DNA of 64,000 nt from Caldisericota bacterium (GTDB lineage Bacteria; Caldisericota; JANLFM01). The notes under the pieces are model-generated. The model was not told the origin of the DNA. It did no database searches and was given only the letters and a program-made list of their open reading frames with translations. The DNA is taken from the NCBI GenBank assembly GCA_024655865.1, contig JANLFM010000001.1, positions 48,938-112,937 of the forward strand, in the 5' to 3' direction. The translations under genes were made by a program, and so were the position numbers. Below, piece after piece: positions 1-64,000 of this stretch. Every line of letters begins with the position of its first letter. The stretch's first letter is position 1.

Positions 1-1
1 G

Positions 2-232
2 AATCAGGAAAGCGACTCCCTACAATCCGGAGGAACTTCCAAGATTAACATTAATACCGCTTCCGCCAAGGAGTTGGAGAGCCTTCCTGGAATTGGACCT
101 GTTCTTGCTCAGAGAATTGTGGATTATCGCGCGCAAAAGGGAGGCTTTAAAAGCATAGAGGAAATTAAGGAAGTCTCGGGGATCGGGGATAAAAGGTTTG
201 AGGCAATCAAGGACTTAATTACCGTGAAGTGA
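2..232 (+). CDS. comEA: ComEA C-terminal part (helix-hairpin-helix DNA-binding protein), cut by window edge
   Basis: The open frame enters from the left edge and ends with TGA at 230-232, giving 76 residues. They contain a tandem helix-hairpin-helix unit with the typical ComEA wording (NTASAKELESLPGIG, then SGIGDKRFEAIK). Family role: membrane-anchored receptor that binds incoming double-stranded DNA during natural transformation and hands it to ComEC. The N-terminal membrane anchor and linker lie outside the window. The stop overlaps the GTG start of comEC by four bases, which implies translational coupling and supports the assignment. A HhH domain of some other protein is possible but unlikely with comEC next door. 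Confidence 0.9.
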   Translation, partial: NQESDSLQSGGTSKININTASAKELESLPGIGPVLAQRIVDYRAQKGGFKSIEEIKEVSGIGDKRFEAIKDLITVK

Positions 233-2505
233 AGAACGCGCTCACGGGAAGACCCCTATTTCTCTGGGTATTCCTTTTTATAATCGGGGAGGTTTTAGGA
301 TTTTACCTTGGCCTCCCCTTTTTTGCGCTCTTCCTGTTTCTCTTTTCCCTTACTGCACTTTTTTTCCTGATCCCCAAATTGCACCTCCCCTGGCTGTTCC
401 TGCTTCTATCTCTGGCTTTACCTTTAGGCTATTACCTTTCATTTTCCGCAAGCCACCCTCAAAGTGGGGAGCCTTCCCTAGATTTGGCCTGGGGGGTTGT
501 TGATAGCGATCCAAAAATCCAGAATGGAAGAGCTAACTTTTTCCTCAGGGTCTTCCTAATTGAAAAGGAAGGGGAGAAGAAAGAGGAAAATTACCGCTTT
601 TACGTTATTTCCCTCGAGGAGCAGCCTCCAGAGAGGGGCGATCTGTTAAAGGTCAGCGGACGAATAAAGGCTCCAAAAGAGGAAATTTCGGAATATTTGA
701 GGAAGGAAAGGTGTTTCTGGATCCTCAGATCCTCCCAAATAGAAAAGCTGGGTACCACACTCACTCCTTTAGGAGAGTTCTTTCGAAATCTCAAGCTGAG
801 AATTGAGAAGGAAATAGACTCCCTGGTTCCTTATCCCGAGAACGAATTTCTGACCGGAGTGCTAATCGGTAGGGCTGCCAACCTTGAGGAAAGCGCTACT
901 CTTCCCTTCAAAGAGACCGGAACATCTCACATCCTGGCGGCTTCCGGTACCAATGTAGCGTTGCTTGTGGCTTTTTTCCTGATCACCGGGCGCTTGCTGA
1001 GTTTAAGAAGGAGAACCGCCCTAATAATCTCCATTCCCTTCGTCCTCATTTACGCCACCCTGTGCGGTTGGCTACCTTCGATCACCAGAGCAACGGTCGT
1101 TGTCCTTGTGGGAATCTTGAGCATGCTTATAAGAAGGGAAAAAGATTTTCCCACCACTCTGGCCTTTGCTGCACTGGTGATTCTCCTTTTTGACCCCCTG
1201 GCCTTGTTTTTCCTTGATTTCCAGCTCTCGTTTCTGGCGACCGCCTGCCTTGCAGCTTTTGTCCCGGAAATGCAGAACTGGATTCCGGGGAGAGCTCCGA
1301 AAGCCTTGAAGGATTCCCTTTTTGCGGCCATATCCAGCCAGGTCGGAGTTGCTCCCTTAATCGCTTCCCAGTTTCACAACCTGCCTCTGATCGCTCCCCT
1401 GGCGAACATGATCATCCTCCCCATAATTTCCGTCCTGCTTCCCGCTGGTCTCCTTTCAGTATCCTTTTCCCTCTTTCTCCCTGAAGTTGGCAGGCCGCTA
1501 ATCTGGCTGGTGGGTCAGGGAGCTATTTTGGCCTACAATATAACCAAAGGCCTGGGCGCTGTGCCCCTGGCAAACCTTATCGTCCCCAGTGCACCCTCAT
1601 GGCTTCAGTGGATCTACTGGGGAGCGCTCTTTCTCTCTCTGGGCATTGCCCTCCTCGGGTTTAAGGAGAAAACCAGAGCTCTGGCCACAAGGTTAATGGC
1701 CCTCGTCTTTCTGATATTCGTAGTTTGGGTTTCCATTTTCCCGGTTCTCTTCCCGGTTCAGTTTTTCGAGGCTCACTTCATAGATGTGGGACAAGGTGAT
1801 TCCATACTCCTCCGGACTCCGGACAGGATCAATCTCCTCTGGGACGCAGGAGGGAACTCGAAAAGCCTCAGGTACCTCCAGAACCTGGGAGTCAACTCCT
1901 TAGACCTAGTTTTCATCAGCCATTCCCACAGTGACCACCTAAACGGCTTTTTCTCCATCCTGGATAATATCCCGGTAAAAATGGTACTCCTGAACCAGGA
2001 GGATGACGGGCAAGGCCTGGAGAAGTTAAAGGAGGAGTTGAGGAAAAGAGGAATCCCCTATGCCGAAGTGAAGGAAGGCTACTTCATTAAAACTGACCTA
2101 GCCCAGATGAGAATTCTGGCTCCTCCTGAGGAAGCAGAGGATTGGAAAATCAACGATCGCTCCCTGGTTGGAAAATTCTCTTTCGGAGAGACAGACGTTC
2201 TCCTTGCAGGTGATATTGAAAATAAGGGCAGGGATCATTTAAAGGAGGAAGGAGGGATCGATGCTGAAATCCTGAAGGTTCCCCATCACGGAAGCGCTAC
2301 TTCTTTAGACAAGGAGTTTCTGGAGATGGTTTCTCCGCTTGTGGCAGTGATATCCGTGGGCAAGGATAATCCTTACGGACACCCCTCCCAGGTCACCTTA
2401 GAACTCCTCAAAGAGGTGGGGCTCTGGACTTTAGAGACTTCCAGGGTCGGTTCCGTAGTTGTTCAAAGTGACGGTAAATTCATTACAATAGAAAAGGCGA
2501 AATGA
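229..2505 (+). CDS. comEC: ComEC/Rec2 DNA-uptake channel with C-terminal metallo-beta-lactamase domain
   Basis: 758 residues. Family role: forms the inner-membrane channel that imports single-stranded DNA during transformation. N-terminal hydrophobic helices are followed by a soluble OB-like segment (about 80-180), the polytopic competence domain (about 190-500) and a C-terminal metallo-beta-lactamase-like domain. The metal-binding motif SHSHSDHLNG is at about 564-573, and GHPSQ comes near the end. This is the full three-part architecture, so the protein looks intact. GTG start, overlapping the comEA stop. The last four bases overlap holA (ATGA), so comEA-comEC-holA is one operon, as in Bacillota. 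Confidence 0.95.
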   Translation: MKNALTGRPLFLWVFLFIIGEVLGFYLGLPFFALFLFLFSLTALFFLIPKLHLPWLFLLLSLALPLGYYLSFSASHPQSGEPSLDLAWGVVDSDPKIQNGRANFFLRVFLIEKEGEKKEENYRFYVISLEEQPPERGDLLKVSGRIKAPKEEISEYLRKERCFWILRSSQIEKLGTTLTPLGEFFRNLKLRIEKEIDSLVPYPENEFLTGVLIGRAANLEESATLPFKETGTSHILAASGTNVALLVAFFLITGRLLSLRRRTALIISIPFVLIYATLCGWLPSITRATVVVLVGILSMLIRREKDFPTTLAFAALVILLFDPLALFFLDFQLSFLATACLAAFVPEMQNWIPGRAPKALKDSLFAAISSQVGVAPLIASQFHNLPLIAPLANMIILPIISVLLPAGLLSVSFSLFLPEVGRPLIWLVGQGAILAYNITKGLGAVPLANLIVPSAPSWLQWIYWGALFLSLGIALLGFKEKTRALATRLMALVFLIFVVWVSIFPVLFPVQFFEAHFIDVGQGDSILLRTPDRINLLWDAGGNSKSLRYLQNLGVNSLDLVFISHSHSDHLNGFFSILDNIPVKMVLLNQEDDGQGLEKLKEELRKRGIPYAEVKEGYFIKTDLAQMRILAPPEEAEDWKINDRSLVGKFSFGETDVLLAGDIENKGRDHLKEEGGIDAEILKVPHHGSATSLDKEFLEMVSPLVAVISVGKDNPYGHPSQVTLELLKEVGLWTLETSRVGSVVVQSDGKFITIEKAK

Positions 2506-3485
2506 AAGAAATTGACTATCTTGAAGCAATTAAGCTGGCTGAAGAAGGGAAGTGGTTCCCGGTTTACATCTTGCTGGGGAATTCCCTTTACCTTAAAGAC
2601 CGCTTCCTGAAGGCCCTCTCAGATAATTTCCTAGCCTCGGAAGGGGATTTGGAAATCAGGGAAGCGGGAGAGAACGATTTAGAAACGCTACTCGAGAACC
2701 AAGAAAATGCCTGCTTGTTCTCCCTGCGCAGGGTGCTTTATCTAAAGAACGTGCATGAGCTCAAGCCAGGGTCAAGAAAAGAGTTGTACAAAAGGATTCG
2801 CTCCTTAAAGGATCAAATTTTAATCCTGGAACAGGAAGGAAGCCCGGAAGAGCTCTCTGATGTGGACTTTCCTGAGGGAGTGCTGGTCAAAGACCCCATT
2901 CTCGGGGAAAAACAACTGAGGAACTGGATTATTGGGTCTTTAGGAAGAAAGGGGAAAAGGATTTCCCCTGAGGCTGTGGAGTTCTTGCTAACTCATACTG
3001 ATGGTACCCTGGATACCCTGGTCTCTGAGATTGAGAAGATTTCCCTTTATGAGGAAGGGGAAGTGATCTCCAAAGAGACCGTGGAGAAAATAATTACGCC
3101 CTCCATCGAGGGCACGGCATTCGAGCTCGTGGAGGCTGTGCTCACAGGGAAAAAGGGGAAGGCAATCTCGCTTCTAAATCAGATCTTCTATTTGGGCAAG
3201 GAAGCGCCTGGTCGTTTAATATTTCTACTTTTCCGCCAGTTCCGGTTGCTCTGGCAACTCGCCAATCTGGGAGAAATTAAAAGGCCAGACTACTTCAAAT
3301 TAGCTCAGAAGCTGGGTGATCACCCTTTGGCGGTAAAAAAAGCTCTGGAGTGCCTGAACCGCTACACCAGGGAAAGAGCACAGGAAGCTTTGGAAGCTCT
3401 GGTGGGGATTGACAAAAAAATAAAACAGGGCGGAGAGGATCCACACCTGCTTTTGGAAAAGTTTATTGTGGAATTCTCTTCCTGA
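2502..3485 (+). CDS. holA: DNA polymerase III delta subunit
   Basis: 327 residues, the usual size for HolA, the clamp-loader subunit that opens the beta sliding clamp. The start has the family pattern WFPVYILLGNSLYLKDRF near residues 17-34. The middle has the RISPEAVEFLLTHTDGTLDTLVSEIEK region, where HolA proteins pair an AAA+-like lid with helices. The C-terminus has the collar-domain helices (RLIFLLFRQFRLLWQL). There is no Walker A motif, as expected for delta. The ATG lies inside the comEC stop (ATGA). It converges on rpsT with only 16 bases between the stops. Confidence 0.93.
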   Translation: MKEIDYLEAIKLAEEGKWFPVYILLGNSLYLKDRFLKALSDNFLASEGDLEIREAGENDLETLLENQENACLFSLRRVLYLKNVHELKPGSRKELYKRIRSLKDQILILEQEGSPEELSDVDFPEGVLVKDPILGEKQLRNWIIGSLGRKGKRISPEAVEFLLTHTDGTLDTLVSEIEKISLYEEGEVISKETVEKIITPSIEGTAFELVEAVLTGKKGKAISLLNQIFYLGKEAPGRLIFLLFRQFRLLWQLANLGEIKRPDYFKLAQKLGDHPLAVKKALECLNRYTRERAQEALEALVGIDKKIKQGGEDPHLLLEKFIVEFSS

Positions 3486-3501
3486 AAGTTCGACCTTTCG
3501 A

Positions 3502-3753
3502 CTAAGCGACTTTCTTCATCAAGCGGGACTTCTTGCGCGCCGCAGCATTCTTGTGCAGGACGCCCTTCGTGACCATCTTATCGATAATGCGGCAGGCGTC
3601 ACGCACGAGTTCTGCGGAATTCTCCTCTTTAAGAATAACGGCTCTCTGGGCTTTTTTCACCGTGGTTTTAAGTTTGCTTTCCAAAGAGCGGTTGCGTTCC
3701 GTCCTTTTTTTGGTCAGTCTCTCTCTTTTAATGGCTGACTTCGATCTCGGCAA
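3502..3753 (-). CDS. rpsT: 30S ribosomal protein S20
   Basis: 83 residues, very basic, with the S20 pattern PRSKSAIKRERLTKKRTERN at the N-terminus and KNAAARKKSRLMKKV at the C-terminus. S20 is a primary 16S rRNA-binding protein of the small subunit. The start is TTG, with a good Shine-Dalgarno AGAAGGAGAT upstream on the minus strand. The gene lies between holA (convergent) and lepA (divergent), the usual Bacillota arrangement. It probably has its own promoter in the 172-base gap. Confidence 0.96.
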   Translation of the reverse strand: MPRSKSAIKRERLTKKRTERNRSLESKLKTTVKKAQRAVILKEENSAELVRDACRIIDKMVTKGVLHKNAAARKKSRLMKKVA

Positions 3754-3797
3754 AGCTATCTCCTTCTTCTAATTATTCTATCTAACTCCAGGTCTCT

Positions 3798-3827
3798 ATA
3801 TTGTCCAGATTCTTGAAAGAATGTCAA
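3798..3827 (-). promoter_or_regulatory. Putative rpsT promoter
   Basis: On the minus strand a perfect TTGACA (positions 3827 down to 3822) is followed after 17-18 bases by ACAATAT, a weak -10 match. It lies about 45 bases upstream of the rpsT TTG start. The -35 is perfect but the -10 is poor, so this is only a plausible sigma-70 promoter. Confidence 0.45.
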
Positions 3828-3852
3828 TAGCAGTTCCCCGCATCAGACCAGC

Positions 3853-3870
3853 CCTTTGAAGGATCAAAGG
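3853..3870. repeat. Short inverted repeat between rpsT and lepA
   Basis: CCTTTGA and TCAAAGG form a perfect 7-base inverted repeat around AGGA, between the two divergent promoters. There is no T-run, so it is not a terminator. It could be an operator or could be chance. Confidence 0.3.
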
Positions 3871-3891
3871 CCATTACGCTTTGTAGGCGTT

Positions 3892-3919
3892 TTGCAGATA
3901 GAATCGCTCATAATATACT
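3892..3919 (+). promoter_or_regulatory. lepA: Putative lepA promoter
   Basis: TTGCAG, a 16-base spacer and TATACT (5 of 6 matches to the -10 consensus) end only seven bases before the lepA ATG at 3926. A transcript would start at or next to the ATG, and no Shine-Dalgarno is present, so the message may be leaderless. Confidence 0.5.
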
Positions 3920-3925
3920 TAGCTC

Positions 3926-5725
3926 ATGCAGGATAAAATTCGAAATTTTTGCATAATCGCACACATTGACCATGGGAAGTCCACCCTGGCGGATCGTTTG
4001 CTGGAAGCCACGGGGGTCAAGCTCCGGATCCAGATGGAGCAGGTTCTGGACCAGATGGATCTGGAGCGAGAGAAAGGGATTACCATAAAAGCCCACCCAG
4101 TGAGGCTGGAATATCGTGCTAAAGATGGCCAAACCTACATTTTGAACTTAATTGACACACCAGGGCATGTGGACTTCACTTACGAGGTTTCCCGAGCCCT
4201 GGCTGCTTGCGAAGGAGCCTTGCTCGTCGTTGATGGCACCCAAGGTGTGGAGGCTCAGACCCTTGCTAACGCCTACTTGGCAATGGATTTAAATCTGGAT
4301 TTAATTCCTATAATCAACAAAATTGATTTACCCAATGCCGATCCTGAGAAAACCAAAAGAGAAATCGAAGAAACTCTGCTCCTCGACACGAGCGATGCCA
4401 TCCTGACTTCAGCCAAAGAGGGAGTGGGAACCGAGGAGGTCCTCGAGGCTATCGTTAAGCGGATCAGACCCCCCAGAGGCGACCCAGAGGCTCCCCTTCG
4501 AGCTTTGATCTTCGATTCCCATTACGATCCCTATAAAGGGGTTATCGCTTATGTGCGCATTGTGGATGGCAAAGTAAGAGTGGGAGACAAAATCATGATG
4601 ATGGGCATTGATCAGGCCTTCGAGGTTATGGAGCTGGGGTACTTCAAATTAGGTATGGTCCCCAAGGAGGAGCTGCAAACAGGAGAAGTAGGATACCTTG
4701 CAGCCAACATCAAGAGTCTTTCTGAAACTAAAGTGGGTGACACCATCACTTCCGCTTTGAATCCAGCTTTTTCCCCTCTGCCCGGCTTTCGCCACCTGAA
4801 GCCTATGGTCTTCTGCGGTCTTTATCCCACAAGAAACGAGGATTTCCCGGCATTGAGAGAAGCGTTGCAAAAGCTTTCTTTAAACGACGCTTCCATCGTT
4901 TACGAGCCAGAATCCTCCCCTGCCCTGGGTTTTGGTTTCCGCTGCGGATTTTTAGGGCTTTTGCATATGGAAATAGTCCAGGAGAGGCTGGAGAGAGAAT
5001 ACGAACAGGAGCTCGTGGCTACCGCGCCTTCTGTGGTTTATAGGGTCTTCTTGCGCGACGGCTCAAGTTTGGAAATAGATAACCCCGCAAAATTCCCCAG
5101 CCCGGAACATGTGGATCATATCGAGGAGCCCTTCGTTCGGGCGATCATCATGGTGCCCCAGGAATTCGTAGGGCCAATGATGGAGCTGGCCCAAAACAAG
5201 CGTGGAATTTTTAAGAACATGGAGTACATGGAGGGCGGCAGGGTAATTTTAACCTATGAACTTCCTCTGGCAGAGATCCTTCTGGACTTTTACGACCAGC
5301 TCAAGAGCCGCTCTCGAGGGTATGCCTCTTTCGATTACGAATTCCTGGAGTACCGAAAAACAGACCTCGTGAAGCTGGATATTATGGTGAACGGGAAACA
5401 GGTGGACGCTCTCTGCTATATCCTTCCCCAGGAGAAGGCTTATGAACACGCTCGCAAGATCGTTAGCCGCCTGCGCAAAACTATACCCAGACAGCTCTTT
5501 GAGGTTGTCATCCAGGGTGCCATTGGAAGCAGGGTAATCGCACGCGAGACCATAAAGCCTTTACGAAAGAACGTCCTGGCCAAGTGTTATGGAGGAGATG
5601 TCACCAGAAAAATGAAGCTCCTGGAGAAACAGAAGGAAGGCAAGAAAAGGATGAAGCGGGTAGGAAACGTGGAAATTCCCCAGGAAGCTTTTTTCAGTAT
5701 GCTCAAAATTGATACGGAGGAATGA
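3926..5725 (+). CDS. lepA: Elongation factor 4 (LepA GTPase)
   Basis: 599 residues, standard for EF4, a ribosome-associated translational GTPase involved in back-translocation or 30S maturation. G1 is AHIDHGKST (12-20), G3 is DTPGHVDF (77-84) and G4 is NKID (131-134). Then come the EF-G-like domains and the LepA-specific C-terminal domain ([20 protein letters not shown]). The ATG follows a possible promoter with no clear ribosome-binding site. The stop overlaps hemW by four bases, so lepA-hemW-hrcA-rsmE-mtaB and the HIT gene probably form one long transcript. Confidence 0.98.
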
Positions 5726-6849
5726 GACCTCTCTCCGTTTACGTGCACATCCCATTTTGCCTGAGAAAGTGCGCTTATTGTGATTTCCCCTCTTTTACGG
5801 CTCCAGAGACCCTGGTCGAGGAATACCTCAAGGCACTGAAGATAGAAATTGAGATTTATCGCCCCTTTCTCTCGGAGAGGAAGATCGAAACTGTCTATTT
5901 CGGCGGAGGAACTCCCTCCTTGCTTAAGCCGGAAAAACTTCTTTCCCTTCTTGATCTGATCCTTTCTGGAAAGCCAGGGGATGATCTTGAAGTTACCCTG
6001 GAAGCCAACCCGGGAACTGTAAATTTAAGAGAACTGAAAGCGCTTAAAGAAGGTGGGTTTAACAGGATCTCAATCGGGGCGCAGTCCTTTCAGGATTCTG
6101 AGCTCGCTTTGCTTGGGAGAATCCACAACAGCGCTCAGGCGCGTGAGGCCTTTGAGGCGGCCCGAAAATCAGGGTTTGAAAATATCAACCTTGATCTGAT
6201 CTTCGGGCTTCCTGGCCAGAGCCTTGGAGATTTTCTCTATAGCTTGAATCAGGCAGTATCCCTGGCTCCTGAGCATCTTTCCCTTTACTGCCTCTCCATT
6301 GAAAAGGGAACCCCGCTTTTTTTAAAGGTGAAGTCTGGTGAGCTCCATTCCCTCGGGGACGACCTGGTTGCCTCCATGTACCACAGCGCCTGCCGGATTC
6401 TTGCCGGAAACCGTTATGAGCATTATGAGATTTCCAACTTCGCCCAACCCGGGTATCGCTCCCGCCACAATATGGTTTACTGGACTTACGGAGATTATCT
6501 CGGCTTCGGTCTGAAAGCGGTTTCCTTTCACGACGGTATTCGCAGGGGCAACCTGGGCAAAGTTGATCAATATATCGCCAGCCTTAAAGAGGGAAAGGCT
6601 CCGATTGCCTATCGAACGGGTAAAAGAGGCGTTGCTGCCCTGCGGGAGGAAGCAATCCTGCGTCTGAGAACCTCTGATGGCTTCCTGGAAGAGGAACTGA
6701 GACAAAAGTACCCCCGGGCTTTCCCCGCATTTCAAAAGAAACTTTTGGCTTTAAAAGAGAGCGGACTGTTAGAGGAAAGCAAGGGCAGGTGGCGCATAAG
6801 GGAGAGGTACTTCTTTGTCTCGTTAGAGATTATGGCACGATTGATGTAA
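5722..6849 (+). CDS. hemW: Radical SAM heme chaperone HemW (HemN-like)
   Basis: 375 residues. Radical SAM cluster motif CLRKCAYC (C13, C17, C20) near the N-terminus, then [10 protein letters not shown] and NPGT motifs. After the third cysteine comes D-F rather than the extra CxC cysteine of true HemN, which points to HemW, a heme-trafficking protein, rather than coproporphyrinogen dehydrogenase. The C-terminal HemN_C winged-helix domain is present. ATG overlaps the lepA stop. HemW next to lepA and hrcA is conserved in Bacillota. Confidence 0.93.
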
Positions 6850-6875
6850 AATATATTAAAAGTGTATTTCTGGAA

Positions 6876-7919
6876 ATGCAAAGGGCATATCTAACCGAAA
6901 GAAGGAAAGCAATCTTAAAGGCTGTGGTTGAGGATTACATCCTCCACGGGCAGCCAGTTGGTTCTAAAACGCTGGTTGGGCTGCACGGATTGCATTATAG
7001 CCCTGCCACCATTAGAGCAGAAATGGCTGCTCTGGAGGATATGGGTTACCTTACCCACCCTCATACCTCCGCAGGCCGCGTGCCCACGGAGATTGGCTAT
7101 CGTTATTATGTAGACCACCTGCTGACCATTCCTCCGGTCTCCAATCAGGAAATGGAGAACCTTTCCCAGGCCATTTCCTCGAGGGGAGAGGATTTGCGAC
7201 AACTCCTGGTGGAGGTGTGTCGCTTGATCTCTACCATTACCACATATGCCTCTATTGCCCTGACCCCTCATTTCCAGCAATTGATCCTGAAGAGACTGCA
7301 CTTTGTGCCCATTTCTTCCAGAGCCTCCCTGGTAATTATCGTAACCAGTGCCAAAATTATTCAGAGTTCCCTGGCGGAGGTTTCGGAGGAGATAACGGAG
7401 GAACAATTGGAGGAGCTCTCCCGCATCCTGAGCAGGCATATTGACGGCAAAACCCCTTGGGAAGCGCTACAAATAATCCAGGTGCTAAGGGAGGGTTCCC
7501 TGAGGCAGTTTGCTTTCCTTTTGGGACAGATTCACTCTTTCATCCATGAAGTCTTCCTCTTCGAACAAAGGGAGAGGTTAATTGTGGAAGGGGAGGAAAA
7601 CGTCCTCCTTTCTCCCGAACTTCAGGACCTGAATAAGCTGCGCATGCTGATCTCCACCCTCGATCGGCGCTTCCTGCTCCAGGAATTCCTGGAGAGGCGG
7701 CTTACCAGCAAGAATCTTCAGGTAATCATAGGGGGAGAAAACGAATTCTTCGAGATGAGGGACCTTTCCCTTTTAGCGATGCCCTTTGAGACTTCGAGCT
7801 ACAACTGGGGAGCTCTGGGGTTGGTGGGACCTATGAGGATGGATTATGGCAAAGCCATTCGCACCCTATCCTGCGTCACAAGCATTTTAGAAAGAAACCT
7901 CCAGAGGGAGGGTATCTGA
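6876..7919 (+). CDS. hrcA: Heat-inducible transcription repressor HrcA
   Basis: 347 residues from the ATG at 6876. I chose this start because HrcA proteins begin close to LTERRKAILKAVVEDYI; the longer open frame runs back into hemW. The N-terminal winged helix contains SPATIRAEMAALEDMGYL and HTSAGRVPTEIGYR (about 40-75), followed by a GAF-like dimerisation domain. HrcA binds CIRCE operators and represses groE and dnaK operons. It is 26 bases after hemW. Unusually, grpE, dnaK and dnaJ do not follow; rsmE starts immediately at the stop. I see no CIRCE element in the window, so its targets must be elsewhere. Confidence 0.95.
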   Translation: MQRAYLTERRKAILKAVVEDYILHGQPVGSKTLVGLHGLHYSPATIRAEMAALEDMGYLTHPHTSAGRVPTEIGYRYYVDHLLTIPPVSNQEMENLSQAISSRGEDLRQLLVEVCRLISTITTYASIALTPHFQQLILKRLHFVPISSRASLVIIVTSAKIIQSSLAEVSEEITEEQLEELSRILSRHIDGKTPWEALQIIQVLREGSLRQFAFLLGQIHSFIHEVFLFEQRERLIVEGEENVLLSPELQDLNKLRMLISTLDRRFLLQEFLERRLTSKNLQVIIGGENEFFEMRDLSLLAMPFETSSYNWGALGLVGPMRMDYGKAIRTLSCVTSILERNLQREGI

Positions 7920-8648
7920 TTGCCCAACTCTTTCTGGCTCCCTCCTGAATGTCAGGAGGGGGAATTTGTGGTCTTTCCTCCTGAAGAAAGGCATCATATC
8001 CTCAATGTATTACGCATGCGCCCTGGCGACAGAATTGACGTTCTCTGTTTGAATCACCGGCTGGTAGTGGAGCTTCAAGCTGGGGAAATCTTAAAGGGGA
8101 AAGTAATTTCCTCCTCAGAAATCCCTCCTCCTCCGCTGGTGCTGGATCTAGCGCAATCAATTCCCAAGGGGAGGAAAATTGAGGACGCGATCAGGCTCTG
8201 CTCTCAAATAGGACTGCGAAGGATAATCCCCTTTTTCTCGCTCCGTTCAGTACCCAAGCTGGACCCGGCCAGAACGCAGGAAAAATTGGAAAGATGGCGC
8301 AGGATTGCCATCCAGGAATCTGGAGTTTCAGGACTGCCGCCATTGGAAGTGGAGGTTCCCTCTTCACTAAGGGAAGTGCTTGCGCTCAGACCCAAATACC
8401 AGCTGGGGTTGTTTTTCTGGGAGAACGGAGAGAAAAAACTGAAGGAAGTAGTCCAGGAGCAAAGTACTCCTGAAAACGTACTTTTGATCGTAGGTCCTGA
8501 AGGTGGTTTTTCTCCTGAGGAAGCGGAGATGGCTTCTCGCTCCGGTTTTCAAGTTGTATCCCTTGGTGAGAGGATATTTCGCACTGAAATTGCAGGAGCA
8601 ATTGCTTCCATTTTTCTCTTCTCTCACTGGGGAGGCTTAGGAGAATGA
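7920..8648 (+). CDS. rsmE: 16S rRNA m3U1498 methyltransferase RsmE
   Basis: 242 residues, TTG start directly after the hrcA TGA, with AGAGGGAGGG as ribosome-binding site. Family features: N-terminal PUA-like domain (HHILNVLRMRPGD), then a SPOUT fold with QSIPKGRKIEDAIRLCSQIG, the cofactor loop VGPEGGFSPEEAE and the C-terminal RTEIAGAIA knot. The enzyme methylates U1498 in the decoding region of 16S rRNA with S-adenosylmethionine. Overlaps mtaB by four bases. Confidence 0.95.
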   Translation: MPNSFWLPPECQEGEFVVFPPEERHHILNVLRMRPGDRIDVLCLNHRLVVELQAGEILKGKVISSSEIPPPPLVLDLAQSIPKGRKIEDAIRLCSQIGLRRIIPFFSLRSVPKLDPARTQEKLERWRRIAIQESGVSGLPPLEVEVPSSLREVLALRPKYQLGLFFWENGEKKLKEVVQEQSTPENVLLIVGPEGGFSPEEAEMASRSGFQVVSLGERIFRTEIAGAIASIFLFSHWGGLGE

Positions 8649-9871
8649 AGGTTTCTTTAATCACCCTGGGCTGTAAGGTTTCGCAATACGATAGCGCCCA
8701 ACTGGAAAGAATGATTTTGGGAAGAGGAGGCGAGGTAGTCCCGCCTTCCCCTCACAGTGAGGCTTTCTTAATCTGCGGCTGTGCCGTTACGGATAAGGCT
8801 GTAAAGGAGGCGAAGCAGGTTTCCAGACGCTTGAGGCGCCTCAACCCCCGCGCTCCAGTAATTCTTTACGGCTGTATCGGGGAGCTGGCGCACAGGTCTG
8901 GCGAAGAAAACGCCTTTCCGCCCCGGGACAAAGAGGGAGTGCTTCTGAAATTAGGCTTAAAGGGTAAGGCAGAAGATGCTCTTCCCTCCTGGCACCGAAC
9001 CAGGGGGGTGGTGAAAGTACAGGACGGTTGCGATCGCTTTTGCTCCTTCTGCATTGTCCCCCACCTCCGAGGAAAGCCCCAAAGCAGAAAATTGGAAGAG
9101 GTAATAAAGGAAGTAGAGGAGCTCTCTCGTGCTGGTTTCAAAGAGGTGGTGCTCACGGGCGTCCACCTTTCAAGTTACGGCAAAGACCTGCACGAGTCCC
9201 TGGACATTTTCAGTTTGCTTGAAGCTCTGGAGAAAATTCCCGGGATCGAGCGCATAAGGCTCAGCTCCATGGAGCCAGTGGATTTGGACAGGGAGAAAAT
9301 AATTCAGTTAGGGAGGATATCTAAACTTTGTCCCCATTTTCACCTTCCCCTTCAAAGTGGCTCCGATAGGATTTTAAAGTCCATGAATAGAGGATATACT
9401 TTGTATCATTATCTAAGCCTGGTGGACGCTTGTAGGTCGACCTGGCCGGATCCTGCTATTACCACAGACATCATGGTGGGATTTCCCGGAGAAACGGAGG
9501 AGGACTTTCAGTTGACCCTTAAGGCTTTAGAAACGGTAGGGTTTGCCAGGATCCATGCTTTTCGCTACTCGCCAAGGCCTTTTACTTTAGCGGAAAATTT
9601 CCCTGATCAAGTCGAGGACAAGGTCAAGAAGGAACGTATGGTGCGGTTGCGCCTTCTGGCATCAAAGCTTTCCTTAGCTTACCAGGAGAAGTTTCTCGGA
9701 AAAGTGCTTCCAGTGCTTCTTGAGGAGTTGTCTTCGCCGAATGAGGGCGAAGGTTACACTCCCAACTACATCAGGGTTAAAGTGCAGAGCGAAGAGCCCC
9801 TGGCTTGCAATACTATTGTCCCTGTGAGAATATATTCAATTACGGATATTTGCCTTGGCGAGACAATATGA
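8645..9871 (+). CDS. mtaB: tRNA t6A37 methylthiotransferase MtaB
   Basis: 408 residues. N-terminal UPF0004 domain carrying three cluster cysteines (C10, C46, C77), then the radical SAM motif C129-x3-C133-x2-C136 and a C-terminal TRAM-like segment. This is the MiaB/MtaB two-cluster architecture. The start GCKVSQYDS is MtaB-type. The enzyme converts t6A to ms2t6A at position 37 of tRNAs reading ANN codons. Slightly short for the family, mainly in the TRAM end. Ends in ATGA overlap with the HIT gene. Confidence 0.93.
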   Translation: MKVSLITLGCKVSQYDSAQLERMILGRGGEVVPPSPHSEAFLICGCAVTDKAVKEAKQVSRRLRRLNPRAPVILYGCIGELAHRSGEENAFPPRDKEGVLLKLGLKGKAEDALPSWHRTRGVVKVQDGCDRFCSFCIVPHLRGKPQSRKLEEVIKEVEELSRAGFKEVVLTGVHLSSYGKDLHESLDIFSLLEALEKIPGIERIRLSSMEPVDLDREKIIQLGRISKLCPHFHLPLQSGSDRILKSMNRGYTLYHYLSLVDACRSTWPDPAITTDIMVGFPGETEEDFQLTLKALETVGFARIHAFRYSPRPFTLAENFPDQVEDKVKKERMVRLRLLASKLSLAYQEKFLGKVLPVLLEELSSPNEGEGYTPNYIRVKVQSEEPLACNTIVPVRIYSITDICLGETI

Positions 9872-10209
9872 AGACAAACTGCGTTTTCTGCCGTATAATT
9901 CACGGTGAGGAGAAGGCAACCAAGGTTTTCGAGGATGAGGACACGCTGGTGATAGAGGACATTTACCCTCGAGCGCCATTTCATTTTTTGGTCCTCCCCA
10001 AGAAGCATTACGATAGTTTACTCGATGTGGATGACAGCACATTGTTAGGAAAATTATTAGTCACAGCAAAAAGAATAGCCGAGGAAAAAGGATTTGCCTC
10101 CCAGGGTTTCCGAGTGGTTTTGAACTGCGGAAGGGGAGGCGGACAATCCGTTTTCCATCTTCATCTTCACGTTCTGGGAGGGAGATCGCTGCCATGGCTA
10201 CCAGGATGA
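9868..10209 (+). CDS. HIT family protein (histidine triad nucleotide hydrolase)
   Basis: 113 residues from the ATG at 9868, which overlaps the mtaB stop. The family begins with a CxFC motif (here CVFCRII), so the longer upstream extension is not used. The triad HLHLH is near residues 98-102 and is followed by the GGRSLPWLPG ending typical of bacterial HinT-like proteins. These hydrolyse purine phosphoramidates and AMP-lysine adducts. MtaB-HIT-RpsU is a common Bacillota order. Confidence 0.93.
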   Translation: MKTNCVFCRIIHGEEKATKVFEDEDTLVIEDIYPRAPFHFLVLPKKHYDSLLDVDDSTLLGKLLVTAKRIAEEKGFASQGFRVVLNCGRGGGQSVFHLHLHVLGGRSLPWLPG

Positions 10210-10236
10210 AATCGCAAAAAGAAGGGGGGGAGAGAA

Positions 10237-10419
10237 ATGGCTGAAGTGGTGCGCAAACCCAACGAGTCTGTTGACGAGCTGGTAAAAAGATTTAAAAAGC
10301 AAGTGCAGAAGGAAGGCATCATGAAGGAAATCAAAAAGAGAGAGTACTTTGTGTCCCCCTCTGTTTTGCGCCGCAAAAAAATGGCCGCTGCCCGCAAGCG
10401 GAAAAGCTCCTCCGATTAA
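10237..10419 (+). CDS. rpsU: 30S ribosomal protein S21
   Basis: 60 residues with the S21 pattern NESVDELVKRFKKQVQKEGI followed by YFVSPSVLRRKKMAAARKRK. Strong ribosome-binding site (GGGGGGGAGAG). S21 joins the 30S platform late and helps initiation. The HIT gene ends 27 bases upstream. The YqeY gene that often follows rpsU is absent; a 7TM-HD protein comes next. Confidence 0.96.
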   Translation: MAEVVRKPNESVDELVKRFKKQVQKEGIMKEIKKREYFVSPSVLRRKKMAAARKRKSSSD

Positions 10420-10428
10420 AATTTTAAA

Positions 10429-12573
10429 ATGAGCAGAGTGAAGAAGGGCCAGGAGTTCTGGAGGCGGAGCCAAAAACCAAGAATTAAATTCAACTGGCGC
10501 TCATTGCTTTTGGCTTTTGTCCTTTATCTTTCCATAGTGGGAATCCTGGCCTTTACTCTTTTTCCCCCCACTTACGGGGTTTCCCTGGGTTCTATTGCTA
10601 CCCATGACATCGTGGCTCAGCGGAATGTGATTTTCATTGACCAGGAAAAAACCAAGGAGCTCCAGGATCTGGCAGAGCAAGCTGTGATGCCAGTCTACAA
10701 TAAGGATTTTACTCCCGCCCGGCAAAACCTCGTACGCACCCAAATCAATAACTATTTCAATTTGATTGAACAGGTTTCCCTTAATGCAGCTCTGCCCTAT
10801 GAAGAAAAGATTAAAAGGCTAAAAGAAGGCCTTCCTCCAAACTTCAGCGAAGAAGCTATTGCTGCAGACTTAGAAGTGGACCCCTCCACCTTCACTACCT
10901 TGCTTTCCTACACCATTGATATCGCCTTGCAATTTCTTGAAGCGGGAATTAAGGAAGAGGATATGAACCAGCTTCCTCTGCGTATTCAGGAGAAAATTGG
11001 CGTCCTCGGCCTTTCCCCGGAGGCAAAGAAGGTTATGGCAGCAGTATGCGGGGCGGTGCTCACTCCCAACCTTACCTTAGATGAAAAGGAAACGGCTTAT
11101 CGTAAGCAGCTTGCGCGCCAGGGGGTGGATCCCGTAAGAGTGAACATTACCAAAGGAGAGGTGGTGGTAAAAAAGGGAGAGGTAATCACGGAGGATAAGC
11201 TGGCCGCGCTGAAAGCTTTGGGAATTTACCGCAGTTCCTTCCCCTGGCCCCAGTTGATCTCCATAATTCTCGTGAGCCTGGCTATTTTTGCGGCCTGGGC
11301 AGCCTTCTCTTCCCACTTCCTTAAGAATTTCCTCACGGAAAGAAGGATTCTTTTCGTGGGTATTCTTTTCCTTTTCGTAATATTTGTGGGGTATTTCCTT
11401 CCTCTGAAACTGGTTTTCCTTACCCCTCTGCCCTTTGCGGGTATCGTCATATCCTCTCTTTTTGGCTTTCCCTTCGCCCTGGTATTTGTTATTTTTTCCT
11501 CACTGGGGTTGGGCATGATTCAGGGGAATGACTTTCTGTTCACCTTTGCCCTTTTTATGGGAAGTGCCAGCGCAGCTTACTTCTCCCGCCAGATTTTAAA
11601 AACGGGGGACTTGCTCACTTCTGGTTTAAAGGCCGGAGTCGTCCTAGCGTTCGTCTCCGGAGCTGCGGGATTTTACTTAGGAAAGGAGTATTTCATCGTC
11701 CTGGAGGAGATGGGGTGGTCCTTACTCAACGGCGGATTGTCGGGAATCTTTTCCATTTTTGTCCTGCTTCTCCACGCTACCCAGAGTTTCTTTCACCTCA
11801 CATCTCCCCTACATCTTCTGGAGATCTCCAACCCCAACCACCCGCTCCTCAAGCGCCTACTGATTGAGGCACCGGGCACCTATCACCACAGCATTATGGT
11901 GGCTGGCCTGGCAGAGGGAGCCGCCTCCGCAATTGGCGCTAATATTCTCCTCGCTCGAGCGGCTGGGTATTTCCATGACGTGGGGAAAATGGTCCGGCCC
12001 GAGTACTTCGCGGAAAATCAGAACGACGTTAACATCCACGATCAGATTACCCCCCAGCTCAGCTCTCAGGTTGTGGTAGCGCACACCAGGGACGGGATTG
12101 ACATCGCCAGAAATTATTCCCTGCCTGAGCCAGTAGTGGAAATCATCGCCAGCCATCACGGTACTACCCTCGCTTCCTATTTCTTCTGGCAAGCACAGCA
12201 GGGCAGTGAAGGGAAAGCACCTGAAGAAGTATTCCGTTATCCCGGGCCAAAGCCCGAAAGCAAAGAGGCAGCAATTGTGATGCTTGCTGACGGAGTGGAG
12301 GCGGCTGTCCGCTCCCTCAGGGAAAAAACTCCAGAGCGCATTCGCAATATGGTGGATAAGATCGTGGAGGAGAGGGTCCAGGATGGTCAGCTTTCTCATT
12401 CCGATTTAAGCTTCAGGGAACTGGAGAGGATCAAGGAAGTATTCTTACGCATACTAACTGCGGCTTACCACCTCAGGCCCGAATATCCGGAGGAGAGAAA
12501 AGGAAAGGGGAATGGCGGTCACGGTAAACAATCAACATCCAAGGATCAGGCTCCCGAAAAAACCACTGGTTGA
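10429..12573 (+). CDS. pgpH: PgpH-type 7TM-HD membrane phosphodiesterase (probable c-di-AMP hydrolase)
   Basis: 714 residues. One N-terminal membrane helix (about 24-45), an extracytoplasmic 7TMR-HDED domain (about 60-275), seven membrane helices (about 280-470) and a cytoplasmic HD domain with YHHSIM (about 485) and FHDVGK (about 515). Characterised homologues (Listeria PgpH) degrade cyclic di-AMP. The C-terminal tail is hydrophilic and low in complexity. ATG is nine bases after rpsU with no clear Shine-Dalgarno, so coupling to rpsU is likely. In Bacillota phoH often precedes this gene and is missing here. The 3' end overlaps ybeY by 62 bases. Confidence 0.9.
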   Translation: MSRVKKGQEFWRRSQKPRIKFNWRSLLLAFVLYLSIVGILAFTLFPPTYGVSLGSIATHDIVAQRNVIFIDQEKTKELQDLAEQAVMPVYNKDFTPARQNLVRTQINNYFNLIEQVSLNAALPYEEKIKRLKEGLPPNFSEEAIAADLEVDPSTFTTLLSYTIDIALQFLEAGIKEEDMNQLPLRIQEKIGVLGLSPEAKKVMAAVCGAVLTPNLTLDEKETAYRKQLARQGVDPVRVNITKGEVVVKKGEVITEDKLAALKALGIYRSSFPWPQLISIILVSLAIFAAWAAFSSHFLKNFLTERRILFVGILFLFVIFVGYFLPLKLVFLTPLPFAGIVISSLFGFPFALVFVIFSSLGLGMIQGNDFLFTFALFMGSASAAYFSRQILKTGDLLTSGLKAGVVLAFVSGAAGFYLGKEYFIVLEEMGWSLLNGGLSGIFSIFVLLLHATQSFFHLTSPLHLLEISNPNHPLLKRLLIEAPGTYHHSIMVAGLAEGAASAIGANILLARAAGYFHDVGKMVRPEYFAENQNDVNIHDQITPQLSSQVVVAHTRDGIDIARNYSLPEPVVEIIASHHGTTLASYFFWQAQQGSEGKAPEEVFRYPGPKPESKEAAIVMLADGVEAAVRSLREKTPERIRNMVDKIVEERVQDGQLSHSDLSFRELERIKEVFLRILTAAYHLRPEYPEERKGKGNGGHGKQSTSKDQAPEKTTG

Positions 12574-12910
12574 GCTGGGGGAAAGGATCCTTAAGGAAGA
12601 GGGTGCCAGGGGGGATGTTTCTATTGTACTCGTTGACGATCCCACCATTGCTCGCCTGAACCTCCGCTATCACCACAGGAGAGGGCCCACCGATGTGCTC
12701 TCTTTCCCCTTCTATCACGAGGAGCTTTTGGGAGATGTCTACATCAGTCTGGATACCGCCCGCCGTCAGGCCAAGGAGTATGGCCACAACCTGACCAGAG
12801 AAGTCCGGCTCCTTCTTATTCATGGTATATTACACCTCTGCGGGTACGATGATCAGGACGAAGAGAGCGTAAAGAGGATGCGGGCCAGGGAAAATTATTA
12901 CCTGGGATGA
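12512..12910 (+). CDS. ybeY: Endoribonuclease YbeY
   Basis: 132 residues. Family role: single-strand RNase for 16S rRNA 3'-end maturation and ribosome quality control. TDVLSFPF (60-67) and the zinc motif HGILHLCGYDD are visible. The first two ligands are H104 and H108, but the third position of the canonical HxxxHxxxxxH motif is D114. The same His-to-Asp pattern occurs, as I recall it, in Bacteroidota YbeY, so activity need not be lost. The ATG at 12512 lies 62 bases inside pgpH, but the family N-terminus (VTVNNQ) requires it, and AGGAAAGGGG serves as ribosome-binding site. Confidence 0.92.
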   Translation: MAVTVNNQHPRIRLPKKPLVELGERILKEEGARGDVSIVLVDDPTIARLNLRYHHRRGPTDVLSFPFYHEELLGDVYISLDTARRQAKEYGHNLTREVRLLLIHGILHLCGYDDQDEESVKRMRARENYYLG

Positions 12911-14115
12911 GCGAATTTCTGTTAATTTGCCTTTTAACTCTCTCTGCTTTCTTCTCCGCCAGCGAAACCGCCTTTTTCGCCTTTAGAGGAAGCTCTTCCA
13001 TTCAATTTGGGGGTTTGACCGGAAAGTTGCTGGAAAACCCGATTCGGTTTTTGTCGTTTATCCTTTTGGGCAATAACCTGGTAAACATCGCCTTCTCGGC
13101 TTTAGGGACCTTAGTGATTCTTACTAATTGGGGAGAGGGAGCTCTAACTCTGGGAACAATCGTCCTCACCGGCATAGTGATTATTCTGGCAGAAATCCTT
13201 CCCAAAACCCTTGCCGCTTCCTCATACAAAAAGGTGGTTCCCCTGTTTACCCCCTCTCTCTATTTCTTATCCCGGTTGCTGATGCCGGTCTCCTCCCTCT
13301 TCTACTTTTTTGCCGAAAAGACCTTGAAAACCTTCTTCGGGGAAAGGGTGGAAAAGCAAGCCCCACTTGCTCAGGAAGAGCTTGAGCTATTAATGGAAGA
13401 GGCAGTACAGGAGGGCCTCTTTTTACCTGAGGAACGGAGAATTGTACAGGGAATTGCCCAACTGGAGGGGAAAACAGCAGGGGAAATCATGCAACCACGG
13501 CCGAAAGTGGTTGCTCTTCCAGCAGAGGCAGATGCCCTTCAAGCCGTTGAAGTTTTCCAGAAATCCGGGGTCTCTCGCCTTCCTCTTTTCAGGTCCACTT
13601 TGGATGAAATCGTGGGAGTGCTTCATGCCAAGGATCTCCTTCAGGCGCTTTTACTGGAAAAGGGAGGCTCTCTTCAGAAGATTATGAGACACCCTCTCTT
13701 TGTTCCGGAAGGGATAACCCTGAATCGCCTGCTTGGGGAATTCAAAAGAAGACAAACCCACATTGCTATCGTCGTGGATGAGTACGGAGGAACATCGGGA
13801 ATCGTCACCTTAGAGGACATTCTTGAGGAGATCGTTGGGGAAATATGGGATGAGTACGATCAGGTGAAAATGAGAGGAATAAAAACCGCCTCCAACACTT
13901 ACCTCTGTTCCGCAGAAATGGAAAGGGAAGAATTGGAAAAGTTAGGGATAATAATCCCGGAGGATCATAAAACCTTAAGCTCTTTTTTAATTGAGCTTAC
14001 TGGCCGCATACCCCAAGCTGGAGAAAAGGTCATTTATGAGGGCTGGGAATTCACAGTCCTCACGAGCAAGCCGAACAAGATCGAGACAGTCAGGATCTCC
14101 CGATGCGCGAGTTAG
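12907..14115 (+). CDS. CNNM/CorC-type transporter, DUF21-CBS pair-CorC_HlyC (first of three)
   Basis: 402 residues. DUF21 membrane domain (about 1-180) with the signature pieces SASETAFFAF (17-26), GNNLVN (55-60) and EILPKTLA; then a CBS pair with EIMQPRPKV and VDEYGGTSGIVTLEDILEEIVGEIWDE parts; then a C-terminal CorC_HlyC domain. Structurally studied homologues are Mg2+ (or Co2+) exporters of the inner membrane gated by nucleotide binding to the CBS pair. Old annotation is 'hemolysin'. ATG overlaps ybeY by four bases and the end overlaps the next paralogue by 13 bases. Confidence 0.9.
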   Translation: MSEFLLICLLTLSAFFSASETAFFAFRGSSSIQFGGLTGKLLENPIRFLSFILLGNNLVNIAFSALGTLVILTNWGEGALTLGTIVLTGIVIILAEILPKTLAASSYKKVVPLFTPSLYFLSRLLMPVSSLFYFFAEKTLKTFFGERVEKQAPLAQEELELLMEEAVQEGLFLPEERRIVQGIAQLEGKTAGEIMQPRPKVVALPAEADALQAVEVFQKSGVSRLPLFRSTLDEIVGVLHAKDLLQALLLEKGGSLQKIMRHPLFVPEGITLNRLLGEFKRRQTHIAIVVDEYGGTSGIVTLEDILEEIVGEIWDEYDQVKMRGIKTASNTYLCSAEMEREELEKLGIIIPEDHKTLSSFLIELTGRIPQAGEKVIYEGWEFTVLTSKPNKIETVRISRCAS

Positions 14116-15317
14116 TAATTTTTATCCTCTTGATATTTCTGAGCGCCATCTTTTCCTCCGGGGAGACCTCCTTTACCCTCCTTGATAAAACGCGTCTGCG
14201 CCTTAAAGCCAGAGGGGGAGACCGGAGAGCTAAATTGCTCTTTAGCCTCTGGGAGAAACCGGAACTCTTCTTCACGCCATTGCTTATTGGCAATAACCTT
14301 GTAAATATCACGGCCAGCGTTATCCTCACCGCTGTGTTTGTCAAAATCTGGGGGGAGTTGGGCGCGCTCATTTCCACGATCTTAGTCACGATAGTTGTCC
14401 TTTATTTCGCGGAGCTCCTCCCCAAAGCCCTGGCAGCCCGTTTTCCGAACCTGATGTCTCGCGTTCTCTTCTACCCTCTTTTTGTAATTTTTGTTCTCCT
14501 CGCCCCCTTAAGCTTGATTTTTAACAGCAGCTTGCGCCTTCTCCACAAAGCCGTTCCTGGTCTGAAAAGTAGATCCTCACTGTTCTCTCGGGAAGAAGTC
14601 CAGGCTATAGCTTCAAGCTGGGGAAAAGAGGAACTGAGTGAAATATTAGATAGAGCGCTGGTTTTTTCTCAGAAGACCGTGGGGGAAATTATGGTGCCCA
14701 GAGTGGATATAAAGGCTTTCCCTGAAGAAAAGCCTGTCCTGGAACTCCTCCGGGAAGCCCAGAGTATGCGCTACTCCCGATTTCCCATTTATCGGGGAAC
14801 CGTTGATCACATTGTGGGAGTCCTTTACCTTAAAGACCTCCTGGAAATAAAGCTGGATTCCGCTCTTATAGCCGGGGCCCTTGCCAAACCGCCTTTCTTC
14901 CTAGTGGAATCCCTGCCCCTGATCCCCGCCCTGGAGGAAATGCGGGATAAAAGAACAAGTCTTGCTCTCGTGGTTGACGAATATGGGGGAATTTCCGGCT
15001 TAATCACCCTGGAGGATATTCTGGAAGAGATTGTCGGGGAAATCTGGGATGAGTACGACCGCCCTGTTTCCCTGATCAAGGAGGAGCCGGGGGGGCTGGT
15101 TGTGGATGCCCGCATTGCAATGGCAGAACTGGCGGATCGTTACCGGCTACCCATAAAGAGCGAAACCGTCACTCTGGGGGGTTTTCTTGAGGAGCTCGCT
15201 GGAGGAATCCCCTCTCCAGGCCAAAAGTTCACGGTGGAAGGGGTCTGCTTCGAGGTTTTAGAGTCCACCAATAAAGCAGTGAAAAGGGTTCTGATAACTT
15301 TCCCCAATCATGTATAA
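14103..15317 (+). CDS. CNNM/CorC-type transporter, DUF21-CBS pair-CorC_HlyC (second of three)
   Basis: 404 residues with the same three-part build as the preceding gene and clear similarity along its length: SSGETSF near the N-terminus, GNNLVNITASV, ELLPKALA, EIMVPRVD, and the CBS2 strand VDEYGGISGLITLEDILEEI. All DUF21 signature residues are present, so it should be a competent divalent-cation exporter. Overlaps the upstream gene by 13 bases; 16 bases separate it from the third copy. The three probably arose by tandem duplication and then diverged strongly. Confidence 0.9.
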   Translation: MRELVIFILLIFLSAIFSSGETSFTLLDKTRLRLKARGGDRRAKLLFSLWEKPELFFTPLLIGNNLVNITASVILTAVFVKIWGELGALISTILVTIVVLYFAELLPKALAARFPNLMSRVLFYPLFVIFVLLAPLSLIFNSSLRLLHKAVPGLKSRSSLFSREEVQAIASSWGKEELSEILDRALVFSQKTVGEIMVPRVDIKAFPEEKPVLELLREAQSMRYSRFPIYRGTVDHIVGVLYLKDLLEIKLDSALIAGALAKPPFFLVESLPLIPALEEMRDKRTSLALVVDEYGGISGLITLEDILEEIVGEIWDEYDRPVSLIKEEPGGLVVDARIAMAELADRYRLPIKSETVTLGGFLEELAGGIPSPGQKFTVEGVCFEVLESTNKAVKRVLITFPNHV

Positions 15318-15333
15318 TTGTACTTGAGGTGAT

Positions 15334-16599
15334 TTGTGCTTGGACGATTGGAGTAATTATCTTGCTCCCGCTTTGATCCTGCTAAGTTTCCTTTTTCTGG
15401 CAGGATTCTCTTCTACTGGTTCCGCCTTTATTTCTGTTTCCAAAGCGAGGTTGCGAAAAGAGCTGGAAAAGAGCGAAAACAGGCGCCTTTATCAGCTAAC
15501 TCAGTGGAGGGATAATCCGGAATACACGCTTGCCGTTCTCCTCGTAGGAGAATACATTTTCATCCTTTCTTCCGGAATCCTCTCCTTCTGGTGGCTAAAA
15601 ACGGTCAACCTGAGTCTCACGCTTTTTTGGCTGCTCCTAATTCTCTTCTTGTTGCTTGTGATTCTGATTGAAGTTTTGATGCGCAGTCTGGGGGCCTCAA
15701 GGCCCACAGGGGTGCTCTTGACGCTTTATCCCCTGGTAGCGTTCTGGAGAGTATTGCTCTTTCCCTTAGCGGGCCTCCTCCGTTTGGTCGGCTCGGCCGT
15801 CACGCGCTGGTCCTCCACCGAGGAGCTGGAAGACGACACTAACAGGGTACTAGCAGAAATGAGGGAAGAGGTTGAAGATCTCCAAGCAGAGGAGAGGGAA
15901 ATGATTTCTGCCATCTTCGAGTTCCGGGAGAAGGAGGTCTCGGAAATCATGGTTCCCAGGGTGGACGTAATAGCTTTAGATGAAGGGGCATCGGTGGCTG
16001 AGGCACTTCAGCTCATGGTTCGCTCTGGCCACTCCAGGCTGCCTGCCTATCGTGAAAGCATCGACAACGTGGTGGGGGTAGTTCTGGAAAAAGACGCCTT
16101 AAGAGCTTTGCTTGAGAAGAAAGAGGCGCTCCCCGTCTCTCAGATCATGCGGGAACCATTTTTTGTGCCTGAGACCAAGAACATCTCTGAACTATTGCCG
16201 GAGATGCAAAAGCGCAAAACACAAATTGCTTTTGTAGTGGACGAATTCGGCGGGTTAGAGGGACTAGTCACCATGGAGGATCTGCTCGAGGAAATCGTGG
16301 GAGAAATAAGGGACGAACACGATGTGGAATCCGAGAGGGTGGAAAAAATTGGAGAGGGGGTTTTTCTGGTCTCTGCAGGAGTCACATTAAGAGAGTTTTC
16401 CGAGATCACGGGGGTAGAAATCGAGTCCGAAGACTATGATACTTTAGGAGGCCTCCTTCTGGGAATCTTTCAGAGAATACCTGCAGTTGGTGAGGAAACA
16501 GAATATAATTCATTACACTTCCAGGTGGTGGAACTTAAAGGGAACCGGCTGTTGAAAATTAAGGTGGAAATCAAGAAAGAGGAAAAAATTGGAGATTGA
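15334..16599 (+). CDS. Divergent CNNM/CorC-like CBS protein (third of three), DUF21 signatures lost
   Basis: 421 residues, TTG start with GAGGTGAT as ribosome-binding site. The C-terminal half is a normal CBS pair plus CorC_HlyC (EIMVPRVD, VDEFGGLEGLVTMEDLLEEI). The membrane half keeps its hydrophobic helices but lacks the family signature residues: STGSAF replaces S-x-S/G-E-T/A, VGEYIFI replaces GNNLVNI, and EVLMRSLG replaces E-I/L-L-P-K-x-L-A. It may therefore not transport Mg2+ itself and could act as a regulatory partner of the two upstream paralogues; that is inference. Ends 11 bases inside cdd. Confidence 0.85.
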   Translation: MCLDDWSNYLAPALILLSFLFLAGFSSTGSAFISVSKARLRKELEKSENRRLYQLTQWRDNPEYTLAVLLVGEYIFILSSGILSFWWLKTVNLSLTLFWLLLILFLLLVILIEVLMRSLGASRPTGVLLTLYPLVAFWRVLLFPLAGLLRLVGSAVTRWSSTEELEDDTNRVLAEMREEVEDLQAEEREMISAIFEFREKEVSEIMVPRVDVIALDEGASVAEALQLMVRSGHSRLPAYRESIDNVVGVVLEKDALRALLEKKEALPVSQIMREPFFVPETKNISELLPEMQKRKTQIAFVVDEFGGLEGLVTMEDLLEEIVGEIRDEHDVESERVEKIGEGVFLVSAGVTLREFSEITGVEIESEDYDTLGGLLLGIFQRIPAVGEETEYNSLHFQVVELKGNRLLKIKVEIKKEEKIGD

Positions 16600-16999
16600 C
16601 TGGCAAATTCTGATTGAGGAAGCACGAAGGGCCCAAAAACTTGCTTATGCGCCCTACTCTCATTTTCAGGTTGGTGCAGCGTTGCTTGCATCCTCGGGAA
16701 AAATATACACTGGCTGCAACATAGAAAACGCCAGCTACCCCTTAAGTATCTGCGCCGAAAGAGTTGCCATCTTTAAAGCAGTCAGTGAGGGGGAAACCCA
16801 GTTCCTCGCCCTGGCCGTAGTAGCTGATTCTCAATCCCTCTCTGCTCCCTGCGGGGCCTGCCGCCAGGTAATTATGGAATTCGCCCCTGAGCTACCCGTT
16901 GCGCTCTCTAACCTTGAGGGGCAACGCATTATCGTAAAAGCCAGCGATCTCTTGCCCATGCCCTTCACAAAAGAGTTCTTGAACGAGAAAAGGGAATAA
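16589..16999 (+). CDS. cdd: Cytidine deaminase
   Basis: 136 residues, homotetrameric type. Substrate residues FQVGAAL and CNIENASYP; zinc site C55-A-E57 and PCGAC (C88, C91). Deaminates cytidine and deoxycytidine to (deoxy)uridine for salvage. TTG start, overlapping the third CBS gene by 11 bases. In Bacillota cdd follows ybeY and dgkA and precedes era; here the CBS trio sits in between, and tpiA-deoC follow instead of era. Confidence 0.95.
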   Translation: MEIDWQILIEEARRAQKLAYAPYSHFQVGAALLASSGKIYTGCNIENASYPLSICAERVAIFKAVSEGETQFLALAVVADSQSLSAPCGACRQVIMEFAPELPVALSNLEGQRIIVKASDLLPMPFTKEFLNEKRE

Positions 17000-17016
17000 A
17001 AAATCAGGAGGGAAAA

Positions 17017-17769
17017 ATGAGAGAGAAAATTATCGCCGGAAACTGGAAATGTTATAAAACAATGGATGAGGCCAGAACCCTCATCACTGAGATTATCGCA
17101 GGACTTGAGCCTAACTTAAATCGCACTGTCGTGCTCTGCCCCCCTTATCCCTACCTGCATCTGGCCAAGGAATTGGTCATTGGTTCCCGGGTAAAGATTG
17201 GCGCCCAGAACCTCTGGAAGGAGGATTGGGGAGCTTATACCGGGGAAATCTCGGCCCCCATGCTGGCTTCTTTAAAAGTAGACTTCGTAATCATTGGACA
17301 CTCTGAAAGGCGGGAGTATTTTAAAGAGGACGGAGCCCTTCTGAATGCCAAGTTAAAAAAGGCTTTAGCCTGGAATCTCAGACCAATTTTCTGCCTTGGA
17401 GAGAAACTTCGCGAACGCGAGGAGGGGGTCACTTTTCAAGTCGTGGAAACTCAGCTTAAAGAAGGCCTGGAAGGACTGAGCTCGGAGGATATGCTCAAGG
17501 TGGTCATCGCTTACGAACCGGTTTGGGCCATTGGCACAGGGCGTAATGCCACCCCGGAACAAGCACAGGAAGTCCAGCAATTCCTGAGGGAGAAAATTGG
17601 AGAATTCTGGGGAAACAAGGTAGCAGAGCAAATTCCTATTCTCTACGGGGGGAGCGTGAAACCGGAGAATATAGATAGCCTGATGGCGATGCCAGACCTT
17701 GATGGTGCCTTAGTAGGAGGGGCGAGTTTGAAGTCTCAGGACTTTCTGAGGATCATCCATTTCAAATAG
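17017..17769 (+). CDS. tpiA: Triose-phosphate isomerase
   Basis: 250 residues, full-length TIM barrel. N-terminal AGNWKCYKT (lysine of the active site), the catalytic histidine in IIGHSERREYF, the catalytic glutamate in AYEPVWAIGTG and the phosphate loop YGGSVKPEN are all present. Interconverts dihydroxyacetone phosphate and glyceraldehyde 3-phosphate. Good ribosome-binding site (AGGAGGG). It is not with gap-pgk but between cdd and deoC, where it would handle the glyceraldehyde phosphate that DeoC releases. Confidence 0.97.
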   Translation: MREKIIAGNWKCYKTMDEARTLITEIIAGLEPNLNRTVVLCPPYPYLHLAKELVIGSRVKIGAQNLWKEDWGAYTGEISAPMLASLKVDFVIIGHSERREYFKEDGALLNAKLKKALAWNLRPIFCLGEKLREREEGVTFQVVETQLKEGLEGLSSEDMLKVVIAYEPVWAIGTGRNATPEQAQEVQQFLREKIGEFWGNKVAEQIPILYGGSVKPENIDSLMAMPDLDGALVGGASLKSQDFLRIIHFK

Positions 17770-17777
17770 GAGAGGTT

Positions 17778-18509
17778 ATGAAAGACCAAGTACGCGAGAT
17801 TCTGGAAAAATATCGAAAAGCAGAGGACTTTCACAGGCCCCGGCCCCCATTCTCCTTGCTCCCCCAGTTCATTGATCACACTCTGCTCAAGCCCGAGGCC
17901 AGTGAGGAAGACGTCCTTCGACTCTGCCGAGAAGCTATTAAGGTAAAATTTTACTCCGTCTGCCTCCACCCTTGCTGGGTTCCCATAGCGCGAAAGGAAT
18001 TGGGAGATTCCGGAGTGCAACTGGGAACGGTAGTGGGATTTCCCCTAGGAGCTAATTCCAGCGATACCAAACTTGAGGAGGCGCTCTGGTGCGCAAAGCA
18101 AGGCGCTACCGAAATTGATATGGTGATGAACATCGGGTTCCTGAAATCCGGCCACTACAACGCCTGCACAGAGGAAATCACGAGGATCGTGGAAAAGACG
18201 CGCCTTCCTATCAAAGTGATCATAGAAACCTGCTTGCTCACTGAGGAGGAAAAGGTCCTGGCTACCCTGATGGTTGCCGAGGCTGGGGCCGCTTTCGTGA
18301 AAACCTCTACCGGTTTTTCTGCGGGCGGGGCCACAGTGGAGGACGTCAGGCTTTTGCGCTTCGCTGCGCAGGAGAAACTAAAGGTGAAGGCCTCAGGGGG
18401 AATCAGAACTTTAACCCAGGCTCTGGAAATGATCCAGGCTGGCGCGGATCGTATAGGAACCTCCTCGGGGATAAAAATTATAGAGGAAGCAAAGGGCACG
18501 CCTGTTTAA
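17778..18509 (+). CDS. deoC: Deoxyribose-phosphate aldolase
   Basis: 243 residues. DHTLLKPEA near the start of the barrel, the Schiff-base lysine in FVKTSTGF and the second lysine in KASGGIRT match active class I DERA. Splits 2-deoxyribose 5-phosphate into acetaldehyde and glyceraldehyde 3-phosphate. The gene starts eight bases after tpiA with ribosome-binding site AGGAG, so the two are co-transcribed. With cdd this forms a small deoxynucleoside-catabolism unit; phosphopentomutase and a pyrimidine phosphorylase are not in the window. Confidence 0.96.
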   Translation: MKDQVREILEKYRKAEDFHRPRPPFSLLPQFIDHTLLKPEASEEDVLRLCREAIKVKFYSVCLHPCWVPIARKELGDSGVQLGTVVGFPLGANSSDTKLEEALWCAKQGATEIDMVMNIGFLKSGHYNACTEEITRIVEKTRLPIKVIIETCLLTEEEKVLATLMVAEAGAAFVKTSTGFSAGGATVEDVRLLRFAAQEKLKVKASGGIRTLTQALEMIQAGADRIGTSSGIKIIEEAKGTPV

Positions 18510-18542
18510 GCTAAATAAAGCCCGGGGAACGGAATAGGAGAA

Positions 18543-19304
18543 ATGAAGAGGATAAAGGGTCTTCTCCTTTCCTTTTTAGGCATCGTTATTATTCTGGCCG
18601 TAGGGTCCTGGCTCATTCGCTATCTCCAGTCCCTGGGGCCTATGGCGCTGTTGGCTCAAAGCTGGAGGGAGGCGAGCAACCGGGTAGTGCTTTTAGTAAA
18701 TGGCGAGCCAGCTACGGAAAGAGAGTGGGTGATTCAATATGAAGAACTCCGTCTAAACCCCCAAAATGCGGCCAAATCGGATCATGAAATTAAAGTGGAA
18801 ACTCTGGAAAATGTAATCAGGAACAAGGCTCTCCTTGTTGAAGCTTTGGGGAAAGGCTATCGAGTAAATGAGGAAGAAGCAAGGGTTTATGCCGAGGAAC
18901 AACGCAAAGCGCTTCAGTCTCCTGACGCAGTCCCGGAAGACAGGGCCTTCCTCGAGAATTTTATCAAGGGCCTTGGAGTAAGCGAGGAGGAGTACTGGGG
19001 AAAGATCGCACCTCAGGCCTATATGCTCCTCCTACCTCAAATCCATCTCAGGGAAAGCCTGCGCGCCACCTTCCAGCCCCTCACTTTCGATGAGCTGGAG
19101 GCTTTCAAGGAAAAACACCCCGAATGGAAAAACCTCGCCGAAGAGGCTCTGGCCCTAAAAGCGCAGGAGGAGAAGTTCCAGGATTTCTGGGAGGACTACG
19201 CCAGAGACCTCGTCCGGAAAGCAAAAATTGAAATCCTCGCCCCGGATTTAAAGGAAATTCAAGAAGAGGCCCTTAAAGCCTTTGAAGTTTCACAGACCGA
19301 ATAA
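18543..19304 (+). CDS. Membrane-anchored SurA N-terminal-like protein, no PPIase domain
   Basis: 253 residues. One N-terminal membrane helix (about 7-26), then a SurA_N-like chaperone region starting VLLVNGEPATEREW, with the helical block TLENVIRNKALLVEALGKGYRVNEEE that family members use to bind unfolded chains. The C-terminus is charged and helical. The parvulin domain of PrsA/SurA proteins is absent. Likely an extracytoplasmic folding or holding factor; its substrate is unknown. Follows deoC by 33 bases (AATAGGAG ribosome-binding site). Function is inferred from fold family only. Confidence 0.7.
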   Translation: MKRIKGLLLSFLGIVIILAVGSWLIRYLQSLGPMALLAQSWREASNRVVLLVNGEPATEREWVIQYEELRLNPQNAAKSDHEIKVETLENVIRNKALLVEALGKGYRVNEEEARVYAEEQRKALQSPDAVPEDRAFLENFIKGLGVSEEEYWGKIAPQAYMLLLPQIHLRESLRATFQPLTFDELEAFKEKHPEWKNLAEEALALKAQEEKFQDFWEDYARDLVRKAKIEILAPDLKEIQEEALKAFEVSQTE

Positions 19305-19350
19305 AGGTCGCGAAAAAGGGCGGCCTTATCACATTCACAAAAAGAGAATT

Positions 19351-19379
19351 TTGACATCTCCTCCTGTCCCCTGGAGAAT
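19351..19379 (+). promoter_or_regulatory. Putative recO promoter
   Basis: Perfect TTGACA (19351-19356), 17-base spacer and GAGAAT (4 of 6) in the 148-base gap before recO. The same gap starts with an 8-base hairpin (AAGGTCGC / GCGGCCTT, 19304-19327) overlapping the stop of the preceding gene; it has no T-run, so its role as a terminator is doubtful. Confidence 0.4.
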
Positions 19380-19452
19380 TTAAAGGACAGATGGAGAGAC
19401 TGGGAAAGTACAGCTGGCCAATGCTCTTAGTTCCAAATCGAGGCACAGAGAG

Positions 19453-20202
19453 ATGCCACTTTTAAAACTCACGGGCTTCGTTCTTCGAACGCGGTCCTGG
19501 GGAGAGGCAGATAAGCTCGCGACCTTCTTCACCAAGGAAAAAGGGAAACTTTTTGGCGTAGTAAGAGGAGCAAGAAAACCTCAGAGCCACTGGGGAGGAG
19601 CTTTAGAGCCTCTGACTATGCTGGATCTTCTTTTTTACGAGAAAAGCGGGCGGCACACTTTAACCCAATGTGAGATCATCAGGAGTTTTCACTCCCTCAG
19701 ACAGCCCGGGCCCTCCGGTTCTGCCTCGTTATACATCCTTGAGCTCGTGGAAAACCTCACCGCAGATGAAGACGCCAACCCGCAGCTTTTCAACGAAATG
19801 GAGAGAGCATTAAGGGCCCTGGAAGAGGGCGTTAGCCCTCTTCCTCTTTTGAACTCCTTCCGTCTAAAACTCCTCACTCTTTTAGGGTTCTGGCCCTGGC
19901 TGGACACCTGTGTATCTTGTGGGAAAAAGATTAAGGGGATGATTTTGACCTTCAATCCTAAATCTGGAGGCCTGGTCTGCCCGGATTGCAAAGGCTCGCT
20001 TCAGGGAAATCTTACAATAGGCGAGAAAACGCTAAATCGCACCTTGAGTCTCCTTAATTTACCTTATTCGGAAATCAAGGAGGAAAGCGAGGACCAGGAA
20101 TTGAACGAAATACTCGTCGCATTCCTCGGCGCCCAGTTGGGGATGGAAGTCTCAAAGGTTAAAAGTTACATGGAAAAATTAGAAAACGGCCAACCCCGCT
20201 GA
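19453..20202 (+). CDS. recO: DNA repair protein RecO
   Basis: 249 residues. N-terminal OB fold with FVLRTRSWGEADKLATFFT and GVVRGARKPQSHWGGAL; helical middle; C-terminal zinc finger of CxxC plus CPDC type (around 155-180). RecO loads RecA on SSB-coated DNA with RecR, which is encoded at 62 kb. In Bacillota recO sits just before glyQ; here a DUF3795 gene and a decayed gene come between. The first ATG has only a weak ribosome-binding site. Confidence 0.93.
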   Translation: MPLLKLTGFVLRTRSWGEADKLATFFTKEKGKLFGVVRGARKPQSHWGGALEPLTMLDLLFYEKSGRHTLTQCEIIRSFHSLRQPGPSGSASLYILELVENLTADEDANPQLFNEMERALRALEEGVSPLPLLNSFRLKLLTLLGFWPWLDTCVSCGKKIKGMILTFNPKSGGLVCPDCKGSLQGNLTIGEKTLNRTLSLLNLPYSEIKEESEDQELNEILVAFLGAQLGMEVSKVKSYMEKLENGQPR

Positions 20203-20258
20203 GCGTTTAAATGATCTTCTTGCTCTAATAATTGAGAAATCTAATTGAGGTGAGGAAA

Positions 20259-20711
20259 ATGGAATACGAAGAGGTCCTCAAGCATCTCGCCCCCTGTGGC
20301 CTGAGCTGTCAAAAATGTTTCGCCTTTAAGGATGGAGATATCCGGAAGGCTGCTTCAACGCTGAAAGATAAGCTGGGCAATTTCGAGATTTATGCGCAGA
20401 GGTTTTCATCCCTGGTTGACCCCGTCTTCGCTCATTATCCCGCTTTCAAAGAACTCCTCTTCTTCCTTGCCGGAGGAAGCTGCCAGGGCTGTCGGGACCA
20501 GGTTTGCGGCCTCTGGCCCGAGTGCTTTGTAGCTTCCTGCTATAGAGAAAAGAAAGTCGATTATTGCTTCCAGTGCGAGGAGTTCCCCTGCCAGAAGGTG
20601 AACTTCGACGAGCATTTAAAGCGTCGTTGGGTTCAGATGAACCAGAGCATGAAGGAAATAGGGGTGGTGAAATACTACGAGTATACGAGGACGGAGCCAA
20701 GGTATAAGTAA
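20259..20711 (+). CDS. DUF3795 cysteine-rich protein
   Basis: 150 residues from the ATG at 20259, chosen because GAGGTGAGGAAA is directly upstream; a longer TTG start at 20232 is weaker. The pattern is that of DUF3795: LAPCGLSCQKCFAF, then SCQGCRD, C-x4-C pairs and YCFQCEEFPCQKV. Around a dozen cysteines suggest zinc or iron-sulfur binding. No function is established for the family. A second, shorter DUF3795 gene is at 63.3 kb on the other strand. Confidence 0.85.
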   Translation: MEYEEVLKHLAPCGLSCQKCFAFKDGDIRKAASTLKDKLGNFEIYAQRFSSLVDPVFAHYPAFKELLFFLAGGSCQGCRDQVCGLWPECFVASCYREKKVDYCFQCEEFPCQKVNFDEHLKRRWVQMNQSMKEIGVVKYYEYTRTEPRYK

Positions 20712-20802
20712 CCTTTCCTTTCCTTTTTTCCCAAATCCAGCTTGACCCCCGATAATGACCATCATGGAATCATATTGACCATTCGATCATGCAAGGAGGG
20801 GG

Positions 20803-21209
20803 ATGATGTTCTGCCTTCAATGCGGGAAGGAATTTGAGGAAGGGTATCGCTACTGTCCTTACTGCGGAAGCCCTTTGACGCAGCCACTCCGGGAAAACCC
20901 CCAAAACCCCCTATACTTAAAAGCAAAAAGGCCCTGAAGAAAACACTCCTCTGGTCCATTGTAGGGGTTGTCATCCTGGGTCTGGTCTTTGTAGCCTATA
21001 TTCCCCTCTTGAAGCCTTCCGAGGTTTCGCTTTTCCCTGTAGAAATAGGAGGGAAGTGGGAGTTTGGGGACAAAGAGGCACATATCGTGATCGAGCCGAA
21101 GTTTGACCTGAGAAACTGGTTCTCAGAGGGGTTAGCTGCGGTAATGGTGGGCAATTAGTGGGGATACATAGATAAATCAGGTCACCCTGTCTGGACACAG
21201 ACAGAATAG
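20803..21209 (+). pseudogene. Decayed zinc-ribbon / membrane / WG-repeat protein
   Basis: Reading starts ATGATG with ribosome-binding site GGAGGGGG and gives a zinc ribbon (CLQCGKEF, CPYCGSPL), then runs out of frame at a stop at 20935-20937. A -1 shift within the A/C-rich tract 20893-20911 reopens a frame with a membrane helix (LWSIVGVVILGLVFVAY) and a WG-repeat-like segment (GGKWEFGDKEAHIVIEPKFD, FSEGLAAV). That frame meets TAG at 21156-21158 exactly where the next repeat's W-G-Y-I-D-K-S-G follows (K to stop by one base), and ends at 21207-21209. Two independent lesions favour a pseudogene over a programmed frameshift. Confidence 0.75.
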
Positions 21210-21314
21210 AGAACTTTCAAATGTAAATCCCCTGAACAAAGAAAAATCTCAATCTTTCACCACTGTTTCCCTTATCTTCCTGGCTTTCATTTTCCAGGAA
21301 AAGGGGTATTATTT

Positions 21315-21343
21315 TTGACAAAAGGGCCTTTTTGAGTAAAAAT
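21315..21343 (+). promoter_or_regulatory. Putative glyQ promoter
   Basis: Perfect TTGACA (21315-21320) with TAAAAA or AAAAAT 16-17 bases downstream. The predicted start leaves a leader of only about 14 bases before the glyQ ATG, with no Shine-Dalgarno and no room for a T-box. The rest of the 153-base gap is AT-rich and featureless. Confidence 0.5.
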
Positions 21344-21362
21344 TTTCTTTTAAATTGACCAC

Positions 21363-22217
21363 ATGAACTTACAGGATTTAATCCTAAATCTGGAAAAATT
21401 CTGGGCGGAGCAGGGGTGTGTCATCGAGCAGCCCTACGATCTGGAAGTGGGAGCCGGAACAATGCATCCTGCCACTTTTTTCCGCGTGTTAGGCCCACGT
21501 CCCTGGAGAACAGCCTACGTTCAGCCATCAAGGAGGCCTGCGGATGGACGCTTCGGTGAAAACCCCTATCGCCTTTACCGCCACTTTCAATTTCAGGTCA
21601 TCCTTAAGCCTTCTCCCATCGATGTTCAGGATATTTACCTGGAATCCCTCAAAGCCATAGGGCTGGATCTGAAAGAGCACGACATCCGTTTTGAAGAGGA
21701 CAATTGGGAATCCCCTACTCTGGGAGCTTGGGGAACGGGTTGGCAGGTAACCCTGGATGGCCTGGAGATTACTCAGTTCACTTATTTTCAGCAGGCTGGA
21801 GGGTTTGACCTAAAGCCGATTTCCGCAGAACTCACCTACGGGCTGGAAAGGCTCGCCATGTACCTTCAAGGGGTAAAGAACGTCTTTCACGTGGGCTGGA
21901 GCGAAAACACCCTCTACGGGGACCTGCACCACAGATTAGAAGTTGAAGCCTGCCAGTACTCATTTCGCAAGGCTGATATTGAAAGGCTCTGGCAAATGTT
22001 CGACCTTTATGAAAAGGAGGCCGGAGTTTGTATCGAAAATAAGCTCGCCTATCCTGCTTACGAGTACGCCCTGAAACTCTCTCATACTTTCAACGTGCTC
22101 GATGCTCGGGGAGCCTTGAGCGTTGCTCAGAGGGCAGAAGTCATCGGCCGGATTCGCGAGATAGCCAAAGAAAGCGCACGGCTTTATCTGGAGGGTGAAA
22201 ATGGATCTTCTGTTTGA
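21363..22217 (+). CDS. glyQ: Glycyl-tRNA synthetase alpha subunit
   Basis: 284 residues, class II catalytic subunit of the bacterial (alpha-beta)2 enzyme. Family pieces: [52 protein letters not shown] (motif 2 region) and [15 protein letters not shown] (motif 3). Overlaps glyS by 17 bases, so the two subunits are translationally coupled. No T-box leader is visible. Confidence 0.98.
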
Positions 22218-24231
22218 ACTGGGCACGGAAGAGATCCCCGCCCGCTTTCTTGAGGACACGATTAGCCAGCTAAAAGAGCAGAGTGGAAGTCTTCTCAATG
22301 CTTCCCATTTTATATATAGAAACCTGGAGAGCTGGGGGACGCCCAGAAGATTAGTCCTCTACGCCCGGGACCTCCAATTTGATAGTTCCCAAGCCATTAC
22401 CCTCAAAAAGGGGCCGCACCAGAGCATCGCTTTCACTCCCGAGGGAAGGCCGACCCAAGCCCTCCTCGGTTTTCTAAAAAAGGAAAATGGAAAAATAGAG
22501 GACATTGAGGTCAAGGATGGCTATACTTACTTGATCAAGCATGAGGAGCGCTCTGCAAAAGAGATACTCTCTAATATTTTGACTGAGGCCGTGCGGAGCC
22601 TCTCCTTTCCCAAAACAATGCGCTGGGGTGAAGGAGAATATTATTTTGTCCGTCCTGTGAGGTGGATTTGTGCCCTCTGGGGAGAAGAGCTTATCCCCGT
22701 TTCCCTGTTTGGAATGGAGAGCGCACCCTGCACGTATGGGCTTCGCTTTTTCTCAGGATTGACGAAGATCGAGAGGGCTGAGGAGTACGAGGGTAAACTA
22801 GAGGATAATTTCGTCCTCGTTCGCCCGGAAAAGAGGAAGGAGAGGCTGGAAAGGTTGTCCCAGCAGTTAGCCATGGGAGTTGGAGGTAATCCCTATTGGC
22901 CCGAAGGATTGCTTGAGGAACTGGTTTACCTTTTGGAATATCCTACTCCCTTCCTGGGGAGCTTCCCCGAGGAGTACCTTGCCCTTCCCTCCGATGTCCT
23001 GATCACTACCATGAGGCATCATCAGAAACACCTGCCCGTTGTTGATGCTCAGGGGAACCTTTTAAATTACTTCATCTGTTTTCGCAACGGCCCTGCTCTG
23101 GGCGAGGAGATAGTAATCAAGGGAAACGAGCAAGCCCTCACCGGGCGCCTGGAGGACGCCCGCCTGTTTTTCACCAAGGACAGGGAGAAGAAGCTTATAG
23201 AAAGGGTCCCCGATCTTAAAGGGATCCTCTTTTACGAGAAACTGGGCACCCTCTGGGAGAAAACACAGAGGGTCGAGGAAATATCCGCCCTCCTCTGTGA
23301 TTCCCTCAAAATCCCTTATCCTGAAAAAAATAAAGTTCTGCGCACGGCAAAGCTCGCCAAAACCGATCTCACCACATCCCTGGTTCAGGAGTTCCCGGAG
23401 CTTCAGGGGATTATGGGAAGAGAGTACGCTTTGCTCGATGGAGAGGATCCAGAGGTAGCCCAGGGGATTGCCGAGCATTATTGGCCGCGTTTCTTCGGGG
23501 ATCAGGAGCCGAAGTCCCTCAGCGGTGCTATCGTTTCCCTGGCAGACAGGATAGATACGCTTACCTGTTTCTTCGGGTTGGGCATGGAGCCAAGCGGTTC
23601 CTCAGATCCCTTTGCTTTAAGGCGCCAGGGACAGGGGTTAATCTCGGTGCTATTAAAGAGGTCTTTCCCCCTGGACCTCAGAAAGGTTATTGATCTTGGG
23701 AAGCAGGTGAGCGGGAGGATCGTGCCCTGGAATGAAGAAAAAGGAATACGTCTTCTGGAATTTTTGAAGCAACGCTTAAGATATGCTTTAGAGGAAGAGG
23801 GGTTCTCCTTCGAGGAAATCTCCTGTGTCCTTAATGGATCATCCCTTGTGCCACATGAGGTTCTGGAAAGGGCTCTGCTTTTAAAAGGCTTAAAGGAAGA
23901 TGATTTAAAGAGCCTGGTTTTCTCCTTCAAGAGAATGAAAAACATCCTCAAGTCCGCAGGAAAATTTGAGCCCCAGATCCTGGTAGAAGAAATGGACGAG
24001 CCCGAGAAAGAACTCCTTTCAAAACTGGAAGAGATAGTAAGCCGGGATAACTCGAAATCCGAGCTTTTGCTTCAGAACCTGGTAGAAATTGCACCCTACA
24101 TCGGGAAATTTTTTGACCAGGTTATGGTCATGGTTGAGGATGAAACAAAGAGGAGGAACCGGCTCACTTTACTTCTAAATATCTGGGAATTCCTGGGCAG
24201 GTTTGGGGATTTCTCCGTCTTGCCCTTTTAA
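22201..24231 (+). CDS. glyS: Glycyl-tRNA synthetase beta subunit
   Basis: 676 residues from ATG 22201, preferred over the GTG at 22195 because GGAGGG (22190-22195) then has normal spacing. Starts [16 protein letters not shown], the family signature. HD-like domain in the middle ([22 protein letters not shown]...[13 protein letters not shown]) and the C-terminal anticodon-binding domain similar to ArgRS. Provides tRNA binding for the GlyRS heterotetramer. Usual size is about 690. Confidence 0.97.
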
Positions 24232-24262
24232 ACACCACAATTTGTAAATCGGAGGTATCAAA

Positions 24263-26959
24263 ATGCCAAAAAAAGTTTACGATTTCAATGAGGGAACAGG
24301 GAAGATGAAAGACTTACTGGGAGGAAAGGGCGCCGGCCTGGCTGAAATGAGCCGCATTGGCCTACCAGTCCCTCCTGGCTTTACAATCACCACGGAAGCC
24401 TGCCTTGAGTTCCAGGCAAAAGGGGGAAAGGAGATTGATCCAGCACTCTGGGAGGAAGTGCTGGAACATCTGAGCAAGCTGGAGAAGAGGACCGGGAAAA
24501 AATTTGGTTCAGTGGAAAACCCGCTCCTTGTCTCCGTGCGCTCCGGGGCTCCAATTTCCATGCCTGGAATGATGGACACCGTACTCAATTTAGGCCTGAA
24601 TGACCAGACCGTGGAGGGCCTGGCTCGCCTCACCGGGAATCCCAGATTTGCCTATGATTCCTACAGGCGCTTCCTGACGATGTTCGGAAACGTGGTTCTG
24701 GGGATCCCTCATGATAAGTTCGAGCATATTCTGGAACAATACAAGGAAAAATACGGAGTAAAGTTAGACACCGAGCTCTCTACAGAGGCTTTGAAGGAAA
24801 TAGTTCAGGCCATCAAGGAGATGGTAAAGAAGGAACTGGGAATTGATTTTCCTCAGGATCCCTTAGAGCAACTGCGTCTGGCCGTGAAGGCAGTATTCCT
24901 TTCCTGGAACAACGAAAGGGCCATAGCCTACAGGCGCTTCAATAAAATCCCGGAAACCCTGGGTACCGCGGTCAACGTGCAGATGATGGTCTTCGGCAAT
25001 ATGGGTTCTGATTCTGGAACCGGCGTTGCTTTCACCAGAAACCCTGCCACCGGGGAAAAGGTGGTTTACGGGGAGTATCTTTTAAATGCCCAGGGCGAGG
25101 ATGTGGTCGCAGGCATTCGCACCCCCAAGCCCATCTCCGCCATGAAAGACGAGCTCCCCGAAACTTACCAGCAGTTCATGGACACCTGTGCACTCCTGGA
25201 AAAGCATTTCCGGGACATCCAGGATATCGAGTTCACTGTGGAGAAGGGAAAACTCTACTTGCTCCAGACCCGCTCTGGAAAGCGCACCGCCCGTGCTGCC
25301 GTAAAGGTCGCCGTGGACATGGTAAACGAGGGCTTGATCACTAAAGAGGAAGCCGTAATGAGGGTCGAGCCCAATCAAATCTATCAGCTTTTGCTCCCTC
25401 ATTTTGACGAGAATGATAAAAGGGAAGCGGTTAAGCGCGGGGACTTCCTGGCCAAGGGCGTTAACGCTTCCCCAGGTGCTGCCACGGGAAAGGTCGTCTT
25501 CGACCCGGATACCGCTGAAGAGTTAGGGAAAAGAGGGGAAGCAGTGATTCTGGTCCGCGCTGAAACCTCGCCTGACGACGTTCACGGAATGATCATGGCC
25601 AAAGGAATCCTCACTGCTCGGGGTGGAGCTACCTCTCACGCTGCTGTGGTAGCGCGCTCCATAGGCAAACCCTGCGTTACAGGATGTGAGGCCATTAAGG
25701 TGGATATGGAACGCCGGGCTTTTACTGCTAACAGCGTTACGATTAAAGAAGGGGATTTCATTTCCATAGATGGAGCAACCGGTGAGGTCTTCCGCGGGAA
25801 GATAAAAACCGAGGAGACCAAATTCTCTGAAGAGAAAGAACTTCAAACTATCCTGAGCTGGGCAGATGAGTTCCGGCGCCTTCAGGTTTGGGCTAACGCC
25901 GATTATCCCAGAGACGCTCAGAAAGCCAGAGAGTTCGGGGCACAGGGGATCGGCCTCTGCCGCACCGAGCACATGTTTTTTGAGGAGGAACGTCTGCCCA
26001 TCGTGCGCAAGATGATCCTGGCCTCCAGTGAGGAAGAGCGCAAAGAAGCCCTGGATAAACTTCTCCCCATTCAGAAAGAAGACTTTAAGGGGATTTTCCG
26101 CGCCATGGACGGGCTTCCTGTAGTCATTCGCCTCCTGGATCCACCACTCCACGAGTTCTTGCCGTCCTACGAAGAGCTGCTTGTGGAGGTTACCAGGTTA
26201 AGGCTGGAAGGGAAGGACCCCAAGGAGCTGGAAGAAAAGGAAAAGTTGCTCAAGGCCGTTGAGGGTATGCGCGAAATGAACCCCATGCTCGGCCTGCGAG
26301 GCTGCAGACTGGGCCTAGTCTTCCCCGCTATCAATGAAATGCAGACCCGAGCCATTCTCACCGCTGCCATCGAGGTCTCTAAAGAGGGGGGCACTGCTCT
26401 GCCGGAGATAATGATTCCCCTGGTGGGACATGTAAACGAGCTCAAAGTGGTACGGGAACAGTTAGAGAAGGTGGCGGAAGAAGTAACCAAGGAGAGCGGA
26501 GTCAAGGTAAACTACAAGTTCGGAACCATGATCGAGGTACCTCGAGCCTCTTTGACTGCTGACCAGATTGCCACTGTGGCTGATTTCTTCTCCTTCGGCA
26601 CCAACGACCTTACCCAGATGACCTTCGCCTACTCCCGAGACGATGCTGAAGGCAAGTTCCTCTTCTCCTATCTGGAAAAGGGCATCCTTAAGGAGAACCC
26701 ATTCCAGGTGCTGGATCGCGAGGGTGTGGGGAAACTCGTGAAGATGGGGGTTGAGCTCGGTAGGAGCACCAATCCCTCCCTCAAGGTAGGAATCTGCGGG
26801 GAACACGGTGGGGACCCATCCTCCATAGAGTTCTGTCATCAGGTAGGGTTGAATTACGTCTCCTGCTCCCCATTCCGCGTCCCTATTGCCAGATTGGCAG
26901 CCGCTCAGGCGGCCCTGAAAGAAAAAATGGCCAAAGTAGAGAAAATAGGAGAGGCGTAA
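24263..26959 (+). CDS. ppdK: Pyruvate, phosphate dikinase
   Basis: 898 residues. Three domains in order: ATP-grasp nucleotide-binding domain (N-terminal, KGAGLAEMSRIGLPVPPGF), phosphohistidine domain with the swivelling His459 in GGATSHAAVVAR, and the PEP/pyruvate barrel with Cys845 in GICGEHGGDPS. Interconverts pyruvate + ATP + Pi and PEP + AMP + PPi; in anaerobes it often runs glycolytically with pyrophosphate. It follows glyS by 31 bases with ribosome-binding site GGAGG. In Bacillota a DUF299 regulatory kinase often sits between glyS and ppdK; it is missing here. Confidence 0.98.
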   Translation: MPKKVYDFNEGTGKMKDLLGGKGAGLAEMSRIGLPVPPGFTITTEACLEFQAKGGKEIDPALWEEVLEHLSKLEKRTGKKFGSVENPLLVSVRSGAPISMPGMMDTVLNLGLNDQTVEGLARLTGNPRFAYDSYRRFLTMFGNVVLGIPHDKFEHILEQYKEKYGVKLDTELSTEALKEIVQAIKEMVKKELGIDFPQDPLEQLRLAVKAVFLSWNNERAIAYRRFNKIPETLGTAVNVQMMVFGNMGSDSGTGVAFTRNPATGEKVVYGEYLLNAQGEDVVAGIRTPKPISAMKDELPETYQQFMDTCALLEKHFRDIQDIEFTVEKGKLYLLQTRSGKRTARAAVKVAVDMVNEGLITKEEAVMRVEPNQIYQLLLPHFDENDKREAVKRGDFLAKGVNASPGAATGKVVFDPDTAEELGKRGEAVILVRAETSPDDVHGMIMAKGILTARGGATSHAAVVARSIGKPCVTGCEAIKVDMERRAFTANSVTIKEGDFISIDGATGEVFRGKIKTEETKFSEEKELQTILSWADEFRRLQVWANADYPRDAQKAREFGAQGIGLCRTEHMFFEEERLPIVRKMILASSEEERKEALDKLLPIQKEDFKGIFRAMDGLPVVIRLLDPPLHEFLPSYEELLVEVTRLRLEGKDPKELEEKEKLLKAVEGMREMNPMLGLRGCRLGLVFPAINEMQTRAILTAAIEVSKEGGTALPEIMIPLVGHVNELKVVREQLEKVAEEVTKESGVKVNYKFGTMIEVPRASLTADQIATVADFFSFGTNDLTQMTFAYSRDDAEGKFLFSYLEKGILKENPFQVLDREGVGKLVKMGVELGRSTNPSLKVGICGEHGGDPSSIEFCHQVGLNYVSCSPFRVPIARLAAAQAALKEKMAKVEKIGEA

Positions 26960-26965
26960 AACTGA

Positions 26966-28009
26966 ATGCTAATTCGAGAGCGGCAAGAAGAACTCGAGGA
27001 GAAGATACTTTCCCCCTTCGCTGCTCTCGCTAATAAAACCAGGGGAAGGCAAAGACCGGAGCCGGAATGCCCCATCAGGACAGCCTTTCAGCGCGACCGC
27101 GATCGCATCATTCATTCCAAGGCCTTTCGACGCCTGAAGCACAAGACTCAGGTTTACACGGACCCTACAGGAGATCACTACCGCACTCGCCTGACCCACA
27201 CCCTTGAAGTTTCTCAGATTGCGCGCACTATTGCGCGAGCTTTAAGGCTGAATGAGGATCTGACCGAGGCCATCGCCCTGGGGCACGACCTCGGTCATCC
27301 TCCTTTTGGCCATGCCGGGGAGGAAGCCCTGGATTCCGCTCTCCGTGCAGTTGACCCGGGACTGCACTTTTTCCACCCCGAGCAGAGCTTGAGAGTCGTG
27401 GATTTCCTGGAGAAGCAGAAAAACGCCGATGGTACTGAGGAAGTGGGCCTGAACCTCACCTGGGAGGTAAGGGACGGCATCCTGCACCACTCTAAAGGGG
27501 AGAGCCAGATTGACCTCAGTGGCCCCTCCACCCTCGAAGGGCAAATTGTGAAACTCGCGGACAGAGTGGCGTACTTGAATCACGATATCGATGACGCCCT
27601 CAGGGCAGGAACTTTGACGCCCAAGGAGCTTCCCTTCCAGAGGATCTTTGGATATGGGGCATCAGAGCTTATCGATGTAGTAGTCAAGGACGTGGTGGAG
27701 CAGAGCGAAGGCCAGGACCAAATCCTCATCAGTCCCCAGATCAGGGAAATGCTCGACCAGCTTAAGAATTTTTTGTTTCAGGAGGTTTATCGCGACCCCG
27801 AAGCCAAACGGGAGGAGGATAAGGTCCGAAGGATGATCTGTACCCTCTTTAATTTTTACCTGGAACACCCCGAAACCCTTCCTCAGCCTCCTTTAGAGTC
27901 TTTCGGAAGGCTCTCCTTAGCTCAGGCCGTAGTGGATTATATTGCCGGGATGACCGACCGCTTTGCGGTCAAAACCTTCAGCCAGTATTATTTGCCTCAA
28001 CCCTGGTAG
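26966..28009 (+). CDS. dgt: dGTP triphosphohydrolase-like HD protein
   Basis: 347 residues. FRRLKHKTQVY and DHYRTRLTHTLEVSQIART are the Dgt signature; the HD motif is GHDLGHPPFGHAGE (about 97-110); further metal histidine in HNQ-type block AYLNHDIDDAL. Short, class-2 deoxyguanosinetriphosphate triphosphohydrolase-like type as found before dnaG in Bacillota. Removes tripolyphosphate from dNTPs, so it may trim pools during replication. Six bases from ppdK and two from dnaG, so part of one operon. Confidence 0.93.
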   Translation: MLIRERQEELEEKILSPFAALANKTRGRQRPEPECPIRTAFQRDRDRIIHSKAFRRLKHKTQVYTDPTGDHYRTRLTHTLEVSQIARTIARALRLNEDLTEAIALGHDLGHPPFGHAGEEALDSALRAVDPGLHFFHPEQSLRVVDFLEKQKNADGTEEVGLNLTWEVRDGILHHSKGESQIDLSGPSTLEGQIVKLADRVAYLNHDIDDALRAGTLTPKELPFQRIFGYGASELIDVVVKDVVEQSEGQDQILISPQIREMLDQLKNFLFQEVYRDPEAKREEDKVRRMICTLFNFYLEHPETLPQPPLESFGRLSLAQAVVDYIAGMTDRFAVKTFSQYYLPQPW

Positions 28010-28011
28010 GA

Positions 28012-29772
28012 ATGGTTGATTATTCTGACTTTCTGGATAGATTGAGGAGCGAGGTGGACATCATTTCTTTGGTCTCCGACTACGTCCATCTGCGCCGCTC
28101 CGGAAAAAACTACATCGGGCTTTGCCCCTTCCATCAGGAGAAGACCCCTTCCTTCACAGTCTCGCCCGAGCGGAGAATGTTTTACTGCTTTGGATGCCAC
28201 GCGGGAGGGGACGCCATCACCTTTTTAATGAAGATCGAAAACTTAACTTTCCCTGAGGCAGTTGAGGCCTTGGCACGAAGGTTGGGGCTCAAAGTCCCCC
28301 AGAAAACAGGCAGCGACCAGGAGCGCAAGGATAAATATTACAGGGTTAACGAGTTAGCCTGTTCCTTCTTTGAAAACTGCCTGAATGGCCCGGAAGGTAT
28401 GAAGGTACGGGATTACCTTATCCAGAGAGGCATCAAGGAGGAGACCTGGAGGATCTTTCGCCTGGGATACGCCCCCGAGAGCGGGCCTTTTCTCCAATTT
28501 ATGCAAAAACAGGGAATAGATCCATCCTTACTTTTACAGGTAGGGTTGATCAGGGATAAAGTGGGAGGAAAGGAACTATTCAGGAACCGCCTGATGTTCC
28601 CTATCATGGATCTGCGCGGGAGAGTAATCGCTTTTGGAGGCAGAGCCCTGGACGATTCTCAGCCTAAATACCTAAACACGGGCCAAACTCCCATTTTCGA
28701 AAAAGGGCGCCACCTCTATGCCTTACACCTGGCTAAAAGGCCGATTACCGAAGTAGGAAACGCTATCGTGGTTGAAGGTTATCTGGACGCCATTGCCTGT
28801 CATCAATTTGGCTTTCACAACGCTGTGGCTTCCTTGGGGACAGCTCTCACCAGAGAGCAAGTTGGCCTTCTGGCCAGGTTTTCCAAAAAAGTAATTTTAG
28901 CCTACGATGCTGATCTCGCTGGGGTCATGGCAACCCTCCGTTCTCTGGAACTTTTCGGGCAAATGGAGATGGAGGTAAGGGTGGCCAACCTAGGAGGATT
29001 CAAGGATCCAGACGAGCTCTTGCACCAGAAAAAGGCAGAGGGTTTTTCCAGAGCCATTTTAAGCTCTGTTCCAGCTCTGGATTTCGCATATGAGAAAATC
29101 CGTCAAAAGTACGACTGGAAAGTTTCCCAGGAAAAAAAGGAAGCAGTCCTGGAGCTCCTTTCCTTGATTTCCTCCATTGATTCCCCGCTTGACCAGGAAA
29201 AGTACATAAAGCGATTAGCTCTGGATTCCGGTTTTGGAGAGGACACCCTCTTTTCTCAGTTGCGGAAGCTAAAAAAATCTTCCGGTAAGGCAGTTTCTGA
29301 CAGGAGCCCGACCGGACTCGATGAATTGGAGGGCATAAAGGCGAAACCCCCGGCGGCAGAAGTTACTTTTCTCAAAATAATTTTCGAAAATCCCGAGCTG
29401 ATTGCTTTGGTAGAGCAAGAGCTGGATCCTGAGGATTTCTCACACCCCTACTTAAAAAAAATTTTTCAGGAATCCCTTTTCCGCTTCAAAAATGGCCAAA
29501 TAGATATTTATAATATAACTTTCGATGAACCTGAAGCATCAGCTTTTCTGGCGCGGCTTCTTCTGGAATCCCTTCCCGAGACTGAAGAGCCAGGAAAGGA
29601 GCTCAAAAAATGCCTTTTAAAGATCAAAAAGGAGCGGCTGACCAGGGAGTACAAGAGGCTAAGCGAGGAAATCAGCATCCTTGAGCGCTCAGGGGATCTA
29701 GAGCTCTATCGAAAAAAACTGGAAGAGCTCCAGTTAATTGTGAATAAAATTAGAAGTCTAACTGTTAAATAA
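28012..29772 (+). CDS. dnaG: DNA primase
   Basis: 586 residues. CHC2-type zinc ribbon with C38, H41, C59 and C62; Toprim catalytic core with [10 protein letters not shown] and LAYDADLAG; the C-terminal helicase-interacting domain is present but poorly conserved. Makes RNA primers at the fork. The start is two bases after dgt. The stop shares a base with the rpoD ATG (TAATG), giving the dnaG-rpoD macromolecular-synthesis operon. Confidence 0.97.
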
Positions 29773-30893
29773 TGGTGAACAGCGGCATGGAAAAAGAAAG
29801 AAATTCAACCCGGGACAAAAAAGGCACAACACTCGCAGAAATTCAGCAACTCGTCGAGAAGGGTAAAAAGCAGGGTTCCTTAAGCTATCAGGAAATTATG
29901 GATACCCTGCAAGAAATACCTTTGTCCGCCGAAGAGATCGATGAGATGTACCAGACTCTGGACGAGATGGGAGTCAGGGTTTTAGATGAACAAACCCAGG
30001 CCCTTGCTCAGGAACCAGTAGTAAGTGAGGAGGAGCTCAAGGATGAGTATCTCCTTGCTGGTGTGGATATCGACGATCCAGTCAGGCTATACCTGAAAGA
30101 GATCGGCAAAGTCCCCCTGCTTACTCAGGAAGAGGAAGTGGATCTGGCAAAAAGGATTGAAGCTGGGGACGAAGAGGCCAAGAAGAAATTAATCCAGGCC
30201 AATTTGCGTCTCGTGGTCTCCATTGCCAAAAAATACGTCGGTCGAGGCCTTCTTTTCCTGGACTTGATCCAGGAAGGCAACCTGGGGTTAATTCGTGCTG
30301 CTGAGAAGTTCGACTACCACCGCGGTTTTAAATTCTCCACTTACGCCACCTGGTGGATCAGGCAGGCCATCACCAGGGCCCTTGCTGACCAGGCCCGGAC
30401 TATCCGCGTCCCTGTTCATATGGTGGAAACCATCAACAAGCTGGTGAAGACCACCAGGGCCCTTGTACAAAGGCTGGGGCGCGAGCCCACTGAGGAGGAA
30501 ATCGCTAGGGAAATGGAAATCCCCGTGGAGAAGGTCCGGGAAATCCTTAAGGCTGCCCAGGAACCAGTTTCCCTCGAAGTCCCCATTGGTGAAGAAGAAG
30601 ACTCTCATCTGGGAGACTTCGTGGAAGATAAAAAGATCGTAGCTCCTTCCGAGGCTGCCTTCCAGAGCTTGCTACACGATCAAGTTCGTGAGATCCTCAG
30701 TTCCCTCTCTTATAGGGAGCAGAAGGTATTAAGTCTGCGCTTCGGGCTAGAGGATGGACATCCGCGGACCCTGGAGGAGGTTGGAAAATTTTTCGGGGTA
30801 ACCCGGGAGAGAATCCGCCAGATTGAGGCCAAGGCTCTGCGCAAGTTGAAACACCCCTCGCGCTCCAGGAAGCTCAAGGACTTTCTGGAGTAA
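29772..30893 (+). CDS. rpoD: RNA polymerase primary sigma factor RpoD/SigA
   Basis: 373 residues, the short Bacillota-type primary sigma. Region 1.1 is at the N-terminus ([15 protein letters not shown]), 1.2 has [17 protein letters not shown], region 2 has [16 protein letters not shown] (-10 recognition), region 4 has [21 protein letters not shown] (-35 helix-turn-helix). The 5' end has ATG at 29772 overlapping the dnaG stop, and alternatives GTG 29775 and ATG 29787; none has a clear ribosome-binding site. The standard region 2.4 and 4.2 sequences agree with the TTGACA/TATAAT-like promoters seen in the window. Confidence 0.98.
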
Positions 30894-30905
30894 TCCCAAA
30901 AGCCC

Positions 30906-31724
30906 ATGGCCCTGGTCCTCAGGGAAATCAGGGTTGCATCCATTCTCAACCGCTCAGCTATTTCCGGGATTGATTATGCCATCAACCCCTATACTGGCTG
31001 TCTCCATGGATGCGTTTATTGTTACGCGGATTTCATGCGTCGGTTCACGGGACACAGCGAGCCCTGGGGAGATTTTGTGGATGTGAAGATCAATTGCCCT
31101 GAGCTTCTGGAAAAGCAGGTCCTTAAAGCAAAACCGGGAGAAATTTCCTTTTCCACGGTCACAGATCCCTACCAGCCAGTGGAACGGAAGTACAGGTTGA
31201 CCAGGCGATCGCTGGAGATCCTACTCAATACTCCTTTCACTGTCTCCATTCTCACCAAATCGGTCCTCGTCCTGAGGGATATTGACCTTCTCAAAAAGAT
31301 GAAGAACTCTACTGTGGGTTTCAGCATACCCATCTTCTCGGAAAAAATCAGCGCCCTTTTCGAAGGCAGAGCCTCTCCTCCTTCGGAGCGCTTTCAAGCA
31401 TTGAGGAAGCTCAGACAAGAGGGGATATCCACCTGGCTTTTCATCGCCCCTTCCCTCCCTTCCTTCTCTGATTCCGAAGAGAATTTGGAGCAGCTTTTTA
31501 ACCAGGCAAGGGATTCAGGTGTGGAGTATGTTCTGATTGATACTTTTCAGGCATATCCCCGGGTCTGGCATAAGGTTAAAGCATTGCTTCAAGAAAAATT
31601 TCCGCATCTTGTTCCCCTTTATGAAGAATACAGGGAGTTTAAAGATGAGTTTAAAGAGAGCCTGCGAATGAAGGCATCTGAGCTTGGGCGGATATTGGGA
31701 GTGGAAGTTCGCTTTGCCTTTTAA
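30906..31724 (+). CDS. SPL-family radical SAM protein
   Basis: 272 residues. Cluster motif C32-x3-C36-x2-C39 in NPYTGCLHGCVYCYA, the pattern of spore-photoproduct-lyase-like and Rv2578c-like radical SAM proteins, followed by FSTVTDPYQPVERKY. The spore photoproduct lyase itself is longer and has a conserved C-terminal cysteine; none is seen here, so DNA repair of spore photoproduct should not be assumed. Twelve bases after rpoD. Substrate unknown. Confidence 0.85.
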   Translation: MALVLREIRVASILNRSAISGIDYAINPYTGCLHGCVYCYADFMRRFTGHSEPWGDFVDVKINCPELLEKQVLKAKPGEISFSTVTDPYQPVERKYRLTRRSLEILLNTPFTVSILTKSVLVLRDIDLLKKMKNSTVGFSIPIFSEKISALFEGRASPPSERFQALRKLRQEGISTWLFIAPSLPSFSDSEENLEQLFNQARDSGVEYVLIDTFQAYPRVWHKVKALLQEKFPHLVPLYEEYREFKDEFKESLRMKASELGRILGVEVRFAF

Positions 31725-31751
31725 AATCTTTTGGAATCCTTCCTCCGGAAA

Positions 31752-31779
31752 TTGACGTCACACTAAATTGTGCTAAAAT
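31752..31779 (+). promoter_or_regulatory. Promoter of tRNA-Asn
   Basis: TTGACG (31752-31757), 16-base spacer and TAAAAT (31774-31779), 13 bases before the tRNA. Both boxes match 5 of 6. This is one of the best sigma-70-type promoters in the window. Confidence 0.7.
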
Positions 31780-31792
31780 TCATTCAAATCGC

Positions 31793-31868
31793 TGCCTGGT
31801 AGCTCAATTGGCAGAGCAGCTGGCTGTTAACCAGCGGGTTGCAGGTTCGAGTCCTGCCCAGGCAGCCA
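31793..31868 (+). tRNA. tRNA-Asn (anticodon GTT)
   Basis: A 76-base cloverleaf. Acceptor stem TGCCTGG pairs with CCAGGCA, anticodon stem GCTGG/CCAGC holds the loop CTGTTAA, and the T arm has the loop TTCGAGT. Discriminator G is followed by an encoded CCA. Confidence 0.97.
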
Positions 31869-31909
31869 CTTGTTTATAGTGAAAACAGGGCGACCTCACA
31901 GTTACCATT

Positions 31910-32224
31910 TTATCCCTTTCCCGGGGTTATAAACTTCAACTCCTCTTCTAACTTCTGGATCTGCTCTTTCAAATTCTGGATCTCCGTTTCCTTATCCTTC
32001 ACCATAGACATGTAGCTCTGGAGGTCCTTCTCCGCTTTTTCCAGACGGGACCGCGCATCCTGCAAATCTGACTCCATGAGTTTGATCCGCGCTTCCGCCG
32101 CAGTGGCTTTCATCTCAGCTGCTGCTATCCTCTCCGTCATGGGAATGACTTTAAGAAACCAGACCAAGGTGAAAGTGAGACCTGCAATAAAAACTAAAAT
32201 CAATATCCACCCCAGGTATTTCAT
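31910..32224 (-). CDS. Small membrane-anchored coiled-coil protein
   Basis: 104 residues. One N-terminal membrane helix (about 5-25, LGWILILVFIAGLTFTLVWF), then a continuous heptad-type coiled coil rich in E, K, A and L to residue 98. Unknown protein. It resembles anchored spacer or septum-associated coiled coils in general form only. Downstream of the isomerase gene by 15 bases, with ribosome-binding site GGAGG, so they are co-transcribed. It converges on tRNA-Asn. Confidence 0.75.
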   Translation of the reverse strand: MKYLGWILILVFIAGLTFTLVWFLKVIPMTERIAAAEMKATAAEARIKLMESDLQDARSRLEKAEKDLQSYMSMVKDKETEIQNLKEQIQKLEEELKFITPGKG

Positions 32225-32239
32225 CCCTTTTTACCTCCT

Positions 32240-33295
32240 TCATTTTTCAGAAAGCCGCTTTTTTAAAATCCTTATAGCCTCAACGGGCGTGGGATCCACA
32301 CCCTGAAGCAGAGCGAGGTAATAACTGAGAAAGTCACCCAGAATCACAAGGGAGAAAAGGCGGGCTAAGCGAGAATCGCCCTGACTCATGATTTCCTCAG
32401 CTCCCAAAAGGAAAGGCTTAATGATTTTCGTGGTGAGCGCTACCCGAAGAGCGGTTCTGGGGTGTTCCTCTTTATCCCTCAAAGTCAAGAGAAAGGAGTT
32501 TCTCTTCCTTAAAGACAGGGCCACAATCTCGTTGTGGTCCAACTCCGGGTAAAAATCCACGAGTGCCGTGAGCTTGCTATTCTCATTGATCTGGGTTTTC
32601 CACCTTAAGGCGCTTGCGGCGGCAATTCCCGGGGTGGCGCAAATTATGATCTCCTTGTCTTCCAAGGCGAGCGCCAATTGCTTAGCGGGGTTTTGGGAAG
32701 CGGGTATCTCGGGGGAGTATCTTCTTGCGAGCTCCTCTAAAAGAGAAAAGGTCTCCTCCCACTGGGAGGAAAGGTCAGGTACCAGTTTTAGTTTTTCCAT
32801 GTAGGCCAGGGCAGCACCGAACAAAAATCCTAAAGCAGCTCTGGGCTGAAATCCCGGAGGTACCAATAGAAGGGGGGACCCGAAATTTCTGGCAAGGGAG
32901 GCAAGTTGACCTCCGGAGGTTACCGCCACCACCTGGCCGCCTAATTTCAGGGCTTGTGTACAGGCCTCAAGGGTCTCTTCTGTATCCCCGGAATAGCTCA
33001 CGGCGAAATAAAGCGTTTTTTTTCCCAAAAAGGGAGGAAGATTGTAATCCCGAACTACGGTAATGTGCAGCGGTAATTTGTCCAGGAATAAAGAAGCGAT
33101 AAGATCCCCGGAGATTGCAGAGCCTCCCATCCCTAAAAAGGCTACCCGGTCGATTCCCCGAATAAGTCGCAGCGGTTCCTCTTCCTGACCGATTTCCCTT
33201 CCCTTCTTAAGCATTAAGGGAAGATTTTTGATGGCATCCCCCATCCCCTGAACATCCAGAGAATACACCGATTGCTCATCCAGACGAGTGTCCAT
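32240..33295 (-). CDS. Bifunctional phosphoglucose/phosphomannose isomerase (archaeal type)
   Basis: 351 residues. SIS domain with FLGMGGSAISGDL (phosphate site) and AVSYSGDTEETLEA, then the PGI/PMI C-terminal domain with WKTQINENSKL and PELDHNEIVAL, which carry the catalytic Glu and His of this family. Characterised members interconvert glucose 6-P, mannose 6-P and fructose 6-P. The family is best known from Crenarchaeota and some deep bacterial lineages, so it may stand in for classical Pgi. Ribosome-binding site AGGAGAGG. The 153-base gap to the next gene has no clear promoter. Confidence 0.9.
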   Translation of the reverse strand: MDTRLDEQSVYSLDVQGMGDAIKNLPLMLKKGREIGQEEEPLRLIRGIDRVAFLGMGGSAISGDLIASLFLDKLPLHITVVRDYNLPPFLGKKTLYFAVSYSGDTEETLEACTQALKLGGQVVAVTSGGQLASLARNFGSPLLLVPPGFQPRAALGFLFGAALAYMEKLKLVPDLSSQWEETFSLLEELARRYSPEIPASQNPAKQLALALEDKEIIICATPGIAAASALRWKTQINENSKLTALVDFYPELDHNEIVALSLRKRNSFLLTLRDKEEHPRTALRVALTTKIIKPFLLGAEEIMSQGDSRLARLFSLVILGDFLSYYLALLQGVDPTPVEAIRILKKRLSEK

Positions 33296-33448
33296 TTTTT
33301 ACCTCTCCTTTTAAATTCACCCTGCCTCGATCTAAAAATACCACAACCGTTTAGCCATCAGCAACAGAACCGATTCAGGATATTCGGGGCGAAGGAAGGG
33401 GAATGTGGTAGAATTTGGGGTAATATTAGGAGCAAAACCTTTTAAAAA

Positions 33449-34222
33449 ATGGAAGAAGAGGAACTTTTAAGAAAAGGTGTAAATCTATACATGATGGGAC
33501 GCTATAAGGAAGCGGAAAAATTGCTGCGGCTTTCCATGCGCACCGATCCTGATAGCTCTGGTAGTCTAATCTGTCTCGATTACCTGGTCAGAACCCTTAT
33601 CGCCCAGGGAAAACTGGGGATGGCAGAAAGGGCAGCCAGAAAATTAGCAAGAGAAGGTGGACCAGTTATTGAGACTCGCTGGACCCTAGGAGAGGTCCTT
33701 TACAAAAGGGGAAAGTACGAGGAAGCCTACAAAGTTTTTGAAGAGGTGATCAACGAGGATCCTGATTTCGGCCAGGGAGGTATCCTTGACAGGATCAACT
33801 TCCATCTGGCACTCAGAAAAGAAGGCAAGAAGTTCAAGCCCAATCCGGAAAATCAGATGGAAGCCTATTTCCTTTACCTTCAATATCAGGGATACATTTA
33901 TCTCAAAATTTACCGAGAGGCAGAGTTCGCCATCAGGCAGGCCTTAGAGCTTGACCCTGATAACCCCACCTATCACTATGAACTGGCAAACTTCCTGAAA
34001 ATAAGGCCCAGGTTCTGCCCGAACTGCGGTGAGCCTGTGCACCCTGGATGGCGCAAGTGCACCGTCTGCGGGTTCAGCCTCTCTTACCCGGAGCCCAAAG
34101 TTTTTCAAATCTGCCCATTCTGCGGGGCAATAGTGGACACTCTATGGAACAGTTGTCCCTACTGCGGCAGGGACCCTTCTCAGCGCACCCTCTGGAATGA
34201 TCAGGAAGATTGGGATTTTTGA
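33449..34222 (+). CDS. TPR protein with two C-terminal zinc ribbons
   Basis: 257 residues. TPR units are visible in the N-terminal 180 residues (for example RYKEAEKLLRLSMRTDPDS, KYEEAYKVFEEVINEDPDF, AEFAIRQALELDPDNPTYHY). The C-terminal part has CPNCGEPVHPGWRKCTVCG and CPFCGAIVDTLWNSCPYCG, two treble-clef-like zinc ribbons. The layout suggests a protein-protein scaffold, cytoplasmic (no signal or membrane helix). Function unknown. ATG follows AGGAG at a long spacing. A possible -10 (TAGAAT, 33409-33414) lacks a good -35. Confidence 0.8.
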   Translation: MEEEELLRKGVNLYMMGRYKEAEKLLRLSMRTDPDSSGSLICLDYLVRTLIAQGKLGMAERAARKLAREGGPVIETRWTLGEVLYKRGKYEEAYKVFEEVINEDPDFGQGGILDRINFHLALRKEGKKFKPNPENQMEAYFLYLQYQGYIYLKIYREAEFAIRQALELDPDNPTYHYELANFLKIRPRFCPNCGEPVHPGWRKCTVCGFSLSYPEPKVFQICPFCGAIVDTLWNSCPYCGRDPSQRTLWNDQEDWDF

Positions 34223-34411
34223 ATAAGAAGTAAAGCCGGGGGCATTCTTTGTAAGAAAGCGCATAAGGTTTTCGCCTTTTGCAATCATTATGCCAACCTG
34301 GAATCATTGGGGTAAGCGACCTACACGGTTTTCCTCGGATGAAGCAGCTTTGCATATGGTATGGTTCCTTTTTTTCCAGTAGAATGAGAAAAATATTCGA
34401 AAGGAGCTAAA

Positions 34412-35542
34412 GTGAACGAGGATTTTAAAGACATCCCGGAGAGCACTGGCCAGCCTGAACGAACTCAGAAGAAAAATACTCAGGGACATCGTCCAGACTA
34501 CGTTTTCCCCCTTATCCTAATTGCCCTGGGCGTGATCTTCCTGCTTTCCGAATTGGGGATGTCCATTAATTGGTCTATAGTTTGGCCCATTTTCCTGATC
34601 ATCATTGGCGTGGGCATGATCATCTCAAAAAGGGCAAGTGGGGCCTGGGTGGGGCTTGTAATTTTTATCCTGATCCTTACAGTGATCTTCACTTTCGTCT
34701 TCGCGCCCGTTTTCTCGTTGCGCCTGGGAGAGACCGTCACCTACACGGATGGTCCCGGCGACAAGAGCATGCTTGAAGGAGCCAGGAGAATCAACTTCAA
34801 TTATGGGGCACCATTAGGGAAAATAGAGATCAAGCCCGATACCTCTCTGGAAAAGAATTCCTTTAAGCTAACCACCACAACCAATATCGAGGATCTTCCT
34901 CCCCCCTCCATCTCCCGTTTTGGGGATACCCTTTCTATCGATTGTAACTATTCTCCCCAGGGATTTTGGTTTTCCATCCCCTGGCTTCCCAACTGGAAGG
35001 AAGCTCGCCTTGAGAGGAATTTGCACCTCAATACTTCTCTGCCCTTGAACCTTCGATTGAATATGACTTCAGGAAATGCCGTAGTGAACACCAGCGGTAT
35101 CCCTATTGAGGAGGCGAGGATAAAATTTACCTCGGGAGACTTATTCTGGGATGCGGGAAAAACAGCTTCCACTTTGACTCCGGGAATCATTTTCGAATTT
35201 ACAAGCGGAACTGCCAATGTAAACAACTTGGGAAGCACAAATTTTGGAGACCTGAAAATCAATTTCACCAGCGGTCAAGGTAAGTTTGACCTTTCGGGAA
35301 TTTCCACAGGTTTCCATCCAGTAAGCGTGGGGCTGACCTCAGGGGCTGTGGACCTTGTCATTCCTAAAAATGTGGGCTACAGAGTGCAGGTGGAAAAAAC
35401 CTCCGGGTCAGTAAGCCTGGGAAACCGCACACTTCAAGACGGTGAGCGCCTGGAAAGCGAAAATTTCAACACGGCCCAGACAAAACTGGACATATTCCTG
35501 AAACTCACGAGCGGAAATGTGACGATTAGATTAGCCGATTAA
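34412..35542 (+). CDS. LiaF-like envelope-stress protein: DUF5668-type membrane part plus toastrack/adhesin beta domain
   Basis: 376 residues, GTG start with AAAGGAG. Residues 1-28 are polar; three membrane helices follow (about 29-105; VFPLILIALGVIFLLSELGM and WPIFLIIIGVGMII); the C-terminal 250 residues are a repetitive beta domain in which LTSG/FTSG/KTSG recurs six or seven times, typical of toastrack (LiaF/DUF4097) solenoids. LiaF-type proteins sense or damp cell-envelope stress with a LiaSR two-component system, but no kinase or regulator is adjacent, so the role is unassigned. The 189-base gap upstream of this gene holds no recognisable feature. Confidence 0.8.
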   Translation: MNEDFKDIPESTGQPERTQKKNTQGHRPDYVFPLILIALGVIFLLSELGMSINWSIVWPIFLIIIGVGMIISKRASGAWVGLVIFILILTVIFTFVFAPVFSLRLGETVTYTDGPGDKSMLEGARRINFNYGAPLGKIEIKPDTSLEKNSFKLTTTTNIEDLPPPSISRFGDTLSIDCNYSPQGFWFSIPWLPNWKEARLERNLHLNTSLPLNLRLNMTSGNAVVNTSGIPIEEARIKFTSGDLFWDAGKTASTLTPGIIFEFTSGTANVNNLGSTNFGDLKINFTSGQGKFDLSGISTGFHPVSVGLTSGAVDLVIPKNVGYRVQVEKTSGSVSLGNRTLQDGERLESENFNTAQTKLDIFLKLTSGNVTIRLAD

Positions 35543-35617
35543 AGAATTCCCGGCCTGCTACGAACAAAAGGCGAGATAACAATTTTTTGGTTTTTTGGTA
35601 AAATTAAAAAATCAATT

Positions 35618-35689
35618 GGGCCCATAGCTCAAGGGTAGAGCGGCCGGCTCATAACCGGTTGGTTCCTGGTTCGAATCCGGGTGGGCCCA
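35618..35689 (+). tRNA. tRNA with CAT anticodon (Met elongator, or Ile2)
   Basis: A 72-base cloverleaf. Acceptor GGGCCCA/TGGGCCC, short D loop (AAGGGTA), anticodon stem GCCGG/CCGGT with loop CTCATAA, T arm CCTGG/CCGGG around TTCGAAT, discriminator A. The G1-C72 pair excludes the initiator. CCA is not encoded, unlike in the tRNA-Asn at 31.8 kb. Elongator Met and lysidine-modified Ile2 cannot be separated by eye. A TAAAAT lies at 35599-35604, without a good -35. Confidence 0.93.
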
Positions 35690-35702
35690 CTTAAGGGGCT
35701 AA

Positions 35703-36407
35703 ATGGAGGAGTTAGACATTCTTTTTCAACTTCAGTGCATAGACTTGATGCTGGAGGCAAATGAAAGAAAACTCCGGGAAATTATGGCGCCTCCTCCTTC
35801 AGCAAAAGCAACCGAAGAAAAACTTTCCCTCTTCCAATCAAAAGACCAGGAACTGCGTAATTTGAAAAGGGACATTAAGGATCGCGAGCTGGAAATTGAT
35901 TCCCTCTCCCAGAAAATCAAGAAATTAAAGAACGAGCTCTATTCTGGTAAGGGTGGGGTCAAGGAATTAATGGACAAACAAAGCGATATGGAAGCTCTGA
36001 CAAAAAACCAGAAAAAGCTCGAGGACGTTTTACTGGAGTTATTGGAAAAAGCGGAAGTGCTGGAATCTGAAGTCCATGAGGCCAGGGAACAATGGAGCCG
36101 AAAGGAAAAGGAAAAAGAAGAAGACCTGGCCAGGCAGGCCAAGGAAAAGGCCGAAATTGAAGAGGCCATCGAAAAATTAAAGCAGGAACGAAAGAGTAAG
36201 GCCGACTTTCTCCCTGTTGATCTTCTTAATACATACGAGAAGCTTCGTCGTAGCATGATGGGAAGAGCGGTAGTCGAGGTTAAGAAGGACAAGTGCGGCG
36301 GCTGCCAGATTCAAATCGCCAGCCGGAAACTCTCCGAGATCAAAAAGCGCAACTCCATCATTACCTGTGAGAACTGCGGTCGCATTCTCTATTGGAAGGA
36401 GGGTTAG
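35703..36407 (+). CDS. Coiled-coil protein with C4 zinc ribbon (CT398/zf-RING_7 type)
   Basis: 234 residues. A long antiparallel coiled coil (about 5-165) is followed by a zinc ribbon with CGGCQ and CENCGRILYW. This is the widespread bacterial 'C4-type zinc ribbon' family (homologous to chlamydial CT398), often next to RNase HI or DUF34/NIF3 genes; neither is here. Suggested roles in the literature include nucleic-acid and sigma-factor/secretion interaction, none settled. It starts 13 bases after the tRNA. The gene following is six codon positions away and likely co-transcribed. Confidence 0.85.
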   Translation: MEELDILFQLQCIDLMLEANERKLREIMAPPPSAKATEEKLSLFQSKDQELRNLKRDIKDRELEIDSLSQKIKKLKNELYSGKGGVKELMDKQSDMEALTKNQKKLEDVLLELLEKAEVLESEVHEAREQWSRKEKEKEEDLARQAKEKAEIEEAIEKLKQERKSKADFLPVDLLNTYEKLRRSMMGRAVVEVKKDKCGGCQIQIASRKLSEIKKRNSIITCENCGRILYWKEG

Positions 36408-36409
36408 CT

Positions 36410-37678
36410 GTGGCCAAACCGAGCATTTTTACCGTTATCCGCCGGCGCAACCCTTTCTTGCTCTGGCTTGGCCAGCTGGTCTCTACCCTTGGCGACAATT
36501 TTGAGTATATAGCCCTAATGGCCTTAGCCTACCACCTCTCAGGGTCTACGCTCGTGATGGGAGCGGTATTGGTTTCCTACATGGTCCCTAATCTGGTTTT
36601 GGCAGTCTTCTCCAGCGTGATGGTGGACAGGTGGGACCGCCGCAAAACAATGATTTACTCTGATGTCATTCGGGGGCTGATCATCTTAATCCCTCCGGTC
36701 TTGCTCCTTTTAGGCAAACTGCAGATCTGGCATCTCTACCTTTACTCAGCGCTTTACGGTTGTATAACCCCCTTCTTCAACAACGCCAACGCTGCTCTCC
36801 TCCCCAGCCTGGTGAAAGAGGAGGAATACCTGGCGATGAACTCCCTCATGCAAACATCCATTCAGCTTGCAGGGATAATCGGGCTTGCTCTGGGAGGAAC
36901 GGCAATTGCTTTTCTGGGATATGCCAACGCTTACTTCTTTGATTCTTTCAGCTTTTTCTTCTCCGCGATCACCGTCTTCCTTTTGAGGGTACCCAAAATG
37001 GAGGTAATTGTCCGCCCTGTTGAGTTTCGACTGCCCCAATTCCTCAAAAACTGGTGGTCGGATTTCCTTGAGGGTCTGCGCTTTTACAAGGTTGAGAAAT
37101 CACTTCTCTGGTTACTTCTGATTGCCTCTATGTTAAATTTTGCCTTTGGTCCCATATCGGTTTTGCTCCTTCCCTTTGTGGAGAACTTCATGGGCGCAAC
37201 GGTCAAAGAGTTTGGGTGGATAATGTCCTCCGTAAGCCTAGGAACATTCCTGGGGGCAATTTTTATGGGTTCTGTGGGGATAATCAGGAACAGAAGGCGA
37301 TGGATTCTTGTGGCGGTGGCAGCCCTTTCAATACTTACGATGTGCTTGCCCTCAGCCCGATTCTTTCCCCTGGCCATGGCGGTGCTCTTCGGCATCGGCT
37401 TCTCCTTGCCCGTGGCTAACATCCCGATAGCCACGGTCTTTCAGGAAAGAGTGCCAAATAACTTGCGAGGTAGGGTCTTCGGCGCTCGCAATTTCCTCGC
37501 TCAGAGTCTAAGCCCCATTTCCACGGCTTTGGGAGGCATGGTCGCTGATATAATTGGGGTCCCCTTAACCATCTTTCTATGTGGCGCTCTGGCATTTTCG
37601 GTCCTTGTACCCAGTATTTTCATCCCCCATCTCTATGGTTTAAACTTACAAGCAAAAGTTGAAGGGAGGGCAGAATGA
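36410..37678 (+). CDS. Major facilitator superfamily permease (MFS_3-like)
   Basis: 422 residues from the GTG at 36410, chosen because GGAAGGAGGG (36394-36403) gives correct spacing; the open frame itself extends back to a TTG at 36392. Twelve hydrophobic helices. The MFS loop 2-3 signature appears as VDRWDRRKTMI, and the second half has NNLRGRVFGARNF. This resembles the MFS_3/enterobactin-exporter-like group. Substrate unknown; drug or siderophore efflux is a guess. Overlaps lgt by four bases. Confidence 0.85.
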   Translation: MAKPSIFTVIRRRNPFLLWLGQLVSTLGDNFEYIALMALAYHLSGSTLVMGAVLVSYMVPNLVLAVFSSVMVDRWDRRKTMIYSDVIRGLIILIPPVLLLLGKLQIWHLYLYSALYGCITPFFNNANAALLPSLVKEEEYLAMNSLMQTSIQLAGIIGLALGGTAIAFLGYANAYFFDSFSFFFSAITVFLLRVPKMEVIVRPVEFRLPQFLKNWWSDFLEGLRFYKVEKSLLWLLLIASMLNFAFGPISVLLLPFVENFMGATVKEFGWIMSSVSLGTFLGAIFMGSVGIIRNRRRWILVAVAALSILTMCLPSARFFPLAMAVLFGIGFSLPVANIPIATVFQERVPNNLRGRVFGARNFLAQSLSPISTALGGMVADIIGVPLTIFLCGALAFSVLVPSIFIPHLYGLNLQAKVEGRAE

Positions 37679-38760
37679 ACAAGAAAGCGTTGCGCTGGAC
37701 TATCTTCGCTATTGTCCTTATTGGCGTAATTGTGGCTTTGAGCTTCATCCTCAGGCCATATTTTGCGGGTGAAAAAACCATCCACCCGGAGGTTTTCCGC
37801 ATTGGCAATTTCTCCATCCGGTGGTACGGACTTTTAATCGCTTTGAGCTTTATCCCCGGTATTTATGTCGCTTACAGAATGGCCCAAAACTGGTCTATTA
37901 ATCCTGATCATGTGTTTAATCTGGCAATTATTTGCGCTCCGTTGGGGTTGATCTTTGCCAGGCTCTTTTACTGTGCCCTAAACTGGCAATACTACAGTAA
38001 GTATCCAGCCCAGATACTCTATCTCTGGCAAGGAGGCCTTTCCATTTACGGTGTAATTTTCGGAGGAATTCTCGGAGTTTTAATTTACTCCTTAGCTGGA
38101 AAGGTTAATTTCTTGCGCCTGCTGGACCTGGGAGCGGTGCCTCTCCTCCTTGGCCAAGCCATCGGCCGCTGGGGGAACTTCTTCAATCAGGAGCTCTTCG
38201 GCTACCCCACTGATTTGCCCTGGAAAATGTACATTGCTCCCGAGTATCGCCCTCAAAAATACATGGCATACAACTATTTCCACCCCACCTTCCTCTACGA
38301 GTCGATCTACAATTTCATCCTCTTCGGTGTGCTTTATTCCCTTTCTCGAAAAAAGGACCTCAAGCCGGGAGTAATCGTCTCGATTTATTTCATTGCATAC
38401 GGGGCATTCAGGTTCTTTTTAGAGTTCGTGCGCATTGAGCCCAGTGCGGTCTGGTTCATGAGCTGGGGTCAGGTCGCCAGTCTGATTGCTGTAATTGTGG
38501 GAGCGGTAATGCTCTTCTTCATTCAGAAATCCAAGCCCGTTCTTGTGGAAATTGCTGCACCTGCTCAAGAAAGCACCGAAGAAGCTTCAACTGGCATGGA
38601 AAGCTTGAAGGAGGGAGGATCAAAACCAGAAATTACAGCAGGGATCCCCACGGGGGAAAGGACAGAGAAAGAAGAAGGGCTTACACCATCCGGCCCGGAA
38701 AACGCCCCCGCTGAGGAGAAACCTGGAAAACAGGAAAAAACGGAAACCGGAGAAAACTGA
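37675..38760 (+). CDS. lgt: Prolipoprotein diacylglyceryl transferase with extended N- and C-termini
   Basis: 361 residues, against roughly 260-300 for most Lgt. Core: FSIRWYGLLIALSF, GGLSIYGVIFGG, the signature GRWGNFFNQELFG with its essential arginine and asparagine, and FLYESIYN. It transfers diacylglycerol from phosphatidylglycerol to lipobox cysteines in the inner membrane. Additions: an extra N-terminal membrane helix (about 7-26) ahead of the usual HPEVFRIG start, and an about 70-residue Glu/Pro/Lys-rich tail after the last helix. TlpA at 56.4 kb is an expected substrate. Confidence 0.93.
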   Translation: MNKKALRWTIFAIVLIGVIVALSFILRPYFAGEKTIHPEVFRIGNFSIRWYGLLIALSFIPGIYVAYRMAQNWSINPDHVFNLAIICAPLGLIFARLFYCALNWQYYSKYPAQILYLWQGGLSIYGVIFGGILGVLIYSLAGKVNFLRLLDLGAVPLLLGQAIGRWGNFFNQELFGYPTDLPWKMYIAPEYRPQKYMAYNYFHPTFLYESIYNFILFGVLYSLSRKKDLKPGVIVSIYFIAYGAFRFFLEFVRIEPSAVWFMSWGQVASLIAVIVGAVMLFFIQKSKPVLVEIAAPAQESTEEASTGMESLKEGGSKPEITAGIPTGERTEKEEGLTPSGPENAPAEEKPGKQEKTETGEN

Positions 38761-38784
38761 GGGTTTATCGAAGGTTTTAAAATG

Positions 38785-38820
38785 GAGCAGGCGCCGGTTC
38801 TCGGCGCCTGCTCTTTCTTT
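38785..38820 (+). terminator. Strong intrinsic terminator after lgt
   Basis: Perfect 11-base hairpin GAGCAGGCGCC / GGCGCCTGCTC with a 7-base loop, followed by TTTCTTT. It stands between the convergent lgt and the small minus-strand gene; the reverse side has CCATTTTAAAA, so it could act in both directions. Confidence 0.9.
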
Positions 38821-38834
38821 AAGAGATTAGATAG

Positions 38835-38999
38835 TTACTGCTTTTTGGAAAAAATGGATAAGATTACGCCTACGAGCGCCACAATGAAGAGAATCCAGCC
38901 CAGCCAGGAAGGCAATGCAGCCCCGAGAGCAAGGAACAAAATAATCAGGGCCAAAACGACGGTGCTGATAATGTTTATAACTTGTTGCACACTTTTCAC
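38835..38999 (-). CDS. Small two-helix membrane protein (54 aa)
   Basis: GTG start at 38999-38997 with GAAAGGGG upstream on the minus strand, stop TAA at 38837-38835. The 54 residues form two hydrophobic helices (about 8-28 and 31-50, the second reading WLGWILFIVALVGVILSIF) with a KKQ tail. A proper start, ribosome-binding site and position just before a strong terminator support a real gene, although it is shorter than most gene callers accept. Family unknown; resembles DUF-type small inner-membrane proteins only in general form. Confidence 0.65.
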   Translation of the reverse strand: MKSVQQVINIISTVVLALIILFLALGAALPSWLGWILFIVALVGVILSIFSKKQ

Positions 39000-39104
39000 C
39001 CCCTTTCTAAAAGAATTAGACGAAAAACCCGGGCAGGTTACTTCAAAAAGTTATATAGCAAGGAGAATTGGGGAAGTGCGCCTCATATCTGGTATAGAAC
39101 TCCC

Positions 39105-39586
39105 TTAAAGTTCTTCGGCTCTTGAGCAGAAATTAGCTACCACGTCATAGAGCACCTGCACCCCGAAAGCTAAAGCATCGATGGGAATGCGCTCATTGTG
39201 GCCGTGAATCATGCGCATAAAATCCATTTTTTCAGGAAGCCTCATCGGAGAGAAACCATAGCAGGGAACGCCCAGGCGGGCCAGGTGCTTGGCATCTGTT
39301 GCCCCGGTTGCCATCATCGGGACCACAGCACAATCTGGATCATGCCGCCGTAGACCATAATGGGCTCGAATTCATAATCGGACCCTATAATTTTCCATAA
39401 TTCTCCCTTGAAGGATTCAAGATTCTGGCCGGGAAGGATCCTTCCGTCCAATTCCGCTTCGGCCTGGGGGGAATCACGTTCGTTTTTTCTCCAGCTCTTA
39501 AAACCGTGGGTGATACGGTGTTTGTGAAGCAGGGCGTAAAAATACTCCCTCTGCCAGGAACTTCTAAGGAAAAGGCGCAAAATCAT
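39105..39586 (-). pseudogene. Remnant of an M20 family metallopeptidase
   Basis: Two broken frames match the C-terminal half of M20 peptidases: AEAELDGRILPGQNLESF (dimerisation domain) and, in another frame, RRHDPDCAVV joined to MATGATDAKHLARLGVPCYGF and HGHNERIPIDALAFG (metal-binding end). The upstream piece itself is shifted: reading another frame gives TVLRAGEKTNVIPP before QAEAELDG, so two small deletions compensate there. The linker between the two parts (about 25-30 codons, usually containing the SPLDT segment) is gone, and so is the entire N-terminal catalytic half. Clearly non-functional; original substrate unknown. Confidence 0.85.
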
Positions 39587-39613
39587 TTTCGTGCTCCTTG
39601 TGGTCTTTAACTT

Positions 39614-40738
39614 TTATTTTATCCCCGCTATTCTGGCCAAAGGACTGCGCAAGGGGGTAATCGCTCCCTGAGGGCAAATCTCGGCGCAACACAGGCAACC
39701 CACGCATTCACGATAGTTTATCCGTGCGGGTTTATCGGGAGTAATCGCTTGACGAGGGCATGATTGAGCACAAAGTCCACATCCCGTGCATGCGGAGGAG
39801 TTGACCTTAGGACGAACGTAAACCAGACGACTAAAGAGCGGCGCAATAAATTCAGGAATAGCAGCCTGAAGCAGGCCACTAAAAGGAGGCAGCCTCACCT
39901 TGCCAAATTCCAGAGCCCGACTATCTCCCTCGACTTTGATGGAATGCAACTCCCCTACTCCCAATTCTCGTCGAGCAGCCTCTTTCAGGTGAAGGACTCC
40001 TCCCTCGGGGCATCCCATGGCTTTAGCCATGATGACATCTAAAGCAACCGGGTCAGTGGAAGCAGCCACCACTCCATATCTCTTTGGTGTGCCGTTCGCC
40101 CCAGGACCGTTTCCTTCCTGGCCCACTATCCCATCCATAATAGTGAGCCCCGGTCGCACAAGCTCACGGACATCAACAAGCGCGCTTGAGAACTCGCGCA
40201 CCGAGGGTGCCCTGAGGTGGATTTCCCTTTTCCTGGTTCCCGGGATCACCCCAAAAAGGTTTTTCACGGCACCCGTATAAAGGGTCAAAGTATGGGTTTT
40301 CAATTTGGGAAGGTTGATAAGCAGGTCGGCCTCAAAAATGGGCCTGGCGATCAAATAGCTTTTTCCTCTGAGACTTTTCCAGACCATTGCCTGAAAGGGA
40401 ACGAGTCGAGCTGAAGTCGCTTCTGATGTTCTGGTCATTCCCGTTTTCAACCAGAGCTCGGGGGTATTCTCTCCCGTTCCCCCAGGTGAATCTCCGATCC
40501 AGACCTCACCACCTGCCTCGGTTACTATTTCTGCCACAACTTGCACAAAAACCGGGTGTGTGGTGATTGCCTTATCAGGATCACTGGGGGAAAGAAGGTT
40601 AGGTTTTAGAAGAACCTTCATTCCTGGCTGCACGAAGTGCTGAATACCACCTAAAGCGGAAAGGGCGGATCTTATGGCCTCGTGCACTTCGCGGTATTCA
40701 TAGGATTGACATCTGCTGATCGAAACGAGCGCCTTCAT
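39614..40738 (-). CDS. DUF362 protein with two C-terminal 4Fe-4S clusters
   Basis: 374 residues from ATG 40738; the longer frame begins at a TTG and has no ribosome-binding site. DUF362 core with LKPNLLSPSDPDKAITTHP, WIGDSPGG and LPKLKTHTLTLYTGAVKNLFG; then two ferredoxin motifs, CTGCGLCAQSCP and CVGCLCCAEICP. Family function is not settled; members are frequent in anaerobes and are thought to be iron-sulfur oxidoreductases. Downstream of EamA by 32 bases and upstream of the M20 remnant. Confidence 0.88.
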   Translation of the reverse strand: MKALVSISRCQSYEYREVHEAIRSALSALGGIQHFVQPGMKVLLKPNLLSPSDPDKAITTHPVFVQVVAEIVTEAGGEVWIGDSPGGTGENTPELWLKTGMTRTSEATSARLVPFQAMVWKSLRGKSYLIARPIFEADLLINLPKLKTHTLTLYTGAVKNLFGVIPGTRKREIHLRAPSVREFSSALVDVRELVRPGLTIMDGIVGQEGNGPGANGTPKRYGVVAASTDPVALDVIMAKAMGCPEGGVLHLKEAARRELGVGELHSIKVEGDSRALEFGKVRLPPFSGLLQAAIPEFIAPLFSRLVYVRPKVNSSACTGCGLCAQSCPRQAITPDKPARINYRECVGCLCCAEICPQGAITPLRSPLARIAGIK

Positions 40739-40770
40739 AGTCCTAATTTTAGTTTTAAACAATTAATTTT

Positions 40771-41631
40771 TTAAGGTTTTATCTGAGCTATTAAAGACCC
40801 CAAAAACATCAAGGCACATCCCCAGATGGCTCTGAGAGTGAGAATCTCTCCCAAAAAGGCCCAACCGGTTAATGCAGCGAAAACAGCCTCCAGGCTCATG
40901 ATGATCGCAGCATGAGTGGCGACTGTATCTTTCTGGGCAACGACCTGAAGGGTGTAGGCCACTCCCACGGAAAAAACCCCAGCATACACCAGAGGCCAGA
41001 TAGCCTCCTTTACGCCCTGAGTGCTGAAGTGTTCAAAGGAAAAGGCGAAAAATAGGCTGAGGACAGAACAAGTGAGGAATTGCATCAGAGCCAGGCGCAG
41101 GGGCTCGCTCTTTTTGGAATAAAGCGAGACCACGAGAACATGAAAGGAGAAGACAAAAGCGCAAATCAAGACCAGAAGGTCACCTTTCAAGATAGCAAAA
41201 TTCTCTCTCACACTCAGAAGGTATAGCCCGCCCAGAGCAAGAAAAGCTCCCAGCCAGCTTCCCCAACCCGGGCGGTGTCGGAAAAGAGGACCAAGAAAAG
41301 GGACAATCACAACATAAAGCCCGGTAATGAAACCAGCTTTCCCGGCTGTAGTATGCACAATCCCGTATTGCTGAAGGTTCGTAGCAATTGCCAGGAGCAC
41401 CCCGGCAAGGATTCCGCCTTTAAGCTCTTCCCTGGAGAAAAAATGGGGGTTCCCTTTTTTGGAAAGAGCCCAGGGAAGAAGGGCTATTGTCCCCAGGGAA
41501 AACCGAATGCCGTTGAAGGCCGCAGGAGGAAGATAATTGACGCCAACCCTCTGCGCCACAAAGGCTGCTCCCCAGATAAAGGCTGTAAGGAGAAGGAGAA
41601 GGTCAGCCTTAAGGATCTTCCGGTCAATCAT
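40771..41631 (-). CDS. EamA/DMT superfamily transporter
   Basis: 286 residues, ten predicted membrane helices in two EamA repeats. FIWGAAFVAQRVGVNYLPP in the first repeat and AIIMSLEAVFAALTGWAFLGE in the second are the usual DMT exporter signatures. Probably a metabolite or amino-acid exporter; substrate unknown. It sits 20 bases after gltX in the minus-strand operon kbl-gltX-eamA-DUF362. Confidence 0.88.
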   Translation of the reverse strand: MIDRKILKADLLLLLTAFIWGAAFVAQRVGVNYLPPAAFNGIRFSLGTIALLPWALSKKGNPHFFSREELKGGILAGVLLAIATNLQQYGIVHTTAGKAGFITGLYVVIVPFLGPLFRHRPGWGSWLGAFLALGGLYLLSVRENFAILKGDLLVLICAFVFSFHVLVVSLYSKKSEPLRLALMQFLTCSVLSLFFAFSFEHFSTQGVKEAIWPLVYAGVFSVGVAYTLQVVAQKDTVATHAAIIMSLEAVFAALTGWAFLGEILTLRAIWGCALMFLGSLIAQIKP

Positions 41632-41651
41632 GGACCAGGGGCTCTATCTTC

Positions 41652-43085
41652 CTACTTTTTCAGCTTGAAAAGCGCTTTTTCAAGTCGCAAGAGGCTCTCG
41701 TCTTTACCCAGCACTTCCAGGACCTCGAATGCTCCCGGAGAAGCCTCTTTCCCGGTGAGAGCTGCTCGAAGAGGCCAGAGCAGGTTTCCCGGAGGAATTC
41801 CTTTCTCCTGGGCAGCCTGACGTAATTCCCTTTCCAAAACCGGGGCCGCAAAATCCTCAACCTCCGTCAAACAGTCGATAGCTACCTCCAGGGCAAAGGC
41901 TGCGCTCTCTGGCGTTCCCTTTTTGGGGATCAATAGTTCTGCCGGGTAATCCGGTTCTTTAAAGTAGAAGGAGAGGAGTTCCGGGGCCTCGGAAAGTTTC
42001 TTCATCCTTTCCTGGACCGTGCGTAAGGCCATAAAGAAGTAAGGCTCAAGGGGATAATCCTCATTTATCAATCCCGCTTTCACCAGGTAGGGTTTGACCA
42101 GGATGGCCAGCTCCTCGAGAGATTTCTTGCGAATGTAGTAACCGTTAAAGAAATCAAGTTTTTCCCTGTTGAAGACTGCCCCCGTATGGGAAACCTTTTC
42201 CAGGGAGAATTGTTCGATCAGTTCCTCCATGGAAAAGATTTCCTGATCAGTTCCCGGGGACCACCCCAAAAGGGCAAGAAAGTTAATCATGGCTTCGGGG
42301 AGATACCCCTCCTCCATATAGGAAATTACGGAAACCGCCCCGTGCCGTTTGGAGAGTTTTCCCTGGCCCCTTCCCGCCAGAATGCTGGGAAGGTGACAGA
42401 ACTCAGGCATCTCCCAGCCGAATGCCTGATAAAGCAGGACATGCTTGGGAGTAGAGGGCAACCATTCCTCCCCCCTGATGACGTGCGTAATTTCCATCAG
42501 GTGATCGTCCACAAGGTGTGCCAGATGGTAGGTGGGGTACCCGTCGGATTTCAAGAGTACCTGGTCGTCGATTTCCTCGTTGCGCACCGAGATTTCCCCG
42601 TAAACGATGTCTTTGAACTTTGTAATTCCAGACTCCGGGACTTTCATCCGGATAGTGAAGGGAGCCCCCTCCATGATCAGTCTTTCCCTTTCCTCCTCCG
42701 TGAGATTCCTGCAGCGTCGGTCGTATCGAGGAGGGAGCTTCTTAGCTTCTTGCTCTTTCCTCATTTCCTCCAGGCGCTCCGGGGAGCAGAAACAGGGGTA
42801 AGCGTGCCCCGCATCCATCAGCTCGAAAGCGTGCTTTTTGTATATTTCCAGCCTCTGAGACTGAAAAATTGGCCCTTCATCCCAGTTCAGCCCTGCCCAG
42901 CGAAGGGCAAACTGAATGTGATCTGCGGAGTGGGGGTCGTACCTTTTGCGATCCGTATCCTCAATCCTAAGGATGAAGACCCCCCTGTTTTTCCGAGCGA
43001 ATAGGTAACAGAAAAGCGCTGTGCGCAATCCTCCAATGTGGAGTTCCCCTGTGGGGCTGGGAGCGAAGCGAACGCGAACAGACAT
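41652..43085 (-). CDS. gltX: Glutamyl-tRNA synthetase
   Basis: 477 residues, class I. HIGH-type motif PSPTGELHIGG (10-20) and KMSKS as GKLSKRHG, both intact. C-terminal helical anticodon-binding domain. Whether it is discriminating (Glu only) or also charges tRNA-Gln cannot be told by eye; gatCAB and glnS are not in the window. Nine bases after the upstream alpha-oxoamine synthase. Confidence 0.97.
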   Translation of the reverse strand: MSVRVRFAPSPTGELHIGGLRTALFCYLFARKNRGVFILRIEDTDRKRYDPHSADHIQFALRWAGLNWDEGPIFQSQRLEIYKKHAFELMDAGHAYPCFCSPERLEEMRKEQEAKKLPPRYDRRCRNLTEEERERLIMEGAPFTIRMKVPESGITKFKDIVYGEISVRNEEIDDQVLLKSDGYPTYHLAHLVDDHLMEITHVIRGEEWLPSTPKHVLLYQAFGWEMPEFCHLPSILAGRGQGKLSKRHGAVSVISYMEEGYLPEAMINFLALLGWSPGTDQEIFSMEELIEQFSLEKVSHTGAVFNREKLDFFNGYYIRKKSLEELAILVKPYLVKAGLINEDYPLEPYFFMALRTVQERMKKLSEAPELLSFYFKEPDYPAELLIPKKGTPESAAFALEVAIDCLTEVEDFAAPVLERELRQAAQEKGIPPGNLLWPLRAALTGKEASPGAFEVLEVLGKDESLLRLEKALFKLKK

Positions 43086-43094
43086 TATTTCACC

Positions 43095-44282
43095 TCACAA
43101 GGAAAATCTCTTCTTTGCTTTACCCAAGATCTCCAGGGCCAAAGAAATGTCTTCCTGCGTGTGAGCCGCGGTAACAGTCGTGCGCAGTCTGCAGGTTAAA
43201 GGGGGTACAGCTGGGGGAAGAACAGGAAGGACAAAGAGACCCTCATCCTGAAGGAATTTGGTGACTTTCAGGGTTGTTTCCTCTTCCCCAATCAGTATGG
43301 GAACAACAGGAGTCTGAGAGTTAAAGGTACTGAAGCCTAAATCCTCCAGACCCTTTTTAAACAGGCGCATGTTCTCCTGAACGCGGTGCACCCTCCAGAC
43401 CTCTTCCTCGATCACCTCAAAGCTGGCTTTGGCAGCAGCAGCAACCGGGGGCGGAAGGGCAGCGGAGAAAACGAAAGCCCTGGCGTTGTGCTTGAGAAAG
43501 TCAATCAGGTCCTTTTTCCCGGCGATGTATCCACCTATTGCGGGGATGGTTTTGGAAAGAGTGCCCATTTTGATGGGAATAGAGTCGGGCATATGGAAAT
43601 GCTCCTCTATCCCGTGTCCGGTCTCGCCCAGAACTCCCAGAGAGTGTGCCTCATCCACCATCAGCCAGGCCCCATACTTCTCGCAGAGCTCCACCAACTG
43701 AGGAAGGGGGGCGATATCCCCATCCATAGAGAAAACCGCATCCACGATCACGAGCTTCGCCACATCCTGCTCCTTAACCCTTTTCAGCTGATCCTCCAAA
43801 CTCGAGACATCGTTGTGCTGGAAACGAAGGAAATTGGCTCCAGAAAGAAGGCATCCATCGACAATGGAAGCGTGGTTCAGTTTATCGCAGATAACAACGT
43901 CGTTCCTTCCCACAAGGGTGGAAACCGTGGATAGGTTCGTAACATATCCAGAAGAGTAAGCGATGGCGTCCTCGGTCCCTTTGAATCTGGCGATGGTCTC
44001 TTCCAATTCTTTATGAACGGGCAAGCTGCCAGCAAGAATCCTCACGCCGTGAGTCCCGGTGCCATACTCTTCCAGAGCCTTTTTTGCTGCCTCCGCAATC
44101 TTAGGATGTCCGATAAGGCCCAGATATGAGTATGAGGCGAGCATCATCATCCTTCTTCCCTGGACGTAAACATAGGCGCCGTCCATACGTTCGATCTCCT
44201 TCAGGTAGAAATAGAGGCGCTCCTCTTGAGCCCGGCGCAAGCGTGCCGAAAAATTATCAATCCGGTTCTGAATCCTGTCCAT
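43095..44282 (-). CDS. Alpha-oxoamine synthase (Kbl/BioF-like PLP enzyme)
   Basis: 395 residues, fold type I aminotransferase. Family pieces: SYSYLGLIGHPKI, GTGTHGVRILAGSLPVHKELE, LNHASIVDGCLLSGA, VDEAHSLGVLG and the PLP lysine in TLSKTIPAIGGYIAG. Members include 2-amino-3-ketobutyrate ligase (Kbl), 8-amino-7-oxononanoate synthase (BioF) and serine palmitoyltransferase. No tdh and no bio genes are adjacent, so the substrate cannot be assigned. First gene of the minus-strand operon, divergent from the HD gene. Confidence 0.9.
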   Translation of the reverse strand: MDRIQNRIDNFSARLRRAQEERLYFYLKEIERMDGAYVYVQGRRMMMLASYSYLGLIGHPKIAEAAKKALEEYGTGTHGVRILAGSLPVHKELEETIARFKGTEDAIAYSSGYVTNLSTVSTLVGRNDVVICDKLNHASIVDGCLLSGANFLRFQHNDVSSLEDQLKRVKEQDVAKLVIVDAVFSMDGDIAPLPQLVELCEKYGAWLMVDEAHSLGVLGETGHGIEEHFHMPDSIPIKMGTLSKTIPAIGGYIAGKKDLIDFLKHNARAFVFSAALPPPVAAAAKASFEVIEEEVWRVHRVQENMRLFKKGLEDLGFSTFNSQTPVVPILIGEEETTLKVTKFLQDEGLFVLPVLPPAVPPLTCRLRTTVTAAHTQEDISLALEILGKAKKRFSL

Positions 44283-44350
44283 TGTTCTCCTCTCCTGTTA
44301 AAATACTCAAAAGGCCTATGCAGTGCAAATCCTTTATCTATAAGACTTTT

Positions 44351-44362
44351 AATGTTAACATT
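44351..44362. promoter_or_regulatory. 12-base perfect palindrome in a divergent intergenic region
   Basis: AATGTTAACATT is its own reverse complement. It sits near the middle of the 105-base gap between the divergent alpha-oxoamine synthase and HD genes, in a place where an operator serving both could lie. No regulator gene is adjacent. Confidence 0.35.
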
Positions 44363-44387
44363 TTAAATCAGAAAGCGGAGGGAAAAC

Positions 44388-45308
44388 GTGAAAAAGGTCA
44401 ACCATTTCCAAAATTTGAAGAGGGCACTCCAGGACACAGGTATAGAGGTGGGAGTTCCTGAATCTTACAGGGAACTCGAGGAGAGGTCCAGATTAGGGAT
44501 TCTTAAATCGCTTGAGCCCTTTCCTAAAGCGCTCAGGTTTTTCCACATTCTGGAACAGGACCTGGAGGTCAGGGCCGACTGGGACTTAGCGGATTTTATT
44601 GCTGTGACAAAGCTCCACTTTAATGACCATGGAGAGGTGCACGCCAAGGTGGCCACTTCTTCGGCCCTCACCATGCTCGATCTCCTCGTAAAGAGAGACG
44701 TTCCCATGGACTTCATGGAAGCGGAAGGAGGAGACCTGGACGACGAGCACTTGATTGTTATGGCTGCAGGGTTACTTCACGACATCGGAAATCAGGTACA
44801 CCGGGAATGGCACAATCTGCACAGTGTAATCCTCGCTACCCCTCTTTTAGACAGGCTCCTACCCGAAATTTATCCCGACTTAGAAACGAGGACCGAAATT
44901 CGCGGTTTTATTTTGAACGCCATCTACGCTCACGATTTTGAAGTCAGTGACCTTACCAAGGAAGCTGCCTTAATCGGAATCGGGGACGCTACGGACATGA
45001 CCAAGGGAAGAGGGAGAATGGCCTTCGAGTTAGGTAACGTGAACATCCACTGCGTTTCCGCTTTAGGCATTGAGGAAGTGCTGATTGCGGAGGGGCAAGA
45101 AAAACCAATTGAGATCATGATTCAGATGTCTAACTCCGCAGGCATTTTCCAGGTGCAGGAGACCCTGGGGAAGAAAGTAGTCACAAGCCCCCTGAAGGAT
45201 TACGTCAGTGTAATCGCCTTCACCGCTCCGGAGGAACTTCCCTCAGACGAGAGAATCATCCAGAGGATTTACTTAGAAAGGGATCACTTCCGCACCGCAA
45301 AAACCTAA
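44388..45308 (+). CDS. HD-domain metal-dependent phosphohydrolase
   Basis: 306 residues, GTG start with GGAGGGA. Metal site: HFNDHGEVHA (about 84-93) and LLHDIGNQVHREWHNLHS (about 128-145), followed by DATDMTKGRGRM. This is a single-domain soluble HD protein of a type found in archaea and anaerobic bacteria. Phosphatase, nucleotidase or phosphodiesterase activity cannot be chosen from sequence alone. The C-terminal 80 residues form a separate domain. Its stop overlaps the stop of the convergent PLP lyase by four bases. Confidence 0.85.
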   Translation: MKKVNHFQNLKRALQDTGIEVGVPESYRELEERSRLGILKSLEPFPKALRFFHILEQDLEVRADWDLADFIAVTKLHFNDHGEVHAKVATSSALTMLDLLVKRDVPMDFMEAEGGDLDDEHLIVMAAGLLHDIGNQVHREWHNLHSVILATPLLDRLLPEIYPDLETRTEIRGFILNAIYAHDFEVSDLTKEAALIGIGDATDMTKGRGRMAFELGNVNIHCVSALGIEEVLIAEGQEKPIEIMIQMSNSAGIFQVQETLGKKVVTSPLKDYVSVIAFTAPEELPSDERIIQRIYLERDHFRTAKT

Positions 45309-46483
45309 GACAGACCGTCCAGGGCCTGCTCGATGTCGTCCCAGAGGTCAGGGGCGTCCTCTATACCCACGGAGAGTCTGACCAGGCCATCGGTGATTCC
45401 CCTTCTCAGCCGTTCCTCCGGAGAGAGCATGCGGTGAGAGGTGGAGGCTGGATGGGTGATCAGGCTCTGCACATCTCCCAGGGAGGCTACCCTCAGAATC
45501 AACTTCAGGGAATCCTGAAACCTGACCGCAGCCTGGTATCCCCCTTTAAGTTCAAAGGCCAGGACGGCACCGAACCCCCTCATTTGAGAGCGGGCGATCT
45601 CGTGCTGGGGAAAAGTTGGAAGCCCGGGATAATACACCGCGTTTACTTCCGGCCGGGATGAAAGCTTTTCCGCCAAATACATGGCGTTTTGGGCGCTTTT
45701 CTCCATCCTTAAGGGCAGGGTCAAAATTCCTCTTCCCAGGAGGAAAGCCTCCCAGGGAGAGAGGATAGCGCCCATCTGCCTGTGAAAGGTTTTCCTCATG
45801 GGCTCAAGGAGCGCTTTTGAGCCAGCGATCACTCCGGCGGTGAGATCACCGTGCCCTCCCAGGAATTTGGTCGCTGAGTGCACTACCAGATCGCAACCCA
45901 ATTTCAAGGGTGTTTGAAAGTAGGGAGTGGCAAAAGTGGAATCCACTATGGTAATTAAATTGTTCTCCCGAGCGAAATTGGCCAGCTTTGAAAGTGGGAG
46001 CACCTTCAGGAGGGGGTTGCCCGGGGATTCCAAAAAGAGCACTCTGGTCTTGGGCCTGAGGAGCTCCTTCATTTTTCCCTCATTCAATGTATCGGTGAAG
46101 CTAACCTCTATACCCATGCGAGGCAGGATTTCCTGGAAGAGAGTGTAAGTCCCCCCATAAATGGATTCCTCGCTGATTATGTGGTCTCCCGACTTCAGGA
46201 GGGAAAGAAGCGCAACCAGAATTGCGGACATTCCCGAACTGCACAGAATAGCATCCTCTGCTTCTTCCAGAGATGCTATTTTTTCTTCAACCGAGCGGAC
46301 GGTAGGATTACCGTAGCGCGTGTAAACGTATCCTTCACCCAATTGAAACCTCCTGAAGGCTTCATCGGAGGAAGCAAAGGAGAAAGCGGCGGTCTGAAAA
46401 ATAGGGGTGACGGTTGCTCCCTCTTCCCCCTTGAGATGGCCCGCATGCACGGCACGGGTGGCGAACCCAAAATTTGATCTCAT
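45305..46483 (-). CDS. Trans-sulfuration PLP enzyme (methionine/cystathionine gamma-lyase or -synthase family)
   Basis: 392 residues. Cys/Met_Meta_PP family: FATRAVHAGH, TPIFQTAAFSF, YTRYGNPTVRSVEEKIASLE, SSGMSAI, ESPGNPLLKV and the PLP lysine in VHSATKFLGGHGD, with SLGDVQSLITHPAS near the end. Cystathionine gamma-synthase, gamma-lyase and methionine gamma-lyase share these motifs. Without cysK or metA neighbours I leave it open. Lies downstream of the DUF401 permease by 25 bases, so the permease may handle its substrate or product. Confidence 0.9.
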   Translation of the reverse strand: MRSNFGFATRAVHAGHLKGEEGATVTPIFQTAAFSFASSDEAFRRFQLGEGYVYTRYGNPTVRSVEEKIASLEEAEDAILCSSGMSAILVALLSLLKSGDHIISEESIYGGTYTLFQEILPRMGIEVSFTDTLNEGKMKELLRPKTRVLFLESPGNPLLKVLPLSKLANFARENNLITIVDSTFATPYFQTPLKLGCDLVVHSATKFLGGHGDLTAGVIAGSKALLEPMRKTFHRQMGAILSPWEAFLLGRGILTLPLRMEKSAQNAMYLAEKLSSRPEVNAVYYPGLPTFPQHEIARSQMRGFGAVLAFELKGGYQAAVRFQDSLKLILRVASLGDVQSLITHPASTSHRMLSPEERLRRGITDGLVRLSVGIEDAPDLWDDIEQALDGLS

Positions 46484-46508
46484 AAAGCACCTCCTTTAGA
46501 AATTGGCC

Positions 46509-47723
46509 TCAGAAAACCAAATAAACTAAAAACGCTACAATCAGAACAATCGAGGCGGATGGAGCAAGCATAGCGTAAACCTTCCCCCAATCAGCTTTGA
46601 AATACTGACGAGTTAACACCAGGCAAAGGTGCACAGGTGAGGCAAGAACACCTACAAACCCTGAAACGTATGCTAACGCTACGAGGGGAAGGCTTACTGG
46701 ATTACCAAAAATACCCAAAAGTAGAGGGAAGGCCACCCCAACGAACGCCTGGGTGACCCCGGTGAGCAAACCCACGAAGAAAGGGAGCAGGGAAACAAGC
46801 ACGATCGAGGGCACGCCGGAACGAAAGAAAAAATCAGAAAGTTCGTTGACTGAGCCACTCTTGATCATGGTGTCCTTGAAGATGATTACTCCCAAAACCA
46901 GGAATACGGTATTGAAGGAAAAAGCCCTCTTCACCAAATCCCAGAAGTTGATAAACTTCCAGTGACGATAAGCTGCGGCCCATCCCCATAGCAGAGCAAG
47001 GACTAAAAGCAGGGCCAGAACAAGCTCCACATGGAGGATAAGTACTAAAACCAGCACCATCAAAACGGGAAGGATAGTGAAAAGGAGTTTCCCCAGGTCC
47101 TTCCAGATCCCCTTGTCCTTCATCCTCTGATTCTGGTTCTTGACCCCCGGGAAGGCGAAGGCCGTCCCCACGAGAATAGCGGCCAGTGTGTAGTGCCACT
47201 GGTGGGATATCAGAGCTGAGAGGTTCACCCCTAACAAGCTGGAAGCCAGGATCAATCCCGGATAAAGGGGGAAAATGCATTCCCAGATGTGGCGGAACCA
47301 GTAATTAATGTAGGTCTTCTTTGCAGGGGAAATATCAAATCCCTTGCTCGCCTCTTCCACAAGGGGTGCAGAAAAAAGAGCGCCCCCTGCGGAGGGCAGG
47401 AATCCTAGAAAGGCAGGCAAAAAAGCCATTACCAGTCGGTGATCAGGAACCAGATTTTTAAGGGAAGTCACCATCTGCTCAAGCAAACTGGAGCGCCTCA
47501 AGGTGGCTTCCAGGAACTGGATGAGCACCAGGGAGAGAATCAGGGTAATGGTCGTGTAGTCAATAGCGGAGTAGAAAGCAATCTGGATCCACTGCCAGGG
47601 CCAGACCGAGAAAAGCAAGGCCAATAAAAATGCGCCGGCAAGCATTATCAAACCCAGGTTTAAGCGCCTGGTAATCAGAAAAATTATTGCGAGGAATACG
47701 ATTAAAACTTTGATTAAAGACAT
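46509..47723 (-). CDS. DUF401 membrane protein (permease-like)
   Basis: 404 residues, about ten membrane helices. Family features: FLPAFLGFLPSAGGALFSAPLVEE and YINYWFRHIWECIFPLYPGLIL, with a C-terminal repeat (GLLTGVTQAFVGVAFPLLLG). DUF401 belongs to the ion-transporter (IT) type of carriers and is often found in anaerobes; substrate unknown. Three bases after the upstream membrane gene; followed by the PLP lyase. Confidence 0.85.
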   Translation of the reverse strand: MSLIKVLIVFLAIIFLITRRLNLGLIMLAGAFLLALLFSVWPWQWIQIAFYSAIDYTTITLILSLVLIQFLEATLRRSSLLEQMVTSLKNLVPDHRLVMAFLPAFLGFLPSAGGALFSAPLVEEASKGFDISPAKKTYINYWFRHIWECIFPLYPGLILASSLLGVNLSALISHQWHYTLAAILVGTAFAFPGVKNQNQRMKDKGIWKDLGKLLFTILPVLMVLVLVLILHVELVLALLLVLALLWGWAAAYRHWKFINFWDLVKRAFSFNTVFLVLGVIIFKDTMIKSGSVNELSDFFFRSGVPSIVLVSLLPFFVGLLTGVTQAFVGVAFPLLLGIFGNPVSLPLVALAYVSGFVGVLASPVHLCLVLTRQYFKADWGKVYAMLAPSASIVLIVAFLVYLVF

Positions 47724-47726
47724 CCT

Positions 47727-48179
47727 TTATTCTCCCGGGGCCTTGTTCTTAAGTTCTGATTCTTTCCTTTTCTTCGCCTTCAATCTTAATTGCCTTTCCA
47801 ACCGATAGAGCCTTGTGGACCTGGGAGGGGTGGGTCTAAAAAGGACCCTGACTAAATGGTAAGAGATTGTCCCCAGAATCCCGGGCCACACATAGACCAA
47901 AAAATAATACAGATAAGTGAACTCTTCAAATTCCGGGTGGTCCTTCAGATAGAGGGTGTAGTAAAAAAGGAGTCCCAGGGCATAGAAAAAAAGGGAGATA
48001 AAAAAGTTGTATTTCCCCTTTCTTCTCTGGAAGAAAAGGCCTGCAAGCAGGAAGAAAAGCAGGAAGAAAAAAGTCAGGAATGCCCAGGGAACGTCCAGGA
48101 GCTTGGTCTTCAAAACGATCAAGACTTCCAGGAACGCCAGAAAAACACCAAATAGGCCATAAAAGAGGACTTCCTTCAT
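47727..48179 (-). CDS. Four-helix hypothetical membrane protein
   Basis: 150 residues with four hydrophobic helices (about 5-24, 30-50, 58-80, 88-112) and a very basic C-terminal tail (RLYRLERQLRLKAKKRKES). Not recognised. First gene of the operon with DUF401 and the PLP lyase. ATG at 48179 follows the shared divergent promoter region with only about ten bases of leader and no ribosome-binding site. Confidence 0.7.
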   Translation of the reverse strand: MKEVLFYGLFGVFLAFLEVLIVLKTKLLDVPWAFLTFFFLLFFLLAGLFFQRRKGKYNFFISLFFYALGLLFYYTLYLKDHPEFEEFTYLYYFLVYVWPGILGTISYHLVRVLFRPTPPRSTRLYRLERQLRLKAKKRKESELKNKAPGE

Positions 48180-48195
48180 GCTATTATTTAGATAG

Positions 48196-48202
48196 TATAA
48201 TA
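48196..48202. promoter_or_regulatory. Overlapping divergent -10 boxes
   Basis: TATAAT on the plus strand (48196-48201) overlaps TATTAT on the minus strand (48202 down to 48197) within GTATAATAC. The plus-strand ATG is 13 bases downstream of its box; the minus-strand ATG is 17 bases away. No -35 is convincing in either direction. Confidence 0.5.
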
Positions 48203-48214
48203 CAAAGTAAATTC

Positions 48215-49333
48215 ATGAGCCTTTTAACACGCATTCAAAAGAATAGGGAGCTTCTATGGAGCATAGGGTTAAGCCTGGCCCTCGTTGTCCTTCTGCTTTT
48301 GGGATTTTGGGTGATTTATTACGTGTTCAAGAGCCTTCTGGGTGTACTGGCGGTCTTTCTCTGGGCCGGCTTCCTTGGCTTCCTGCTCTACCCGTTGGTT
48401 AATATTCTTTCAAGGATCATCCCCCGCTTGATTTCCTCCCTTATCGTGCTCCTTGTCTTTATCTTCTTAATCGGTCTCCTGGTTTACCTTGTCGTTCCGG
48501 CAATCGTCAACGAGCTCTCGGTTTTAAAAGAGAACCTTCCCGCCATTGTCACTCAACTCCAGCAATTGATGAGCGACCTGGACCGCTTCTTAACATCTTT
48601 AGGGCTCGGGGTTTCCCTGTCCCTGGCTATTCAGCAGTTCAGTTCAAACCTTCAGAGCTGGATTGGAAGCATTTTAGGACAGGTTGTGGCCATAAGCGTG
48701 AGCTTTGCGAATTTCCTGGTTCGGGCCTGTTTCGTTTTCTTAGCGGCCCTCTTCCTTTTGAGGGACTGGCCAAAACTGAAATCTCAGCTTTTTATCTTTT
48801 TGAATCGCTGGGGAAAGTGGGGAAGTGAGGAACTGCTAAACTCCCTCTCAAAGGTGATCGCCCGCTATCTAAGCACCCTTTTATTGACTGCTTCAATCGT
48901 CGGCCTACTAACCGGTTTGGGAATGTTACTTCTGGGCATTCCCTATTCCTGGATTTTAGCGATAGTGGCTTTTTTTGGAGAATTCGTTCCCTACCTCGGT
49001 CCGATCTTTTCCCTGCTCTGTGGTCTGATCCTCTCTTTAGGGAAACCCCTCGTTTTTCTGTTTTATGTGCTCCTGGTGTACCTGGGAGTGCAAGTCCTCC
49101 AGAATTATGCCATCTCCCCCTTGATCATGTCCGCCAGGATGGGGTTCCACCCGCTTCTGGTAATTTTTGCCGTCCTTACTGGAGGGGCGCTCTTCGGGTT
49201 CTGGGGCGTGATCTTAGCAATTCCCCTTCTCTCCATAATTAAGACCGTAGTGGCCTTCATTACTCAAGCAAGACAAAACCCTCCACCGCAAGGAGATGTA
49301 AAAAAGGATGAACAGCAACCAGCTTCGTCATGA
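48215..49333 (+). CDS. AI-2E family permease
   Basis: 372 residues from ATG 48215. I reject the longer frame from 48080 because its N-terminus is polar, overlaps the divergent gene and lies upstream of the -10 box. Eight or so membrane helices; family signatures FVPYLGPIFSLLCG, GVQVLQNYAISPLIMSARMGFHPLLVI and GALFGFWGVILAIPLLS. The family contains the AI-2 exporter TqsA, Na+/H+ antiporters and many unknowns. In Bacillota an AI-2E permease commonly precedes alaS, as here; the genes overlap by 26 bases. Confidence 0.9.
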   Translation: MSLLTRIQKNRELLWSIGLSLALVVLLLLGFWVIYYVFKSLLGVLAVFLWAGFLGFLLYPLVNILSRIIPRLISSLIVLLVFIFLIGLLVYLVVPAIVNELSVLKENLPAIVTQLQQLMSDLDRFLTSLGLGVSLSLAIQQFSSNLQSWIGSILGQVVAISVSFANFLVRACFVFLAALFLLRDWPKLKSQLFIFLNRWGKWGSEELLNSLSKVIARYLSTLLLTASIVGLLTGLGMLLLGIPYSWILAIVAFFGEFVPYLGPIFSLLCGLILSLGKPLVFLFYVLLVYLGVQVLQNYAISPLIMSARMGFHPLLVIFAVLTGGALFGFWGVILAIPLLSIIKTVVAFITQARQNPPPQGDVKKDEQQPASS

Positions 49334-51932
49334 ATTTCTGAAATTTTTTGAAAGCAAGGGTCATCTTATCCAACCTGGAATCTCCCTCGTTCCTGATGAC
49401 CCTACCCTGCTTTTCACTTCTGCAGGGATGGTTCCCATGAAGCCTTACTTTCTGGGTCTCCAGGAACCCCCTTCCCGGCGCATCACGACCATCCAGAAGT
49501 GCTTCCGCACGACGGACATCGAGAACGTTGGTCGCACCCCGAGGCACCTCACCTTCCTAGAGATGCTGGGTAATTTCTCAGTGGGAGATTATTTCAAGAA
49601 GGAAGCAATCTCCTACGCCTGGGAATTCCTCACAGAGAGGCTCAAAATCCCTGAGGAGAGGTTATGGGTATCCGTTTTTCGGGATGATGACGAAACTTTT
49701 CGGATCTGGGAAGAGGAGATCCGCTTTCCCAAAGAGAGGATAGTTCGCCTGGATGAAAGGGACAATTTTTGGGGTCCAGTAGGCACAACTGGCACTGGAC
49801 CATGTGGCCCTTGCTCGGAAATCCACTACGACCTGGGGCCAGAGCTGGGTCCTCCAGCTAAACCGGGAGATGATAGCCCGCGTTTGGTAGAGGTCTGGAA
49901 CCTGGTGTTCATGGAGTTCAACAAGAACGAGCAAGGGGAATTGGAGCCCTTAAAGCAAAAAAATATCGATACCGGAATGGGCCTGGAGCGTTTGGCAATG
50001 GTCGTTCAGGGCAAAAGGACAGTTTTCGAGACCGACCTCTTTATGCCCTTAGTGGAAGCCATAGCCAACCTTGCGAGGATTTCATCCTCCTCTCAAGAAG
50101 AAAGGCACCTTTTTGCCCTCAGGACCATCTCCGATCACTTGCGCGCTATTACCTTCCTCGTCGCTGATGGGGTAGTGCCCACAAACGAGGGAAGAGGTTA
50201 TGTCCTGCGCAGGATTTTGCGCCGGGCTTTCCGTTACAGCCGGTATCTTGGACTGAAGGAACCCTTCCTTTTCAAGTTAATACCCGAGGTGGTCAAAGTT
50301 ATGGGGGATGGTTATCCGGAACTCAGGGAAAGGTCCTCATATGTTCACAGGGTGGTACAGGCGGAGGAGGAAAGGTTCTGCGAGACTCTGGAGGAAGGGC
50401 TCACGATCCTCGAGGGAATCCTCGAGAGTCTCTCCCTGAAGGGACAAAAGGTCATCCCTGGGGCCGAGGTCTTCCGCCTCTCTGACACCTATGGCTTTCC
50501 CTGGGAGCTAACAGAGGAGATCGCCCGGGAAAATGGCATGGAGATCGACCGAGCTGGCTTCAAGGAGGAAATGGAAAAGCAGAGGGAAAGAGCCAGAGCT
50601 GCCTTGAAGAGAGTGGGGATGGAAGTTTCCCCCTTAAGTAAAATCCGGGAAGAGAAAGGCGAAAGCGAATTCATAGGCTATGATGCTTTGTCCTCGAGGA
50701 GCCAGGTGGTTGCCCTGCTCAAAGAAGGGAAGGAGGTGGATTCCCTTTCGGAAGGTTCTTCGGGTGAGGTTTTGCTCGATAAGACGCCATTTTATCCGGA
50801 AAAGGGCGGTCAGATCGGGGATACCGGTAAGATAACCTGGGAAAATGGAGAGGCCATAGTCCTGGACACCCAGATGCCCTTTGAGGATCTTATTGTACAC
50901 AAGGTCAAGGTTAAGAGCGGGAGGATGGAACCGGGAGTTATGATTCACGCTGAAGTAGATTCCAGGCGCAGGGCCGCTATTGCCAGAGCTCACACAGCCA
51001 CCCACCTTCTGCACTTCGCCTTGAGAAAAATTCTCGGCTCTCACGCATTGCAATCAGGTTCTCTCGTGGAACCGGACAGGTTGCGCTTCGATTTCTCTCA
51101 TTTCGCCCCCGTTGAGGAACCGGAAATAAAGGAAATTGAGCTCCTGGTAAATAGCCTGATCCAGGAGAATTACCCCGTTCAGGTAAAGGAAATGTCCTTA
51201 GACCAGGCCAAAAAGGAAGGGATCGTGGCCATTTTCGGGGAAAAATATAAGGACCCGGTACGAGCGATCTTCACCGGTCCTTCCCGGGAGCTATGCGGCG
51301 GCACTCATGTGGAGCGCACGGGAGATATTGGCTACTTCCTTATTGTCCAGGAAACCGGTGTGGGATCTAATCTCCGCAGGATTGAGGCCTTAGTTGGAGA
51401 AGGCGCGGTGAAAAGGTCTCAGGAGGAAAGGGAGAAGTTAAGGGAAGTGGGTTTGCTCTTGAACTCCCCCCAGGGGCAGGAGATTGCGAAACTGAAAAAA
51501 CTGCTCGGGGAGAAGGAGGAAGAAAATAAAAGGGCCCTCTTTTACCGTGACCGTTACCTGAAAGCTCTGGCTTTAAGCCTAAAGAATAAAGTTTCTCTTC
51601 CCGCCTCCTGTGTAGTGGCCGAGGTAGAGACCCTGGACATGGAGGCTTTAACGGTGCTTTCCGATTATCTCCTTCAGGAACTCGGCCAGGGGATCGTGGT
51701 CCTGGGTTCGGTTTATGAGGGCAAACCTTCAATACTCGTGCGCGTCAGCGCCAATTTCATAAAAGCAGGCTGGAATGCTGGGGAAATAGCCCGCTCTCTG
51801 GGGAAAATCCTTGAGGGTTCAGGAGGAGGAAAACCGGAGATGGGGAGAGCTGGGGGAAAGAGAGCTGAAAAGCTGGATCAGGCTCTCAACAGCGCAAGGG
51901 AGATCCTAAAAAGTGCGCATCCTGGCCCTTGA
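49308..51932 (+). CDS. alaS: Alanyl-tRNA synthetase
   Basis: 874 residues, full length. Class II core with FLEMLGNFSVGDYFKKEA and GPCGPCSEIHYD; editing domain with HTATHLLHFAL and the zinc ligands CGGTHVERTG; C-terminal DHHA1/C-Ala domain with ASGGGKP-like SGGGKPEMGRAGGK. ATG lies 26 bases inside the upstream gene with ribosome-binding site GGAGATG..AAAAGG. Overlaps ruvX by 20 bases. Confidence 0.98.
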   Translation: MNSNQLRHEFLKFFESKGHLIQPGISLVPDDPTLLFTSAGMVPMKPYFLGLQEPPSRRITTIQKCFRTTDIENVGRTPRHLTFLEMLGNFSVGDYFKKEAISYAWEFLTERLKIPEERLWVSVFRDDDETFRIWEEEIRFPKERIVRLDERDNFWGPVGTTGTGPCGPCSEIHYDLGPELGPPAKPGDDSPRLVEVWNLVFMEFNKNEQGELEPLKQKNIDTGMGLERLAMVVQGKRTVFETDLFMPLVEAIANLARISSSSQEERHLFALRTISDHLRAITFLVADGVVPTNEGRGYVLRRILRRAFRYSRYLGLKEPFLFKLIPEVVKVMGDGYPELRERSSYVHRVVQAEEERFCETLEEGLTILEGILESLSLKGQKVIPGAEVFRLSDTYGFPWELTEEIARENGMEIDRAGFKEEMEKQRERARAALKRVGMEVSPLSKIREEKGESEFIGYDALSSRSQVVALLKEGKEVDSLSEGSSGEVLLDKTPFYPEKGGQIGDTGKITWENGEAIVLDTQMPFEDLIVHKVKVKSGRMEPGVMIHAEVDSRRRAAIARAHTATHLLHFALRKILGSHALQSGSLVEPDRLRFDFSHFAPVEEPEIKEIELLVNSLIQENYPVQVKEMSLDQAKKEGIVAIFGEKYKDPVRAIFTGPSRELCGGTHVERTGDIGYFLIVQETGVGSNLRRIEALVGEGAVKRSQEEREKLREVGLLLNSPQGQEIAKLKKLLGEKEEENKRALFYRDRYLKALALSLKNKVSLPASCVVAEVETLDMEALTVLSDYLLQELGQGIVVLGSVYEGKPSILVRVSANFIKAGWNAGEIARSLGKILEGSGGGKPEMGRAGGKRAEKLDQALNSAREILKSAHPGP

Positions 51933-52341
51933 CGTAGGCGACGTCTATATTGGCGTTGCGGTCTCTGACCCTTTAGGAATTACTGCTCAGGCATTGCCCA
52001 CCATCAAGAGGAGCTCTCTGGAGGAGGATCTTCAAAAAATCGTTGATCTTCTATCCACCATGGAAGTCAAGGAAATCGTGATCGGTCTCCCCAGAACCCT
52101 TAAAGGAACCTCAAGTGTACAGACCGAGAAGGTGCAGGAATTCGCCCAAAAATTGAAGGAGAAGCTCCTTCTTCCCGTTACCCTGTTTGACGAGCGCTTT
52201 ACCACAAAAATCGCCTTGAGGCAGCTTCATTCTGGAAATAAGAAACCGTCTCGAAAAAAGGGGTTGGCCGATAGAGTTGCAGCTGTGATAATATTACAGG
52301 ACTATTTGCATTTTCTTAAATTGAGGAATCCGGATGTTTGA
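51913..52341 (+). CDS. ruvX: Holliday-junction resolvase-like YqgF/RuvX
   Basis: 142 residues, RNase H-like fold. N-terminal ILALDVGDVYIGVAVSDPLG carries the first acidic residue; IGLPRTLKGT; FDERFTTKIA carries another catalytic Asp/Glu pair; ADRVAAVIILQDYL the last. Usual function is pre-16S rRNA 5' processing. GTG start within alaS. alaS-ruvX-DUF1292 order is that of Bacillota (alaS-yrrL-yrzB, with yrzL lost here). Confidence 0.95.
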   Translation: MRILALDVGDVYIGVAVSDPLGITAQALPTIKRSSLEEDLQKIVDLLSTMEVKEIVIGLPRTLKGTSSVQTEKVQEFAQKLKEKLLLPVTLFDERFTTKIALRQLHSGNKKPSRKKGLADRVAAVIILQDYLHFLKLRNPDV

Positions 52342-52615
52342 GGAAGAAGAGCTGCAACAAATGAGCATTGCCAAATATGATGAGTTTGGCACCCCTCATC
52401 AATATAGTTATTTTGGCCGATTCGATTACGACGGCGAGGAATACGCGGTTTTTTACCCGGTTGAGGAAGGAATTGGCGCTCCGGTGATCTTGCGCATTGA
52501 GGGGCGGCGTCTGGTAGATATCCCTGATCCCCTGGAGGAGGATATCCTCCTCGATGTTCTGGAGGCCTGGCTCGAGGAACAGGACTTTCAAGAAGAGGAT
52601 GAGCAGTCTCAATAA
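52334..52615 (+). CDS. DUF1292 acidic protein
   Basis: 93 residues, strongly acidic, with the DUF1292 core YSYFGRFDYDGEEYAVFYPVEE and a Glu-rich tail. No function is known; the family almost always follows ruvX in Bacillota (YrzB). Overlaps ruvX by eight bases and the next gene by 17 bases. Confidence 0.85.
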   Translation: MFEEEELQQMSIAKYDEFGTPHQYSYFGRFDYDGEEYAVFYPVEEGIGAPVILRIEGRRLVDIPDPLEEDILLDVLEAWLEEQDFQEEDEQSQ

Positions 52616-53921
52616 AGAGAGTCTGCTCGACTCCCTGATCTCCATTTCTTTACTTCTGTTTCTCTTCCTTTACCCTCTGGTACTCCATCCCTTAGTTTAT
52701 GCTTCAGCCCTGGGGCTCGTTTCTCGAGACTCCATAAAAACCCTGGATTTTTTCTACGAGCCCAGAGCCTGGTTCCTCTTCTGGTCTTGCTCTATCCTCT
52801 TAATTATCTGGAGTTTGCGTTTTTTCAAAATGGGAACCTGGGGGCACAGAGACCGGGGGATGGACCTTTTTCTCCTCTTTCTGATCCTTACTGCCCTGGC
52901 TTCCACCCTCTTTTCCCTTGAGCCCTTAACTATCTTTGGGGCTGAGAGAAGAAGGGAGGGCTTTCTCACCCTCCTCTCCTACTTTTCCCTTTTCCTTCTG
53001 ACGCAGGATTTTTTATCGGAGGGGAAATGGCGAAGGCTGGCCCTCTCCGTGATTCTGACCTCGGGATTCCTGGTCGCCCTTTACAGCATCCTTCAGGCGG
53101 CCTCCATCGAAATTTTGCCCCGGGATTTCATCCGGGCAGACTGGGTGGGTTCCTTTTCCACGATCGGGAACCCCATCTTTTTGGGCTCCTACCTCCTACT
53201 ATTAATTCCCCTTCCCCTTTACTTTTTCCAGGATAGTTCCCGGTGGAAAAAGATGCTCCTTTTGTCCCTGAGCCTGTTTTTCACCGCAGCCCTGGTACTG
53301 ACTGGATCCCGAGGGGCCTGGATTGGTCTTGCGGCCATGCTACTTTTTTTCTTATTCACGGGGAAAAAACAAAAGCTCCTCCTTGCAGCTTTCTCGGTTC
53401 TGATGATTTTACTGGTTTGCCTGTTATTCACAGTTAACCTGAGAGGGATAAACCTCTGGGAACGTTTAAAAGCCTCCTTCAATTTCGACCCCCAAAATAC
53501 CTTTATGAACAGGCTTTACATCTGGAGCAGAGCTCTTCCCTCCATCCTCAGATACCCTGTTTTCGGCTGGGGACCGGACTCCTTTGGGATCGCTTTTCCT
53601 CAGTTTTCATACCAGGAAAGCTTAATGCTCTTCAACAACGGCTATGCCTATGTGGACAAGGCGCATAATGACCTGATCCAGGTGGCAGTAACTTTAGGCA
53701 TCGCGGGTCTTTTAGCCTATCTCGCTTTTCTGGTACGCCTTTTTTCCCTCATTTATCCCGGGCGACACTCTGACTCCCTGTCAATTTATACATTGCCCGC
53801 TCTTTTTGGGTATCTCGTTTCCCTGGAGCTCTCTTTTTCCGTAGTCTCGGTGGCTCCCCTTTTCTGGGCACTTGCAGGAATCTCCGTTGGAGGATTAAAG
53901 TACCATGCGCAGACGGCGTAA
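52599..53921 (+). CDS. O-antigen ligase/polymerase-like membrane protein (Wzy_C)
   Basis: 440 residues from ATG 52599, with AGAAGAGG upstream; the longer frame runs into DUF1292. Ten to twelve membrane helices and a large loop with FNNGYAYVDKAHNDLIQVAVTLG, the Wzy_C/WaaL signature region. TGSRGAW also fits. These proteins ligate or polymerise glycans outside the inner membrane. In this lineage it could act on S-layer or wall glycans; no other glycosyltransferase is nearby. Overlaps mltG by 17 bases. Confidence 0.85.
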   Translation: MSSLNKESLLDSLISISLLLFLFLYPLVLHPLVYASALGLVSRDSIKTLDFFYEPRAWFLFWSCSILLIIWSLRFFKMGTWGHRDRGMDLFLLFLILTALASTLFSLEPLTIFGAERRREGFLTLLSYFSLFLLTQDFLSEGKWRRLALSVILTSGFLVALYSILQAASIEILPRDFIRADWVGSFSTIGNPIFLGSYLLLLIPLPLYFFQDSSRWKKMLLLSLSLFFTAALVLTGSRGAWIGLAAMLLFFLFTGKKQKLLLAAFSVLMILLVCLLFTVNLRGINLWERLKASFNFDPQNTFMNRLYIWSRALPSILRYPVFGWGPDSFGIAFPQFSYQESLMLFNNGYAYVDKAHNDLIQVAVTLGIAGLLAYLAFLVRLFSLIYPGRHSDSLSIYTLPALFGYLVSLELSFSVVSVAPLFWALAGISVGGLKYHAQTA

Positions 53922-54945
53922 GCTCAAGTTCACTTATTTTCTGGCTCCCATTTTTCTTTTGATCCTTTCCGCTTTGACCCTGATTTTATCGGGACCGCAA
54001 AATCTACCGCACAAGGAAGAGGTGGTCGTGTTCTCCTCGGATTTAAGCCCGGAGGAAATGGCTAATATTCTCTACGAAAAAGGCCTCATCTGGAACAGGT
54101 TGCATTTTACTCAGGAAGCGAGGGCGCAACACCTGGCAGCCTTCTTTCAGGGTGGGGAATACTTGCTCACAAGCGACATGGGAGTTCCGGAGATAGTGCG
54201 GAAGCTCAAAGAGCATGAGGTGTTGAAGTACAAATTCACTATACCTGAGGGCGCTACGATCGAGGAAATTGCAGACATCTTTTCCCGTACTCCTTTGCGC
54301 TCGGTGGAAAATACGGTTTCTCCCACCCCTTTCATCGACAAGGAGAAATTCCTCAAGCTGGCTAAGGAGGGAAAGGATAATTTCGATTTTCCCTTTAAGA
54401 GCCAGGATCCTCTCCCTGGCTTAGAAGGATACCTCTTTCCCGACACTTACATTCTCCCCAGGATGAGCGAGGAGCAACTCATCACTACCATGCTGGAGAA
54501 CCTCAATAATAAGATCGACACTGAACTTCTGGATCGCGCCCGTAAGATGGGATGGTCATTTCACGAGGTGCTCACCCTGGCCTCGATGATCGAAAAGGAA
54601 GCCGGTGTAGAGGAGGAAAAACCGATCATTTCATCCGTTTTTTTCAATAGGCTAGCGATAGGCATGAAGCTGGAGTGTGATCCCACTGTGGAGTACGCCC
54701 TGGGAAACCCGAAGCGTCCTTTAACCTATGAGGATTTAGAATTTGATTCCCCCTATAATACCTACCTTTACCCTGGTCTTCCTCCTGGCCCAATCTGCAA
54801 CCCCGGGCTTTCCTCGATCAGGGCCGCCCTTTATCCCGCCCCTACGGAATATTATTATTTTGTAGCTAAAGGCGACGGCCAGCACCTTTTTGCGGAAACT
54901 TACCAGGAGCACTTGAATAACATTGCCAGCCTTAGAGGTGAATGA
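53905..54945 (+). CDS. mltG: Endolytic murein transglycosylase MltG
   Basis: 346 residues. One N-terminal membrane helix (about 9-28), LysM-like domain with [16 protein letters not shown], catalytic YceG domain with [11 protein letters not shown], the active-site glutamate in [16 protein letters not shown], and [20 protein letters not shown]. Cuts nascent glycan strands and sets their length. Overlaps the flanking genes on both sides. Presence implies a peptidoglycan wall. Confidence 0.95.
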
Positions 54946-55553
54946 TGAATAGACCAATTATTATTGGGGTAGCTGGAGGATCAGGCTCGGGAAAAACCAC
55001 CCTGGCCGATATGATCATTTCCCGCCTGAGCGACCGAAAAGTCTCTCTAATCGAGGAGGATGCCTATTATAAAAGCTTTCCCAACCTCACCCTGGAGGAA
55101 AGGAAACGTTTGAATTACGACCATCCCGATGCCTTTGACCACGACCTTCTCTGTGAGCACCTGGAGAAGCTTCTGCGCTCCGAGCCCATAGAGAAGCCAG
55201 TTTACTCCTTCATCACTTACGATCGCACCGGGGAGACGGTGAGAGTGGAGCCCGCGCCAGTCATCATCGTGGAAGGCATCCTGGTGCTGGCTGATTTCCG
55301 CTTAAGGAGCCTTCTGGATATAAAGCTCTTCGTGGATACCGATTCCGACGTTCGATTTATCAGAAGGCTGATGCGCGACGTAAAAGAAAGGGGCAGGACC
55401 CTGGAATCCGTGGTCCAGCAATATTTAGAAGTGGTACGCCCTATGCACCTTCAGTTCGTGGAACCCACTAAACGTTATGCTGACTTGATTATCCCCGAAG
55501 GAGGACTCAACCAGGTGGCGGTGGATTTAATCGTCTCAAGGATAAAAGGATGA
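54942..55553 (+). CDS. udk: Uridine/cytidine kinase
   Basis: 203 residues. P-loop [15 protein letters not shown] (9-23), [25 protein letters not shown] substrate part, [10 protein letters not shown], and [17 protein letters not shown] at the C-terminus. Phosphorylates uridine and cytidine, thereby linking to the cdd salvage gene at 16.6 kb. Overlaps mltG and the DUF4911 gene by four bases each. Confidence 0.95.
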
Positions 55554-55789
55554 GGGTCCCCCAGGAAATCCGAATCCTCCTAAAAGTTCCCAGGGAAAAG
55601 GAGAGCTTCGTGCAGTCAATTCTCGAAAGCTACGAGGGCCTGGCCATGATCCTGAATACTAAAAAAGCAGGAGGAGAAATAGAGATGCTCATATCCTCAA
55701 ATGATTCTCAGAAAGCGGAGCTCTTTGAGGTACTAAGCGATCTCTCCCGGGAAATACCCCTTATTTTTCAAGAGGAGGAGATACTGTAG
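55550..55789 (+). CDS. DUF4911 small protein
   Basis: 79 residues. ATG overlaps the udk stop. [28 protein letters not shown] and [22 protein letters not shown] fit DUF4911, a short alpha/beta protein of Bacillota and Synergistota with no known role. Its stop (55787-55789) is two bases before the probable ATT start of yqeG, so translation may be coupled. Confidence 0.7.
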
Positions 55790-55791
55790 CA

Positions 55792-56286
55792 ATTTTCTTT
55801 CCCAAAATTTACCTGGAAAAAATTGAGGATCTCGAGCCCGGTTTCCTTATAGAAAGGGGCATTCAGGGAATTATTATCGATTTGGACAATACTATTGCCC
55901 CTCGAAGAGAAGGGGGAGTGCAAGAGAGCATCAGAGAATGGATTCAGAGAATGAAAGCCGGGGAATTAAAGCTGGTGTTGATTTCCAATAGCCCGGCCAG
56001 CAGAACCCGCAAATTCGCACAGGATCTTGATCTGGAGTTCATCGCTAGCGCCTTTAAACCCTTCCCTATGGCTTTTATTCGGGCTTCCAAAAAATTGAAC
56101 ATCCCTTTAAAAGCCCTGGCTGTAGTGGGAGACCAGATTTTCACCGATGTCCTTGGAGGAAATATCTGTGGGGCATTTACTGTTCTTGTTTCCCCGCTTT
56201 CCCGAAAAACTGATTTTTTCACGACCAAATTTGTGAGAGTTTTAGAAAGGTTCATCTTGAAGAAGTTTGAAAAGAAAAAAGAATAG
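55792..56286 (+). CDS. YqeG family HAD phosphatase, probable ATT start
   Basis: About 164 residues from 55792. The open frame runs back to a stop at 55726-55728, but no ATG, GTG or TTG exists before TTG 55882, and that TTG lies inside the HAD motif I (IIIDLDNTIAPR). The family N-terminus FPKIYLEKIEDLEPG is encoded upstream of it, so initiation must be at a rare codon; ATT at 55792 with GAGGAGGAG (55772-55780) is the best candidate. YqeG proteins resemble phosphatidylglycerophosphatase GEP4; ISNSP and VGDQIFTDVLGG complete the HAD motifs. Confidence 0.85.
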   Translation: MFFPKIYLEKIEDLEPGFLIERGIQGIIIDLDNTIAPRREGGVQESIREWIQRMKAGELKLVLISNSPASRTRKFAQDLDLEFIASAFKPFPMAFIRASKKLNIPLKALAVVGDQIFTDVLGGNICGAFTVLVSPLSRKTDFFTTKFVRVLERFILKKFEKKKE

Positions 56287-56293
56287 CGAACAA

Positions 56294-56337
56294 ATATCCA
56301 CATTTTTATCCACATTATCCACAGCCAGATATTCACA
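56294..56337 (+). promoter_or_regulatory. Cluster of four DnaA boxes
   Basis: Four nine-base sites on the same strand in 44 bases: ATATCCACA (56294), TTATCCACA (56306), TTATCCACA (56315), ATATTCACA (56329). The middle two are perfect matches to TTATNCACA and directly adjacent; the outer two differ at the first or an additional position. They fill the short gap between yqeG and tlpA. This could be a DnaA-dependent regulatory site, a DnaA-titration site or part of an origin. Confidence 0.75.
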
Positions 56338-56350
56338 GTTTTTACTCCGG

Positions 56351-56380
56351 TTGACATTCACCCTCCCTGCCACGTAAAAA
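56351..56380 (+). promoter_or_regulatory. Putative tlpA promoter
   Basis: Perfect TTGACA (56351-56356), 18-base spacer and TAAAAA (56375-56380), directly downstream of the DnaA boxes. The ATG begins six bases after the -10 element and has no ribosome-binding site, so the message could be leaderless. Confidence 0.55.
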
Positions 56381-56386
56381 TTAATC

Positions 56387-56959
56387 ATGAAAGAGAAAAT
56401 GCTGAAAAAACTTCTGATAGTCCTCACAGGGTTATTATTCGTGGGCCTCTTTGTGAGCGCATGTTCCCCGAGTGCCTCTGAGCTTAAGGAATCGAAGCCC
56501 GCTTATCTAGAACAGCCTTCCGAAACCCCGCCACCTGCTCCCACAGAAAAACCCACGGCAAGCAAGGCTCCTGACTTTGAAGCCATCACTATGACCGGGG
56601 AAAAACTTTCCCTGAGCTCCTTTAGAGGAAAAATCGTTATCCTCAATTTCTGGGCTACCTGGTGTCCTCCCTGTAGGGATGAGATCCCTGAGTTAAATAG
56701 CTTTTATGAGGAGTACAAGAACAGGGTTGTCTTCCTGGGAATTGAGATTATGGAATCCCGAGAGGAAGTAGAGCAATTTCTCCAGGAGCAAAGCATCCTG
56801 TACCCGATAATCCTTGACTCGGAACAGAAAACTTCCATATCCAATCTTTATCGAATCTCCCTCGTCCCTACGACATACGTCATCGATGAACAGGGGGCAA
56901 TCATAACCGTAATCATGGGGAGCACAACTTTTGAGTCCCTCTCCTCCTATCTGCCCTGA
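56387..56959 (+). CDS. TlpA/ResA-type thiol-disulfide lipoprotein
   Basis: 190 residues. Lipoprotein signal: KK, hydrophobic stretch, lipobox FVSAC with C26. A Pro-rich linker (30-60) leads to a thioredoxin fold with the active site WCPPC (C93, C96) and VPTTYVID with the cis-proline. It reduces extracytoplasmic disulfides, often on apocytochromes. ccdA starts on its last base, so CcdA is probably its electron donor. No cytochrome c genes in the window. Confidence 0.93.
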   Translation: MKEKMLKKLLIVLTGLLFVGLFVSACSPSASELKESKPAYLEQPSETPPPAPTEKPTASKAPDFEAITMTGEKLSLSSFRGKIVILNFWATWCPPCRDEIPELNSFYEEYKNRVVFLGIEIMESREEVEQFLQEQSILYPIILDSEQKTSISNLYRISLVPTTYVIDEQGAIITVIMGSTTFESLSSYLP

Positions 56960-57648
56960 TGAACGAGGTCAGTTTTCTTGTGGCCTTTGGGGCCGGGGTA
57001 CTATCCTTTTTCAGCCCATGCATTGTGCCTCTTTTGCCCGTCTACCTGGCGTTTCTCGGCGGAGCAGCCACGAAGGAAGTTAAGAGTCCACATAAAGGGC
57101 GGTTGTACCTGGGAGTTTTGCTCTTTGTTCTAAGCCTTTCCTCCCTCCTCTTTATCCAGGGTTTTCTGGCAGGCTCCCTGGGATACTTTCTTTTCCAGTA
57201 TAAGCGGCAGCTGGAGATAGCCTTCGGGATTATCATCTTTCTTTTCGGGTTCTTCATGACCGGCCTGGTACGGGTTCCCTGGCTTTATAAGGAGAAGGGG
57301 TTTTACCTGAAGGGTAAGATCGCAGGGGTCTCGCCTCTGCTTTCAGGAGTTATTCTGGGATTCGCCTTCTCCCTCACCTGGACTCCCTGTTCGGGACCAG
57401 TTCTGGCATCGATTCTCGCGCTGGCTGCCTCCTCGGGTGCTCCTATCCGTGGCGGTTTGCTTCTTTTCGTCTATTCCTTAGGTTTCTCCCTGCCTTTTAT
57501 CATAATAGCCCTTTTCTTCACAGGGCTGGCGAAACTTCTTGCACAAAAAATGAAACTTATTCGCACTCTCCAGATTATCTCGGCAGTACTTTTTATGGCT
57601 TTGGGTATCCTCTTAGCTCTGGGGATTTTCTCGCGAATTTTCTTTTAA
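56959..57648 (+). CDS. ccdA: CcdA/DsbD-like thiol-disulfide transmembrane transporter
   Basis: 229 residues, six membrane helices. The two redox cysteines are in FFSPCIVPLLPVYL (C21) and TWTPCSGPVLA (C144), both near prolines as in CcdA. It carries reducing equivalents from cytoplasmic thioredoxin across the membrane to TlpA. Start overlaps the tlpA stop (TGATGA). Confidence 0.94.
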   Translation: MNEVSFLVAFGAGVLSFFSPCIVPLLPVYLAFLGGAATKEVKSPHKGRLYLGVLLFVLSLSSLLFIQGFLAGSLGYFLFQYKRQLEIAFGIIIFLFGFFMTGLVRVPWLYKEKGFYLKGKIAGVSPLLSGVILGFAFSLTWTPCSGPVLASILALAASSGAPIRGGLLLFVYSLGFSLPFIIIALFFTGLAKLLAQKMKLIRTLQIISAVLFMALGILLALGIFSRIFF

Positions 57649-57682
57649 GAGGGTTTTTTATCAGGGAAACCCGCAATTAGCG

Positions 57683-57711
57683 TTGTTGTTTCTGACCATT
57701 TTATGTAAAAT
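57683..57711 (+). promoter_or_regulatory. Putative promoter of the Amt-family gene
   Basis: TTGTTG (3 of 6), 17-base spacer, TAAAAT (5 of 6), about 40 bases before the GTG start, which has ribosome-binding site GGAGGTG. Confidence 0.45.
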
Positions 57712-57750
57712 TCATCAGGGTAAGAAAACAACATTCGGAGGTGTCAAAAA

Positions 57751-58947
57751 GTGGATATCAACACGCTTTTTTTGTTGTTTGGGGGCATCCTTGCCCTGAT
57801 TGCCGCGTTTGGCCTATTTATGAAGCAGGCAGGAACGGTGCGCCGAAAAAACACCATCACCGCTTTTTCCCTTTTTCCGCTCTCCTGGGTATTCGCAGTT
57901 CTTGGCTATTTCCTTATAGGCTTTACGATCTCTTACGGCTACCATTTCTTCTCTTCCGGAGAAGCTCTGAATGCCAATCAAGGCTACCAGGCCTTGAGGT
58001 TTTTCTTCCTTTCCTCCTTAGCCTGCCTGATTCCAGCAATCATTAGCGGATCGCTTGCCGAGAGGGCAACCCTCAAAGGCCAGATTATTGCCAGCACGAT
58101 CCTTGTGGCCCTTATTTATCCGTTATTAGAGGGAACAGTTTGGGGAAACCTGGTATGGCTCAACGGTCGAACCGGACTTTTGAAAGAATGGTTTAACCTC
58201 CCAGCCTTTCACGATCTGGGAGGAGCAGTTATTCTCAATCTGTTTGCGGGCTTCGCAGCTTTAGGAGGAGTGCTCGTTTTGGGCCCTAGACTGGAGCGCT
58301 ATATAAAAGGGAAGGTGCAGGAAAGTGCCGCTTCCTCCCCGGTGCTTGCAGCCATAGGAAACTGGATTGCCGCTCTTTGCCTGATCGGGATAGTATTCGC
58401 CAGATTCTCCGGGGACATGAACAAGGCTACAGCTCTCGCTCCCATGAACGTCCTTTTGGGAATTGCGGGAGGGGCGATCGCCCAATTTGTACTCTTAAAA
58501 GAGGAATGGCACATTCGCCAGGGTTCGGTGCTTGCAGGAGCGATTTCCGTTCTCGCTGGTGCTGACGTCTTCCATCCGCTTTTCGCCCTTGCTAGTGGCT
58601 TTATCGGGGGCGTTCTTTTCCTTTTTGCTAATCGCTGGACGGTGCACAATTTAAAGCTCGACGACACCTGCGGAGCCTGGCCCTTACACGGATTAGTGGG
58701 AGCTTGGGGAGGAATTGCTGCAGGGATCGGCGGGTACTCGTTCCTGGGCGGCTTGGGCGGGGTGAATGTCCTCTCCCAATTAATCGGGACACTGGTCGCT
58801 GCAATACTGGGCTTAGGCTTCGGCTTGATAGTCTTCCTTCTTTTAAACCTGGCTGCAGGGCTAAGGACCAAGCAGGAAACTGAGAGGCTGGGGATGGACA
58901 TCGCCCTATTTAAAATCGCCCTTCCCGAGGAAGTGAAGAAAAAATAG
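57751..58947 (+). CDS. Ammonium-transporter (Amt/Rh) family protein with an altered twin-histidine pore
   Basis: 398 residues, about eleven membrane helices. Matches to Amt: KQAGTVRRKNTI, IISGSLAERATLKG, FHDLGGAV with the conserved recruitment aspartate (D155) and DDTCGAWPLHGLVGAWGG with the second pore histidine (H313). At the position eight residues after D155, where the first pore histidine normally stands, there is N163 (alignment needs no gap). The usual fifth-helix block (GWFGFNGGS) is replaced by GIVFARFSGDMN. No glnB/glnK gene is adjacent, unlike typical amtB loci. Could be a weakly coupled ammonium channel, a sensor, or a carrier of another small solute. Confidence 0.85.
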   Translation: MDINTLFLLFGGILALIAAFGLFMKQAGTVRRKNTITAFSLFPLSWVFAVLGYFLIGFTISYGYHFFSSGEALNANQGYQALRFFFLSSLACLIPAIISGSLAERATLKGQIIASTILVALIYPLLEGTVWGNLVWLNGRTGLLKEWFNLPAFHDLGGAVILNLFAGFAALGGVLVLGPRLERYIKGKVQESAASSPVLAAIGNWIAALCLIGIVFARFSGDMNKATALAPMNVLLGIAGGAIAQFVLLKEEWHIRQGSVLAGAISVLAGADVFHPLFALASGFIGGVLFLFANRWTVHNLKLDDTCGAWPLHGLVGAWGGIAAGIGGYSFLGGLGGVNVLSQLIGTLVAAILGLGFGLIVFLLLNLAAGLRTKQETERLGMDIALFKIALPEEVKKK

Positions 58948-58960
58948 GCTGCTTTAAGCC

Positions 58961-59173
58961 TTAAATCTCTGGTTCAGTTTTCTTCAAAAAGGCAAAAATT
59001 TCCTCAAGCGAGGGGAGCTGGGAAATTCAGGGAACTGGATCCACTGATAGCCCCAGAGGAATCACGTTCTGTTCCTGAAAGCGCTCATAATTTTCTTCCA
59101 GGGAGAGCATCTGCTCTGGGCATAACCCTGTCCAGGCCAGAGGATGAAATGAGAGGAGAAAAACTTCCGGCTA
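58961..59173 (-). pseudogene. Peroxiredoxin (AhpC/TSA) remnant
   Basis: On the minus strand the frame reads PEVFLLSFHPLAWTGLCPEQ, followed by MLSLEENYERF, QNVIPLGLSVDPVP and a TGA at 59029-59027. That is the middle of a peroxiredoxin with the peroxidatic cysteine in WTGLCPEQ. A TAG at 59173-59171 cuts the N-terminus, and the C-terminal half is missing apart from a possible tail (SLEEIFAFLKK) in the same frame up to TAA at 58963-58961. Not functional. It directly follows the stop of the membrane-anchored gene. Confidence 0.8.
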
Positions 59174-59185
59174 TCCTGAATTTGT

Positions 59186-59731
59186 TCAAGGTGTTAGAGC
59201 TGCAATCGCTTTTTCACACTCCGCAAGCTGACTCCAGAACAGAGAGGCCTTTTCTTCACTGGCGGTGTCCTTGGACCAATCCCTGAATTTCTCGGAAAGC
59301 TTCACGAGAGGTTCGTTCAGGTCCTTCAGTCTATCCGCCAGGTCCTTCAGCGCCTGATCAGCGGAGCCACCTTTAAGGAGGCCGTTTTTCAATTCCAGCT
59401 CCACCTGGTTCAAGAAGATGCCTAAGTTTTGCCATTTCTCGCTTAACCGGGGGTTATTCTTCTGATAGGCCGCATAAACGGGAAGAGTGATACCGTATGC
59501 CCGGGAAACGGCCATCTTAAGGATTAAGTAGTTTTCCAGGGAGGGAGAGGTCTGAAAAATCTCCAGGTTTTTGACGATCAAGTCGAGTTGGGTGGCCATA
59601 GTTCCCATTATCCCCTCCTGGTAGAGAGGCTTTGGGGCAAGGAGATTATAAAGATAAAGGCCCGCAAAAACCAAAGCTACAACTACTGCAAATATTAGTG
59701 CGTCCTCGAGAAATTTTCCTTTTTTAGCCAT
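59186..59731 (-). CDS. Membrane-anchored hypothetical protein
   Basis: 181 residues from ATG 59731, chosen because AAGGAAGGAAGGTG precedes it; a longer TTG start at 59767 is less likely. One N-terminal membrane helix (about 12-32) after a KK-rich end, then an all-helical soluble domain with amphipathic stretches (for example SADQALKDLADRLKDLNEPLVKL). Not recognised. Divergent from the SRP RNA-dnaX unit; the peroxiredoxin remnant follows. Confidence 0.75.
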   Translation of the reverse strand: MAKKGKFLEDALIFAVVVALVFAGLYLYNLLAPKPLYQEGIMGTMATQLDLIVKNLEIFQTSPSLENYLILKMAVSRAYGITLPVYAAYQKNNPRLSEKWQNLGIFLNQVELELKNGLLKGGSADQALKDLADRLKDLNEPLVKLSEKFRDWSKDTASEEKASLFWSQLAECEKAIAALTP

Positions 59732-59808
59732 AGTTGGCACCTTCCTTCCTTTCAAACTGACGTTCAATTTATCATCCCAGCAATTTAGTTAAATCCTCTT
59801 CCCTAATG

Positions 59809-59814
59809 TATAAT
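59809..59814 (+). promoter_or_regulatory. -10 box of the SRP RNA promoter
   Basis: Perfect TATAAT ending six bases before the predicted 5' end of the SRP RNA at 59821. No convincing -35; spacing to a possible TTTAGT is 19. Confidence 0.55.
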
Positions 59815-59820
59815 AACATT

Positions 59821-59979
59821 GGCCGTGCTAGACGGGGAGAGCGGAGCCCTGTGAACCCCGCCAGGTCCGGGAGGAAGCAACGGTAAGCAGATCGCTCCGG
59901 GTGCCGCAGGGAAGCCTTGCCGGAGCTGGCTGAAGGGATTCCGCTCGGAAGAGGGTCATCAAAGGTGGGTGCACGGTCC
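59821..59979 (+). ncRNA. ffs: Signal recognition particle RNA, compact form with Alu-type 5' domain
   Basis: The S-domain core is plain: CCAGGTCCGGGAGGAAGCA (59861-59879), then AAGCAG and GGTGCCGCAGGG (59890-59901), as in other bacterial SRP RNAs. The ends pair: GGCCGTGC (59821-59828) with GCACGGTC (59971-59978). The 5' part GTGCTAGACGGGGAG and the downstream GCCCTGT are the same words as in the Alu domain of the Bacillus large SRP RNA, whose 3' end also reads GGTGCACGGT. At about 159 bases it is longer than 4.5S RNA (about 100) and shorter than the Bacillus form (about 270). Directly precedes dnaX, as in Bacillus. Confidence 0.92.
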
Positions 59980-59993
59980 AAATTGGAGATGAG

Positions 59994-61622
59994 ATGAATT
60001 ACATTTCTCTATATCGCAAATGGCGCTCTCAGAACTTTGATGAAGTGCTCGGGCAGGAGCATGTCACCCGCACCCTAAAGAACGCGGTGGCCAAGGGCAG
60101 AATTGCTCATGCCTATTTATTCGCCGGTCCCAGGGGAACAGGAAAAACCTCCACCGCCCGCATCTTAGCCAAGGCCCTGAACTGCCAGAACGGTCCTACC
60201 GCAGATCCCTGTTTAAAATGCCGCAACTGCGAACACATCAAGGAGGGGACCTCATTGGACGTCCTGGAAATCGACGCCGCCTCCAACCGGGGAATTGATG
60301 AGATCAGGGAACTGCGGGAGAGGGTGCGCTTCGCCCCGGTCGAGGGCAGGTATAAGGTGTACATTATTGACGAAGTGCACATGCTCACACCCGAGGCCTT
60401 CAACGCCCTGCTCAAAACCTTGGAGGAGCCTCCGGAGCACGTGGTCTTCATCCTCTGTACAACCGAGCCCCAGAAGCTCCCCCCCACGATCCTTTCCCGA
60501 TGTCAGCGTTTCGATTTCAGAAGGATCCCCTTCCCTCTTCTAAAGGAAAGGTTTGCTCAAATCGTGGAGGCTGAGGGCGGGAAAATCGAGGATGGGGCTC
60601 TGGATATGGTAGTTCAGGCCGCCTCCGGGTCTTTCCGTGATGGGGAATCAATCCTGGAGCAGCTCCTGGCTTACACGGGAGGGGAGATCACTGCCAATGA
60701 TGCCAGAGAACTCCTGGGTTTAACCGAGGACGAGTGGTTAGAAAAATTAATCCTCGCGTTTCTCGATGGCAATTACAGGGAGATTTTTGAGGTTATAGAT
60801 ACCTTGATTTCCCTGGGAAGGGATCCAAGGAATATCTCCCGGGACATCATTCAGTTCTTGAGACAACTTCTCGCTGTTTCCGTAGGGAATCCTCCGAGTA
60901 CCTGGCCAGAAAGGGCTGAGAAGTTGCGAGTGATTGCCAGCCAGACTTCCACACCAGCCATCCTTTCCCTTCTTGAACCCCTTGCTGGCCTGGAATGGCA
61001 AATGCGCTCCGCTGTTGAGCCGCGCTATCTTCTGGAGATGAACTTGATCTTTTCCAGTTATCGGCTCCAGGAAAGGATAGCGGGACTCAGGCCGCCTACT
61101 GCCCAACCAGCGACAAAAGCTCAGGTCGTATCTGAGGTTAAGGAGGCGCTTAAAGAAAGCGTTCCTGTACAGGAAGGGTCTGATTTAAAAATTTCCCTGG
61201 AGGAAAAAGGGGTTCTCAAGGAAACGGTTTCCCCTTTAAAGCGCCCTCTGGCTTTCCTGGAGGAGATTAATCTGGACAAGCTAAAAGAGTATTGGCCATC
61301 AGTTCTGGAAAAGGTTAAACAAAAAAGCGTCCCCACTTATATCCTCCTGAGCAAAGGGAGCCTCACCGATTTCTTAGATGGTCAGATTATCCTCACCTTT
61401 GACCGCGCTTTCTCCTTTCACAAGAACATGGTGGAAAAGGGGGAAAATCGGCTATTGATTGAGGAGGCTATTGAGGAAACGCTGGGGGTGAAATACGCCC
61501 TTAAGTGCTTGTTAGGGAACGGGGAAAGCGGGGAAAGCGCTGAGGAAATCAAAAACCACCCCCTGGTGAAACAGACCCTCGATCTCTTTGAGGGTATAAT
61601 TACAGAAATTAAAGAGGAGTGA
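59994..61622 (+). CDS. dnaX: DNA polymerase III gamma/tau subunit
   Basis: 542 residues. Walker A GPRGTGKTS (45-53), zinc cysteines C64, C73, C76 and C79, Walker B YIIDEVHML, sensor LCTTEPQKLPPTILSRCQRFDFRRI. The C-terminal third is tau-like. Clamp loader ATPase. Ribosome-binding site GGAGATGAG. No terminator separates it from the SRP RNA, so the RNA may be processed from a common transcript. ybaB starts two bases after its stop. Confidence 0.97.
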   Translation: MNYISLYRKWRSQNFDEVLGQEHVTRTLKNAVAKGRIAHAYLFAGPRGTGKTSTARILAKALNCQNGPTADPCLKCRNCEHIKEGTSLDVLEIDAASNRGIDEIRELRERVRFAPVEGRYKVYIIDEVHMLTPEAFNALLKTLEEPPEHVVFILCTTEPQKLPPTILSRCQRFDFRRIPFPLLKERFAQIVEAEGGKIEDGALDMVVQAASGSFRDGESILEQLLAYTGGEITANDARELLGLTEDEWLEKLILAFLDGNYREIFEVIDTLISLGRDPRNISRDIIQFLRQLLAVSVGNPPSTWPERAEKLRVIASQTSTPAILSLLEPLAGLEWQMRSAVEPRYLLEMNLIFSSYRLQERIAGLRPPTAQPATKAQVVSEVKEALKESVPVQEGSDLKISLEEKGVLKETVSPLKRPLAFLEEINLDKLKEYWPSVLEKVKQKSVPTYILLSKGSLTDFLDGQIILTFDRAFSFHKNMVEKGENRLLIEEAIEETLGVKYALKCLLGNGESGESAEEIKNHPLVKQTLDLFEGIITEIKEE

Positions 61623-61623
61623 G

Positions 61624-61941
61624 ATGTTCAAGGACTTAAGCAAAATAATGAAACAGGCGCAGGAGCTCCAGAAAAACCTTCAACAAGCGCAGGAGGAGCT
61701 CGCTCAATTGCAGGTTACTGGAGAGGTGTCCGGCGGGGCGGTGAAGATCACCATGACGGGAAAGTACGAAGTGGTTGAAGTGAAAATCGATCCCAGTCTG
61801 CGCGATCCGGATTCTCTGGATATGCTCGAGGAGCTGGTGGAGGCTGCTTTAAAGGATGTTTTAGAAAAGATAAAAGCCGCCACCGAGGAAAAATTAGGCA
61901 GCTTTAAGGCGCTGGGAGCAGATTTTTCGGGAATGTTCTGA
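61624..61941 (+). CDS. YbaB/EbfC nucleoid-associated protein
   Basis: 105 residues. Helical MKQAQELQKNLQQAQEELAQ, then the sheet GEVSGGAVKITMTGKYEVVEVKIDPSL, then LEELVEAALKDVLEKI. DNA-binding nucleoid protein, dimeric. Between dnaX and recR as in most bacteria; last base shared with the recR ATG. Confidence 0.96.
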   Translation: MFKDLSKIMKQAQELQKNLQQAQEELAQLQVTGEVSGGAVKITMTGKYEVVEVKIDPSLRDPDSLDMLEELVEAALKDVLEKIKAATEEKLGSFKALGADFSGMF

Positions 61942-62540
61942 TGCCTTACTCCTCCCCCTCTCTTACCAAACTCATAGAGGCTTTGAGAAAGCTGCCCGGT
62001 ATTGGCCCTAAAAGCGCAGAGCGCATCGCCTTTTACATTTTGAAAAGCCCACCTCAGGAATCAGAGGCACTGGTTTCCGCCATTATGGAAGCCAGGTGGA
62101 ACGTGAAAGCATGTTCTATTTGCTTCTTTCTCGCGGATACTGACCCCTGCCCCATTTGCCAGGATAAAGCTCGCGACCAGGAGACGATTTGTGTAGTGGA
62201 GGATTCCCGGGATGTGATTGCCATGGAGAGAGCCGGCGCCTATAAGGGACTCTATCATGTATTAGGAGGTGCTCTTTCTCCCCTTGACGGCATTGGACCG
62301 GGTGATTTGCGTATAAGCGAATTGTTTGAGCGGGTACGACAGGGAAAAATTAAGGAAGTGATCCTGGCCACTAACCCCACAATGACCGGGGACATCACGG
62401 CAGCTCACCTTGCGCAGCAACTGAAGGTTATGGGTGTTAAGGTGACGAGGATCGCCCACGGCCTTCCCGTGGGAACTGAACTGGAGCTGGCGGATGAAGT
62501 CACCTTGAACCTTGCCCTCCAGGGAAGACGGGAAATGTAA
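61941..62540 (+). CDS. recR: Recombination protein RecR
   Basis: 199 residues. HhH (LRKLPGIGPKSAERIAFYIL), zinc finger (C58, C61, C70, C73), Toprim domain (CVVEDSRDVIAMER, LATNPTMTGDITA) and Walker-like C-terminal ATHGLPVGTELELADEVTL-type end (here IAHGLPVGTELE). Works with RecO (19.5 kb) to load RecA. Closes the dnaX-ybaB-recR operon. Confidence 0.97.
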   Translation: MPYSSPSLTKLIEALRKLPGIGPKSAERIAFYILKSPPQESEALVSAIMEARWNVKACSICFFLADTDPCPICQDKARDQETICVVEDSRDVIAMERAGAYKGLYHVLGGALSPLDGIGPGDLRISELFERVRQGKIKEVILATNPTMTGDITAAHLAQQLKVMGVKVTRIAHGLPVGTELELADEVTLNLALQGRREM

Positions 62541-62612
62541 ATCGGAGCACGGCGTAGTTCCACTTCGCCTGCTGTTCTATTAGTATTCATAAAAAGAAAG
62601 GGGGCTCATTTT

Positions 62613-63188
62613 ATGAAAAGCATAAAGGGAACGAGAACGGAGAAGAATCTCCTGAAAGCCTTCGCAGGGGAAGCCCAGGCCAGAAATCGCTACACCTATT
62701 TCGCTTCCGTAGCCAAAAAGGAGGGCTTTGAGCAGATTTCGGCAATCTTTCTGGAGACCGCAGAAAACGAAAGGGAACACGCCAAGGTATTCTTTAAGTA
62801 CTTAGAAGGCGGGGAGGTGGAGATCCAGGCATCCTATCCTGCAGGAAAAATCGGGACCACTTTAGAAAACCTCCTTGCCGCAGCAACGGGGGAGAAAATG
62901 GAATGGAGCGTGCTCTACCCCAATTTCGCTAAGGTGGCTGAAGAGGAGGGATTTCCTGAAATTGCCACGAGCTTTAAGGAAATCGCTGAGGTGGAGGAAG
63001 CCCACGAAAGACGCTATCTCAAACTGGCGGAAAACGTTAAGGAGGGAAGGGTCTTCAAGCGGGATCAGGTCGTGCGCTGGAAATGCCGCAACTGTGGATA
63101 TATCCACGAGGGAGCTGAGGCTCCAGATATTTGTCCCGCCTGCAGGCACCCTCAAGCTTACTACGAGATCTTTGTGGAGCCCTATTAG
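62613..63188 (+). CDS. Rubrerythrin
   Basis: 191 residues. Ferritin-like diiron domain with [28 protein letters not shown] and [17 protein letters not shown]-terminal rubredoxin domain with [10 protein letters not shown] and [16 protein letters not shown]-linked peroxide reduction in anaerobes. Own ribosome-binding site (AAAGGGGG) 72 bases after recR; no clear promoter. Followed by a good terminator. Its presence fits the decayed state of the peroxiredoxin 3.5 kb away. Confidence 0.96.
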
Positions 63189-63216
63189 AAAGACTTCTCG
63201 GCAATTGCATGTTTAG

Positions 63217-63244
63217 AAAGGCGCCTGAGGCGCCTTTCCTTTTC
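63217..63244 (+). terminator. Terminator after rubrerythrin
   Basis: AAAGGCGCC / GGCGCCTTT, nine perfect base pairs around a TGA loop, followed by CCTTTT. The reverse strand reads into CTAAAC, so the plus-strand side is the better terminator. Separates rubrerythrin from the convergent DUF3795 gene. Confidence 0.8.
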
Positions 63245-63279
63245 CCCTTTTGATCTCCTTTTATCACATTTCGGGCACT

Positions 63280-63615
63280 TCAGGAGCCCTTCAGGCGTTC
63301 CAGGGCCTCCCTGTACCTGAGACTCCCTTCCGCCCAACTTTCAATCCTCAAACAGGGAAAATCCGGGCACTGGCTGCAGCTTTCGAGCCCTCTTTCGTCC
63401 ATTGCGCAGTGGAGGATTTCACAGTCCGAAGACCAGTGCAGGGAGCGATCTCCATGACATCCAGAACAACGAATAACCTCGGGCTTGATATCCAGATTTC
63501 TGTTTTTCTTGAATTCCTCGGAAATCCTCTCTGCTAAAGCTGTGTCACTGGAAGCTTGGAAAATCTCGCATTCTGCGCAATTCAGGCCACAGCAGGCAAT
63601 TTCTATCCAGGCCAT
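63280..63615 (-). CDS. DUF3795 cysteine-rich protein (second copy)
   Basis: 111 residues from ATG 63615 with AGGTGAG upstream; a GTG at 63624 is possible but too close to that site. IACCGLNCAECEIFQAS, IRCSGCHGD, and CSQCPDFPCLRI give the DUF3795 cysteine pattern. Shorter than the copy at 20.3 kb. Probably metal-binding; function unknown. Follows degV by 20 bases, so they may be co-transcribed. Confidence 0.85.
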   Translation of the reverse strand: MAWIEIACCGLNCAECEIFQASSDTALAERISEEFKKNRNLDIKPEVIRCSGCHGDRSLHWSSDCEILHCAMDERGLESCSQCPDFPCLRIESWAEGSLRYREALERLKGS

Positions 63616-63635
63616 TCTTCTCACCTCCCCTCGAT

Positions 63636-64000
63636 TTACTCAAATTTCACTATTCCACCGGGAAACCCGGGTACGGCTGAGTAGAAATTGGGTCCCGCAG
63701 TTCCTGGTCCGCAGTGAGCCCCGATGATTATCGAGGCAGTATCATCCAGAATTTCCTCCTCAAAGATACCAAAATGGGAGGAAATTCTCTCCCTCAGTTC
63801 TTGTGTAAATTCTGAAGCGAGGACGTTGATCAGGCTGATTTCGGCGATCTTTTGACCGTTTAAGGCCTCCTCCATCCAGGCGACCATCTCCTCAATTCCC
63901 GATCGGCGAGAACGCGCTTTTCCCACTAACCTAAGTTTTCCTTCCTCCATGGCCACCACGGGCTTGATCTTGAGCATTGATCCCACAAGGTGCGTTACAC
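63636..64000 (-). CDS. DegV family fatty-acid-binding protein, C-terminal part, cut by window edge
   Basis: About 121 residues, with the start beyond the right edge. GSMLKIKPVVAMEEGKLRLVGKARSRRSGIEEM and GAHCGPGTAGPNFYSAVPGF match the second domain of DegV/FakB proteins, which hold a fatty acid for the kinase FakA. The residues just ahead of the first methionine (reading off the edge, THLVGSMLKIKP) fit DegV, so the frame continues outside. FakA is not in view. Confidence 0.85.
   Translation of the reverse strand, partial: VTHLVGSMLKIKPVVAMEEGKLRLVGKARSRRSGIEEMVAWMEEALNGQKIAEISLINVLASEFTQELRERISSHFGIFEEEILDDTASIIIGAHCGPGTAGPNFYSAVPGFPGGIVKFE

Follow-up and report, generated by a model that had tools for sequence, protein, structure and literature searches.

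A conserved cluster of DnaA boxes behind yqeG in a family of Caldisericota, a candidate site of DnaA titration

We analyzed a stretch of 64,000 nucleotides (the window) from a Caldisericota draft genome and found an array of three phased DnaA boxes, joined within the genus by a weak fourth, in the short gap behind yqeG. The boxes, their spacing, and their location are conserved in the family while the neighboring genes change, and in a sister species the replication origin lies elsewhere, at dnaA-dnaN. We favor, with a probability of roughly 55%, the explanation that the array is an origin-proximal DnaA-box cluster outside oriC that titrates DnaA, as the DnaA-box clusters (DBCs) of Bacillus subtilis do.

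In a few model bacteria (Escherichia coli, Bacillus, and Streptomyces), DnaA-box clusters outside the origin are known to control when the chromosome is replicated. The array appears to be a further case of such clusters, in a group apparently without an earlier description; within an incomplete coverage of the literature, we found no report linking DnaA boxes with Caldisericum or Coprothermobacter. The retention of a cluster with constant spacing at one locus in a deep-branching, uncultured lineage would point to DnaA titration as either a widespread and ancient trait or one that has arisen repeatedly. The array also offers a short, well-defined piece of DNA for testing DnaA titration.

Architecture of the DnaA-box array

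The family sample consists of five draft genomes, which effectively represent two or three independent lineages. G000 is the genome of the window, and G001 (JANLFL010000001.1), a Caldisericota metagenome-assembled genome (MAG), is its closest relative and belongs to the same genus; G002 and G004 belong to another genus, and G003 completes the sample. The features of the locus are the following (window coordinates).

55792..56286, + strand: yqeG (HAD-family phosphatase), upstream neighbor; the array hugs its stop codon across the family
56294..56302, + strand: DnaA box 1, ATATCCACA, one mismatch; same position in G001; TTATCCACA in G002 and G004
56306..56314, + strand: DnaA box 2, TTATCCACA, perfect; TTTTCCACA in G001, TTATTCACA in G002, TTATCCACA in G004
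56315..56323, + strand: DnaA box 3, TTATCCACA, perfect, abutting box 2; CTATCCACA in G001, G002, and G004
56329..56337, + strand: DnaA box 4, ATATTCACA, genus only; identical 9-mer at equal offset in G001, absent in G002 and G004
56351..56380, + strand: possible tlpA promoter, TTGACA, 18-bp spacer, TAAAAA; weak -10
56387..56959, + strand: gene for a tlpA-like thioredoxin-fold lipoprotein, downstream neighbor in the G000/G001 genus only
56959..57648, + strand: ccdA/DsbD-like membrane gene, second in a putative operon after tlpA
59831-59913: SRP RNA

The initial annotation of this DNA had described four repeated boxes on one strand, two of them perfect and two near matches, and this description proved accurate: the boxes, whose starts follow one another at 12, 9, and 14 bp, run head to tail on the + strand from 56294 to 56337, inside the 100-bp gap between the yqeG stop codon (56286) and the tlpA ATG (56387). 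Box 4 differs from TTATCCACA at two positions and from TTATNCACA at one. The SRP RNA and the dnaX-ybaB-recR block noted near the array are likewise present. Searches of the yqeG-tlpA gap for an RNA element or a tRNA, and for a terminator, found none.

That the clustering is not due to chance, as had been claimed, is borne out by the shuffling of the window. None of 400 dinucleotide shuffles contained three or more boxes (at most one mismatch, same strand, within 40 bp), and none contained two perfect boxes as close as those in the array. A scan of the genome for box density, which had been proposed as a check, gave 24 perfect boxes in G000 (a 1.82-Mb draft of 63 contigs) versus 10 in the reversed control; genome-wide, two perfect boxes at most 50 bp apart occur only in the dnaA promoter and in the yqeG-tlpA gap. 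When up to three mismatches are allowed, the triple pattern occurs once in the G000 genome and not at all in the control, and the array is the top-scoring box cluster on its contig in both G000 and G001. As in clusters of the DBC type, several DnaA boxes are thus grouped beyond chance in noncoding DNA outside the origin.

Conservation of the array at one chromosomal site

The window region is syntenic between G000 and G001, whose YqeG proteins are 75% identical. The array itself is conserved at 40 of 44 positions, while the remainder of the gap matches at 17 of 30 positions at best. Over 66 other gaps, the median best 44-mer match between the two genomes is 26.5/44; the yqeG-tlpA gap is outside this ranking because a spurious reverse-strand open reading frame (ORF) overlaps it, and the value for the array was computed separately.

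Four of the five genomes, from both genera (G000, G001, G002, and G004), have the triple with the exact 12/9 spacing behind yqeG. The fifth genome, G003, has a degraded box-like quartet (CTTTCCACA, TTTTCCACA, TTATCCAAT, and GTTTCCACA) at this place. The initial annotation had made any function depend on conservation of the boxes in related genomes, and the conservation found here favors function. The array therefore shares with the DBC type both a conserved locus and proximity to the origin (184 kb in G001, with G000 syntenic; see below).

The sequence downstream of the array is variable. It is tlpA followed by ccdA in G000 and G001, an unrelated ORF of 160 amino acids in G004, a repeat-like sequence in G002, and an EamA transporter gene in G003. 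Homologues of tlpA and ccdA exist elsewhere in G002 and G003, and no DnaA boxes were found at them. Because the downstream gene varies and these homologues lack boxes, the array belongs to the chromosomal site and not to the redox operon.

In other families of the same phylum, no box cluster was found beside yqeG, and boxes did not cluster next to yqeG in other phyla either. At 71 yqeG loci, nearly all of them from other phyla, box density was 0.20 per kb upstream of the gene, 0.32 downstream, and 0.21 elsewhere, which is background. The array site is thus specific to the family.

The start of yqeG at 55792 (L032:1501) is probably an ATT codon, also in G001. In both genomes, conserved residues are encoded upstream of the first in-frame ATG, GTG, or TTG, which in G000 does not occur before 55882.

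Location of the replication origin

In G001, one 493-kb contig carries both the array (at 232.9 kb) and dnaA (at 416 kb), 184 kb apart. The cumulative GC skew of this contig reaches its minimum at 411 kb, at dnaA, and the strand-corrected third-position T-A skew has its change point at 420 kb, with F 68 against a permutation 99% level of 21. GC3 gives weaker agreement, with an F of 12.4 at 417 kb that stays under its permutation 95% level of 14.0. DnaA-trios, which are unwinding motifs (PMC8287927), are present in the dnaA-dnaN gap in all five family genomes and are followed by an AT-rich stretch. The origin of G001 is therefore at dnaA-dnaN and not at the array. The suggestion that the array marks an origin region without dnaA is not supported, and the skew minimum that was to be sought at the array lies at dnaA, 184 kb from the array, in the sister species, in which the skew was run. 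We rejected an origin at the array on account of the skew switch at dnaA and the location of the DnaA-trios.

The window contig and the dnaA contig of G000 are each syntenic with G001 and remain unjoined in G000. Given this synteny, the distance between the array and dnaA in G000 is probably about 184 kb, or about 11% of the chromosome.

The dnaA promoter itself carries DnaA boxes in G000, G002, G003, and G004, and that of G001 has none (L057 versus L058-L060, L029).

Alternative explanations for the array

The initial annotation had also proposed that the boxes tie thiol-redox genes to the replication cycle, with the array acting as a DnaA-responsive element for the tlpA-ccdA operon. DnaA controls sda in Bacillus. 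The array is in an activator-like position, since a TTGACA -35-like hexamer follows box 4 by 13 to 14 bp in both G000 and G001; box 4 (ATATTCACA) is conserved in this genus only; and DnaA is known to act as a transcription factor where boxes are clustered (PMC4447404). The aligned G001 promoter (TTGACA-17-AAAAAT) scores 10/12, and a promoter scan of the window made no call at the G000 TTGACA/TAAAAA pair. Because the hexamer lies just past box 4, an influence of DnaA on tlpA is predicted to be possible, within the genus only. The proposal leaves unexplained, however, why the array is conserved in genera that have another gene or no clear ORF downstream and why the tlpA and ccdA homologues of G002 and G003 are free of boxes, so that control of tlpA would be at most a secondary, genus-level use. 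The boxes are not linked to one gene across relatives, as they should be at a DnaA-controlled promoter. The array stays with yqeG where tlpA does not, and we rejected control of the redox operon as the main role; overall, we consider this explanation unlikely. In E. coli, datA acts on DnaA by ATP hydrolysis and DARS acts by ADP release, and the array might similarly catalyze nucleotide turnover on DnaA rather than simply sequester it. The fixed spacing of its three boxes and their conserved place on the chromosome fit this idea, and datA and DARS are likewise small noncoding box clusters (PMC4585315). However, datA requires a site for integration host factor (IHF) (PMC4585315), and no IHF-consensus site (WATCAANNNNTTR) was found within 8 kb of the array, which makes a datA-type mechanism less likely; we regard nucleotide turnover as quite improbable.

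The array could also mark the origin of the chromosome or, displaced from dnaA-dnaN, a second origin or a former one. Two observations point in this direction: Caldisericaceae have the same 12/9 triplet between dnaA and dnaN (see below), and once the switch at dnaA is accounted for, the G001 contig (C11) shows a second T-A skew step at about 228 kb (F 23), beside the array, which fits better than a gradient. Against them stand the main skew switch and the GC-skew minimum at dnaA. Moreover, a step of equal size (F 25.8) occurs at about 96 kb on a control contig without a dnaA match (C22), and at 232.9 kb in G001 there is no origin-type step in GC3, while the coding strand switches there in the direction opposite to that at an origin. 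A second origin inferred from the 228-kb step thus deserves little weight, and both steps are possibly old inversions. Nor does the array look like an origin: no DnaA-trio-like run was found near 56.3 kb, and GC contents of 27 to 37% in 60-bp windows reveal no long AT-rich stretch, as the initial annotation had noted. Taken together, we find an origin at the array extremely unlikely. It is also very improbable that the DnaA-loading array of the origin has been split in this family, so that the counterpart of the 12/9 triplet in the Caldisericaceae oriC lies behind yqeG, 184 kb off, and acts from there on initiation at dnaA-dnaN, either as a distant controller or as an auxiliary start site. Finally, the boxes may be functionless motifs that arose by chance or were inherited neutrally. 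The sample of only five genomes and the degraded version in G003 leave some room for this, but the shuffles never reached the density of the array, near-identity is limited to the array in an otherwise diverged gap, and the spacing is kept across genera; we strongly disfavor this explanation and hold it to be very unlikely.

Proposed DnaA titration and comparison with known systems

We favor a titration-type site because the array is conserved at its locus while its neighbors change. A datA-like titration site was among the options that the initial annotation had listed, and it is the one preferred here. Three phased boxes of the same orientation (12 + 9 bp, about two helical turns), together with the weak fourth box in the genus, would bind several DnaA molecules cooperatively. 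Separated from oriC by about 11% of the chromosome, the array would be copied soon after initiation. Its duplication would double a high-affinity sink for DnaA, the level of free DnaA would fall, and re-initiation would be restrained, with a putative effect on timing. What counts against titration is that one array of three to four sites is small beside the DnaA copy number in known bacteria, that the family sample amounts to two or three lineages, and that the site is confined to the family.

Six DnaA-box clusters near oriC, DBC1 to DBC6, were reportedly described in B. subtilis by Okumura et al. in 2012. Like the array, they are intergenic clusters of DnaA boxes that lie outside oriC in the origin-side part of the chromosome, whereas they contain 4 to 11 boxes versus 3 to 4 here, where a single array was found. 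Loss of the six DBCs leads to early initiation, and returning one of them restores the timing partly (PMC5295017). The boxes of E. coli are densest close to oriC, and DnaA titration has been measured in this species (PMC12371093). Among the strongest DnaA sites of B. subtilis is one between yqeG and sda (PMC4447404); it lies upstream of yqeG, whereas the array lies downstream. Homology between the two is unsupported, as the 71 yqeG loci are at background box density, and because yqeG loci elsewhere show no enrichment, we treat the shared adjacency as a coincidence.

Compared with E. coli datA, the array is likewise a noncoding DnaA-box cluster whose location apart from oriC is conserved, but datA has five boxes and an IHF site (PMC4585315), while no IHF consensus is present here. 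The array has three phased boxes and no IHF consensus. DARS1 and DARS2, which have a three-box core that promotes ADP release, depend in E. coli on activity elements in their flanks (at DARS2, sites for Fis and IHF).

Similar box layouts elsewhere

The box-3-box-0-box layout (12/9) is also found between dnaA and dnaN in five genomes from another family, for which we infer the name Caldisericaceae (e.g., G008, a single contig of 1,558,103 bp), on the strand opposite dnaA. This recurrence suggests that boxes laid out in this way are functional for binding DnaA in the phylum. The Caldisericaceae array is next to dnaA, within oriC, whereas the yqeG array is without unwinding motifs; the latter may be derived from an origin array.

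In Caldisericaceae, the oriC triple is part of arrays of four to five boxes (L186, L187, L188, L189, and L190). A near match to the triple is found in a genome of a third family (G015, L191:1501-1530), upstream of an ABC-transporter ATPase gene. In G000 itself, a box pair (ATATCCACA-3 nt-TTATCCACG) is located in the short gyrB-pfkA gap (L029:2775-2795; G000 C44:84774-84794) and has the same 12-bp step as the array.
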